Origin: Alphaproteobacteria bacterium | GTDB lineage: Bacteria > Pseudomonadota > Alphaproteobacteria > Sphingomonadales > Kordiimonadaceae | Length of the DNA stretch: 39,577 nt | Direction of reading: 5' to 3' | Assembly (NCBI GenBank): GCA_021774735.1 | Contig: JAJFIS010000010.1 | Location: 1 to 39,577, forward strand | Shown: in pieces, positions 1-39,577 of the stretch | How positions within the stretch are numbered: position 1 is the first letter of the stretch | Layout of the letters: every line of letters starts with the position of its first letter | Position numbers and translations under genes: made by a program | Notes under the pieces: generated by a model | Told to the model about the DNA's origin: nothing | The model's database searches: none | What the model saw: the letters and a program-made list of their open reading frames with translations, nothing else

Positions 1-1
1 G

Positions 2-478
2 GAGAGCCTGATTAACAGCTTAGGTGATGCGATCAAAAACGGTAAAGACGGCTTTAAATCACTGGCGGATGCGGCCAAAAATGCCCTGTCGAATATAGCG
101 AATAGCTTGCTCAACAGTGGGCTGGATAGCCTGATGGAAAACCTGTTTGGTGGCGGCGGCGCGGGCGGCGGTATCGCCTCCGCCTTATCTGGCGGCATCA
201 AGAGCCTGTTTGGTTTTGCTGGCGGTGGGCGCATCAATGCCCCGGCGATTGTCGGGGAGCGCGGACCAGAGCTGTTTATCCCCCCCGGAGCTGGCAGCAT
301 CCGCAATAATATGGACAGCAAACGCCTGATGGGCGGGGGCCGAACCATTAACCAAAATATCAGCTTTGATCTGGTGCCCGAACCGACGATTGAGGCGATG
401 ATCGAGCGGCAATTACCGCGCCTGCGCCATGAGGCTGCCCAAGCGGCCATTGAGGCCATCGGCAACCGGGGTTATTGA
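2..478 (+). CDS. Phage tail tape measure protein, C-terminal part (5'-truncated by window)
   Basis: The frame is open from base 2, so this is the last ~158 residues of a longer protein whose start lies outside the window. The visible part has an amphipathic segment (about residues 1-45), then a glycine-rich hydrophobic stretch GGGGAGGGIASAL, and then a conserved GFAGGGRINAPAIVGERGPEL segment. That 'GG.....P.ivGE.GPEl' motif is typical of the C-terminus of lambda-type and GTA tape measure proteins. The protein sets tail length and is ejected with DNA. It sits immediately before the tail-tip genes, as expected. The family assignment rests on the motif and the gene order. Confidence 0.85.
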   Translation, partial: ESLINSLGDAIKNGKDGFKSLADAAKNALSNIANSLLNSGLDSLMENLFGGGGAGGGIASALSGGIKSLFGFAGGGRINAPAIVGERGPELFIPPGAGSIRNNMDSKRLMGGGRTINQNISFDLVPEPTIEAMIERQLPRLRHEAAQAAIEAIGNRGY

Positions 479-575
479 CCTCTGATCCCTTTTTGATACC
501 CCTTTTACCACGCCTTGTTACAAAGGCATTTTGCCACCATCCACTTTCAACATTTTTATAAATTCAGGAAATAGC

Positions 576-1184
576 ATGACCATTAGCTATCCATTAATGC
601 TGCCCAGCGCACCGGCAGCACAGAGCTTTCGGCTGTCGATCATCCGCGCTCAGTCCGTTCTGGCGTCGATCAACGGTCGCCAGCAAATTCAACGCCGCCC
701 CGGGGACCACTGGGAAGGGGTTATGACCATGCCCCCCATTAATGATGCCCAAAAGGCGGAATGGGAAGGGACGTTAACAGCGCTTAATGGCATGGTGGGA
801 ACCTTCACCCTGCCGCATCCATCCCCTGCTATGCGCGGTTCAGCGGCGCACGGGGTTGGAGTGGTGCAGGGCGGCGGCCAGCTTGGCAGCATGCTCGCCA
901 CGGCTGGCTGGCCGATCAGCACTGCGGGGTTGTTTAAGCGCGGCGATATCATCCAAGTGGGGAACCGGTTGAAGATTGTGCTGGCTGATGCGGGCAGCAA
1001 CTTAAGCGGCGTCGTTAGCTTGCATGTGGCACCAGAGATTTTTGCGCCGCCCAGTGACCTAACACCCATCGGCATTTTGGCCCCGGCGGGGGAGTTCCGC
1101 TTGAAAGAGCCCAAGGTTGACATTCAAAGCAATGCCAACGGCACCCATTCGCTGTCCTTCGCGGTGACGGAGGTGATGCTATGA
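576..1184 (+). CDS. Phage tail-tip protein (distal tail / lambda gpM position), 202 aa
   Basis: This is a putative structural tail protein of the tip complex. I chose the ATG at 576 because AGGAA lies six bases upstream. An in-frame ATG at 531 adds 15 residues but lacks a ribosome binding site. The product has no signal peptide or membrane segment. Its N-terminal half contains RRPGDHWEGVMTMPPI and a NGMVGTFTLPHP segment, a pattern seen in small phage tail proteins that follow the tape measure gene. The stop overlaps the next start (ATGA at 1181-1184), which implies translational coupling. Identity comes from position and general pattern, and no catalytic motif is present. A family such as DUF2460 or a gpM-like protein is possible, but I could not settle which. 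Confidence 0.65.
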   Translation: MTISYPLMLPSAPAAQSFRLSIIRAQSVLASINGRQQIQRRPGDHWEGVMTMPPINDAQKAEWEGTLTALNGMVGTFTLPHPSPAMRGSAAHGVGVVQGGGQLGSMLATAGWPISTAGLFKRGDIIQVGNRLKIVLADAGSNLSGVVSLHVAPEIFAPPSDLTPIGILAPAGEFRLKEPKVDIQSNANGTHSLSFAVTEVML

Positions 1185-1825
1185 GTATCGACACAGATTT
1201 ACTGAACGCTTTTAAGGCGGGTGAGCTGAGCGTGGCCGCACTGGCGCACTTGGATTTTGACGGCGAGCCAATGTATGTTTGGACCGGCCTGTCGCCCCTA
1301 ACTTGGGATGGAAAATCATGGATGCCGGTTGGCTCACTGGGCAAGGTTTCAGCGCTGGAAAGCACCACAGAGGGGCGTATTTCCCGGCTTAGCCTGACCC
1401 TTGGATCGCTAAAGCAGGATGTTTTTGATGCTACGGGAGAAATGGCCCAGGCCTTCACACTGGCTTATAAGCACCGCTCGGCGCGGCTGTATCTGTGCTC
1501 GGTGGATGAAAACATGGCGCTGATCGGCCAGCCATGGCTGGCTTACGCAGGGCCAATGGCCAAGGTGAATGTGCAAGACAGTAATGACCCTTCGGTTAAG
1601 ATTGAGGTGGAAAGCCGGGAAGCCACCTTCCGCCGCGCCAACCGGCGCTTTCGCACCGATGCAGAACACCGCCTCAACAATCCCACCGACAGTTTTTTCA
1701 GCTTTGTCACCGATGTCACCAACAAGATTGTCTATTGGGGCATGTCCCGGGCTGGTGGCGGCGGTGGTGGCAGCGGCGGTGGGGGCCGAAATGATGAAGA
1801 TGCTCGCGATTTCAAGCTTCGATGA
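1181..1825 (+). CDS. Phage tail / baseplate hub-like protein (lambda gpL position; DUF2163-like), 214 aa
   Basis: The N-terminal region has the pattern 'aHLDFDGEPMYVWTGLSPLTWDGKSWMPVGSLG', where a tail protein describes field-like beta strands (WTG...W.G..w.g.G.lg). The central part reads AGPMAKVNVQDS and then an ESREATFRRANRRFRT segment, typical of tail-hub proteins upstream of the NlpC/P60-like gene in GTA and phiJL001-like phages. The protein ends with a glycine-rich stretch (about residues 189-203) and a charged tail. Both ends overlap neighbours by four bases (ATGA at 1181 and at 1822). The DUF2163-like label is inferred from gene order and pattern and was not checked by profile search. 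Confidence 0.65.
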   Translation: MSIDTDLLNAFKAGELSVAALAHLDFDGEPMYVWTGLSPLTWDGKSWMPVGSLGKVSALESTTEGRISRLSLTLGSLKQDVFDATGEMAQAFTLAYKHRSARLYLCSVDENMALIGQPWLAYAGPMAKVNVQDSNDPSVKIEVESREATFRRANRRFRTDAEHRLNNPTDSFFSFVTDVTNKIVYWGMSRAGGGGGGSGGGGRNDEDARDFKLR

Positions 1826-2220
1826 CCCGCCACAAAGATTGGCAAGAGCGCTTAACTCAAGCGATTGTCGCTCGTGCAAAGGTGCCGTTCCAGTGGGGCG
1901 AGCATGATTGCAGCACGGGGGCTGGGGCGCTAGTGGAGGCCATGACCGGTTTCAACCCTTGGCCGGGGGGCTATGGCTTGCGGGATGCTGCGCGTTTCTC
2001 CGCTGAGATGGAGCCGGTAGCTTTGGGCATCGCGGAGCAGGCGGATTGGCCCCTAGTTGCTTTGCATGAAGCCCAATTGGGTGACCTGGTGTTGGCCTAT
2101 GCAGGGACAAAAGCACGGCCTGCGATGGGTATTTATTTAACGCATAATTTAATTTTTGTTAGCGCGGTTGGTTGGGCTTTTCGCCCCCATGGCTGCGCAA
2201 AAAGGATATGGCATGTCTAA
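1822..2220 (+). CDS. Phage DUF6950 / NlpC-P60-like protein, 132 aa
   Basis: The motif FQWGEHDCSTGAGALVEAMTG (Cys30) matches the 'WG.hDC' box that marks DUF6950 and the related NlpC/P60-like tail peptidases. Such proteins sit between the hub protein and the J fibre and are thought to help the tail cross the cell wall. The usual catalytic histidine of true NlpC/P60 enzymes (H-V-G-I) is not seen. The matching position reads AMGIYL, as in DUF6950, so hydrolase activity is doubtful. The gene starts in an ATGA overlap and its last eight bases overlap the next start at 2213. Confidence 0.7.
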   Translation: MTRHKDWQERLTQAIVARAKVPFQWGEHDCSTGAGALVEAMTGFNPWPGGYGLRDAARFSAEMEPVALGIAEQADWPLVALHEAQLGDLVLAYAGTKARPAMGIYLTHNLIFVSAVGWAFRPHGCAKRIWHV

Positions 2221-5200
2221 AGTTGTAAAAATAATTGCTGGGGCGGTGCTGGTCGCCATTGGGGTCATAGTTCCCGGTGCGCAGTTTTTGGTTCAAATTG
2301 GTGTTGGACTGGCACTTGCTGGAATTGCAGAGGCTTTCGCAGGCACCCCAGCGATGGCGCAGGATCAGGCTGGGCAAAAAGCCCCAGTTACCAACCGTAT
2401 TGATAGTCAAAAGCTACTTTATGGCAGCAACCGTGTTGGGGGTGCGGAAATTTTTGTCGAAGAATATGGTAAGGACAATGAAGATATCGTCATTGCGCGC
2501 GTTGTCGCTGACCATGTGGTAGATGGTTTTGGGGCTTTTCATTTGGGGGATAAGGCTATTAGCTTTGACGCCAGCGGCAACGCTACCACCGCGCCTTACG
2601 CAGGAAAATTATGGCTAAAAACTTATGATGGCAGCCAAGCAATAGCTGATCCTTGGATTATGGCCGCCCACGCCGACGCCGACGCAAGCATGGTTGGTTT
2701 GGGCAAAGCTTATTACGTGATCAAGGCTAAATTCGACCCAGAAGTTTTCCCTTACGGCATTGGCGAACTGCGCCAAACGTCGATCATCGTTAACGGTAAA
2801 AGGGTCTATGACCCCCGGCGGGATGATACAGTGGCGGGCGGGCTAGGACCCCAGCGCATAGCAGATGCAAGCAGTTGGACATATAGCCTGAACCCCGCGC
2901 TTTGCACCTATGACTATTTGCGCGAAATGGAGATAGGTGCGGCAGTGCCCGTGGGCGAAATTGATGTGGATGCCATCATATCAGCCGCAAATATTTGCGA
3001 CGCAGAAGTGATATTAAAAGCGGGCGGCACCCACAAGCGCTATGAGGTCAACGGCGTTATCGATAGTGGCCGCAAGATTCAAGAAAACCTCAAGACAATG
3101 CTCACCGGCATGGTGGGTTGGCATGTTTGGGACGGCGGAAAGATCGGCATTTATGCGGCTGACTATGCAGCACCCACTGTCTTCTTGAGTGAAGATGATA
3201 TTGCCGAGATCAATGCATCCCCCGCGCCTTCGATCAATGAAAGTTTCAACGAGGTCGGTGGTCTGTTTGTGGACCCTGCCCAAGACTTTGAAGCCGTTGA
3301 CTATCCGGTGCGTAAAAACGCCACTTACCTAAGCGAAGATGGGGCTGAAGTGCGGCGGCAAGATATTACCTTCCCGCTCTGTCATGATAATCGCCGGGCC
3401 CAGCGCATGGCGAAAATATTCCTTGAGCGTTCCCGCAGGCCAACGATTAGCTTTCGCGCCAAGCCCGGGGCTTTAGAGGTTAGACCGGGCAGGGTTTTTG
3501 CCCTGAGTTGGGATAATTTTGACTGGGCAGGCAAGCTATTTCGTGCCCGCACCGTCACTGTAGCGAACCTAGAGCCCTTAGAAGTGCAAATTGAAGCACA
3601 GGCTGAGGATGCCGCGATTTATACGTGGGATCCAGTGGTTGACGAACTGGTCTTGAGCGACCCAGCTAACCTTACGCACCACGGTCCCCACCAAACTATT
3701 ACGCCAACCGGATTGTCAGTTGCTCCGGTAATTGATGTGGCTGCGGACGGGGCCAGTCAACCCATTCTTGATGTTTCCTACAGTGATCCGGGCCCCTTGG
3801 TAAGTCGATCACTGATTGACCTTCGCCGAAGTGGGACCGTAAATTGGGAGCAGGGTACCATCGCCAACAGCAATGAAGTGCGGGCAGTTTTGCCGGTTTC
3901 AGCGGGAAACTGGGACGTGCGGCTGCGCCATGTTGGCCGCAATGGGGTGATAGGGCCAGACGCACAAGTATCAGCTATATCAGTAGCTAATTCTAATACC
4001 GCTGGGGATGTGGCTGCCATTGGCGGTATTGATGCATCCATAGTTGTTAGCAATGCTCAAACCGGTTTTGACCTGACGCAAAATAACGGTGTCACGCTTG
4101 ATCAGTCCAGCTTCGGCACTCTTGATATGGCAGACCTTGATGCGACCCGTGCTACCCACCTTGACGGCGTTGCAGTGGGGGCAAACCTCACCACCAACAC
4201 GAACCAGTTAACGGACGGCGCGGGCTTGGGTAATACTGCTCTGTGGTCGGGCGTGACCGGGACAGGCCTTCCTGCCGACAATGCCGATGTAACGATTGAC
4301 CAATTATCCGGCAGCGGGGCTAATTTATGGCATCCGGCATTCTCAAGTGACATGCAGGCATTGCCCGCGAGTGCGCCGTCAGCGGGTACAAATGGTACAG
4401 CTGAATTATGGCAGTTTGATGTGGCGGGGAGGAAAGCACCCTTATTTAGGTTGTTGGCTGCGGCAGCTGATCAATGGCAATATTTAGGCACCAGCACCTC
4501 GGATTATAACGTCAAGCTTTCACCGAATCAAAAGTGGATTATCAGCGCTTGGGTACGCTGTCCCGTCGCGAGTAAAACAGGACAACTATTTGTGAGGACC
4601 AGCACCGCTGGTCAACATTACAATGTCAGCTTCATCACCTCATTATCAGCGGGCGTATGGACTCGCGTTAGTGGCATCATTGATTTATCGGCAGACAACA
4701 GCCCTACATGCATTCTGCGTGTTGATAACGACAGTGTCGATCAGATCATGTATTTCGACGATATGATGCTGGAGCCCATGATAGGCAACAACACCGTTCC
4801 CAGTCCTTATGTGAAACCACAGACCCGGTTGGGGATTGACGTTGACGAGGGGGCCACCCTTGGGGCTACTTGGGGCGCGGATATATTCGGCAGACCAGTT
4901 GAACTTACAGATGGCAGGCTGTCAGCCGGGTTGAACGCTAGCGGTGATCTTCTGCGCAATATTACACAGGCACGGGCTGATGGCTCCAACCTATTTCGCC
5001 GCACAGGCGGTGGGCTTTTCACTGGCGAAACGAATGCTGACAGGACGGCTTCTCACACAAGTGCTGATACTAGCAATGTTGGTGGTACAGCTGCCGTGAC
5101 AGTGCGGGACCGAGCAAATACTGGCTTTAACCTAACCCAAAATAATGCCACTGCCTTGCATGCTTCTAGTTTACCGACTGCAGTACTTGATGGTGCCAGT

Positions 5201-6085
5201 GTACTGCGTCGATCTGGCGGCGGGTTGTTTACCGGCGCTACCAACGCCACGGTGGGGGCCACTTGGGGTAGTAATTTAACCGGCAGGCCAACTGAATTAA
5301 CCGATGGCCGTGTGGCAGCGGGTTTGAGCAATAGCGGTGATATTGTTCGTAATTTGCCCACAGGCATTGGGGTTGACCAAGGAGGCGGCGTGGCACGAGT
5401 TTTGCCCCGTGGCCCGTGGAGCAGCACGGCGCTTGATGGTGTGGCTGTTACTTTCCCCAACCCCTATGCGGGTGTGCCAAATGTGTTCTTTCAAGATGGT
5501 GGCCTGATCAGAGATAGCAGCTTAACGGGCGATACAGCTCAGCGCAAACAGGCACTTAACCTGACAGCAAGTGGTTTTACACCAGATATAAAACTTTATG
5601 AAAAGTCTGGAGCACCCGTGTCGCAGGTAGACAGTAGCGGCCAGACCACCACTGGCACACGAGATATTGAAATGAATAAATCTGCCGCAGAGGCATGGGA
5701 TAATAGATATAGCTTTCAGTATGATGTGCAAATTATCAACACCCCTTTGGGCGGCGGTGAATATGAACCAGGCTGGATCGATGTTGGTATTTATACCAAT
5801 AATGGTGGGGGATGGGTGCAGAGGGCAACTGTTCGCATACATGGTGGCGGCATTGTACCGACGACCACCAAAAGTAACCGCACAACAACTGTTATTGTTA
5901 GTGGGCTCACCAACCACGCCGGGCGTGAATTTGGGGTGAGTGTTGTCGCCAGCATGGCAGGAGGCGCTGTTACAGCCCTTGACAGCGTCAGTTATGAAAC
6001 GGCGTCCGCCCCGCAGGAGGTAAGCGCGACCCCAGCGGGTGTTGGCGGCATTCCATTTTTAGCATTAGAAGGACAAGAAGCATGA
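2213..6085 (+). CDS. Phage tail tip / host-specificity protein J-like fibre, 1290 aa
   Basis: This is the central tail fibre that recognises the host. The ATG at 2213 follows AAAGGA; an in-frame ATG at 2156 lies inside the previous gene. Residues 4-45 are hydrophobic (KIIAGAVLVAIGVI...), as in other J proteins. The middle (about residues 90-510) holds the tip-attachment region, including a NICDAEVILKAGG segment. Residues ~700-865 look like a carbohydrate-binding beta-sandwich (ANLWHPAF..., SAWVRCPV..., IMYFDDMMLEP). Two ~33-residue units recur at about 883-915 and 1014-1046, and FDLTQNN/FNLTQNN blocks occur near 617 and 970. The C-terminal third is probably the variable receptor-binding part. 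The next gene starts in an ATGA overlap. Confidence 0.85.
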   Translation: MSKVVKIIAGAVLVAIGVIVPGAQFLVQIGVGLALAGIAEAFAGTPAMAQDQAGQKAPVTNRIDSQKLLYGSNRVGGAEIFVEEYGKDNEDIVIARVVADHVVDGFGAFHLGDKAISFDASGNATTAPYAGKLWLKTYDGSQAIADPWIMAAHADADASMVGLGKAYYVIKAKFDPEVFPYGIGELRQTSIIVNGKRVYDPRRDDTVAGGLGPQRIADASSWTYSLNPALCTYDYLREMEIGAAVPVGEIDVDAIISAANICDAEVILKAGGTHKRYEVNGVIDSGRKIQENLKTMLTGMVGWHVWDGGKIGIYAADYAAPTVFLSEDDIAEINASPAPSINESFNEVGGLFVDPAQDFEAVDYPVRKNATYLSEDGAEVRRQDITFPLCHDNRRAQRMAKIFLERSRRPTISFRAKPGALEVRPGRVFALSWDNFDWAGKLFRARTVTVANLEPLEVQIEAQAEDAAIYTWDPVVDELVLSDPANLTHHGPHQTITPTGLSVAPVIDVAADGASQPILDVSYSDPGPLVSRSLIDLRRSGTVNWEQGTIANSNEVRAVLPVSAGNWDVRLRHVGRNGVIGPDAQVSAISVANSNTAGDVAAIGGIDASIVVSNAQTGFDLTQNNGVTLDQSSFGTLDMADLDATRATHLDGVAVGANLTTNTNQLTDGAGLGNTALWSGVTGTGLPADNADVTIDQLSGSGANLWHPAFSSDMQALPASAPSAGTNGTAELWQFDVAGRKAPLFRLLAAAADQWQYLGTSTSDYNVKLSPNQKWIISAWVRCPVASKTGQLFVRTSTAGQHYNVSFITSLSAGVWTRVSGIIDLSADNSPTCILRVDNDSVDQIMYFDDMMLEPMIGNNTVPSPYVKPQTRLGIDVDEGATLGATWGADIFGRPVELTDGRLSAGLNASGDLLRNITQARADGSNLFRRTGGGLFTGETNADRTASHTSADTSNVGGTAAVTVRDRANTGFNLTQNNATALHASSLPTAVLDGASVLRRSGGGLFTGATNATVGATWGSNLTGRPTELTDGRVAAGLSNSGDIVRNLPTGIGVDQGGGVARVLPRGPWSSTALDGVAVTFPNPYAGVPNVFFQDGGLIRDSSLTGDTAQRKQALNLTASGFTPDIKLYEKSGAPVSQVDSSGQTTTGTRDIEMNKSAAEAWDNRYSFQYDVQIINTPLGGGEYEPGWIDVGIYTNNGGGWVQRATVRIHGGGIVPTTTKSNRTTTVIVSGLTNHAGREFGVSVVASMAGGAVTALDSVSYETASAPQEVSATPAGVGGIPFLALEGQEA
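4861..4960 (+). repeat. Internal repeat unit A of the fibre gene
   Basis: This unit encodes GATWGADIFGRPVELTDGR followed by LSAGLNASGDLLRN. It matches unit B at 5254-5353 at the protein level, and clearly though imperfectly at the DNA level. It is a tail-fibre repeat produced by internal duplication. Confidence 0.8.
5254..5353 (+). repeat. Internal repeat unit B of the fibre gene
   Basis: This unit encodes GATWGSNLTGRPTELTDGR followed by VAAGLSNSGDIVRN, the second copy of the unit at 4861-4960. A shorter companion motif (GGGLFTGETNA / GGGLFTGATNA) lies after unit A at ~5010-5037 and just before unit B at ~5218-5247, so the duplicated module may be wider than the unit itself. Confidence 0.8.
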
Positions 6086-6396
6086 CAATTTGGGAACCAA
6101 AAACATTGAGCCAAGCGCTCAGCACAGGTTATGAATGGCCGGGCAAACAGCGCCGAGGCCTTGACGGGACTAGCTATTACGGTTGCGGCTGTGGCCGAGT
6201 GGTGCGGGCTTTGGATATGACCGACGTGCGCGGGGTTAATTTGCCGCCTGTCACCGGCGCGGCGGGTGCGGCGATTACGGACGCTGACTTCGTCTGCGAT
6301 GGTTGCACTAGCAGTCTGATGCGCAGCGGCAAAATGCCCAGCAAGGCATGGATGGCAAAGCTCGGCTGTCCTGTAAATATCACCGATAAATATTAA
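6082..6396 (+). CDS. Small Cys-rich phage protein, 104 aa, unknown function
   Basis: I do not recognise the family. The gene starts in an ATGA overlap with the fibre gene, so it is translationally coupled to it. Two cysteine clusters stand out: YGCGCGRVV near residues 33-38 and FVCDGCTSSL near residues 73-76. Together they give a four-cysteine set that could bind zinc or an Fe-S cluster. There is no signal peptide or membrane segment. By position it could be a fibre chaperone or an accessory tail protein, but nothing in the sequence proves that. Confidence 0.6.
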   Translation: MTIWEPKTLSQALSTGYEWPGKQRRGLDGTSYYGCGCGRVVRALDMTDVRGVNLPPVTGAAGAAITDADFVCDGCTSSLMRSGKMPSKAWMAKLGCPVNITDKY

Positions 6397-6408
6397 GGGG
6401 GCACTTAC

Positions 6409-6600
6409 ATGCTCAATCTTGAAGGTAGCACCGTGGCGCAGGCTGCCCTGCTGAAGGCGACGGTCGCGCTCGACCGTATCGAACAACATGAAAAACTATG
6501 CGGGGACCGATGGGCTCTGGTGGTGCGGCTGCTGCTGATGCTGCTGGCGACCATGGTTTCTGTGCTTGGTTTTCTGCTTTATGACCGTTTTTTTATATAA
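6409..6600 (+). CDS. XhlA-like single-TM lysis accessory protein, 63 aa
   Basis: The N-terminal ~35 residues are polar and helix-prone (AQAALLKATVALDRIEQHEK). One transmembrane segment follows at about residues 39-60 (WALVVRLLLMLLATMVSVLGFLLY), and the protein ends just after it. This coiled-coil plus C-terminal anchor layout resembles haemolysin XhlA, which works with a holin. The gene lies nine bases before the holin gene, with AAGG upstream of that start. An antiholin is an alternative. The assignment is inferred from topology and context. Confidence 0.55.
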   Translation: MLNLEGSTVAQAALLKATVALDRIEQHEKLCGDRWALVVRLLLMLLATMVSVLGFLLYDRFFI

Positions 6601-6609
6601 GGAAATAAC

Positions 6610-7008
6610 ATGGCTATTCCTCTCATAAATACACTGCTTGATCTCGTTAAAGGCCCGCTCAATAAGCTGATCCCAGACAAAAATAAACGCATGGAGCTGG
6701 AGCATGAAATTCAAACGGCGGCTTTGCAAGCAGGCCTTGCCCAAATGGAAATTAACAAGCAGGAAGCCGCGCATAGGTCCCTGTTTGTTGCGGGATGGCG
6801 ACCCTTCATTGGCTGGGTCTGTGGTTTGGCGCTGGCATGGCATTTCATGGGGTATGATTTGCTGAATTGGCTGCGGCTGGTGTGGATGCCGGATAGCCCG
6901 CCGCTGCCGGCTTTAAACGGCACGGAAACCTTGATCACGCTGCTGATGAGCTTGCTTGGCCTTGGCGGCCTGCGCACGATCGAAAAGCTCAAGGGCGTCA
7001 GTCGCTGA
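6610..7008 (+). CDS. 3TM-type holin (GTA holin family), 132 aa
   Basis: The N-terminal half is amphipathic (LINTLLDLVKGPLNKLIPDKNKRMELEHEIQ, then a Q/E-rich helix). It is followed by the conserved segment AGWRPFIGWVCGLALAWHF and a second hydrophobic segment ETLITLLMSLLGLGGLRTIEK at the C-terminus. The 'WRP..GW' core followed by 'llGlgg.RtiEK' is characteristic of the GTA/prophage 3TM holin family (PF11351). Holins permeabilise the inner membrane to start lysis. The ATG at 6610 has AAGGAAATA upstream. It is the last gene of the phage block and is followed by a hairpin. Confidence 0.8.
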   Translation: MAIPLINTLLDLVKGPLNKLIPDKNKRMELEHEIQTAALQAGLAQMEINKQEAAHRSLFVAGWRPFIGWVCGLALAWHFMGYDLLNWLRLVWMPDSPPLPALNGTETLITLLMSLLGLGGLRTIEKLKGVSR

Positions 7009-7031
7009 GGCGCCTAAATTTTACGCCTCAG
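7005..7031 (+). terminator. Hairpin after the holin gene, possible terminator
   Basis: CTGAGGCG (7005-7012) and CGCCTCAG (7024-7031) form an 8-bp perfect stem with an 11-base AT-rich loop. The stem overlaps the holin stop codon. No clear T-run follows, so intrinsic termination is uncertain. Confidence 0.4.
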
Positions 7032-7167
7032 ATGAAATCCCTTATCATTTTGTACAGGGAGCGAGTAAGATGTACAATTGATCTGTGTTACGCTCACCGC
7101 CTTAAATGACTGAAATAAATATGGGATATTATTCTGAATGCTAAAATCAGAGACTCTTTGAAAAACA

Positions 7168-7184
7168 TTCAAATGAGTTGATGA
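7168..7184. repeat. 17-bp repeat, copy 1 (downstream of gdhB)
   Basis: TTCAAATGAGTTGATGA occurs here and again, identical and in the same orientation, at 21455-21471. Both copies lie shortly beyond the 3' end of a minus-strand gene (gdhB here, modC there). Function unknown. Confidence 0.6.
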
Positions 7185-7206
7185 TAGGATATTTCGTTAA
7201 AACATT

Positions 7207-7234
7207 TGTCCCTCGCCACTTAAGGCGAGGGACA
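7207..7234 (-). terminator. Rho-independent-like terminator of gdhB
   Basis: An 11-bp perfect inverted repeat (TGTCCCTCGCC / GGCGAGGGACA) with a 6-base loop lies 7 bp past the gdhB stop. Read on the minus strand, the stem is followed by AATGTTTT, a short T-rich tail. The stem may also block phage transcription reading the other way. Confidence 0.7.
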
Positions 7235-7240
7235 TGGGTT

Positions 7241-10200
7241 TTACCGCAAGATGGAACGTAAGTGCCGAGCGGCGAAGCTGAGCTTAGCAACGGTGATAGA
7301 GCCCGAGGCTTTCAGGTCACTAAACAAACGGTCGGCGCGGATCAGTCTTGTCTTCTGTGCTGTACGCCATGTTTGCAGGCCCACACCTTTTTTGCTGGTT
7401 GCTTCAACTACATCCAGCACCAAATTGCGTTGTTGGTCGCCAAGATCTTCGATAACCGAGCGCACCGCGAGCAACTCCCAGTGGTCATCGGGGACGATCT
7501 TTTCAGCCGCTTGGCGCAACCATTCAAAGCCAACAATGTCGCCGATGTTGAAGTATGTATTGGCGACAGTTTCCACGGGCTGGCCGCTTTCTTCCGCCAC
7601 CATAATAATATCTGGTGCTTGGCGCAGGGCAACTAGTCCTGCCACTTGGGTTGCCAGTGCCATTGGTACACCATTGGTTTGATATTCGGTCCGGCGTTTT
7701 TTAAACATTTTGAGGGCAGATTCGCTAAGTGCTTTGCTCGATTTGCTAATAAGCGATTGTAGCGCAGGGCCAAAGCGCGCAATGAGCAGACCCATATCCA
7801 GCGGCTGTTCGGCGTTGCGCAAGAGCCACAACACTTGGTCCTTAACAAAGGAAGCAATTTCCAAATGCAAGCCGGTTTGGATAGAAGCGTCTATTTTATA
7901 GTCGAGCTTATTGACGCTGGCCCAAATGTCATTGAGATCGTAAACCTCTCTAGTAACCACAAAAGCAGCAATGATATCATCAACGCCCAAGCCGGTTTCT
8001 TCCTTAACTTCATAGACAAAGGTTAAACCTGCCCAATTGACCACTTCATTGGCGAGCACCGTGGAGACAATCTCGTCGCGCAAGCGGTGGCGGGCCATTT
8101 CCTTGGGGTAGCCTTCGCGCAGGGCAGGCGGAAAGCCCCATTCCAGTTCAGGCTGCAACAATGGATCTTTGATCAATTCACTGCGTACCAGAACATCGTT
8201 TAGGCTCATTTTAGCATAAGCCATCAGCGTTGATATTTCTGGTCGTGTCAGGCCAATGCCCGATGCCGCCATCTCGAAAAATTGTTCGTCCGACGGCAAG
8301 TTTTCAATTTCGCGGTTCAAATCACCGTCGCGTTCAAGTGTGCGAATAAGGCCTAAGTGATACTCACGCGCTGATGATGCTTGCGCCTCAGCTAGCGAGA
8401 TAGCCTGAGTCTGCAAGTAATTGTCCGACAGAACAATTTCAGATACATCTCGGGTCATTTTAGCAAGTAGTTTGTCACGGTCTTCGGCCTTGAGGGTTTT
8501 ACTGGCGATCGCATCGGCCATCAAAATCTTAATGTTGACCTCTTTATCCGAGCAGTCAACACCAGCGGAGTTGTCGATAAAGTCGGTATTAACCCGGCCT
8601 CCGTTACGGGAGAATTCGATACGGGAAAGCTGGGTCATGCCCAAGTTGCCGCCTTCGCCGATAACCTTCACATTCAGCTCATCGGCTGTTACGCGCAAGC
8701 TATCATTGGCGCGGTCACCCACTTGTCCGTCGCTTTCACTGGTTGCGCGAACATAGGTGCCGATACCACCAAACCAAAGCAGGTCAGCTTCGGCCTTAAG
8801 GATGGCATTAATTAAAAGGTGAGGTGCTAGTGCTTTGTCATCCACGCCTAACCATTCACGCACTTCTTTGGACAGAGGGATAGATTTTTCACTGCGAGAA
8901 AAAATACCGCCGCCCTTGGATATTAGCTTGCTTTCATAGTCCGTCCAGCTTGAGCGAGGCAGATCAAACAGGCGTTTACGCTCTGCCCAATTGGCATTTG
9001 GATCAATAGGATTAGGATCAAGGAAGATATGCATATGATTGAAGGCAGCGATTAGGTCTATGGTTTTGGACAGCAACATGCCGTTACCAAACACATCGCC
9101 TGCCATGTCGCCGATGCCGACAACGCTAAACCGGTCTTTTTGGGTGTTTAGACCTCTCTCGCGGAATAGGCGTTGAACCGAAACCCAAGCTCCTTTGGCG
9201 GTTATACCCATTCTTTTATGGTCATAGCCGTTGGAGCCACCTGAGGCAAAAGCGTCCCCAAGCCAGAAGTTGTTGTCAATGGCGATGCCGTTAGAGATAT
9301 CAGAGAAAGTAGCCGTTCCTTTGTCTGCAGCCACAACCAAATAGGGATCATCACCGTCAAGCCGTGCGACATTATCAGGGCCGACGATTTTGCCCTTAAC
9401 CAAATTATCGGTAATGCTGAGCAAGCTGGAAATGAAGCTGCGATAGGAAGCAACACCCTCGGCCATAAAGGCTTCCCGGTCCATACTTGGATTAAGGAAT
9501 TTAGGAAAGAAGCCACCCTTAGCACCCTGGGGCACAATAACAGCATTTTTCACTTGTTGTGCTTTCACAAGGCCTAAAATTTCGGTGCGGAAATCTTCTC
9601 GGCGGTCTGACCAACGCAAGCCACCACGAGCGATGGGGCCACCACGCAAATGGACACCTTCAATACGCGGGCTATAGACAAAAATTTCGGCGAATGGCCT
9701 TGGTAGTGGCGCTTCAGCAACCTCGCGCGAGCGAATTTTAAAAGCGAAGGCGCGCTCATCAACACCTTCAATAACGCCCTCTTGCCAAAAGTTCGTCCGC
9801 AACATCTTTTGAATAACATTTAAATAGGTACGCAAAATTCTATCTTGGTCAAGAACGGTCACTTTATCGAGCAAATCATCTAATTCGTCGCTAAGAGTTG
9901 TTTCTTGGGTTTCCCTCGCTTTATTTTCTGCAGGATCAAGCCTAACTTTGAACAGGGCGACCAATCTACTGGTAATTTCACCGTGTTCCAGTAAGCAATC
10001 CTCAACATAGTCAGGACTGTAACTAAGGCCCAATTGGCGCAAATATTTGGCGATCGCCCGCATGATGACAATCTCATCCCAGCCTAGGCAACTGGTTAGT
10101 GTTAGCTGGTTGAAGCCATCATCTTCGACCACACCATGCCAAACATGAGTTAAAAGCTTTTGGATCATCGGTGTAATGCGGGTCAGGGGATAGGCGATAC

Positions 10201-12097
10201 CGCTTTTGCGCTGCAAAGTGAAATCATGAACGCATCCTCCGGAATCGTCAAGCAGCTCATAGGCATGTTCACCGATAACGCGGAAGCCAAGGTTTTCCAG
10301 CATTGGCAGGCAGTCAGACAGAGGCACTACACGAGAGCGATGATGAATTTTCAGTCGATAATTCTGGTCACCATCCGCCATATGACGATAGAAATCAAAG
10401 CGTATATCGTCGTCGTCAGACATTTCTTCCAGCATGGCAATATCAAAAGCAGCCTGTGCGGGGTCAAAAGCTGCGCGGTAAGCAACGGAGAATTTTTCTC
10501 GATAATTCTTGTAAAGATGGCTACCACTTTCTTCACCGAAGCGTAACATCAGTTCGGCTTGTAGCCCGTCTTGCCAGCCAAGGGCGGCGGCGGCGATGGC
10601 TTCATTGATAGCGTCTTCATTGGCATCCTGCACTTGGCCCGGTTTGGTGCGGATAATGAAATGCCAGCGCGCAAGCGATTCTTCGCTTAGCAGGGCGTAA
10701 TAGACCGAAACTTCACCGCCAAATGCATTACAGAGAATGTCACCAATGGTTTCCCGCAAGCCAGCATTGTAATTTTCACGCGGGACATAAACCAGAGCTG
10801 AGACAAACCGCTCAAACTTATCTCTTCGTAAAAAGGCCTGTGGGCGAGGCCGTTCGGTTAATTGAACCACACCCATGGCTGTATCATATAAGATGTTGCG
10901 AGATATTTGAAATAGCTCATCACGGGGGAAGGTCTCTAAAATATGACCCAAAACTTTGCTGTTATGGGTGCCGCGATCAAAAGGTGCGCGGTCGACAACA
11001 TATTGGGTTTTGGTGCGCAGCAGAGGCACTTCAAAAGAGCTGCGGCTGTAGGATAGCGACGTGAAAAGGCCTACAAAACGGCGTTCACCAACCACATTAC
11101 CATCACCGTCAAATATTTTAACGCCGATATAGTCAAGATGCACAGGCCGGTGCACTTTTGTTTTCACATTAGCTTTGGTGATAACAACCGGATCACCCAA
11201 ATTCATGAAATGGCGAATTTCACTAGATATGGCAGTGAGGCCATCAGGCCCACGTAAAATGAAGCGGTCGGGGCTGCGCAAAATACCAAGGCCGGATTTA
11301 TCTACGAGATTAAAATCGGATGTTAGCGGATCGCCCTTAAAGCGATATTCCTGAAAACCGAGGAAGGTAAAATGATTAGCACCCAACCAGCGTAGGAAGC
11401 GAATGGTTTCCTCAACCTGCTCGCTGGATACCGGCGGAGGATTGACGGTCAAGGAGGCCACCGTTTCATCAATTTTAGCCAGCATACCGCGCCAGTCTTC
11501 AATGGAAGCGCGCACATCATCTAGAATATCATCAATAGTCTCAGAAATTTCTTTGAGATCCTCAGCGGAGGATAAGGCATTAATCTCGGCGTAAAGATAA
11601 GATTCTCTAACACCGTCTTCAGGGTTCAGCTTACGCGACGATGGCCGGTCTGCTATTTGAGTAAAACCTATAGTTTCCAGCCGGTTGCCTGCTTTATCAC
11701 GCGCTGTTGTCAGCTGCGGGTGGTGCATCATATAAAGTCGTTGCTTGAGCGAAATGGATAGGCCTGCGGTGATGGAATCGACCAAAAAGGGCATATCATC
11801 ATTAATGATCATCACCACACAATGGTCTGTGACGAAACCATGTTTCTTTTCATCGGGGTTAAAAACCTTCACCATGGGTGTTCCGGGTTTACGTTTTTTA
11901 GTCATTTTCCACATGGTATGGGCAATGCCAAAAAGCTGGCTGGGATCGCCCGCCATAAAATCTTCCGGTGCTGACATTGGGTAAAAAGCAACCAAAAACT
12001 TATGAAAGTCTTGTTGATCGGTTTTTGCTACAGTGTCATTGGCAATTTTTTCAATATTGCTGAGGATCGTATTTCTAGTATTTGCAGTTTTGTTCAC
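7241..12097 (-). CDS. gdhB: NAD-specific glutamate dehydrogenase, large GDH-180 type, 1618 aa
   Basis: This cytoplasmic enzyme oxidises glutamate to 2-oxoglutarate and ammonia with NAD+, feeding amino-acid carbon into the TCA cycle. The ~1600-aa length is diagnostic of the GDH-180 class of proteobacteria and actinobacteria. The catalytic core in the middle shows GGLRWSDRREDFRTEILGL, VPQGAKGGFFPK, VVAADKGTATFSDISN and GGIGTYVRA, all hallmark segments. The long N-terminal region carries the regulatory ACT-like/PAS-like part seen in this family. The start codon is GTG (12095-12097), with GGTGAT upstream; the nearby ATG at 12110 is out of frame and stops at once. The PAS_5 gene lies 66 bp upstream on the same strand, so the two may be co-transcribed. 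A strong hairpin follows the stop. Confidence 0.95.
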   Translation of the reverse strand: MNKTANTRNTILSNIEKIANDTVAKTDQQDFHKFLVAFYPMSAPEDFMAGDPSQLFGIAHTMWKMTKKRKPGTPMVKVFNPDEKKHGFVTDHCVVMIINDDMPFLVDSITAGLSISLKQRLYMMHHPQLTTARDKAGNRLETIGFTQIADRPSSRKLNPEDGVRESYLYAEINALSSAEDLKEISETIDDILDDVRASIEDWRGMLAKIDETVASLTVNPPPVSSEQVEETIRFLRWLGANHFTFLGFQEYRFKGDPLTSDFNLVDKSGLGILRSPDRFILRGPDGLTAISSEIRHFMNLGDPVVITKANVKTKVHRPVHLDYIGVKIFDGDGNVVGERRFVGLFTSLSYSRSSFEVPLLRTKTQYVVDRAPFDRGTHNSKVLGHILETFPRDELFQISRNILYDTAMGVVQLTERPRPQAFLRRDKFERFVSALVYVPRENYNAGLRETIGDILCNAFGGEVSVYYALLSEESLARWHFIIRTKPGQVQDANEDAINEAIAAAALGWQDGLQAELMLRFGEESGSHLYKNYREKFSVAYRAAFDPAQAAFDIAMLEEMSDDDDIRFDFYRHMADGDQNYRLKIHHRSRVVPLSDCLPMLENLGFRVIGEHAYELLDDSGGCVHDFTLQRKSGIAYPLTRITPMIQKLLTHVWHGVVEDDGFNQLTLTSCLGWDEIVIMRAIAKYLRQLGLSYSPDYVEDCLLEHGEITSRLVALFKVRLDPAENKARETQETTLSDELDDLLDKVTVLDQDRILRTYLNVIQKMLRTNFWQEGVIEGVDERAFAFKIRSREVAEAPLPRPFAEIFVYSPRIEGVHLRGGPIARGGLRWSDRREDFRTEILGLVKAQQVKNAVIVPQGAKGGFFPKFLNPSMDREAFMAEGVASYRSFISSLLSITDNLVKGKIVGPDNVARLDGDDPYLVVAADKGTATFSDISNGIAIDNNFWLGDAFASGGSNGYDHKRMGITAKGAWVSVQRLFRERGLNTQKDRFSVVGIGDMAGDVFGNGMLLSKTIDLIAAFNHMHIFLDPNPIDPNANWAERKRLFDLPRSSWTDYESKLISKGGGIFSRSEKSIPLSKEVREWLGVDDKALAPHLLINAILKAEADLLWFGGIGTYVRATSESDGQVGDRANDSLRVTADELNVKVIGEGGNLGMTQLSRIEFSRNGGRVNTDFIDNSAGVDCSDKEVNIKILMADAIASKTLKAEDRDKLLAKMTRDVSEIVLSDNYLQTQAISLAEAQASSAREYHLGLIRTLERDGDLNREIENLPSDEQFFEMAASGIGLTRPEISTLMAYAKMSLNDVLVRSELIKDPLLQPELEWGFPPALREGYPKEMARHRLRDEIVSTVLANEVVNWAGLTFVYEVKEETGLGVDDIIAAFVVTREVYDLNDIWASVNKLDYKIDASIQTGLHLEIASFVKDQVLWLLRNAEQPLDMGLLIARFGPALQSLISKSSKALSESALKMFKKRRTEYQTNGVPMALATQVAGLVALRQAPDIIMVAEESGQPVETVANTYFNIGDIVGFEWLRQAAEKIVPDDHWELLAVRSVIEDLGDQQRNLVLDVVEATSKKGVGLQTWRTAQKTRLIRADRLFSDLKASGSITVAKLSFAARHLRSILR

Positions 12098-12163
12098 GGT
12101 GTATCACCCATGTTTGTTGCCGTTGTGATATATAAATATATGTTGGAAATTATCTTAATTATC

Positions 12164-13318
12164 TTAATTATCTTCCAATTTTGGCTGTTTTCTAGTAGCG
12201 CGTTTCATTGCTGCTTCAAGCATATTTTCGCTTTCAAATGCTGGGGCAATAACCTCAGCAATATCTTGTGAGTTCTTACGGGCGATTACTAAGCAATATT
12301 CACCGGTCATATCTGCGCCCAAAGCATTCATATCCATTGGAGCCATATTGCGCAGGGTTTCTTTTGCAGCTTCAACTTGGTCTGCTGCGCGGTTGCCCCC
12401 TGCGATGCGACGCTCGCGCCGTTCGGCCTTGACGCAGCCTTTAATGCCACCAGGTTGCTTAGTAACAAATGCCATGAAGCTGTCGCGGGTTTGGCCATTG
12501 CGCCATGCGTAAGATAGCGATGCTGCATATTCGGTCAATCGGGTTTTGTCATAGTCCTTGCCGAAAATAAGCTTTAAAACGGGGGTAAAAGGCGCGCGGG
12601 CTTGGGCCTTTAAGTCGATTTCCTTTAGCAAGCTTTGATAGTCACGCGCTGCCAGTAAAGATTCCTCATAAAAGCCGAGCGCTTCACCGAGCGCCTCATA
12701 TAATGTTTGGTGGGAGCGCCCATCTAGTCTAACCACATGGCTGGCAGCCTCACGGGCGCGGCGTAACATTGCGGTCAACGGGGCGTCTAGTTCCATCATT
12801 TCCAGTGGTGTTGCAGGGCGCCAAGACAATACGGCATAAATGAAAGATACTTCATCACCGCCTGAGGATAGAGGCAGCAAAACACCACGGTATTTTATTG
12901 CTTCTCCGCTTTCAAATTGGCAGGTCGCAGCAAGCTCTACTGGACGCTTTCTGGCAATAGCTGTTTCAATAGATTCACCGATTCTACTGGCAAGGCAGTG
13001 GTTAGGTAAGCGACTAAGCAGGGTCCCGGGCGGCACCTGCTGTCCGGCTTCGGCGGCAAGGGCATGGCCCATAAAGCGAATGGTTGGTGGGCCATCAAGC
13101 TCCAACATCACTGAATAATCACGAAAAGGATCAAGACCATTTTTGGACAGATGCTTAATGTCAGGGAGTTCATTGTCCCCGCGACTATTGCGCCAATAGT
13201 CGAAGGCGCGCAAATGCATACGGCGTTCATCAATCAGGATTTCATCGTCGTCGAAGAAGTCGTCCTGATTATCAGGGCGGTCCGGAATTAGCTTTATATC
13301 GGCCTTTATTGCGGCCAT
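12164..13318 (-). CDS. PAS_5-type sensory protein, 384 aa
   Basis: The N-terminal ~180 residues fit the alphaproteobacterial PAS_5 domain: DYWRNSRGDNELPDIKHL near residue 40, then FRDYSVMLELDGPPTIRFMGHALAA, a GTLLSRLP turn and a FIYAVLSWRP strand. The C-terminal half is helical and charged, with no recognisable kinase, GGDEF or DNA-binding output. An acidic run (DDFFDDDEI) lies at residues 19-27. PAS_5 proteins are mostly uncharacterised and may be regulators. The gene lies directly upstream of gdhB, so a link to nitrogen or amino-acid catabolism is possible but only inferred. The start at 13318 follows AAGGTGG. Confidence 0.7.
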   Translation of the reverse strand: MAAIKADIKLIPDRPDNQDDFFDDDEILIDERRMHLRAFDYWRNSRGDNELPDIKHLSKNGLDPFRDYSVMLELDGPPTIRFMGHALAAEAGQQVPPGTLLSRLPNHCLASRIGESIETAIARKRPVELAATCQFESGEAIKYRGVLLPLSSGGDEVSFIYAVLSWRPATPLEMMELDAPLTAMLRRAREAASHVVRLDGRSHQTLYEALGEALGFYEESLLAARDYQSLLKEIDLKAQARAPFTPVLKLIFGKDYDKTRLTEYAASLSYAWRNGQTRDSFMAFVTKQPGGIKGCVKAERRERRIAGGNRAADQVEAAKETLRNMAPMDMNALGADMTGEYCLVIARKNSQDIAEVIAPAFESENMLEAAMKRATRKQPKLEDN

Positions 13319-13608
13319 AGGACCACCTTAATTTACCATTGTTATCAAGAGTCTTGCAGCAAAAGCGTTACACGTCATCAAATCAACTAAGAAACTCAAG
13401 CTTACACAGAGACACGCCTCAGGCAAGCAAAACTGTACTATTAAGACAACTTTTTAAGCATTTATCACCAAATATTGCGGAGTTGGCAAAGCATGCTTAT
13501 ATTCATGTCAATAAGGTATAGTTATAATAGCTAACGAGACGTTAAAGTTTGTAAAAGGGCAAGGGGTGCCAATTGTTGGGCACAGGCCAATTGGGAGGGG
13601 TGGATTAG
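13319..13608. promoter_or_regulatory. Divergent intergenic region between PAS_5 gene and acyl-CoA synthetase
   Basis: These 290 bp hold the promoters of two divergent genes. On the plus strand TATAAT is at 13523-13528 with a poor -35 match. Near the synthetase start, CCAATTG (13569-13575) and CAATTGG (13588-13594) form an inverted repeat just before the ribosome binding site GGGAGGGG. It could be an operator or a leader hairpin. No gene is seen. Confidence 0.35.
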
Positions 13609-15402
13609 ATGGTTATTAAGCGCTGGGAAAATTTGGTTGAAATGTTTTTTGATCAAGCAGCGGCGATGGGGGATAAGCCCATGCTGCATGTCAAGCGCGA
13701 TGGCGCTTGGCAAAGCCTGACATGGGCTGAGGCCGCACATAAAGTAACTTTGCTAACTGATGCCCTGCGTGCGGTTGGCATCAAAGCGGGTGACCGTGTG
13801 GTGCTGGTTAGCGAAAATAGGCCTGAATGGTTGATCTCTGATCTGGCTATTATGGCAGCAGGGGCCATATCAGTACCCAGCTATACCACTTACACTTCCC
13901 GTGATTTTTTACATATTTGTGAAAATAGTGGTGCATGTGCTGCCATTGTTTCCACCAAAGCCCTTGCCAATACATTTCTTAAAGCCGCCCACCAATCTGA
14001 TGAAATGACCGATGTTATTTGCATGGAAGACCCGGGCATGGAACAGCGGATCAACGCAAAAATATACAGCTGGGATGAAGCGCTTGAGACCTGCTCTTTA
14101 AAGTTGGCAGATATGAATTTGCCACCCGTCGCCCCCATAACCCGTGATGATATTGCCTGTCTGATATATACCAGTGGCACGGGCGGGGCACCCAAAGGTG
14201 TGAAGATCCATCATGGGGCTATTCTGCATAACTGTGCCGGTGCGGCTAATATTTTAATGCCACTTGGCTTAAAGAAAAATGCTTTTCTATCCTTTTTACC
14301 CCTCAGCCATGCCTATGAACATTCTGCGGGCCAATTTTTGCCCGTGAGTATTGGGGCAAGCATTTGGTATGCGGAAGGGCTAGAGAAACTGGCGGCCAAC
14401 ATGGAAGAAACGAAACCAACGGTTATGGTGGTGGTACCGCGCTTGTTTGAAATGCTGCGTCTGCGCCTTTGTCGCCAGATGGAAAAAGAAGGCGGCTTGA
14501 AGGCGAAACTGTTTCACCGGGCCATTGATCTTGGCACTCAGCGGGTGAAAGACCGATCAAGCATTGGTATTTTGGGGCGGATTGAAAATATATTTTTGGA
14601 CCTTACGGTGCGTAAGCAGGTCCGCAAAAAATTTGGTGGCCGCGTGAAGGCATTGGTCTCTGGTGGGGCACCACTTGCACCAGAGGTCGGATTTTTCTTT
14701 GCCGCGCTCGGCTTACCGCTGCTGCAAGGGTACGGCCAAACTGAATCAGGGCCTGTCGCAACATGCAATCCGGCCCACGCACCCAAGATGCATACGGTTG
14801 GGCAAGTTTTGGCTGACACCGAAGTTAAAATTGCCAGTGACGGTGAAATTTTAATCAAGGGTGAGCTGGTAATGAAAGGCTATTGGCGGGATGTGCATAC
14901 CAGCGACCTGACCGTGGTCGATGGCTGGCTCCATACCGGTGATATCGGTAAATTTGATGAAGATCAATATTTGATCATTACTGACCGTAAGAAAGATATT
15001 TTGGTCAATGATAAGGGCGATAATATTTCACCCCAGCGCATTGAGGGCATGTTGGCGCTGGAAGAAGAAATTTCGCAAGCCATGGTTTACGGTGACCGTA
15101 GACCCTATTTGGTTGGCCTTTTGGTACCGGACGCCGAATGGATGCGGGGATGGGCGCGTACAAATAAAAAGCCGAACAAATACAGTGAATTGCAAAAGGA
15201 TGATGATTTTGTTAAAGCCATGCGCACAGCCTTGAACAAAGTGAATGCAAATCTTTCCAACTTAGAAAAAATACGCAGGTTCATAATAGCGGATGAACCC
15301 TTCAGCGTTGATAATGGGCAGATGACACCGACAATGAAGGTGCGCCGCCACATTATTACAGACAAATATGGCGCGGCATTGGACGGACTATATAAGTCTT
15401 GA
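13609..15402 (+). CDS. Long-chain acyl-CoA synthetase (AMP-forming), 597 aa
   Basis: The enzyme activates fatty acids to acyl-CoA via an acyl-adenylate, for beta-oxidation or lipid synthesis. Adenylation-family signatures are present: the AMP-binding P-loop YTSGTGGAPKG at residues 187-197, QGYGQTESGP at ~372-382, GWLHTGDIG at ~439-447 and ITDRKKDIL... for the C-terminal hinge. The fourth P-loop position is Gly instead of the usual Thr (SGTGG versus SGTTG), a minor variation. The long inserts and the WYAEGLEKLAANMEE and VPRLFEML segments match the FAA1-like long-chain class. GGGAGGGG precedes the ATG. The gene converges on eipA with a five-base gap. Exact chain-length preference is unknown. 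Confidence 0.9.
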   Translation: MVIKRWENLVEMFFDQAAAMGDKPMLHVKRDGAWQSLTWAEAAHKVTLLTDALRAVGIKAGDRVVLVSENRPEWLISDLAIMAAGAISVPSYTTYTSRDFLHICENSGACAAIVSTKALANTFLKAAHQSDEMTDVICMEDPGMEQRINAKIYSWDEALETCSLKLADMNLPPVAPITRDDIACLIYTSGTGGAPKGVKIHHGAILHNCAGAANILMPLGLKKNAFLSFLPLSHAYEHSAGQFLPVSIGASIWYAEGLEKLAANMEETKPTVMVVVPRLFEMLRLRLCRQMEKEGGLKAKLFHRAIDLGTQRVKDRSSIGILGRIENIFLDLTVRKQVRKKFGGRVKALVSGGAPLAPEVGFFFAALGLPLLQGYGQTESGPVATCNPAHAPKMHTVGQVLADTEVKIASDGEILIKGELVMKGYWRDVHTSDLTVVDGWLHTGDIGKFDEDQYLIITDRKKDILVNDKGDNISPQRIEGMLALEEEISQAMVYGDRRPYLVGLLVPDAEWMRGWARTNKKPNKYSELQKDDDFVKAMRTALNKVNANLSNLEKIRRFIIADEPFSVDNGQMTPTMKVRRHIITDKYGAALDGLYKS

Positions 15403-15407
15403 GCCCA

Positions 15408-16034
15408 TCAAAATGGGATTAATTTGCGTTTGCGGCTAAATTTATAATAACCAAGGCTGGCCTGTGCCCGCAGGCCAACGCCAACTCTAATAACAGCAAT
15501 TACAATATCGCCGCGCTGGATGAAGCTGACGCCCATGCCTGCGACATAATAAAGCTGGCCTTCAACGGCACCAAAGCGTTTGTATAACTCGTTGACATCA
15601 TGCAGGTCATAGACCAGTGCAAAAACCTTTGCCACTTCGCCGCCGATATCAAAGCCAATGCTGGGTCCGGTCCAATGAACGGGGCTTTCACCTTCAAGCT
15701 TATGTTGCAAGGTGCCACCGCCGTAGCGCAGGCCAACGATCAGTCCGCCACCTGCTTCTTCGGCCTTGATATAAGCAATCGGTTCGCCTTCTTTCTTGAA
15801 GATACTCTCAATGACGCCGCCAACGGCTTCAGCACTGACCCCTAAAAAGTCAGCCGCTTCGGTCACCAATGGGTCTTGGTCATAACCGTCTTCACTGCGT
15901 TCACCTGTGACGCTATCGCGGTCATCCATGCTGGTTCTGACTTGTTCAGAGCTGCCAGAGCCGCCACAAGCGGCGACAAATGTGATCAATGAGAGGCCTA
16001 AAATTAGGCGGCTGAAAAGCTTGAATATGGTCAT
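15408..16034 (-). CDS. eipA: EipA-family (DUF1134) envelope lipoprotein, 208 aa
   Basis: The N-terminus has a lipoprotein signal: a charged MTIFKLFSR, a hydrophobic LILGLSLITFVAAC, and a lipobox with Cys23. A low-complexity linker (GGSGSSEQ...RDSVTGERSEDGYDQD) follows, and then the conserved DUF1134 domain with VGLRYGGGTL, WTGPSIGFDIGGE, VFALVYDLHD and RFGAVEGQLYYVAGMGVS. EipA, characterised in Brucella, is a cell-envelope protein needed for envelope integrity. Some members carry a plain Sec signal; here the site looks like a lipobox. GGGGAT lies upstream of the start. It is downstream of the M24 peptidase on the same strand, with a 124-bp gap. Confidence 0.85.
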   Translation of the reverse strand: MTIFKLFSRLILGLSLITFVAACGGSGSSEQVRTSMDDRDSVTGERSEDGYDQDPLVTEAADFLGVSAEAVGGVIESIFKKEGEPIAYIKAEEAGGGLIVGLRYGGGTLQHKLEGESPVHWTGPSIGFDIGGEVAKVFALVYDLHDVNELYKRFGAVEGQLYYVAGMGVSFIQRGDIVIAVIRVGVGLRAQASLGYYKFSRKRKLIPF

Positions 16035-16158
16035 GCGTATATCCCCGGGTGCTGTCTAAGGGTTTAAGTGATGCATTAGATTACTCAAAGCAACCTTCCC
16101 CCGCAAGAGGGTAGCATATTTGGCGCGCCCAATCATATAGGGCAAACTATGGCTTTTT

Positions 16159-17934
16159 TTAGAGCGCCTGAGTTGCCTTCACCAGCCATGGCTGAATCTC
16201 TGTTGTCACTAGCGGCATCAGGGTTTCGCGCACCCGGGCATGATAGGCATTCAACCAATCGCGTTCTTGTGTGTTTAATAGGTCAATGTCGATCAAATTC
16301 TGGTCGATGGGGGCGAGTGTAATGGTTTCAAAAGATAGCATATCGCGCTCAAATTCGCCCGCTTCTTTTCGGACGATCACCAAATTTTCGATGCGAATGC
16401 CATATGCTTCAGCTTTATAATAGCCCGGCTCATTCGACAGGATCATGCCCGGTTTCAGGGGGACATCGCTAGAGCCTTTGGCGATACGCTGCGGTCCTTC
16501 GTGAACGGCGAGATAACTGCCAACCCCGTGGCCAGTGCCGTGGTCATAGTCAAGGCCCACATCCCACAGGGGTTTGCGAGCAATGGTATCTAGCGCCGCA
16601 CCAGCTGTACCCACTGGGAAGCGCGCTGTGGCAAGGGCAATATGGCCCTTTAAAACCCGGGTGAAGCGATCTTTTTCTTCCTTGCCCACTTCGCCGACGG
16701 CGATGGTGCGGGTTATATCGGTCGTGCCGTCAAAATACTGCCCGCCGCTATCTACCAAATAAAGTTCGCCGACATTGATAGCGCGGTTGCTTTCCGCATC
16801 GACACGGTAATGGCAGATAGCACCGTTGGAACCTGCGCCGCTGATGGTATCGAAGCTGGTATCTTGTAATAGCTCGCGCTTGGAGCGGATCGACCATAAT
16901 TTATCAGCAGCACTGATCTCAGTAAGCTGGCCTTTAGGGGCTTCAACTGAAAGCCACGCCAAAAATTCAACGATAGCCGCCCCGTCACGGATATGGGCGT
17001 TGCGGGTGCCATTAAGTTCAACATCATTTTTACAAGCCTTGGGCATGATGCATGGGTCTTGTCCGTCAATTAGGATGGCACCGTTCTTCTGTAGGGTGCT
17101 GAGAATTTTGGCGTTATTGGTTACTGGATCCACGAGGACTTTTTTGCCCTTCATTGCGGCCAATGTTTTATAGAAAGCGGTGCGGGGTAAAATCTCAACC
17201 CGGTTGCCCAGATGTTCGCGCACTGCGTCGGTAACCTTTTCTGGGTCAACAAAAAGCTGGGCCGTTTCATCTGCCTTCATGATGGCAAATGCATGCGGCA
17301 CGGGGGTGTTTGCAACGTCTTTGGCGCGGATGTTAAAGGCCCATGCCACACTATCTAGCATGGCTATCACGGCGGCATCAGCGCCTTTTTTTTGCAGAAT
17401 AGCGGCAATTTGACTGGCTTTGTCAGTGGGCGACACCCCGGCATATTGGTCGCTTTGAACCTTCAAAGGGGCAAGCGAAGCGCTAGGGCGGTCGTGCCAA
17501 ACGCTGTCGATGGGGTTTTTATTTACGCTAACTAGTTCAGCGCCAACTTGGTTCAATTCTATCTCAGTATTTTTCACCCACGCGCGGGTGGCAAGCTCGG
17601 GGTCATAGCCCACCTTGTCACCAGCCTTAACGTGATCTTTTACCCATTTCAGCAGCGGGTATTCCTGAAAGTGGTGGCGCTCCACATGGTCGCCGTCAAC
17701 TTCCGCTGCCACTTGAATGGTATAGCGCCCATCAACAAAAACGGCTGCACTGTCGGCCATAACAACACCGTTGCCCGCCGAGCCCGTGAAGCCTGTGGCC
17801 CAAGCAAGCCGCTGAGCATAGTCACCGACATATTCGCTCATATGTTCATCCGTTAAAGGGATGATGAAGCCTGCGAGGCCTCGGTTTTTAAGTTCTGCGC
17901 GCAGGGCATCAAGATGGGTTGGATTGGTGGTCAT
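16159..17934 (-). CDS. pepP: Xaa-Pro aminopeptidase (M24B, aminopeptidase P), 591 aa
   Basis: This metallopeptidase removes N-terminal residues from peptides with proline in position two. The layout is the long three-domain form: two creatinase-N domains, then an M24 pita-bread domain. The metal ligands are visible as DSGGQYFDGTTDITRT (two Asp), HGTGHGVGSYLAVHEGP (His), SNEPGYY (Glu) and GIRIENL (Glu). A C-terminal extension ends the protein. I chose the ATG at 17934 because AGAGGA lies nine bases upstream; an in-frame ATG at 17964 has no such site. It is divergent from the oligopeptidase B gene, another peptide-degrading enzyme. The symbol is by family and not proven orthology. Confidence 0.9.
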   Translation of the reverse strand: MTTNPTHLDALRAELKNRGLAGFIIPLTDEHMSEYVGDYAQRLAWATGFTGSAGNGVVMADSAAVFVDGRYTIQVAAEVDGDHVERHHFQEYPLLKWVKDHVKAGDKVGYDPELATRAWVKNTEIELNQVGAELVSVNKNPIDSVWHDRPSASLAPLKVQSDQYAGVSPTDKASQIAAILQKKGADAAVIAMLDSVAWAFNIRAKDVANTPVPHAFAIMKADETAQLFVDPEKVTDAVREHLGNRVEILPRTAFYKTLAAMKGKKVLVDPVTNNAKILSTLQKNGAILIDGQDPCIMPKACKNDVELNGTRNAHIRDGAAIVEFLAWLSVEAPKGQLTEISAADKLWSIRSKRELLQDTSFDTISGAGSNGAICHYRVDAESNRAINVGELYLVDSGGQYFDGTTDITRTIAVGEVGKEEKDRFTRVLKGHIALATARFPVGTAGAALDTIARKPLWDVGLDYDHGTGHGVGSYLAVHEGPQRIAKGSSDVPLKPGMILSNEPGYYKAEAYGIRIENLVIVRKEAGEFERDMLSFETITLAPIDQNLIDIDLLNTQERDWLNAYHARVRETLMPLVTTEIQPWLVKATQAL

Positions 17935-18086
17935 AGTTAGCTGTCCTCTGGTAGCGGTGATCATGCATTATTATTTTATGCAGCTTTTTTGCCATTTTCA
18001 CCCCCTTTTAGCAAGCAGAGACCTTTACTTTTTCTAATGAGCTTGCGAAGAATGACCAAAGCTTTTTTAGCAGTGGATTATCAGAT

Positions 18087-20168
18087 ATGTCACAAACAAT
18101 ATTTCCCGCCCCCAGAAAAATTGAGGCACCAAGCGCAGCGCAGCGCCCCTTTAGCTTCATCCATCATAGCACAGAGATTTCTGACCCTTGGCACTGGCTT
18201 AAAGATCAGGGCTACCCTGAGGTAACCGACCCAGATATTCTTGATTATTTAAAAGCTGAAAATAGTTATTTCGAAACTGTAATGAAGCCACAACAGGCCA
18301 TGACCGATAAAATATTTGGCGAGCTTAAAGGGCGTATCAAAGAAGATGATGTATCTGTGCCGTGGGTGGAAGGTGACTTTGAGTATAGATGGGCTTACGG
18401 CGAAGGAGCGCAGTATCGCACTTGGTACCGTCGGCCCTTGGGCGCTGAGCATTGGGGTGTACTTCTAGATGAAAATATTGAAGCGGGCTCTCATGAATAT
18501 TTCCGCCTTGGAGATATGAGCATCAGCCCCGACGGTAAGCTCATGGCATGGTCGGTGGACAATAATGGCTCGGAACGCTTCACGGTGAAAGTGCGTGTGA
18601 TTGAGACAGGTGAGCTGTTAGAGAGCCATGTTGAGGAAACTTCAGGCAATGTTGTTTGGTCAGCGGATAGCAAGCATTTTTTCTATGTTCATGTTAGCGC
18701 TGAATGGCGGCCTTATAAGGTGTTCATACACACGCTTGGTACAGAGCAAAGTGACCATTTGGTCTATGAGGAAAAAGATACAAGCTTTTTTGTCAGCGTT
18801 GGCCTGTCCTCCAGCCGGGGCTATATTTTTATTCGCGCGGCTGACCATGTAACGGCTGAGTTATGCGCCGTGAAAGCCGATGCGCCCTTCAGTGCTCCAA
18901 TGCGGATCAACAACCGTAAGGCTGGGCATGATTGCCATGCAGACCACGGGCAGGGGCAATTTATTATTCGTACCAACCGAGCGCATAAAAATTTCAGCCT
19001 TGTTAGCGTGGGTGACGACGACCCGCTTGAGGTTAATTGGCAGACCATTATGGACGGCGGCGATGGGCATTATATACGCGGCCACCAGATGTTTAAAAAT
19101 TTAACCGTGGTGCAGGAACGCATCAATGGCCTTGACCAGGTTAGGCTGTTGCGCGCAGGTGGTGACCAAACCGTTGCCTTTCCCGAAGATGTCTATGCCG
19201 CCAACATTGGCCATAACCCAGCCTTTGACCAAACCCATATACGCCTTAATTATACTTCCATGGTGACGCCGAACACGGTTTTTGATTATGACCTAAATAC
19301 TGGCGAGCTAATCCCGCGAAAGGTGCAGGAAATTCCTTCGGGTTATGATGCATCTAGCTATGTTACCGAGCGGATTATGGTGACCGCACGGGACGGTGCC
19401 CGGGTGCCGGTCTCCATCGTCAGCCGCAAGGATGTAGCAAGCCAGACAGGGCCAAAACCCCTGCATTTATATGGGTATGGAGCTTACGGCCTTGGCATGG
19501 ACCCCAGCTTTTCCAGTGGGCGTATTAGTTTGCTTGATCGCGGTTTTATCTATGCTATCGCGCATATTCGTGGCGGCGATGACATGGGCTATGGGTGGTA
19601 TGAAGACGGCAAGTTGGATAAGCGGGAAAATACTTTCAATGACTTTGTCGATTGTGGCAGGGCCTTAGTGGGTTTGGATTACACTAAAGCGGGGGATATT
19701 TCCATATCAGGCGGCAGTGCGGGCGGCGAGCTAATGGGGGCGGTGGTCAATCAAGCGCCAGAGCTTTTCCGCGCCGTGGTGATGCATGTGCCCTTTGTTG
19801 ATGTGCTAAACACCATGTTAGACGAAAGCTTGCCCTTAACGCCAATCGAGTGGCCAGAATGGGGCAACCCAATTGCCTTAAAGGAAGTATTTGACCATAT
19901 CAGAAGCTATAGCCCCTATGACCAGATTGAGGCGAAAGACTACCCGCCGATGATGGTGACCGGCGGCCTTAATGACCCACGGGTGACCTACTGGGAACCA
20001 GCAAAATGGACTGCGAAAATGCGAGCCTATAAAACCGATAATAATGTTCTGGTGATGAAGATAAATATGGGCGCAGGTCACGGCGGTAAATCTGGCCGCT
20101 TTGAGCGCCTGCACGAAACCGCAGAAGAATATAGCTTCATCTTGATGACCTTCGGCATTGGGACGTGA
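18087..20168 (+). CDS. ptrB: Oligopeptidase B-type S9A serine peptidase, 693 aa
   Basis: A prolyl oligopeptidase-family enzyme cleaves short peptides, typically after Arg or Lys. The N-terminal ~400 residues form the beta-propeller (WHWLKDQGYPEV-type start, DGKLMAWSVDNNGSERF, VVWSADSKHFFYV). The alpha/beta-hydrolase domain has the nucleophile in GGSAGGEL (Ser544), Asp630 in GGLNDPRV and His665 in GAGHGGKSGR. The YGAYG and MDPSFSSGRISLLDRGFIYAIAHIRGG blocks are typical of oligopeptidase B. There is no signal peptide, so it is cytoplasmic. The ribosome binding site is weak. The stop overlaps the GNAT gene start (GTGA). Confidence 0.9.
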   Translation: MSQTIFPAPRKIEAPSAAQRPFSFIHHSTEISDPWHWLKDQGYPEVTDPDILDYLKAENSYFETVMKPQQAMTDKIFGELKGRIKEDDVSVPWVEGDFEYRWAYGEGAQYRTWYRRPLGAEHWGVLLDENIEAGSHEYFRLGDMSISPDGKLMAWSVDNNGSERFTVKVRVIETGELLESHVEETSGNVVWSADSKHFFYVHVSAEWRPYKVFIHTLGTEQSDHLVYEEKDTSFFVSVGLSSSRGYIFIRAADHVTAELCAVKADAPFSAPMRINNRKAGHDCHADHGQGQFIIRTNRAHKNFSLVSVGDDDPLEVNWQTIMDGGDGHYIRGHQMFKNLTVVQERINGLDQVRLLRAGGDQTVAFPEDVYAANIGHNPAFDQTHIRLNYTSMVTPNTVFDYDLNTGELIPRKVQEIPSGYDASSYVTERIMVTARDGARVPVSIVSRKDVASQTGPKPLHLYGYGAYGLGMDPSFSSGRISLLDRGFIYAIAHIRGGDDMGYGWYEDGKLDKRENTFNDFVDCGRALVGLDYTKAGDISISGGSAGGELMGAVVNQAPELFRAVVMHVPFVDVLNTMLDESLPLTPIEWPEWGNPIALKEVFDHIRSYSPYDQIEAKDYPPMMVTGGLNDPRVTYWEPAKWTAKMRAYKTDNNVLVMKINMGAGHGGKSGRFERLHETAEEYSFILMTFGIGT

Positions 20169-20740
20169 AGTATAGCCGTGATAAAATGGCGCTGCCACCT
20201 GAACCCTTTACCAGCAATAGGCTGCGGCTAAGGCCATTGGATAAAGGTGACGAGCCAGTTTTGTGGCAATTGATGAGCGATCCAAAAGTGGTGAAATATA
20301 TTGGTCTGCCAGTTGAAACTGACCGGGAAATTTGTCGCCAAACACGGTTGGATGAGTTTGCGGGCGGCAAGCGCTTCAAATTTTTTTACGCCGTAGAATG
20401 GAAAGCTCCCCGTGAAAGCGATGCCGTGCATAGCATGATTGGGTTTGTTCTTCTGCGCCCGATGGAGGACGGTGAAACCATAGAAATAGGCTATTGGATA
20501 CTGCCCGCATTATGGGGAAAGGGTATTGCAACTGAGGCAACAGCGGCAGTGGTTGCGCACTGTGCGCCTTTGATGAATTTCCCTAAAGAAGATATTTCCG
20601 CCACGGTTATGATAGGTAATCACGCCAGCCGTAGGGTGCTGGAAAAAGTAGGTCTGCAGGTGACAGGGGAAGACATTGAAGACCTTCCTAATGGTGAGAT
20701 AGGGCGTATTTGGTTACTTAGATGGGCTGTCGGGTCTTAA
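20165..20740 (+). CDS. GNAT-family N-acetyltransferase (RimJ/RimL-like), 191 aa
   Basis: It transfers an acetyl group from acetyl-CoA to an amine on an unknown substrate. The TSNRLRLRPLDKGDEPVLWQLMSDP start and the EIGYWILPALWGKGIATEA pyrophosphate-binding motif (a Q/R-x-x-G-x-G/A variant), followed by NHASRRVLEKVGLQ, are typical of the RimJ/RimL (Acetyltransf_3) group. The GTG at 20165 overlaps the stop of the peptidase gene, suggesting coupling; an ATG at 20186 would give a protein seven residues shorter. The 3' end overlaps the end of the convergent DUF442 gene by 27 bases. Confidence 0.85.
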   Translation: MKYSRDKMALPPEPFTSNRLRLRPLDKGDEPVLWQLMSDPKVVKYIGLPVETDREICRQTRLDEFAGGKRFKFFYAVEWKAPRESDAVHSMIGFVLLRPMEDGETIEIGYWILPALWGKGIATEATAAVVAHCAPLMNFPKEDISATVMIGNHASRRVLEKVGLQVTGEDIEDLPNGEIGRIWLLRWAVGS

Positions 20741-21160
20741 TTGCTCCAGCGCCGATTGCAAGCCGCGCAGGTCATAACCAGCTGATGCTGCTTTGCTGAT
20801 AATATCAGCGGTGGTATCGGTCGCTTCCATCGCACTTGCCAGCGCCCAAAGGTTGGTGGACCGGGTGCCTGTACGACAAAATATTAAAGCTGAGCCTTGG
20901 CTGGATGCTAGTGCATTTGCAACAGACAGGATAATATCCATTGTCATGTTCCCAGGAACCATGGGGATATGCTGCCAATTTATACCGCATGCTTTTGCGG
21001 CGCTTTCCAAGGTTGCATTTAATGGCTGACCTGTTTCTTCACCGTCCGGCCGATTATTGATGATCAAGCCAATGCCCAAATGACTAGCTTTGCTGATATC
21101 AGCTTCGGTGATCTGCCCGGCGACTTTTAGTCCAGCGCTTAAATCTAAAAACTCGGTCAT
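20714..21160 (-). CDS. DUF442 / TIGR01244-type phosphatase-like (BLH) protein, 148 aa
   Basis: The fold is dual-specificity-phosphatase-like. The signature loop CRTGTRS matches the C-x(5)-R active site and follows a SALIF strand. The N-terminal half has the typical GQITEADISKASHLGIGLIINNRPDGE segment. Members are annotated as sulfur transferases or beta-lactamase-hydrolase-like phosphatases, and the one here is single-domain. I chose the ATG at 21160 (AAAGG eight bases upstream); the ORF extends upstream to 21214 without a ribosome binding site. A -35/-10 pair lies at 21201-21230, at the border of the IS remnant. The substrate is unknown. Confidence 0.8.
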   Translation of the reverse strand: MTEFLDLSAGLKVAGQITEADISKASHLGIGLIINNRPDGEETGQPLNATLESAAKACGINWQHIPMVPGNMTMDIILSVANALASSQGSALIFCRTGTRSTNLWALASAMEATDTTADIISKAASAGYDLRGLQSALEQLRPDSPSK

Positions 21161-21200
21161 TGGCTCAGCCTTTCTTGGGGTATTAGCACTTATATGACAG

Positions 21201-21230
21201 AATATCGCAGGCACCTTTAACTTTTGTCAA
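21201..21230 (-). promoter_or_regulatory. Candidate sigma70 promoter of the DUF442 gene at the IS junction
   Basis: On the minus strand, TTGACA (21225-21230) and GATATT (21201-21206) are separated by 18 bases. The -35 box touches the decayed transposase end, so the insertion may have contributed part of the promoter. Confidence 0.4.
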
Positions 21231-21231
21231 A

Positions 21232-21411
21232 TTTTCTTGCTCAAGCTCATAAGCAATAGTTTCTCGCAGACGATGAAAATAATAAGCCGTTGTAGACTTA
21301 TTTAACCCTTACAATAGACGCGGCTGTTCGTGCTGTTGATCCAGAGACAAAATGCTCAACCAGGCGCTCTTGCTTGTAATGACTTAGACGACTCTTTTTC
21401 ATGCTGCCCAT
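21232..21411 (-). pseudogene. Decayed IS1595/IS1016-like transposase, N-terminal fragment
   Basis: Read from 21411 downward, the frame gives MGSMKKSRLSHYKQERLVEHF, then VSGSTARTAASIVRV. After a one-base insertion near 21301-21304 that creates TAA, the shifted frame continues as KSTTAYYFHRLRETIAYELEQEN. This is the conserved start of IS1016-type transposases (…YYFHRLR…). The rest of the gene, including the DDE domain, is gone. The remnant is too broken to be a gene. It is recognised from the family pattern and not from a database search. Confidence 0.8.
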
Positions 21412-21426
21412 TGTAACACCTTTTAT

Positions 21427-21446
21427 GTGTTATCTAGGACAGCCCC
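21427..21446. repeat. Terminal inverted repeat of the IS1595-type remnant
   Basis: The minus strand reads GGGGCTGTCCTAGATAACAC, a typical IS1595/IS1016 end. It lies 15 bases before the transposase start, at the expected distance. The matching end was lost with the 3' part of the element. Confidence 0.7.
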
Positions 21447-21454
21447 TAAAATTT

Positions 21455-21471
21455 TTCAAATGAGTTGATGA
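21455..21471. repeat. 17-bp repeat, copy 2 (downstream of modC)
   Basis: This is an exact copy of 7168-7184 (TTCAAATGAGTTGATGA), located between the IS1595 end and modC. Confidence 0.6.
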
Positions 21472-21508
21472 CGGCAGAGTAGGGCAAGGGATGAGAGAGG
21501 AAGAAGTC

Positions 21509-22585
21509 TTAGTCGTAGGTGCGGATGGCGACGGCTTTTATCAGCGCCCAGACCTTCATGCCCGGTTCCAACTTCAAGCGAACGGTGCTATTTTTGGTGA
21601 CGCGGGCGCGCAGTCTGGGGCTGTCATCGGCGCTGCCGAGGGTCATTTCCACCGAAATATTACCGCGAATATCGGTCATATCTGTAATGCGCCCGGGCAA
21701 TTGGTTGAGCACTGAAATATTATCTATACGCTTGCGGGCAATGGCGATGTCGGCTTCCAAAACCCGTAGGCGCAGGCGGTCCCCCACTGCTTCGCCGTGA
21801 TTACTGAGCAACATGCGAACGCCTTCACCGATCTCTACTTCGATAAGGTCATCGGAGCTGTCGCGCACACGGCCCGAAACAACCACTCCCGCGTCATCAA
21901 TACCCAGATGCTTAAAAGCTTCAGGCTGTTGGAAAAAAGCCTCAAGGGCCCCTTGAGAGATAAGCTTGCCGTCATCCATCAGCAGAACATGGTCGGCTAG
22001 CGATAAAATTTCGTCCGTATGGTGGGTGATATAAAGAACCGGGATATTCCAGTTGGCCAATACTTTGCGGAGTAAATGAATAAAGCGCCCGCGCCTATGC
22101 CGGTCTAGCCCTGCGGTTGGCTCATCCAGCACCATGAAAGCGGGCATGCTCGCTAAACTGCGGGCAATGGCAACGCGGGCCGCTTGGCCACCGCTTAAAT
22201 GCTGGGCGCGGCTATCCATCAGGTCGTCCAGCTCTAAGGCTTTTATTAATTCACGAAGAGCCTGTTTTTCCATGCGAGCGCCAAACATAATATTTTGCCT
22301 TACGGTCATGGTGGGGAACAGGGCAGGTTGCTGGCTGACAGCGGCAAAATTACGCTCTGCCACTGGCATATCAATCGCATCATCAGACTTGTAAATTTGC
22401 TGGCTATTGTGCGAAATATGGCCTGAAATTGGCGTGTCTAACCCCAGTAATGCGCGGGCAAAGCTGGTTTTCCCGCCGCCAGACGGGCCGGTTAGCACGG
22501 TAATGCCGGGCTTTAAATTCACCGCAATTTGGCGGGTCTCTTCCTGCAGCCAGTTCATGGTGATATTGGCGATCATGCTTTTCAT
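21509..22585 (-). CDS. modC: Molybdate-type ABC transporter ATP-binding protein ModC, 358 aa
   Basis: The ATPase powers uptake of molybdate (or tungstate). Walker A is GPSGGGKTSFARAL (near residue 34), the signature is LSGGQAARVAIARSLA, and Walker B is FMVLDEPTAGLD, followed by a switch His in ITHHTDEI. After residue ~285 there is a TOBE (molybdate-binding) domain (LNQLPGRITDMTDIRGNISVEMTLG). That C-terminal domain separates ModC from other import ATPases. The start overlaps the modB stop (ATGA). modB and modC are the last two genes of the sseA-metC-modB-modC run. No modA (periplasmic binding protein) is present in the window. Confidence 0.9.
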   Translation of the reverse strand: MKSMIANITMNWLQEETRQIAVNLKPGITVLTGPSGGGKTSFARALLGLDTPISGHISHNSQQIYKSDDAIDMPVAERNFAAVSQQPALFPTMTVRQNIMFGARMEKQALRELIKALELDDLMDSRAQHLSGGQAARVAIARSLASMPAFMVLDEPTAGLDRHRRGRFIHLLRKVLANWNIPVLYITHHTDEILSLADHVLLMDDGKLISQGALEAFFQQPEAFKHLGIDDAGVVVSGRVRDSSDDLIEVEIGEGVRMLLSNHGEAVGDRLRLRVLEADIAIARKRIDNISVLNQLPGRITDMTDIRGNISVEMTLGSADDSPRLRARVTKNSTVRLKLEPGMKVWALIKAVAIRTYD

Positions 22586-23283
22586 GAGCGCGGTCCAGCT
22601 CGGCGTTGGTTTTTATTTGTCACCCGCCGGGCCAGCCATTCACTGGCAATGATGGCGAAAAAGGCAGGCACTAGTGATAGCAGCAATAACCGCAGGGCAA
22701 TGATATCGCCAGCAGGGTCGGAGGCCGCACTATAAAGCGCCAGCGGCAATGTTTGGCTAATGCCCGGAATGTTAGCGGCAAAAGTTATCGTTGCACCAAA
22801 TTCACCGAAAGCGCGAGCAAAGCCAATGACCGTGGCCCCAATGAGTGCTGGCAGAATAGTGGGCAGACTAATGCGTATGAAATGACGGCGGGAGCTAACA
22901 CCTAGCAGGGAAGATGCCTCCCGCAGGGCTATGTCCTCGCTCTCTAAGGCTAATTTTATCATCCGCACCATTAAGGGCAGCGCCATAATCATTGCCGCCA
23001 GCGCTGCACCGCGCCATGTGAAGGCAAGGCCAAGTCCGATGCTATCAAGCCAGTGGCCAACCAATGTGGTTGGGGCAAGGGCAAGCAACAGCAGGAAGCC
23101 GATAACCACCGGCGGCACCACAAGGGGCAAATGAACCAGCGTATCTAATAGCCAGCGGCCCTTAAAATTTCCCCGAGCAAGTAGCAAAGCCAAAATAACC
23201 GCGAGCGGCAAGCCGATAAGCGTTGCAACACCTGATACCTTCAGGGATAAAAGCAGCGTTGTTACCTCAGGCTCGCTTAGCAC
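22582..23283 (-). CDS. modB: Molybdate ABC transporter permease ModB, 233 aa
   Basis: This is an inner-membrane permease with five or six membrane segments (LLLSLKVSGVATLIGLPLAVILALLLA, LVHLPLVVPPVVIGFLLLLAL and so on). The cytoplasmic EAA-type loop contains EASSLLGVSSRRHFIRISLPTILPAL, followed by GFARAFGEFGATITFAANIPG, a hallmark of ModB. The start is GTG (23281-23283), only three bases after the metC stop. The stop overlaps modC. The tight spacing to metC indicates operon transcription. Its partner ModA must be encoded elsewhere or be absent. Confidence 0.9.
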   Translation of the reverse strand: MLSEPEVTTLLLSLKVSGVATLIGLPLAVILALLLARGNFKGRWLLDTLVHLPLVVPPVVIGFLLLLALAPTTLVGHWLDSIGLGLAFTWRGAALAAMIMALPLMVRMIKLALESEDIALREASSLLGVSSRRHFIRISLPTILPALIGATVIGFARAFGEFGATITFAANIPGISQTLPLALYSAASDPAGDIIALRLLLLSLVPAFFAIIASEWLARRVTNKNQRRAGPRS

Positions 23284-23286
23284 TGT

Positions 23287-24492
23287 TTAAGCCCCTTTAC
23301 TGTCCAGCCAAGCGCCGTAGCGGTCCAGACCAGCCTTTAGATCTGTGATCAAGTCATCGGTATTTTCCAGCCCAATATGCAGCCGAACCAGTGGCCCTTC
23401 AGCTTCCCATTTCACGGCACTACGGCTATGCGCAGGCTCGCTCGGCAGGGCTAAACTTTCAAACCCTCCCCAACTGAAACCCATACCAAAAAGCGCAAGG
23501 TCATCGACAAAATGGGCGGTGTCATCATATTCCCCGCGCTTTAATACGAAAGAAAATAGCCCTGATGAACCTTTAAAGTCCCGTTTCCAAATCTCATGGC
23601 CGGGGCAGCTTTCAAAGGCGGGGTGCAATATGGTCGCCACTTCATCGTGGCCTTCCAGCCACTTAGCAATGGTCAAAGCACTAGCTTCATGCTGGCGCAG
23701 GCGCACATCAAGTGTCCGCAAGCCGCGCAGGGTAAGGTAGGCATCATCCGGCGATACAGTTTGTCCCATGGTATGCGCCCGGCGTTGTAAGCGCCTGAAA
23801 TATTTCTTGTTGGCAATGGCCGCCCCTATCATCACATCACTGTGGCCGACGATATATTTGGTCGCCGCATGGATCGAAATATCCACCCCCAGAGCAAAAG
23901 CATCAATCAACAACGGCGTCGCCCATGTGTTATCTAGGAGCACACAAGCGCCAACATCATGCGCGGCTTCGGCGATAGCAGGAATATCTTGCACTTCAAA
24001 GGTTAAGGAGCCGGGGCTTTCCAACAGCACAGCGGTGGTATTATCTTTGATCAAATCCTGTATGCCCGCACCAATCAGCGGATCATAATAGGTGACCTCA
24101 ATATTCATATCTTTGAGCATGCTATTGGCAAAGGACCGGGTGGGGTCATAGGCGCTATCCGTGATCAGAATATGATCTCCCGCCTTAACCACGGACAATA
24201 TTGCCCCCGTTACCGCCGCGATGCCAGATGGGTAAAGCACACAGCCTTCGCCGCCTTCAAGTTCAGATAGCGCTTCGGCCAGTGCCCACTGGGTCGGGGT
24301 TCCTTTACGGCCATAAAATAAATGGTGGGCGGATGGGTTTTTGCTGCGCTCGGCTCGTTCGGCCATATTTTCAAACAGACAAGTTGAAGCTCGGTAAACC
24401 GGTGGGTTAACAATGCCGTGGGTCCATTCCTTGCGGCGACCACCGTGAGTTACTTGAGTTTGCGGATGATATTTTTTATCTTTTCCGGACAT
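23287..24492 (-). CDS. metC: Cystathionine beta-lyase (PLP, Cys/Met metabolism family), 401 aa
   Basis: The enzyme cleaves cystathionine to homocysteine, pyruvate and ammonia in methionine synthesis. Family blocks are present: PVYRASTCLFENM, YGRKGTPTQWALAEALSELEGGEG, SGIAAVTGAIL, LLDNTWATPLL and the PLP-lysine segment SIHAATKYIVGHSDVMIGA. The ATG at 24492 gives MSGKDKKYHPQTQVTHGGRR; an ORF extension upstream to 24552 would overlap sseA and is unlikely. It starts two bases after the sseA stop. MetB-like gamma-synthase or gamma-lyase activity cannot be fully excluded, but the alphaproteobacterial MetC pattern fits best. Confidence 0.88.
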   Translation of the reverse strand: MSGKDKKYHPQTQVTHGGRRKEWTHGIVNPPVYRASTCLFENMAERAERSKNPSAHHLFYGRKGTPTQWALAEALSELEGGEGCVLYPSGIAAVTGAILSVVKAGDHILITDSAYDPTRSFANSMLKDMNIEVTYYDPLIGAGIQDLIKDNTTAVLLESPGSLTFEVQDIPAIAEAAHDVGACVLLDNTWATPLLIDAFALGVDISIHAATKYIVGHSDVMIGAAIANKKYFRRLQRRAHTMGQTVSPDDAYLTLRGLRTLDVRLRQHEASALTIAKWLEGHDEVATILHPAFESCPGHEIWKRDFKGSSGLFSFVLKRGEYDDTAHFVDDLALFGMGFSWGGFESLALPSEPAHSRSAVKWEAEGPLVRLHIGLENTDDLITDLKAGLDRYGAWLDSKGA

Positions 24493-24494
24493 AT

Positions 24495-25349
24495 TTAAGG
24501 TATTTTCCCTGTGCTGATGGGCAGGTCGTGGCGCATGCCCCATTCGCTCCATGATCCGTCATAAACCGTTACGTCGCTTTTTCCAACCTGTTCTAGGGCA
24601 AGTGCCACCACACAGGCCGTAATGCCGGAGCCACAGCTGAGGATGGCAGGCTTATCTAGATCAAAGTTTTGGCGCGCACAAAGGGCCAATATTTCCTCAG
24701 CTGCCTTCATGGTGCCGTCAGAATTAAGCAGTGCCGGGAAGGGTAAATTCACCGCATTTTTGATGTGACCGGCGCGCATGCCTTCGCGCGGTTCTGGTGC
24801 TGTGCCTTCATAGCGCGGCGCGCCGCGAGCGTCAGCAATTTGGCAAGCTGTGTCATCGGTAGCGGCTAAGGTGCGCCGCCAATCGCAAAAATAACCATCT
24901 TTTAAATTTGCATTATAATCTTTAGCTTCTGGAATGACCTTGTCTGAATTGATGGTGCCATCCGCCGCCTTCCACGCTTGCATGCCGCCATCTAACACCA
25001 TGACATGCTGGTGACCAAAGGCCCTGAACATCCACCATAGCCGAGCTGAGGAATGGACATCACTGTCATCATAAATGACGATGGTATCATCATTGCTAAT
25101 ACCAAGAGCCCCTGCGGCCCCTGCAAATATCTCTGCGCTCGGCAAGGTATGGGATAAGTCACTGTTGGGATCAACAATCGCATCAAGGTTAAAAAATACA
25201 GCATGGGGCAGGTGGCCTTCAGCATGTTCACTTGCTGGGTTTCGGGCACCACCGGGCAGGTGCCAACTGGCATCGATAATTTTGATATGTGGCTCAGCAA
25301 TTATTGTGCTTAAGTCTTGGGCTGATATTAGTGATGGTGATGTTTGCAT
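24495..25349 (-). CDS. sseA: 3-mercaptopyruvate sulfurtransferase (two-rhodanese), 284 aa
   Basis: It transfers sulfur from 3-mercaptopyruvate to thiols or cyanide. There are two rhodanese domains: the N-terminal one with IKIIDASWHLPGG and VIYDDSDVHSSARLWWMFRAFG, and the C-terminal one with the active-site loop CGSGITACV (Cys239), the CG(S/T)G.TA pattern of mercaptopyruvate sulfurtransferases. AGGAG lies seven bases before the ATG. It is the first gene of the sseA-metC-modBC operon. Its promoter and first 12 codons are duplicated at 28862-28974 on the far side of the R-M island. Confidence 0.92.
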   Translation of the reverse strand: MQTSPSLISAQDLSTIIAEPHIKIIDASWHLPGGARNPASEHAEGHLPHAVFFNLDAIVDPNSDLSHTLPSAEIFAGAAGALGISNDDTIVIYDDSDVHSSARLWWMFRAFGHQHVMVLDGGMQAWKAADGTINSDKVIPEAKDYNANLKDGYFCDWRRTLAATDDTACQIADARGAPRYEGTAPEPREGMRAGHIKNAVNLPFPALLNSDGTMKAAEEILALCARQNFDLDKPAILSCGSGITACVVALALEQVGKSDVTVYDGSWSEWGMRHDLPISTGKIP

Positions 25350-25424
25350 TTTCTGTCTCCTAAATCTTTACGGTGAAAGATGGAAGCTAAGACAACATTG
25401 GTCAAGCGATAGTATGTCGCACCA
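25313..25424. repeat. Flanking direct repeat, left copy (sseA promoter and 5' end)
   Basis: These 112 bp run from codon 13 of sseA back through its ribosome binding site and promoter. They match 28864-28974 in the same orientation with about nine mismatches and one single-base gap by hand alignment. A 28-bp run, ATGGAAGCTAAGACAACATT and on to GGTCAAGC, is identical. The two copies enclose the R-M island. Confidence 0.9.
25377..25405 (-). promoter_or_regulatory. Candidate promoter of the sseA-metC-modBC operon
   Basis: On the minus strand TTGACC (25400-25405) and CATCTT (25377-25382) are separated by 17 bases. The -10 match is modest. The same two boxes are preserved in the duplicate copy at 28864-28974, which supports a functional role. 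Confidence 0.45.
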
Positions 25425-25525
25425 CGGGTTGTTGAGGAAGTCCATGGTATTGCTGCAACACTTTCCCTATGAAGCTAGAATAAATACATCTAAGTATGCG
25501 ATAAGGCCTTTTCACTGTGGGGCTT

Positions 25526-25547
25526 TCATGATTTAATGAAATCATGA
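25526..25547. promoter_or_regulatory. Palindromic operator candidate upstream of the RHH gene
   Basis: TCATGATTT (25526-25534) and AAATCATGA (25539-25547) form a 9-bp perfect inverted repeat with a 4-base centre, 34 bases before the RHH start. A second small palindrome, ATTTG-TAT-CAAAT, follows at 25547-25559. Tandem palindromes are typical binding sites of dimeric ribbon-helix-helix repressors. Confidence 0.5.
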
Positions 25548-25557
25548 TTTGTATCAA

Positions 25558-25582
25558 ATCGAATAATACTGGGAGATTCGAT
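25558..25582 (+). promoter_or_regulatory. Inverted repeat enclosing the RHH ribosome binding site and start codon
   Basis: ATCGAAT (25558-25564) pairs with ATTCGAT (25576-25582). The loop holds GGGAG (25571-25575), and the right arm includes the first two bases of the ATG at 25581. In mRNA this could hide the start and tune translation of the RHH gene. Confidence 0.35.
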
Positions 25583-25775
25583 GGTGATTACTGAACCTGA
25601 AGTAACTATTCAGTTAAAAATTCCTGCTTCACTTAAGCGTAAGATACAACAAATTGCACTTGACCGCGATGAAACAATTAAAACATTTATATTAAAGTCA
25701 ATAAAGAAAAATGGTGTCGCAATTCCCGAATCATTAACGGTTGACAGAAGAAAGAAGAGGTTAAAAGATGTCTGA
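25581..25775 (+). CDS. Small ribbon-helix-helix-like DNA-binding protein, 64 aa
   Basis: The N-terminus EVTIQLKIPASLKRKIQQIALDRDETIKTFILKSIKKNG fits a beta-strand plus two-helix CopG/Arc-type fold: the 'v.iqlkiP..l...l...A...g.s...fi..ai...' pattern. The C-terminus is basic (VDRRKKRLKDV). GGGAG lies five bases upstream of the ATG. Its last eight bases overlap the methyltransferase start, so the two are co-translated. It could be the repressor or controller of the R-M operon, a role usually played by helix-turn-helix C proteins. An antitoxin role is an alternative, but no separate toxin is nearby. The fold is inferred from the pattern. Confidence 0.6.
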   Translation: MVITEPEVTIQLKIPASLKRKIQQIALDRDETIKTFILKSIKKNGVAIPESLTVDRRKKRLKDV

Positions 25776-26814
25776 ATCGTCTTTGATTGTAGACCTTTTT
25801 TGTGGTGCGGGAGGGCTAAGTTTTGGTTTTAAAAACCAAGGCTTTGAAGTAAGTGCTGGAATAGATGTAGATGAAAGCTGTAGATACCCTTATGAGGCCA
25901 ATATTGAGGCTCCATTTATCCGCACTGATGTTTCTGAGGTTACTTCTGAAAGGTTATTGGAATTGTTTGACCCTCATAAAATCAAAATTTTAGTTGGTTG
26001 TGCGCCATGTCAGCCATTTTCCAAATATAATCAAAAAAATGATGATCCAAAATGGAAGCTTCTGAAATCATTCGGCAGACTTATTTCCGAAGTAAGACCG
26101 GAAATCGTATCAATGGAAAATGTGCCACAATTGATGAAATTCAGAGATGGTGCTGTTATTAAAGAGTTCATTAACAATCTTTCAGGTGCAGGCTATTATG
26201 TTTCTTTTGATACGTTATTTGCACCTAACTATGGCCTACCTCAAAGCAGGTCTCGACTTGTATTGCTGGCCTCATTACTTGGACCAATTTCATTACCAGC
26301 CCCAACGCATGAAAACCATTACATGACTGTGCGGCAAGCTCTATCTATCCTTCCTCCCTTGAAAGCGGGCATGGTAGATGAAAAAGATAACTTACATCGT
26401 ACAGGAAGTCTCAGCGAATTAAACCTCAAGAGAATTAGGGCTTCTTCGCAAGGTGGGTCATGGCACGATTGGCCTGAAGAATTGGTTGCTGAGTGCCATA
26501 AAAGCGAAACGGGTAAAGGCTATAGATCAGTATATGGCCGTATGAAATGGGATCGCCCATCACCTACCATTACAACTCAATTCTTTGGTTTTGGAAATGG
26601 CCGCTTTGGACATCCCGAGCAAGACCGAGCCCTGTCCCTTCGCGAAGGGGCAATCTTACAAGGGTTTCCACAAGATTATAAATTTGTTCCGGCCGGTGAA
26701 AAAGTTCATTTGACCCGCGTAGGGAAAATGATTGGAAATGCAGTACCCGTAACTCTAGCCAACGCGATCGCTGGTGCGGTGAAATCACATCTGAAGGAAT
26801 ATAAATATGCCTGA
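25768..26814 (+). CDS. C5-cytosine DNA methyltransferase (type II modification), 348 aa
   Basis: It methylates cytosine C5 in a specific DNA site using S-adenosylmethionine. All core motifs are visible: motif I DLFCGAGGLSFGF (residues 9-21), motif IV GCAPCQPFS with catalytic Cys81, motif VI ENVPQL, motif VIII GLPQSRSRLVLLAS, motif IX LREGAILQGFPQDYKF and motif X IGNAVPV. The target-recognition region is short (about residues 215-265), so the site cannot be predicted. It overlaps the RHH gene upstream and the GHKL gene downstream (26807-26814), so three genes form one transcript. It protects host DNA from the partner nuclease. Confidence 0.95.
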   Translation: MSESSLIVDLFCGAGGLSFGFKNQGFEVSAGIDVDESCRYPYEANIEAPFIRTDVSEVTSERLLELFDPHKIKILVGCAPCQPFSKYNQKNDDPKWKLLKSFGRLISEVRPEIVSMENVPQLMKFRDGAVIKEFINNLSGAGYYVSFDTLFAPNYGLPQSRSRLVLLASLLGPISLPAPTHENHYMTVRQALSILPPLKAGMVDEKDNLHRTGSLSELNLKRIRASSQGGSWHDWPEELVAECHKSETGKGYRSVYGRMKWDRPSPTITTQFFGFGNGRFGHPEQDRALSLREGAILQGFPQDYKFVPAGEKVHLTRVGKMIGNAVPVTLANAIAGAVKSHLKEYKYA

Positions 26815-28810
26815 TGGCGACATTAATACTGCTAAGCGTGATCTTGTAATGCAAATTAGCCTGAATGCACTTGAGCATTTGGGTATGAATTTATATAGCA
26901 ATGTGCCCGCTGTTTTATCTGAAATAGTTGCAAATGCATGGGATGCCGATGCAAAAGAGGTAAACGTTAATGTTGATAAGGGCAATAATTCCGTAACCAT
27001 TACCGATAATGGGGTTGGCATGACGAGAGATGAGGTTATCGACCGTTTTCTAATGGTAGGTTTTAAGAGACGTACTTGCATTGGCCATGAAACAGCGCTT
27101 GGTCGTCTTCCTATGGGTCGCAAAGGTATTGGTAAATTGTCGTCCTTTTCTATCGCCCGCAAAATAGATGTGTTCACTGAAAAGGATGGCGAACGAACAG
27201 CTTTCAGGATGGACAGGGGTAAAATCCAAGACCAAATTGAAAGTCCAAATAATGCTATACCCTACAAACCAGATGTAATAACAGACTGGCCCGACGACTT
27301 AAATGGCGGAACAAGGATCGTATTATCTGATCTAACTAAAAATGTTACTGAATTAACATTAAGTGGATTAAGAAAACGTATTGCTCGACGTTTTGCTATC
27401 ATTGGTCCAGAAAACCAATTTGAAGTTCTTGTTAACAACAAAAATATTGGCCCTGAGGATAGAGGCTACCATAAACTCCTTGAGTATGTTTGGACCTATG
27501 ATAACCAAGATGAATTTATAGAACTATGCTCTAATCTTAGTAGAGCCTCAGAAGATCGAACAAGTCACATCAATATCGCCCTTAAAAAGCACAATTTAAC
27601 TTTGAAAGGATGGATAGGAACAGTTTCCAAACCATATCAATTAAAGGATGAAGAAGGTGACAACCTAAATAGGATTGCTGTTTTTATGCGGGGGAAACTT
27701 GCACAAGAGGATGTACTTGATATCTTCGGACAGAGTGAAATTTACGCTGACTATATTGTCGGTGAATTACATTGCGATGAATTGGATTTAGACGACGATG
27801 ATGATATGGCAACAAGTAGTAGACAGTCACTAAAAATTGATGACATTAGATTTCTAGCTTTTAAAGAAACTGCCCTCTCGGAGTTAAGAAACATAGCAAA
27901 TACTTGGAGTGATTGGCGCAGATCAGACGGAGCGAAAATTGCTTTATTGGTTCCTGCAGTATCAGACTGGTTAGATGATTTAAGTGGTGACACTAAGAAA
28001 AAAGCTGAAAGGTGGATTGGTCGTTTGCATGTTATGAGAACCAACGATGAATCTGATAAAAAAGAACTATTGAAGGCTTCAATATTAGCATTTGAAAGTT
28101 ACAGAAGAAAAGATGAGCTTGGTCGCTTAGATATGATATCAGACCAAGGACTTGAGGATATTCTACCTATTTTTCGAAATATCGATGACCTAGAATTAAG
28201 TTATTACGGCCAAATCGTAGAACTTCGTCTTGGCGTAATTAAGAAATTACAAGCGTTAATGAGTGAAAATGTAAAAGAGAAAGTCCTTCAAGAGTATATA
28301 TTTGAACACCTCTGGCTTATCGACCCCTCTTGGGAAAGAGCTAAGGGGACTGAGCATATTGAAACAAAGATTAATACATTTTTAGGTAAGAATACTGATA
28401 AACTCACACAAAAAGAAAAAGATGGCCGAATTGACATTGCCTACAGGACCACGTCAGCAAAGCATATAATTATTGAGCTGAAAAGGATGTCTGTCTCGAC
28501 TCCTGTAGATGATTTAACAAAACAGATTAGGAAATATAGAGATGGTTCACTTAAGATTATTGAACAAAGCTATTATAAAGACTGGCCAATAGAAACAATT
28601 TGTTTGTTAGGCAAGCCCCCTCCTGAATGGAATTTACGCAATGGACCAAAAGACGTGGCCCGTGCATTAGAAGCCGTAAATGCACGAATTGTGTTTTATG
28701 ATCAGCTAATAAATAATGCTCAACAAACTTATGCTGATTACCTCAAAGCTCACATAAAAGTAGATAAATTGTGGGGCGTCTTTAAATCCATTGATGATTT
28801 CTCAATTTAA
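26807..28810 (+). CDS. GHKL (MORC/MutL-type) ATPase fused to a PD-(D/E)XK nuclease domain, 667 aa
   Basis: The N-terminal domain is a GHKL ATPase: LSEIVANAWDADA (Glu39, Asn43), ITDNGVGMT (Asp67 to Gly71) and GRKGIGKLS (104-112). This order and spacing is that of Hsp90, MutL and MORC proteins. The middle is long and acidic (ELDLDDDDDMATSS near residue 328) and includes an S5-fold-like region. The C-terminus has D543 in DGRIDIAY followed by IIIELKR (Glu557, Lys559), the PD-(D/E)XK nuclease signature, preceded by YIFEHLWLIDPSWER. The architecture and its methyltransferase partner match the MORC-type R-M ATPases reported for BbrUII and HgiDII. It is probably the restriction component. ATP-driven nuclease action is inferred. 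Confidence 0.8.
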   Translation: MPDGDINTAKRDLVMQISLNALEHLGMNLYSNVPAVLSEIVANAWDADAKEVNVNVDKGNNSVTITDNGVGMTRDEVIDRFLMVGFKRRTCIGHETALGRLPMGRKGIGKLSSFSIARKIDVFTEKDGERTAFRMDRGKIQDQIESPNNAIPYKPDVITDWPDDLNGGTRIVLSDLTKNVTELTLSGLRKRIARRFAIIGPENQFEVLVNNKNIGPEDRGYHKLLEYVWTYDNQDEFIELCSNLSRASEDRTSHINIALKKHNLTLKGWIGTVSKPYQLKDEEGDNLNRIAVFMRGKLAQEDVLDIFGQSEIYADYIVGELHCDELDLDDDDDMATSSRQSLKIDDIRFLAFKETALSELRNIANTWSDWRRSDGAKIALLVPAVSDWLDDLSGDTKKKAERWIGRLHVMRTNDESDKKELLKASILAFESYRRKDELGRLDMISDQGLEDILPIFRNIDDLELSYYGQIVELRLGVIKKLQALMSENVKEKVLQEYIFEHLWLIDPSWERAKGTEHIETKINTFLGKNTDKLTQKEKDGRIDIAYRTTSAKHIIIELKRMSVSTPVDDLTKQIRKYRDGSLKIIEQSYYKDWPIETICLLGKPPPEWNLRNGPKDVARALEAVNARIVFYDQLINNAQQTYADYLKAHIKVDKLWGVFKSIDDFSI

Positions 28811-28861
28811 CGATTTTGTAAAACATTGAAACTTCCTACAAGTGCTTAGCAGAAATAGTTG

Positions 28862-28900
28862 CTAGTCTTGGGCTGATATTAAGGATGGTGTTGTTTGCAT
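28862..28900 (-). pseudogene. Orphan 12-codon sseA 5' fragment
   Basis: On the minus strand the ATG at 28900 reads MQTTPSLISAQD and then TAG (28862-28864), against MQTSPSLISAQDLS in sseA. The ribosome binding site (GGAG) and the promoter boxes are kept in the copy. It is a duplicated end left by the insertion of the island and makes no useful protein. Confidence 0.8.
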
Positions 28901-28974
28901 TTTCGGTCTCCAAACTTTTATGGTGGAAGATGGAAGCTAAGACAACATTGGTCAAGCAATAGTATGTCGCACCA
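28864..28974. repeat. Flanking direct repeat, right copy
   Basis: These 111 bp match 25313-25424 in the same orientation at about 91% identity by hand alignment. The copy runs from the AGTCTTG end to ACCA at 28974, after which the sequence is unrelated to the left copy. Confidence 0.9.
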
Positions 28975-29029
28975 AGCATTGCCGGGCGCGCCATAAATGA
29001 TTTACAAAGAATTCTGGTTGGATAACCGC

Positions 29030-29377
29030 TTAGTTTAATGTTTGCCGTGCTGCATGTTGTCCGTTTTTAGCTTCAACAAACAACTGGGACACAAGCGGGT
29101 GATTAATGGTGTCGGCAGTATCACTGAAAAGCAGATTTTCTTCCGCCACATAAGTGCTGTGGGTCTCGCCGTCGACCAAAATATGATACCAAGGGCGGTC
29201 CTTGTTTGGACGAGATTTAGCCATCATATCATACCATTCTGATGACTGGCTAAAAGTGGCATCGACATCAAAAATAATACCACGATAGCCGAACTTTTTA
29301 TGTTCGACAACTTGCCCCATGCTAAAGCGGGCGACAGTTGTGCGGTCGAGTTTATGTATCATGTTTTCATATGCCAT
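29030..29377 (-). CDS. hspQ: Heat shock protein HspQ (YccV family), 115 aa
   Basis: HspQ is a small hemimethylated-DNA-binding/heat-shock protein linked to Lon-mediated proteolysis in enterobacteria. The pattern FSMGQVVEHKKFGYRGIIFDVDATFSQSSEW, then NKDRPWYHILVDGETHSTYVAEENL, is diagnostic. I chose the ATG at 29377 because AGGAG lies seven bases upstream; a start at 29413 would add 12 residues without support. A GC-rich hairpin sits just upstream of the ribosome binding site. The gene ends 55 bases beyond the right repeat of the R-M island. Its likely ancestral neighbour on that side was sseA. Confidence 0.9.
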   Translation of the reverse strand: MAYENMIHKLDRTTVARFSMGQVVEHKKFGYRGIIFDVDATFSQSSEWYDMMAKSRPNKDRPWYHILVDGETHSTYVAEENLLFSDTADTINHPLVSQLFVEAKNGQHAARQTLN

Positions 29378-29390
29378 TTTGCATCTCCTA

Positions 29391-29407
29391 TGCCGGTCAA
29401 TCCGGCA
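29391..29407 (-). promoter_or_regulatory. Leader hairpin before the hspQ ribosome binding site
   Basis: TGCCGG and CCGGCA (29391-29396 / 29402-29407) form a 6-bp GC-rich stem with a 5-base loop, two bases before AGGAG on the minus strand. It may affect translation of hspQ. Confidence 0.3.
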
Positions 29408-29559
29408 GGGCATTCTTTTGGCCCTAGACCTTATTCTAAAGCTTTCCTTTTAATAAAAGCTGAACAAAACCACTTTTCTTGTTAACACTTTGTTAGGTAT
29501 AGAAAGCTTTTCCGTAGCCGAAAAAGCGGTTGTTTCCATGGGTTATGGGTGAATATGTT

Positions 29560-29589
29560 TTGACAATATGGCGATAATGGCGTCATAAG
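29560..29589 (+). promoter_or_regulatory. Candidate promoter of queF
   Basis: TTGACA (29560-29565) and CATAAG (29584-29589) are separated by 18 bases. The -35 is a perfect consensus and the -10 matches 4 of 6. This supports use of a downstream start codon for queF. Confidence 0.4.
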
Positions 29590-29615
29590 CGGGCAGTAAT
29601 ATGGCGAGAGAAATG

Positions 29616-30080
29616 ATGAGCGAAAATATTTATGACGGCCTCGGCCAATTGGGCTCCAGCAGTGCAGCACCAACAAGCCCAGAAGAAGCGATACTTGAAT
29701 ATGTGGCAAACCCCCGCCCAAATAGCGACTATTTGGTACGTTTCACCTGCCCAGAGTTTACCAGCCTATGTCCCGTTACAGGGCAGCCGGACTTTGCTCA
29801 TTTGGTGCTGGATTATGTGCCGGACGCCAAGCTTGTTGAAAGCAAGTCTTTAAAGTTATTTTTTCAGTCATTCCGCAATCATGCGGCCTTTCATGAAGAC
29901 TGCACTGTTGGTATTGCTGAGCGGTTGGTCGCTGAAATGAAGCCAAAATGGCTGCGCTTTGGCGGCTATTGGTACCCACGTGGCGGCATCCCCATTGATG
30001 TGTTTTTCCAAAGCGGTACAAAGCCCGCCAGCGTTTGGGTGCCTGACCAAGATGTAGCGCCGTATCGGGGACGTGGTTAG
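29616..30080 (+). CDS. queF: NADPH-dependent 7-cyano-7-deazaguanine reductase QueF, 154 aa
   Basis: QueF reduces preQ0 to preQ1 in queuosine biosynthesis, the only known nitrile-to-amine reduction by an enzyme. The short single-domain (type I) form fits the length. Visible motifs are [20 protein letters not shown], where CPVT carries the catalytic Cys, and [22 protein letters not shown], the NADPH- and substrate-binding segment. I chose the ATG at 29616 ([13 protein letters not shown]), matching the usual N-terminus; ATGs at 29601 and 29613 are possible, with GAGAGA before the latter. It converges on queE with a 2-bp gap, so the pathway genes are clustered but not in one operon. Confidence 0.93.
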
Positions 30081-30082
30081 CT

Positions 30083-30715
30083 TCAGGGAATATCTAGAAT
30101 TTTATGGGTTTGCAGACTAAGCCGCCATTTGGGGTTGTCGCGGCAATAAACGACAGCGGCATCCGTGTTTTCTTCGCCAGTGTCACTATCCATTGGTTGC
30201 AGGAAAAAATGATCAAAGGCTAAACCCTCAAAGTTTGCAGGGTCGCCGCCCTCTTGTGGGTAGACCAATTTTAATTCATTGCCGGATGTTTGTATGAGAT
30301 CAGAGCCAATTTTGGGGCTGACACATAGCCAGTCAATATCCGCAGGAGCCGCGATAGTGCCATTGGTCTCCACCGCTACGGTAAAGCCAACTTGGTGAAA
30401 AGCATCAATGAGCTTTGCATCTAACTGCAATAAGGGCTCGCCGCCGGTGCAGACAATATAAGGCTGCCCGCCACCGGGCCATAGCAAGGCCGCTGCTTCG
30501 GCTAGTTCTTCAGCACTGGTAAATTTTCCGCCGCCATTGCCGTTTGTGCCAATAAAGTCGGTGTCGCAAAATGTACAAATAGCTGACGATCGGTCCTGCT
30601 CGCGCCCCGACCATAAATTGCAGCCGGTGAAGCGGCAAAAAACGGCCGCACGGCCAGAATGCGCTCCTTCACCTTGTAAGGTATAAAATAATTCTTTGAC
30701 ACTGTAGACAGCCAT
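30083..30715 (-). CDS. queE: 7-carboxy-7-deazaguanine synthase QueE, 210 aa
   Basis: This radical SAM enzyme makes the 7-deazaguanine ring from 6-carboxytetrahydropterin. The cluster ligands are CNLWSGRE...AICTFCDTDF, a C-x14-C-x2-C pattern. That differs from the common CxxxCxxC but is known in QueE of this type. Further blocks are YTLQGEGAHSGRAAVFCRFTG near the start, YIVCTGGEPLLQ and AVETNGTIAAP. It lies eight bases downstream of queC on the same strand and converges on queF. No queD or folE is in the window. Confidence 0.92.
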   Translation of the reverse strand: MAVYSVKELFYTLQGEGAHSGRAAVFCRFTGCNLWSGREQDRSSAICTFCDTDFIGTNGNGGGKFTSAEELAEAAALLWPGGGQPYIVCTGGEPLLQLDAKLIDAFHQVGFTVAVETNGTIAAPADIDWLCVSPKIGSDLIQTSGNELKLVYPQEGGDPANFEGLAFDHFFLQPMDSDTGEENTDAAVVYCRDNPKWRLSLQTHKILDIP

Positions 30716-30723
30716 GATGCGCT

Positions 30724-31434
30724 CTATTCTGGCCCGGCACCGGGCTGATAATGGGTGGGGTCGCTAATGCCAGCCTCAAGGAAGCCTTTTGAGCGCAGTT
30801 GGCAACTATCGCAGTGGCCGCATGCGCGTCCAATATCATCAGGGTCATAGCAGCTGACGGTTAGGCTATAGTCAACACCGTTTCTCACACCCAGATTGAT
30901 AATTTCAGCCTTGGTTAAGGCAATAAGCGGGGTGCGAAGCCGCAGGGGTTGGCTGTCTTCAATTCCGGCTCGGGTTGCAAGGTTTGCCATCACTTCAAAA
31001 GCACCAATATATTCCGGGCGGCAATCGGGGTAGCCGCTGTAATCCAGCGCATTAACGCCGATGAAAATATCATGAGCACCAATAACTTCTGCATATGCCA
31101 GCGCGAAGGACAGAAATATTGTATTGCGTGCGGGGACATAGGTGATGGGAATGCCATCCGTGAAGTCGGCAGCATCGCGGTCTTTGGGGACCTCAATATC
31201 ATCAGTTAAAGCGCTGCCGCCGAAAGCTCGAAGGTCGATATCGGTAACCTTATGGTCGTTGATATCAAAAAAGTTGGCAATTTGGCGCGCGGCTTCCAGC
31301 TCAACCGCATGGCGCTGACCGTAGCGAAAGCTGATGCCGTGAACATCATAACCATCTGTTTGAGCGAGAGCAACGCAGGTGGCACTGTCGAGCCCACCGG
31401 ACAAGAGAACCACTGCTTTTTTTACATCTGTCAT
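30724..31434 (-). CDS. queC: 7-cyano-7-deazaguanine synthase QueC, 236 aa
   Basis: QueC converts 7-carboxy-7-deazaguanine to preQ0 with ATP and ammonia. The ATP-binding PP-loop is [16 protein letters not shown] at residues ~9-20. The C-terminal zinc site is [21 protein letters not shown], with four cysteines. [14 protein letters not shown] and [17 protein letters not shown] are also family blocks. It is the first gene of queC-queE. The ribosome binding site is weak. A strong terminator of the next gene lies just before the start (31450-31482), so queC must have a promoter within the gap or tolerate low read-through. Confidence 0.93.
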
Positions 31435-31449
31435 TTTTTATTATCCGCA

Positions 31450-31482
31450 AAGAAAAAGTCGGATGACTATTATCACCCGACT
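31450..31482 (-). terminator. Rho-independent terminator of the symporter gene
   Basis: On the minus strand AGTCGGGTGA and TCATCCGACT form a 10-bp stem (one G-T pair) with a 6-base loop, followed by TTTTTC (plus-strand A-run at 31453-31457). It lies 33-65 bases after the symporter stop and 16 bases before queC. Confidence 0.85.
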
Positions 31483-31514
31483 ATGATTTTTTAAAGCTTA
31501 AAGCGCAAATGCCT

Positions 31515-32810
31515 TTAGGGTTCTGTGCTTTCAGCTTTATGTTTTCCACCCATCAGTTTGTCCATAACAGCAGCGGCAGTCATGTCACCCATCACATTGA
31601 TCACGGTTCTGCTCATATCCAGCAGTCTGTCAACGCCTAATATCAGGGCAATACCTTCAACCGGAATGCCTTGGCTGTCCAAAATCCCTGCGAGGATAGG
31701 AATACCCGCTGACGGAATGCCAGGCGTGCCGATAGAACCTGCAACGGTCAGCACTATGATTGATGCCATCTGCATTGTGGTCAGATCAATGCCAAAAGCT
31801 TGGGCAATGAACAGTGCTGCAATGGCCTGGTAAAGCGCCGTGCCATCCATATTAATGGTTGTGCCAAGTGGAATAACCAAACCCGTAACGCCGGGGCTGA
31901 CTTTGTGACGGTCGATGGTTGTTTCCAGTGTTACTGGCATAGTGGCAGAAGAAGATGAGGTCGAGAATGCAAAGATCATCACTTCACGCGAGTTTTTGAA
32001 AAATTCGATAGGCGAGCGCCGGGCAACAAAGAATAGGAGAAGTGCATAGAAAACCAACATAACGAGCAGTGCAAAGACTACGGTTATAAAGAACAGCGAT
32101 ACGCTATTGATGGCACTGAAACCGCGTTCAATAACCGTATTGGCGATCAGACCAAAAACAACGATCGGCGCATATTTCATCAGCCATAGAACCACAGTCA
32201 TGCAAATCTTTTGCGTTGAGCGCATCAGATCCATGATTGGCTGACTTTCTTCTTTGTCCATACGAAGCATAGCAAGGCCAAAAATTGCGGCGGCAATAAC
32301 CAGTTGTAGCATAGCATTATCAGCCATATGGCGGATCATGTTGGTCGGCATGGCCCCGCGCAGCATTTCTGGGACACTGCGCCCGCCAATGTCTGGGGCC
32401 ATAATATCAGGTTTCACTAGATCAGCAGTGGAGGCGGCGGCTATCTGTGCGCCCGGTTGGATTAGGCCAGCGATGAAAAAGGCCACGGTTATGGCAACTG
32501 TGGTGGTAATGACAAAATAGACAACCCCCATACCAAGGGTGCCTATGGCTTTATTGTCATTGCCATCCGCGATACCCAGCATAACGGAGGATATGACCAG
32601 CGGGATGACGATAAATTTCAATGTAATCAGGAATAAATTTCCGGGCAGGGCCAGCCACTCACCAATATTTTGAGCTGTGCCGCTATCCATTAATATTAGG
32701 TCAGGCCCCATCAAGGTGCCGACGCCAAAACCTAAAAATAGAGCTATTAAAACCTTAAACCAAAGCTGGCTTCGCATTTTAGTTCCGTTGTTAAGCGGCA
32801 TATCCGCCAT
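31515..32810 (-). CDS. Dicarboxylate/amino acid:cation symporter (DAACS), 431 aa
   Basis: This inner-membrane carrier takes up glutamate, aspartate or C4-dicarboxylates with Na+ or H+. The fold marks are the serine-rich tip SSSSATMPVTLE, the substrate/cation motif PLGTTINMDGTALYQAIAALFIAQ, and GTPGIPSAGI. Membrane segments begin at WFKVLIALFLGFGVGTLMG. I chose the ATG at 32810, with GGAGAGGG seven bases upstream; the longer reading up to 33107 would overlap the divergent Sel1 gene and add a non-homologous N-terminus. The size (431 aa) is normal. Substrate could be glutamate (gltP-like) or succinate (dctA-like); the sequence does not settle it. Confidence 0.88.
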   Translation of the reverse strand: MADMPLNNGTKMRSQLWFKVLIALFLGFGVGTLMGPDLILMDSGTAQNIGEWLALPGNLFLITLKFIVIPLVISSVMLGIADGNDNKAIGTLGMGVVYFVITTTVAITVAFFIAGLIQPGAQIAAASTADLVKPDIMAPDIGGRSVPEMLRGAMPTNMIRHMADNAMLQLVIAAAIFGLAMLRMDKEESQPIMDLMRSTQKICMTVVLWLMKYAPIVVFGLIANTVIERGFSAINSVSLFFITVVFALLVMLVFYALLLFFVARRSPIEFFKNSREVMIFAFSTSSSSATMPVTLETTIDRHKVSPGVTGLVIPLGTTINMDGTALYQAIAALFIAQAFGIDLTTMQMASIIVLTVAGSIGTPGIPSAGIPILAGILDSQGIPVEGIALILGVDRLLDMSRTVINVMGDMTAAAVMDKLMGGKHKAESTEP

Positions 32811-32930
32811 ATTCCCTCTCCCCAGAAAGCATAAAATTGTATCGTTAACTTGACCTTTTGACAGTAAGGTTAGCAATAGGCTTAAACGATCAGGCAAAAA
32901 GTACAAGCTTAAAGCTGGAAAGGATAGACA

Positions 32931-33524
32931 ATGTTTAAGAAAGTGGCAGTGATGATTGCAATATTTGCTGGATTTGCTTTTGCTATTCAGGCAGATGAAT
33001 TTGGCAATGACTTCGGTGACGGGGTTGCCGCCTATAGTTTGCAAAAATATGACCGGGCCCGAGAAATATGGCAGCCCCTTGCGGAAGGCGGCAATGCGGA
33101 TGCACAATATAGGTTAGCGGAATTATATGAACGCGGTCTTGGCGGCAATGCGGATGCGACCATAGCAGCAAACTGGTACGCTAAAGCCACGGCTCAGGGG
33201 CATATGAATGCCTCTGTTATGTATGCAGGCTTGCTGGCCGAAGGGCGCGGTATAGCTAAAGATACGGAAAGAAGCTTGACATTATATAAAACCGCAGCTG
33301 CGAAAAAACACAGCGGGGCGGCTTTCCATATGGGTAGTCTCAATTTGCAAGGTGGGCGACTGGATAAAAACCCAGCAAGGGCGCTGGCGTGGTTCCGCTG
33401 TGCGGCGGGCGGGCAGGGTATGCCCGGTGACTTGGCGCGGGCAGAAGTCATGGTGAAGCGGTTAACGGCAGCGCTGCGTGATGATACTAAAGAGCGTGCG
33501 GATGGCCTGCAATTATGTCCGTAA
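32931..33524 (+). CDS. Secreted Sel1-repeat protein, 197 aa
   Basis: The N-terminus MFKKVAVMIAIFAGFAFAIQA is a Sec signal peptide, with cleavage near residue 21. Residues ~30-165 hold about four Sel1-like tetratricopeptide repeats (GGNADAQYRLAELYERGLG, GHMNASVMYAGLLAEGRGI, KHSGAAFHMGSLNLQGG, then ALAWFRCAA). Such repeats mediate protein contacts in the periplasm or outer envelope. GGAAAGGATAG precedes the ATG. It is divergent from the symporter with a 120-bp shared promoter region. A second Sel1-like lipoprotein occurs at 38231. Function unknown. Confidence 0.8.
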   Translation: MFKKVAVMIAIFAGFAFAIQADEFGNDFGDGVAAYSLQKYDRAREIWQPLAEGGNADAQYRLAELYERGLGGNADATIAANWYAKATAQGHMNASVMYAGLLAEGRGIAKDTERSLTLYKTAAAKKHSGAAFHMGSLNLQGGRLDKNPARALAWFRCAAGGQGMPGDLARAEVMVKRLTAALRDDTKERADGLQLCP

Positions 33525-33673
33525 TGTTCAAAAAATACCCATGAAATTACGTACAAATTTCAATGATATTTTGTTAAATGTCCTCTTTAAGATTCTGTTT
33601 AGACTTTTTGCAGCATTCTGACCACAACGCGAATCACTCAAGCAATAGTCATTCAGGCAAAAATGGAAATATC

Positions 33674-34162
33674 ATGCGTAAGAATATGATGAAAGGGCAG
33701 ATGAGAAATACAGTAGCGGCGGTTATTGTTGCGGTGCTGACCAGCCATGTTTCTCTTGCGGCCTGTATGGACCGATCAGAACGGGCTGCGGATAAGATAC
33801 GCTTTGTGCAGTCTAATTTAATGGTTGGGGCAATCCAATGTCGCGCCCATGGTGATTTTCGCAGTCTATATAACAATTTTGTAACATTGAATAAGCAGGA
33901 ACTTCGGGCAAGTTATAGTAATTTGGCCATTTTTTTGAAAACTAACCGCAAGGCACCTATCGATAGATATTTGGTGAAACAAGCTAATGTTATTTCGGCT
34001 AGTTCGCATTCAACGGACGGATTTTGTCAAAAAATGATCGAGGTGGCAAAGGCTGCCAGCACTGGCACACCGCCAGTGGAATTGCTGAGTAAGTTGCCTA
34101 TTCCATATCAAAGCGACCATGAGACTTGCACGGAACTAGCGAGCGTTAAGCAAACTCACTAA
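33674..34162 (+). CDS. Secreted small protein of unknown function, 162 aa
   Basis: I do not recognise a family. The N-terminal segment after MRKNMMKGQ is MRNTVAAVIVAVLTSHVSLAA, a good Sec signal ending before CMDRSE; the first mature residue could be a lipidated Cys or a Cys in a disulfide, though the site (LAAC) fits a lipobox. Three cysteines recur (CRAHGDF, GFCQKM, ETCTEL). The start is ambiguous: ATG 33674 (GGAAA upstream) or 33701 (AAAGGG upstream), and an earlier ATG at 33578 is unlikely. It is convergent with ompA. A shared hairpin follows. Confidence 0.6.
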   Translation: MRKNMMKGQMRNTVAAVIVAVLTSHVSLAACMDRSERAADKIRFVQSNLMVGAIQCRAHGDFRSLYNNFVTLNKQELRASYSNLAIFLKTNRKAPIDRYLVKQANVISASSHSTDGFCQKMIEVAKAASTGTPPVELLSKLPIPYQSDHETCTELASVKQTH

Positions 34163-34183
34163 TCCAAATATATGGCTATATAT

Positions 34184-34213
34184 AGAAAAAGGCCGGAGAT
34201 GAAATCCGGCCTT
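34184..34213 (-). terminator. Terminator of the OmpA-family gene
   Basis: AAGGCCGGA (34189-34197) and TCCGGCCTT (34205-34213) form a perfect 9-bp stem with a 7-base loop. On the minus strand it is followed by TTTCTATATATA, with TTTTT spanning the stem end. It may act in both directions for the convergent genes. Confidence 0.8.
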
Positions 34214-34234
34214 CCTCATAACTATGTCGCAATT

Positions 34235-35356
34235 TTATTTCACCAGTGTAATTTCAACCCGGCGGTTTTGCGGCTCACGGGCACCGTCATCGGTGGCAAC
34301 CAGCGGCATGCTTTCGCCTTCACCGGACACGCTAATTTTGTCCATGGAAACGCCGTTGCGGGCCAGCTCAGCTTTAACGGCTTCGGCGCGGGCATTTGAC
34401 AATTTGTCATTATAGCTATCGCGGCCAGCTTTATCCGTATGGCCAACTGCATTGATCGAAGCGACACCAAATTTTTTGTAAGCTTCCGCAGCATTGCGGA
34501 TAATGGTGGCGGCTTCAGGCGTAATTTCAGCTTCATCGAAGTCGAAGAAAACCACGAAAGGACCAGGAATCACAACCGGCTTTGGCTTCGGCTTAGGTGC
34601 GGGCTCTGGTTTAGGTTCTGGCTTAGGGGCAACAACGGGTGTTGGCTCTGGAATTGGCTCTGCGACAGGGGCAGGGGTTGGTGCGGCTGCTTTGTAGGAA
34701 GAACCGCCAAAGCGATATTTCAGTGTCGCCATCATGCTGTGAGCCCGGTAAAGCGGGGATGTGCTGTTGCCATCAGCTTTAACCACATTAGAGCGTACCG
34801 TGGCGAAATAACGATAACCAATATCCAAATCAACATTATCGGCAATCTCGTGAATAACGCCTACCATGAGTTGCCCCGCAACACCAGTGTCTTGGTCACC
34901 AAGTAGACCCACGCCATCTGACCGGAAGAGTTTGTAATGCACTTCAGCAAAGCCCGCACCTGCACCCACGTAGGCGCTGAGCGCACTGTCATCAAATTTA
35001 AAGTCGCGGTAGACATTTACCATTAAAGAATAAACATTGGTATTACCGCCTGTATTTGCACCCGCAAGGTTGTTTGTGGTTCTGCCAAGCAACAGCTCAT
35101 CCATGGCATTATGGCGGTAGGTGCCTTCTAGCTCGCCGCGATATTTGCCAAATTCCTTACCAATCATAAGCGAGGTACCATTACCAGCTTTTGGATTGTC
35201 GTCCCAACGGTTGCCAAGGCCACGGTAAACGGTGCTATGGGTCCAATTGATCGATCCGCCGATGCCAACATACCATTCGTCGTCGGCATCATCCTGTGCA
35301 ATGGTCGGCACCGATGTCATGGCGACGAGGGCGCAGCTCATAAGAAATTTATTCAT
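34235..35356 (-). CDS. OmpA-family outer membrane protein, 373 aa
   Basis: A signal peptide (MNKFLMSCALVAMTSVPTIA) is followed by a ~200-residue beta-barrel (IGGSINWTHSTVYRG to MMATLKYRFGG). A Pro/Lys/Glu-rich linker of about 50 residues (PKPEPKPEPAPKPKPKP) leads to the OmpA/MotB peptidoglycan-binding domain (FVVFFDFDEAEITPEA, GHTDKAGRDSYNDKLSNARAEAV, REPQNRRVEI). The TD...NARA pair contains the conserved Asp and Arg for diaminopimelate binding. It anchors the outer membrane to the wall. GAGGAA lies eight bases upstream. An overlapping out-of-frame ATGAATGAATAA sits at the start. Confidence 0.9.
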   Translation of the reverse strand: MNKFLMSCALVAMTSVPTIAQDDADDEWYVGIGGSINWTHSTVYRGLGNRWDDNPKAGNGTSLMIGKEFGKYRGELEGTYRHNAMDELLLGRTTNNLAGANTGGNTNVYSLMVNVYRDFKFDDSALSAYVGAGAGFAEVHYKLFRSDGVGLLGDQDTGVAGQLMVGVIHEIADNVDLDIGYRYFATVRSNVVKADGNSTSPLYRAHSMMATLKYRFGGSSYKAAAPTPAPVAEPIPEPTPVVAPKPEPKPEPAPKPKPKPVVIPGPFVVFFDFDEAEITPEAATIIRNAAEAYKKFGVASINAVGHTDKAGRDSYNDKLSNARAEAVKAELARNGVSMDKISVSGEGESMPLVATDDGAREPQNRRVEITLVK

Positions 35357-35542
35357 TCATTTTTCCTCAAGTATCAATTTTTTAAATATAATTTTTTCGC
35401 CCTAAACACTACTAATAAGCGCATAGGTGCTTCAAACTTTGGTGTACTGATAAAATATGGCTAAAACAAGTGGTGAATTGAGCTAAAATTGGTCCGCTGC
35501 AGTATTTTTACATCATATGTAGCTTTTGTACCATACAGGAAA

Positions 35543-35563
35543 GCTTAAATGCTTCATTTAAGC
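35543..35563 (-). terminator. Hairpin overlapping the nadC stop, weak terminator
   Basis: GCTTAAAT and ATTTAAGC form an 8-bp stem with a 5-base loop that includes the nadC stop codon. The minus-strand tail is TTTCC, a short T-run. Termination is plausible but weak. Confidence 0.35.
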
Positions 35564-36397
35564 AAAATCTAGGCCCAAATCTACCGCTGGGGCACTTTGG
35601 GTCAAGCGGCCAATGCTGATGAAGTCCACCCCTGTTTCGGCGATGGCTCGGATGGTTTCCAGCGTCACCCCACCCGATGCCTCGCAAGGGATGCGCCCGC
35701 CAACGATAGATAAAGCCTCACGCAAAATAGGCGGTGGCATATTATCGAGCAGCAAGCTATTGGCGCCCGCCTCCACCGCTGTACGTACTTGCTCCAGCGT
35801 GTCGCATTCCACTTGAATGTCGGTGCGACCCGCTTCTTTGGGTCCTTTGATAGCTTCAACAACCCCGCCCGCCACTGCAATATGGTTATCTTTGATCATA
35901 ACCGCATCATGCAGCCCCATGCGGTGGTTGGTGCCGCCGCCCATAGCCACGGCATATTTGGCGAGAATTCTATGACCCGGGATGGTCTTGCGGGTGTCTA
36001 ACACTTTGGCGCTTGTACCCTTGACCGCATCCACATAAGCATGGGTGAGCGTCGCGATGCCCGACAGATGCTGAACTATATTTAACGCGGTACGCTCAGC
36101 GCTCAGCAGGGCACGGGCGCTGCCTTCAATATGCATGATATTGGTGCCCGCCGCCACATGGTCACCGTCATGCGCTTCGGTAGAGATGGTAATATTGGGG
36201 TCAAGCGCTTTGAAGGCGGCGATGGCCAGCGGAAGGCCCGCCAAAACCATATCTTCGCGGGCGTTCATCGTGGCGGAAAGTCTTGCGTCTGCTGGAATAA
36301 CGGTGGCGCAGGTAACATCACCGCTGCCAATGTCTTCCAGCAAAGCTGCTTTAATATAAGCCACAATTTCAGCCGTGTTTAGCGGAAAATTAGTCAT
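35558..36397 (-). CDS. nadC: Nicotinate-nucleotide pyrophosphorylase NadC, 279 aa
   Basis: NadC converts quinolinate and PRPP to nicotinate mononucleotide in NAD synthesis. Typical segments are LLEDIGSGDVTC, ALNIVQHLSGIATLT, VLDTRKTIPGHRILAKYAVAMGGG with NHRMGLHDAVMIKDNHI, and the C-terminal SLLLDNMPPP and ISIGRLTQS. The length is normal. It lies four bases downstream of nadA on the same strand, so the two form an operon. nadB (L-aspartate oxidase) is not in the window and must be elsewhere, or replaced by aspartate dehydrogenase. Confidence 0.95.
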   Translation of the reverse strand: MTNFPLNTAEIVAYIKAALLEDIGSGDVTCATVIPADARLSATMNAREDMVLAGLPLAIAAFKALDPNITISTEAHDGDHVAAGTNIMHIEGSARALLSAERTALNIVQHLSGIATLTHAYVDAVKGTSAKVLDTRKTIPGHRILAKYAVAMGGGTNHRMGLHDAVMIKDNHIAVAGGVVEAIKGPKEAGRTDIQVECDTLEQVRTAVEAGANSLLLDNMPPPILREALSIVGGRIPCEASGGVTLETIRAIAETGVDFISIGRLTQSAPAVDLGLDFA

Positions 36398-36401
36398 AAA
36401 T

Positions 36402-37427
36402 TCAGGCCTTAGCGATGGGGGCTGTGGGCGCAGCGCCGGGGCTTAGCGCTAACATTTTGCGCAAGGGCACTTCCGCCGCCACCCGGGTCGCTTCATCAAG
36501 CGCGATCTCTGGTGCTTGGTCGCGCAGGCATAGATATAATTTTTCCATCGTGTTGAGCGCCATGAAAGGGCAGGTGTTGCAGCTGCAATTGCCGTCTGCC
36601 CCCGGGGCGCCGATGAAGGTTTTTTCAGGCGACGACTTTTCCATTTGGTGGATAATGCCGGGTTCAGTGGCGATAATCAGGGTGTTCGCTTCGCTTTCCC
36701 GCACGAATTTCAAGATCGAGCTGGTGGAGCCAACATGGTCAGCGTGCTGGATGATATGGTCCGGGCATTCGGGGTGCGCCGCGATGGGCGCGTCTGGATG
36801 CTCGATCTTCAGCTTGATCAGTTCTTTTTCGCTGAACATTTCATGGACAATACAGGCCCCTTGCCATAGCAGCATATCGCGCCCGAGCTTGCGCGAAAGA
36901 TAACCGCCCAAATGCCGGTCTGGGGCGAAAATAAGCTTTTGGTCTGCAGGCAGGCTGGCGACGATATGCTCGGCGTTGCTGCTGGTAACGATAATGTCGG
37001 ACAGGGTCTTAATTTCAGCCGAGCAATTGATGTAGCTCAACACCATATGGTCTGGGTGGGCTTCGGTGAATTTTTTAAAGTCTTCAGGCGGGCAACTGTC
37101 TTCCAAAGTGCATCCAGCGGCCATATCGGGCAGGACCACGGTTTTCTCGGGGCTCAAAATTTTGGCAACTTCTGCCATGAAGCGTACACCACAAAAGACG
37201 ATTAAGTCTGCGTCGGTGCTCGCGGCCTTACGCGATAGGTCCAAGCTGTCCCCGACGAAATCCGCGATATCCTGAATTTCACTGGCCTGATAGTAATGCG
37301 CTAAAATAACTGCATTATGCTCCACCTTCAGCCGTTTGATCTCCGCCACAATATCCAGCAATGGGTCAATAGCTTTAAGGTTGGCCTCCATGTCAGCATT
37401 TGGGGCGGCTATGGTGAATCTGTCCAT
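36402..37427 (-). CDS. nadA: Quinolinate synthase NadA, 341 aa
   Basis: This [4Fe-4S] enzyme condenses iminoaspartate with dihydroxyacetone phosphate to quinolinate. Visible blocks are NAVILAHYYQASEIQDIADFVGDSLDLSRKA, FCGVRFMAEVAKIL, DMAAGCTLEDSCP (cluster Cys), SYINCSAEIK, FAPDRHLGGYLSRKLGRDML and CSCNTCPFMALNTMEKLYL (cluster Cys). GGAGAG lies nine bases before the ATG. It is the first gene of nadA-nadC. The cluster makes it oxygen-sensitive. Confidence 0.95.
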   Translation of the reverse strand: MDRFTIAAPNADMEANLKAIDPLLDIVAEIKRLKVEHNAVILAHYYQASEIQDIADFVGDSLDLSRKAASTDADLIVFCGVRFMAEVAKILSPEKTVVLPDMAAGCTLEDSCPPEDFKKFTEAHPDHMVLSYINCSAEIKTLSDIIVTSSNAEHIVASLPADQKLIFAPDRHLGGYLSRKLGRDMLLWQGACIVHEMFSEKELIKLKIEHPDAPIAAHPECPDHIIQHADHVGSTSSILKFVRESEANTLIIATEPGIIHQMEKSSPEKTFIGAPGADGNCSCNTCPFMALNTMEKLYLCLRDQAPEIALDEATRVAAEVPLRKMLALSPGAAPTAPIAKA

Positions 37428-37552
37428 AAAAACTCTCTCCAGACTTCATTATCATCCGCATAACGCCATTATAGCATATGTGGGTTAATAGCATAGATGG
37501 GTTAGGCGCAGTTTTACATACCGCCGACACAGCAACTTGGCAAGTCCAGTCG

Positions 37553-37942
37553 CTATTCGCGCTCTACACAATGTGCGCGGGTCCAATCGGCGAAGGTGTT
37601 TTCGCCCAAATCGCCGCTGGCGACCCCCAATATGGTCTTAGTAGCCACGCTTTCGCCCACATCAAGGTACCAACCGTTCATATAGAGCGTTTGAAAGAGC
37701 ACCGCGAAGCCAACTCGCTTGTTGCCGGCCACAAAGGGGCGGTGGATTTTAATGATGCTGAAGGCAAGGGCGGAGGAAAGGGCAAATATATCACCTGCAT
37801 CGTTACTGTAGGCTTTTATTTGGTTAACCTGGGCGAGCGCTGCGTCAAGGCCGCCTTCATCGCGCACCCCACCAGCCCCGCCGTAAGCTGCGAGTAGTTT
37901 ATTATGGGTGGCTAGAATGGTCGCCTTATCGGGGAGGCGCAT
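37553..37942 (-). CDS. doc: Doc/Fic-family toxin with altered active-site motif, 129 aa
   Basis: Death-on-curing toxins phosphorylate EF-Tu to stop translation. GGLDAALAQ and the segment ALSSALAFSIIKIHRPFVAGNKRVGFAVLF identify the family, followed by a NGWYLDV turn. The signature is usually HxFx(D/N)(A/G)NKR. Here it reads HRPFVAGNKR: one extra residue lies between His and Phe, and the acidic or Asn residue is Ala. The enzyme could be attenuated, or use a shifted motif. Its start overlaps the antitoxin stop by one base (TAATG), the standard coupled order with antitoxin first. Confidence 0.8.
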   Translation of the reverse strand: MRLPDKATILATHNKLLAAYGGAGGVRDEGGLDAALAQVNQIKAYSNDAGDIFALSSALAFSIIKIHRPFVAGNKRVGFAVLFQTLYMNGWYLDVGESVATKTILGVASGDLGENTFADWTRAHCVERE

Positions 37943-38169
37943 TACTTTGCCAGTGCTTGCAAGGTTTTACCGTAACGACCCATGCAGGTATCTAAAGCTC
38001 CCATCGCGTCCGCGTGGTCGCTATCAGCTTTGCTCAGCGTAATTTTGCCAGCTTCAACCTCAACCAGCAGGGCATCGCCGTTTTTAATGCCAGCAGCCTC
38101 AAGGGTCTCTTTTTTAAAAGTAACTCCGCTTGAATTGCCTACTTGGCGGCATTTTACTTCATTCGTCAT
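37942..38169 (-). CDS. AbrB/MazE-type antitoxin, 75 aa
   Basis: It neutralises the Doc toxin and represses its own operon. The N-terminal swapped-hairpin beta fold is clear: KCRQVGNSSGVTFKKETLEAAGIKNGDALLVEVEAGKITL, the AbrB pattern with 'vr.vGnSsgv.ip.e.l...g...Gd...v'. The C-terminus (MGRYGKTLQALAK) is the probable toxin-binding tail. I chose the ATG at 38169 because GAGA lies six bases before it; the ATG at 38181 is an alternative. A perfect palindrome lies 14 bases upstream of the start. Confidence 0.82.
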   Translation of the reverse strand: MTNEVKCRQVGNSSGVTFKKETLEAAGIKNGDALLVEVEAGKITLSKADSDHADAMGALDTCMGRYGKTLQALAK

Positions 38170-38183
38170 GACAAATCTCATTT

Positions 38184-38203
38184 GTTATTACATGTGTAAT
38201 AAC
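38184..38203. promoter_or_regulatory. Palindromic operator of the antitoxin-toxin operon
   Basis: GTTATTAC and GTAATAAC form a perfect 8-bp inverted repeat with a 4-base centre, directly upstream of the antitoxin. It is AT-rich and is the likely binding site for AbrB autorepression. Confidence 0.6.
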
Positions 38204-38230
38204 TTACAGAGATGTGGCGCGGAAGTCAAT

Positions 38231-38797
38231 TTAATTTATGCCCGCACGTTTGCGCCATTTGGCGGCTTTCTTAGCGCTTTTTTTGCCGCCGATGCCCTTT
38301 TCATACATATCGGCGAGCATAACCATCGCGGCTTTGAACCCCGGCTGACCATTACCGGTGCTGACGGGCATAACGGTGCCCGCGGCGCCTTGAATGCCCG
38401 GCACATAAACATAGGTGCGGTCCGGTATGGTCGCGGCGGCTTGTTTCATGAAAGCCCGCGCTCGTTTTTCGTCTTTTTCCACGTCGAAAGCATAAAGATA
38501 GCGCATGCCCATCTCATATTGCGCGCGCTTATCACCGTATGCAGCCATGCACTCGGCGAAATCTTTATCCAAAGTGAGAAGCTTAGCCGCTCTAAGCGCC
38601 AATGAAATTTCCTCTACCGACCAGTTGCTCGCGTTAAAAGTAAATATATTCAGGGGCTTCAAAGGGCCGCATGTTTCATTCGCTGATTTTATCCCCAACA
38701 TTGCGGGCGAGCAACTGGGCAGGGCGAGCGTCATGAGGAAAAGAACCGCCCATCTCAAAAAGGACGCATGTTTAAAAATATTGGTCTTATACTGCAT
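38231..38797 (-). CDS. Sel1-repeat lipoprotein, 188 aa
   Basis: A lipoprotein signal is present (FLRWAVLFLMTLALPSC, Cys29, although Pro at -2 is unusual). The mature part has several Sel1-like helices: CMAAYGDKRAQYEMGMRYLYAF, DEKRARAFMKQAAATI and GFKAAMVMLADMYEKGIGGKKSAKKAAKWRKRA. It resembles the secreted Sel1 protein at 32931. It lies just upstream of the antitoxin gene on the same strand, with a 61-bp gap. Function unknown. Confidence 0.65.
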   Translation of the reverse strand: MQYKTNIFKHASFLRWAVLFLMTLALPSCSPAMLGIKSANETCGPLKPLNIFTFNASNWSVEEISLALRAAKLLTLDKDFAECMAAYGDKRAQYEMGMRYLYAFDVEKDEKRARAFMKQAAATIPDRTYVYVPGIQGAAGTVMPVSTGNGQPGFKAAMVMLADMYEKGIGGKKSAKKAAKWRKRAGIN

Positions 38798-38991
38798 GAA
38801 TTAGCCCCCGATACTCTCTTGGTTTTGCTCAACCTGAGTAAGTATAAAGGCCTATGGGTTGTGTGCCAAGGCCAAAGTAAGGGCGGGCGGCGGGGGCCAA
38901 GGAGGCCAAGAAACTTTCCCTTGCAAGGGGGCAGTAAAGAGGCTAATTACCGCTGTCCCCAGCACTTGGTTGGGTGAGCGATAAATGGTGC
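38798..38991. other. Intergenic region upstream of tRNA-Val
   Basis: These 194 bases contain no supported gene. An ORF on the plus strand (38768-38977) has a glycine- and arginine-rich, low-complexity product and no ribosome binding site. The region probably holds the tRNA promoter. Confidence 0.4.
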
Positions 38992-39067
38992 GGTCGGTTA
39001 GCTCAGTTGGTAGAGCGTTTCGTTGACATCGAAGAGGTCGCTGGTTCGAGCCCAGTACCGACCACCA
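38992..39067 (+). tRNA. tRNA-Val (anticodon GAC)
   Basis: The sequence folds as a cloverleaf of 76 nt. The acceptor stem is GGTCGGT / ACCGACC. The D arm GCTCAGTTGGTAGAGC follows. The anticodon stem TTTCG / CGAAG encloses loop TTGACAT, giving anticodon GAC. The T arm is GCTGG-TTCGAGC-CCAGT. The discriminator A and the CCA end (39065-39067) are encoded. Confidence 0.97.
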
Positions 39068-39417
39068 TTTGCATTTTAGTCTTCAGCGCGTGTAGTCTAG
39101 ATGAAGGTATCGTTATTAATAGCATTTAACCAAGGCATGACATGAAAATATTTTTTCTTGGGTATAAATAACGTTCCAAAGCAGCTTCCCCCAATATGCT
39201 TAAAACATGATACAGGCCAATCTCAGGGGGTCAATTTTATTTTGTGCGACAATCTAGTGGAGGTCTCAGCGGCTTTTGAACACTGGTCAAAACTGCATAG
39301 AAAGTGCAGGTTATATTCCTCATTTCATAGCCCCTAAGTAAACTGACGAATAGCGTGGACATTGTTTTTAATTTAGCTATGATTGTTTAATTCCTATTTA
39401 AATGTAATGGAGCAGCT
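39068..39417. other. Gap after tRNA-Val, no supported gene
   Basis: These 350 bases show no convincing coding frame. They are AT-rich. One GGGGGTCAATTTTATTT stretch near 39226 recalls IS21-type end sequences, but no transposase or paired end is present, so it is not called. Confidence 0.4.
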
Positions 39418-39471
39418 ATGGTTGAAACAAGGCATTTTGAGCTGGTCCTAAAAAACTGTACAGTCTGCTAA
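39418..39471 (+). pseudogene. Possible 5' end of a gene cut by the IS element
   Basis: GGAG (39409-39412) precedes an ATG. The frame gives MVETRHFELVLKNCTVC and then stops. The IS3-type left end starts near 39457, inside this frame, so the product may be truncated by insertion. The remaining codons are too few to identify the gene. Confidence 0.3.
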
Positions 39472-39577
39472 GGTGTATCCGACCATTGAATCGGAGACAT
39501 AAAATGACAAAACGACGCACACTTACGACCGCCTTTAAGAAGAAAGTAGCGCTAGCTGCTTTGCGCGGTGATAAAAG
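39457..39577 (+). mobile_element. Left end of an IS3-family element (runs off window)
   Basis: TGTACAGTCTGCTAAGG from 39457 starts with the TG dinucleotide typical of IS3-family ends and lies 47 bases before an orfA start. The true terminus could be a few bases off. Only the left end is present. Confidence 0.6.
39504..39577 (+). CDS. IS3-family transposase OrfA, N-terminus (3' truncated by window)
   Basis: The frame opens with MTKRRTLTTAFKKKVALAALRG, the standard start of the helix-turn-helix OrfA of IS3-family elements (M.k.rr..t.efK.kVal.AlrG). It continues to the end of the window. Full-length OrfA is about 100 aa and is followed by an OrfB integrase core through a -1 frameshift. Activity cannot be judged from this fragment. 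Confidence 0.85.
   Translation, partial: MTKRRTLTTAFKKKVALAALRGDK

What the first reader, a model, noticed from the sequence alone, without database searches (positions are those of the whole stretch)
25313..28974. R-M island enclosed by ~112-bp direct repeats of the sseA promoter and 5' end
Hand alignment of 25313-25424 and 28864-28974 shows same-orientation copies with about nine mismatches and one gap. Both contain the ribosome binding site, promoter boxes and first 12 codons of sseA. The AT-rich block between them holds only three co-transcribed genes and no integrase or transposase. This points to insertion at the sseA-hspQ junction by recombination, perhaps with a donor segment from a related strain, since the copies differ by ~9%. 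The repeats also give RecA a route to delete the whole system.
Basis: partly seen in the sequence, partly recalled or inferred. Interest (0 to 1): 0.75.

Follow-up and report, generated by a model that had tools for sequence, protein, structure and literature searches.

The report
Restriction-modification insert flanked by duplication
A foreign three-gene DNA-defence (restriction-modification) unit has inserted just upstream of a housekeeping gene, leaving a second, truncated copy of that gene's promoter and first 12 codons behind; this looks like an example of a kind of insertion already described for such systems.

Summary
In detail: 25313-25424 and 28864-28974 are same-orientation copies (9 mismatches, 1 gap; 91%), far above chance (135 bits against at most 22.6 in 185 control pairs), found only twice in this genome. 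Both carry the sseA promoter region, ribosome-binding site and codons 1-12; the right copy stops straight after codon 12. Between them lies an AT-rich operon: a 64-aa gene, a C5 cytosine methyltransferase and a GHKL restriction enzyme of the BbrUII/HgiDII family (probable target GTCGAC).

Family-level comparison supports insertion. In all 24 other family genomes with an SseA match, hspQ-sseA-metC is kept without R-M genes there, 22 with a gap of about 56-335 bp and none with a long second sseA start. Taking out the island and one repeat leaves 129 bp. No second genome of the genus is held, so the strain-level empty site, donor and age are untested.

Best reading: insertion of an R-M unit with long target duplication, a known pattern, perhaps made by one-sided homologous recombination. 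It is not general for this R-M family: the nearest relative's flanking repeat is a dispersed element.

The parts
24495..25349 (-). sseA, 3-mercaptopyruvate sulfurtransferase, intact, 284 aa
   Evidence: NF008557 260.9 bits, cut-off 250; ORF
25313..25424 (-). left repeat: sseA codons 1-12, RBS and promoter region, joined to the intact gene
25526..25550 (+). TCATGATTT repeat/palindrome upstream of the operon, possible operator
   Evidence: repeat seen; role inferred
25581..25775 (+). 64-aa ORF, first gene of the operon, possible small DNA-binding regulator
   Evidence: 44% and 38% identical to the first genes of two related operons; no Pfam match; weak VapB-type match, 16.7 bits against a cut-off of 60; AlphaFold model poor, mean pLDDT 63.5
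25768..26814 (+). C5 cytosine DNA methyltransferase, 348 aa
   Evidence: PF00145 E 1.9e-59, TIGR00675 133.5 bits, PADLOC MTase_II
26807..28810 (+). GHKL ATPase restriction endonuclease, BbrUII/HgiDII family, 667 aa
   Evidence: NF050001 786.7 bits, cut-off 550; PADLOC REase_II; HATPase_c_3
28864..28974 (-). right repeat: truncated sseA start, 12 codons then TAG, plus promoter region, on the hspQ side
29030..29413 (-). hspQ (YccV-like), native upstream neighbour of sseA
   Evidence: TIGR02097 102.6 bits; adjacency conserved

Best explanation
A horizontally acquired three-gene type II R-M operon inserted into the ancestral hspQ-sseA junction, and the event left about 112 bp in two copies, covering the sseA promoter region, RBS and first 12 codons. 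The left copy keeps sseA intact with its promoter. The right copy is a stub (12 codons, then stop) whose promoter points into the 3' end of the restriction gene. The route I think most likely (inferred, about 0.45 on its own) is one-sided homologous recombination with DNA from a relative in which the R-M unit already lay upstream of sseA: a homologous crossover in sseA or further left, and an illegitimate joint at codon 12 on the right (homology-facilitated illegitimate recombination). Products that keep a working sseA would be favoured, and loss of an R-M unit can kill the cell (recalled), so the arrangement persists. Shown: the repeat, the gene content, the R-M-free junction across the family. 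Inferred: route, donor, fitness arguments. The confidence given is for insertion with duplication, not for the route; the first three rivals are other routes to the same event.
For: Repeat confirmed and confined to this locus. Junction without R-M genes in the stretch examined in 24 of 24 other family genomes with SseA; about 56-335 bp in 22 of 24; no long second sseA start (census of 29 family genomes, SseA in 25 including this one). AT-rich block. The R-M family is patchy: matches at E <= 1e-90 in 3 of 296 order genomes (listed among 13 at E <= 1e-20, most of those partial), 3 of 385 class genomes and 2 of 398 phylum genomes, each count including this genome; relatives on a conjugative Rhizobium plasmid and in an E. 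coli phage. Precedent: R-M systems inserting with target duplications of the order of 100 bp (passages of PMC3874152, PMC1643837, PMC4978471).
Against: No other genome of the genus is held, so a single-copy empty site in a close relative was not seen; family SseA proteins are about 37-50% identical and none of the 58 relatives searched matches within the 112 bp itself. No significant similarity at the right joint (P 0.11). Five related R-M loci with usable flanks show no comparable target duplication. The one-sided route is reported as several orders of magnitude rarer than ordinary homologous recombination (passage of PMC5361080) and as of low efficiency in E. coli conjugation (title and abstract start of PMC3240628 in a listing). 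ComEC and DprA are present, but both searches also ring in all 10 bacteria among the 14 controls, so they say little on uptake.
Confidence: 0.8

Rival explanations
1. Other route, Campbell-type integration: a circular DNA carrying the R-M operon plus 112 bp of sseA 5' sequence from a relative integrated by one crossover in the shared 112 bp, giving direct repeats on both sides.
For: The geometry of the repeats fits; a 31-bp identical block is available for a crossover; related R-M units occur on plasmids.
Against: Needs a circle that already carried an sseA 5' fragment; no replication or transfer gene was identified between the repeats.
Confidence: 0.2
2. Other route, exact duplication at insertion (staggered cut or replicative target duplication) followed by decay of the right copy, so that 9% measures age and not donor distance.
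For: The right copy has no evident selected role; the substitution pattern does not reject neutrality.
Against: No transposase found in the unit and no inverted repeat pair between its flanks in the window; 112 bp is far longer than usual transposon duplications (general knowledge).
Confidence: 0.2
3. Other route, site-specific integration: the 112 bp is an attachment site including a gene 5' end, and the integrase was lost or acts in trans.
For: A gene start is restored by a diverged copy, as in integrative elements that replace a gene end (recalled). The genome has three PF00589 recombinase genes on other contigs, one of 365 aa.
Against: No integrase in the island; no related R-M unit at sseA in 24 family genomes; other R-M loci lack such flanks.
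Confidence: 0.07
4. Assembly artefact or chance repeat.
For: Draft genome in 51 contigs.
Against: Copies differ by 9%, both outer flanks keep family synteny, completeness 100 and contamination 0.02, chance control negative. Read coverage was not available.
Confidence: 0.02

Closest known systems
Insertion of R-M systems with long target duplication (Nobusato et al. 2000; Furuta et al. 2010; described from Helicobacter pylori)
   Same: R-M unit unlinked to a known mobile element, with target duplications of the order of 100 bp (passage of PMC3874152; passages of PMC1643837).
   Different: Alphaproteobacterium (by its relatives); copies differ by 9%; repeat spans a promoter region and gene start; no close empty-site genome was available. 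Neither primary paper was read: Furuta is not held, Nobusato was not looked up and is known through citing passages.
Homology-facilitated illegitimate recombination with remnant genes (Vibrio cholerae T6SS immunity arrays, PMC5361080)
   Same: Proposed there: one homologous anchor, one illegitimate end, remnant of the displaced native sequence kept beside the insert (passages).
   Different: Here the remnant is a 12-codon gene start and the donor is unknown.
BbrUII/HgiDII-type R-M systems; paraMORC3 GHKL proteins
   Same: REase scores 786.7 bits against NF050001; a 39% identical phage protein is annotated ParaMORC3; paraMORC3 is described with a C-terminal nuclease domain (passages of PMC2292703). 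M.HgiDII recognises GTCGAC (passage of PMC5867850).
   Different: This operon has a 64-aa first gene, shared with two alphaproteobacterial relatives and not found by tblastn in the other four loci compared.

Membership tests
R-M insertion with long target duplication | R-M genes enclosed by same-orientation repeats of about 100 bp | tested here: met
   112 bp, 91%; R-M genes
R-M insertion with long target duplication | Repeat is target sequence, present once in genomes without the insert | tested here: inconclusive
   Family genomes have one sseA start and no R-M genes there (24 of 24 with SseA) but are too distant to show the 112-bp sequence itself; the genus has 1 genome held
R-M insertion with long target duplication | No transposase or integrase in the unit | tested here: met
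   Three genes, none so identified
BbrUII/HgiDII-type restriction enzyme | Full-length match over the curated cut-off | tested here: met
   NF050001, residues 14-662 of 667, 786.7 bits, cut-off 550
BbrUII/HgiDII-type restriction enzyme | Acts on GTCGAC | tested here: inconclusive
   GTCGAC: 9 seen, 28.5 expected in 269,794 bases sampled here; but also low in G005 (6 of 13.4 expected), which gave no REase match; not low in G008 (7 of 5.7 expected). Activity itself not testable here
Homology-facilitated illegitimate recombination product | One homologous and one illegitimate joint, shown against donor and recipient | not testable with these tools
   No donor or same-genus recipient held
Integrase-driven genomic island | Integrase gene in the island | tested here: not met
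   None of the three genes; three PF00589 matches lie on other contigs

The most novel reading that the evidence does not exclude
The unit is a mobile, integrase-less R-M cassette that carries a copy of its target gene's promoter and start as a homology handle, so that insertion leaves the target gene intact, while the leftover promoter makes antisense RNA against the restriction gene and tempers it.
Probability: 0.05. Interest if true: 0.6.

Novelty: new member of a known kind. Interest (0 to 1): 0.3.

Why it matters
It is a clear case, in an alphaproteobacterial genome, of R-M genes lying in a chromosome between copies of about 100 bp of target while the neighbouring gene stays whole. Whether Furuta 2010 already lists such cases outside Helicobacter was not checked (not held). 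The diverged copies make it a natural test of donor origin against duplication and decay, once a same-genus genome appears.

Tried and rejected
The nearest R-M relative found in the order sample (L134, REase 66%) also lies between 116-bp direct repeats (73%). This looked like a second case, but the sequence matches five places in that genome, the flanking pair included (only 5 of 61 first-look candidates were scored), and other genomes of that genus: 17 of 151 have a match at E <= 0.001, itself included, three of the others strong (E <= 2e-13) and the rest short and weak. I take it for a dispersed repeat and dropped it as support.

Flank test in other R-M loci: L135, L136, L146 and L147 had no comparable repeat; L135 had weak matches (47 bp at 64% within 1 kb; up to 89 bp at 64% within 5 kb) and L136 two weak ones of 31 and 41 bp within 5 kb; L137 had only 138 bp of right flank and is no real test; L120's region is L136; the G857 locus (L169) was not tested.

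Extension of the repeat beyond codon 12 (81% over 162 bp) was rejected: not above shuffles (P 0.11). Constraint in the two copies as proof of a donor: not significant. GTCGAC avoidance as a clock: inconclusive. Structure of the 64-aa protein: model too poor; PDB sequence search, best E 0.081, gave no credible match. A 29-base core of the repeat in viral contigs: 0 matches. No tRNA or Rfam match lies at the island; the only one in the window is a tRNA-Val at 38992. The last literature search was seen only as a listing and is not used.

Full report
Observation. BLASTN of the left copy against the window's own genome (2.78 Mb, 51 contigs) finds at E <= 0.001 only itself and 28864-28974, at 91%, E 1.4e-38. 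The alignments show 9 mismatches and 1 gap over 112 columns (my count). Among 185 equally spaced pairs of 300-bp stretches elsewhere in the window the best score was 22.6 bits, against 135 here. Outside these limits similarity is not above shuffles (P 0.11 on the sseA side, 0.35 on the other). Each copy holds codons 1-12 of sseA, the sequence GGAGAC before the ATG, and a 31-bp identical block with a TTGACC element that I read as the promoter by eye; the automatic promoter scan lists none inside either repeat. In the right copy the reading frame stops at codon 13 (TAG), so it can only give a 12-residue peptide.

Gene content. The block between the repeats has three genes with 8-bp overlaps on the plus strand: a 64-aa ORF (25581-25775), a C5 cytosine methyltransferase (25768-26814; PF00145 E 1.9e-59) and a 667-aa GHKL protein (26807-28810) that matches the curated BbrUII/HgiDII restriction enzyme model nearly end to end (786.7 bits, cut-off 550). 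M.HgiDII is reported to recognise GTCGAC (passage of PMC5867850), so that target is likely, not shown. The 64-aa gene is also the first gene of two related alphaproteobacterial operons (44% and 38%), which argues that it belongs to the system; its fold was not resolved (mean pLDDT 63.5). None of the three was identified as an integrase or transposase. The 1-kb windows over the block are 37-43% G+C, the other windows 44-58%.

Is it an insertion? The genus of this genome has one member in the collection, so no close empty site could be read. All 29 held genomes of the family were searched; SseA was found in 25 including this one. In the 24 others hspQ lies upstream of sseA on the same strand, followed by metC, and no R-M gene of this kind lies in the stretch examined. 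In 22 of 24 the hspQ-sseA gap is about 56-335 bp. The other two (G021, about 1,657 bp; G022, about 965 bp) carry unrelated ORFs. No long second copy of the sseA start was found; weak matches of 24-26 bp were listed in G003 and G010. Removing the island and one repeat here leaves 129 bp, within that range (from the coordinates). At DNA level the relatives are too distant to show the 112 bp itself: of 59 genomes searched, this one included, 4 others matched, each by one piece of 22-28 bp lying in the sseA body. So insertion at an ancestral junction is well supported, but strain-level proof is missing.

Where the R-M unit comes from. Close relatives of the restriction protein are scattered: at E <= 1e-90 in 3 of 296 genomes sampled from the order, 3 of 385 from the class and 2 of 398 from the phylum, each count including this genome; the order search listed 13 genomes at E <= 1e-20, most of them partial matches. 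A 63% relative is on a conjugative Rhizobium acidisoli plasmid with TniQ, TniB and Mu-type transposase genes a few kilobases away and a very-short-patch-repair nuclease gene downstream. A 39% relative lies in an E. coli phage whose gene names are those of P2-like phages, annotated ParaMORC3. This is the patchy pattern of a mobile system.

Is the repeat a general feature of this R-M family? Not in what I examined. Of six other loci, only L134 had a long direct repeat, and that sequence has further copies in its host genome and genus. L135, L136, L146 and L147 had none comparable; L137 could not be tested because the contig ends 138 bp after the operon.

Mechanism. The repeat ends at codon 12 on one side and about 75 bp upstream of the ATG on the other. 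If DNA from a relative carrying the R-M unit upstream of its own sseA recombined at sseA by homology and joined illegitimately at codon 12 of the resident gene, the product is what is seen, with the left copy from the donor and the right copy the resident remnant. Such one-sided events are described for three naturally competent species (passage of PMC2884548) and proposed for remnant gene arrays (passages of PMC5361080), where they are also called several orders of magnitude rarer than ordinary homologous recombination. A single crossover with a circle gives the same geometry, as does an exact duplication with later decay. The nine differences do not decide between them: in the 12 codons 2 changes are silent and 1 is Ser to Thr, where 73 of 108 possible changes are missense and 8 nonsense; and an identical run of 31 bp or more arises in 36% of random placements. 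Deletion through the repeats by RecA is possible in principle, and loss of an R-M unit is expected to be harmful (recalled), but neither was tested.

Comparison with what is known. R-M systems inserting with long, variable target duplications of the order of 100 bp have been in print since 2000, from Helicobacter pylori (passages of PMC3874152, PMC1643837, PMC4978471 and PMC3154945; also PMC3031569). The two primary papers were not read. This locus works like that pattern and meets the features testable here; the close empty site could not be tested. I rate it a new member of a known kind, of modest interest.

Noticed in passing
window 531-7008: Phage or gene-transfer-agent-like tail module at the contig's left end: DUF6950 protein, 1290-aa protein with a Phage-tail_3 match, and a GTA_holin_3TM protein; two further ORFs there gave no Pfam match.
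   Followed up: partly
L134 7486-7601 and 11566-11681: Repeat of up to 116 bp with at least three more matches in the same genome and strong matches in three other genomes of its genus; it flanks a related R-M unit that is followed by a 144-aa ORF read by eye as Vsr-like.
   Followed up: partly
L138 4104-5050 and L139 3421-5068: Two family genomes carry other cargo at the same hspQ-sseA junction: a 184-aa ORF in one, a 476-aa repeat-rich ORF (RTX-like by eye) in the other.
   Followed up: no
window 25526-25550: TCATGATTT twice with 16-base spacing and palindromic overlap, just upstream of the 64-aa gene; possible operator.
   Followed up: no
window plus L173-L187 (269,794 bases of this genome): CCGCGG (9 seen, 87 expected), CGGCCG (15, 70) and GGCGCC (35, 110) are strongly under-represented, the first two more so than GTCGAC (9, 28.5), which may point to other past or present R-M systems.
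   Followed up: no
L172 241-1338: A 365-aa tyrosine recombinase (PF00589) near one end of contig C43 of this genome, beside an ORF that looks by eye like a response regulator.
   Followed up: no
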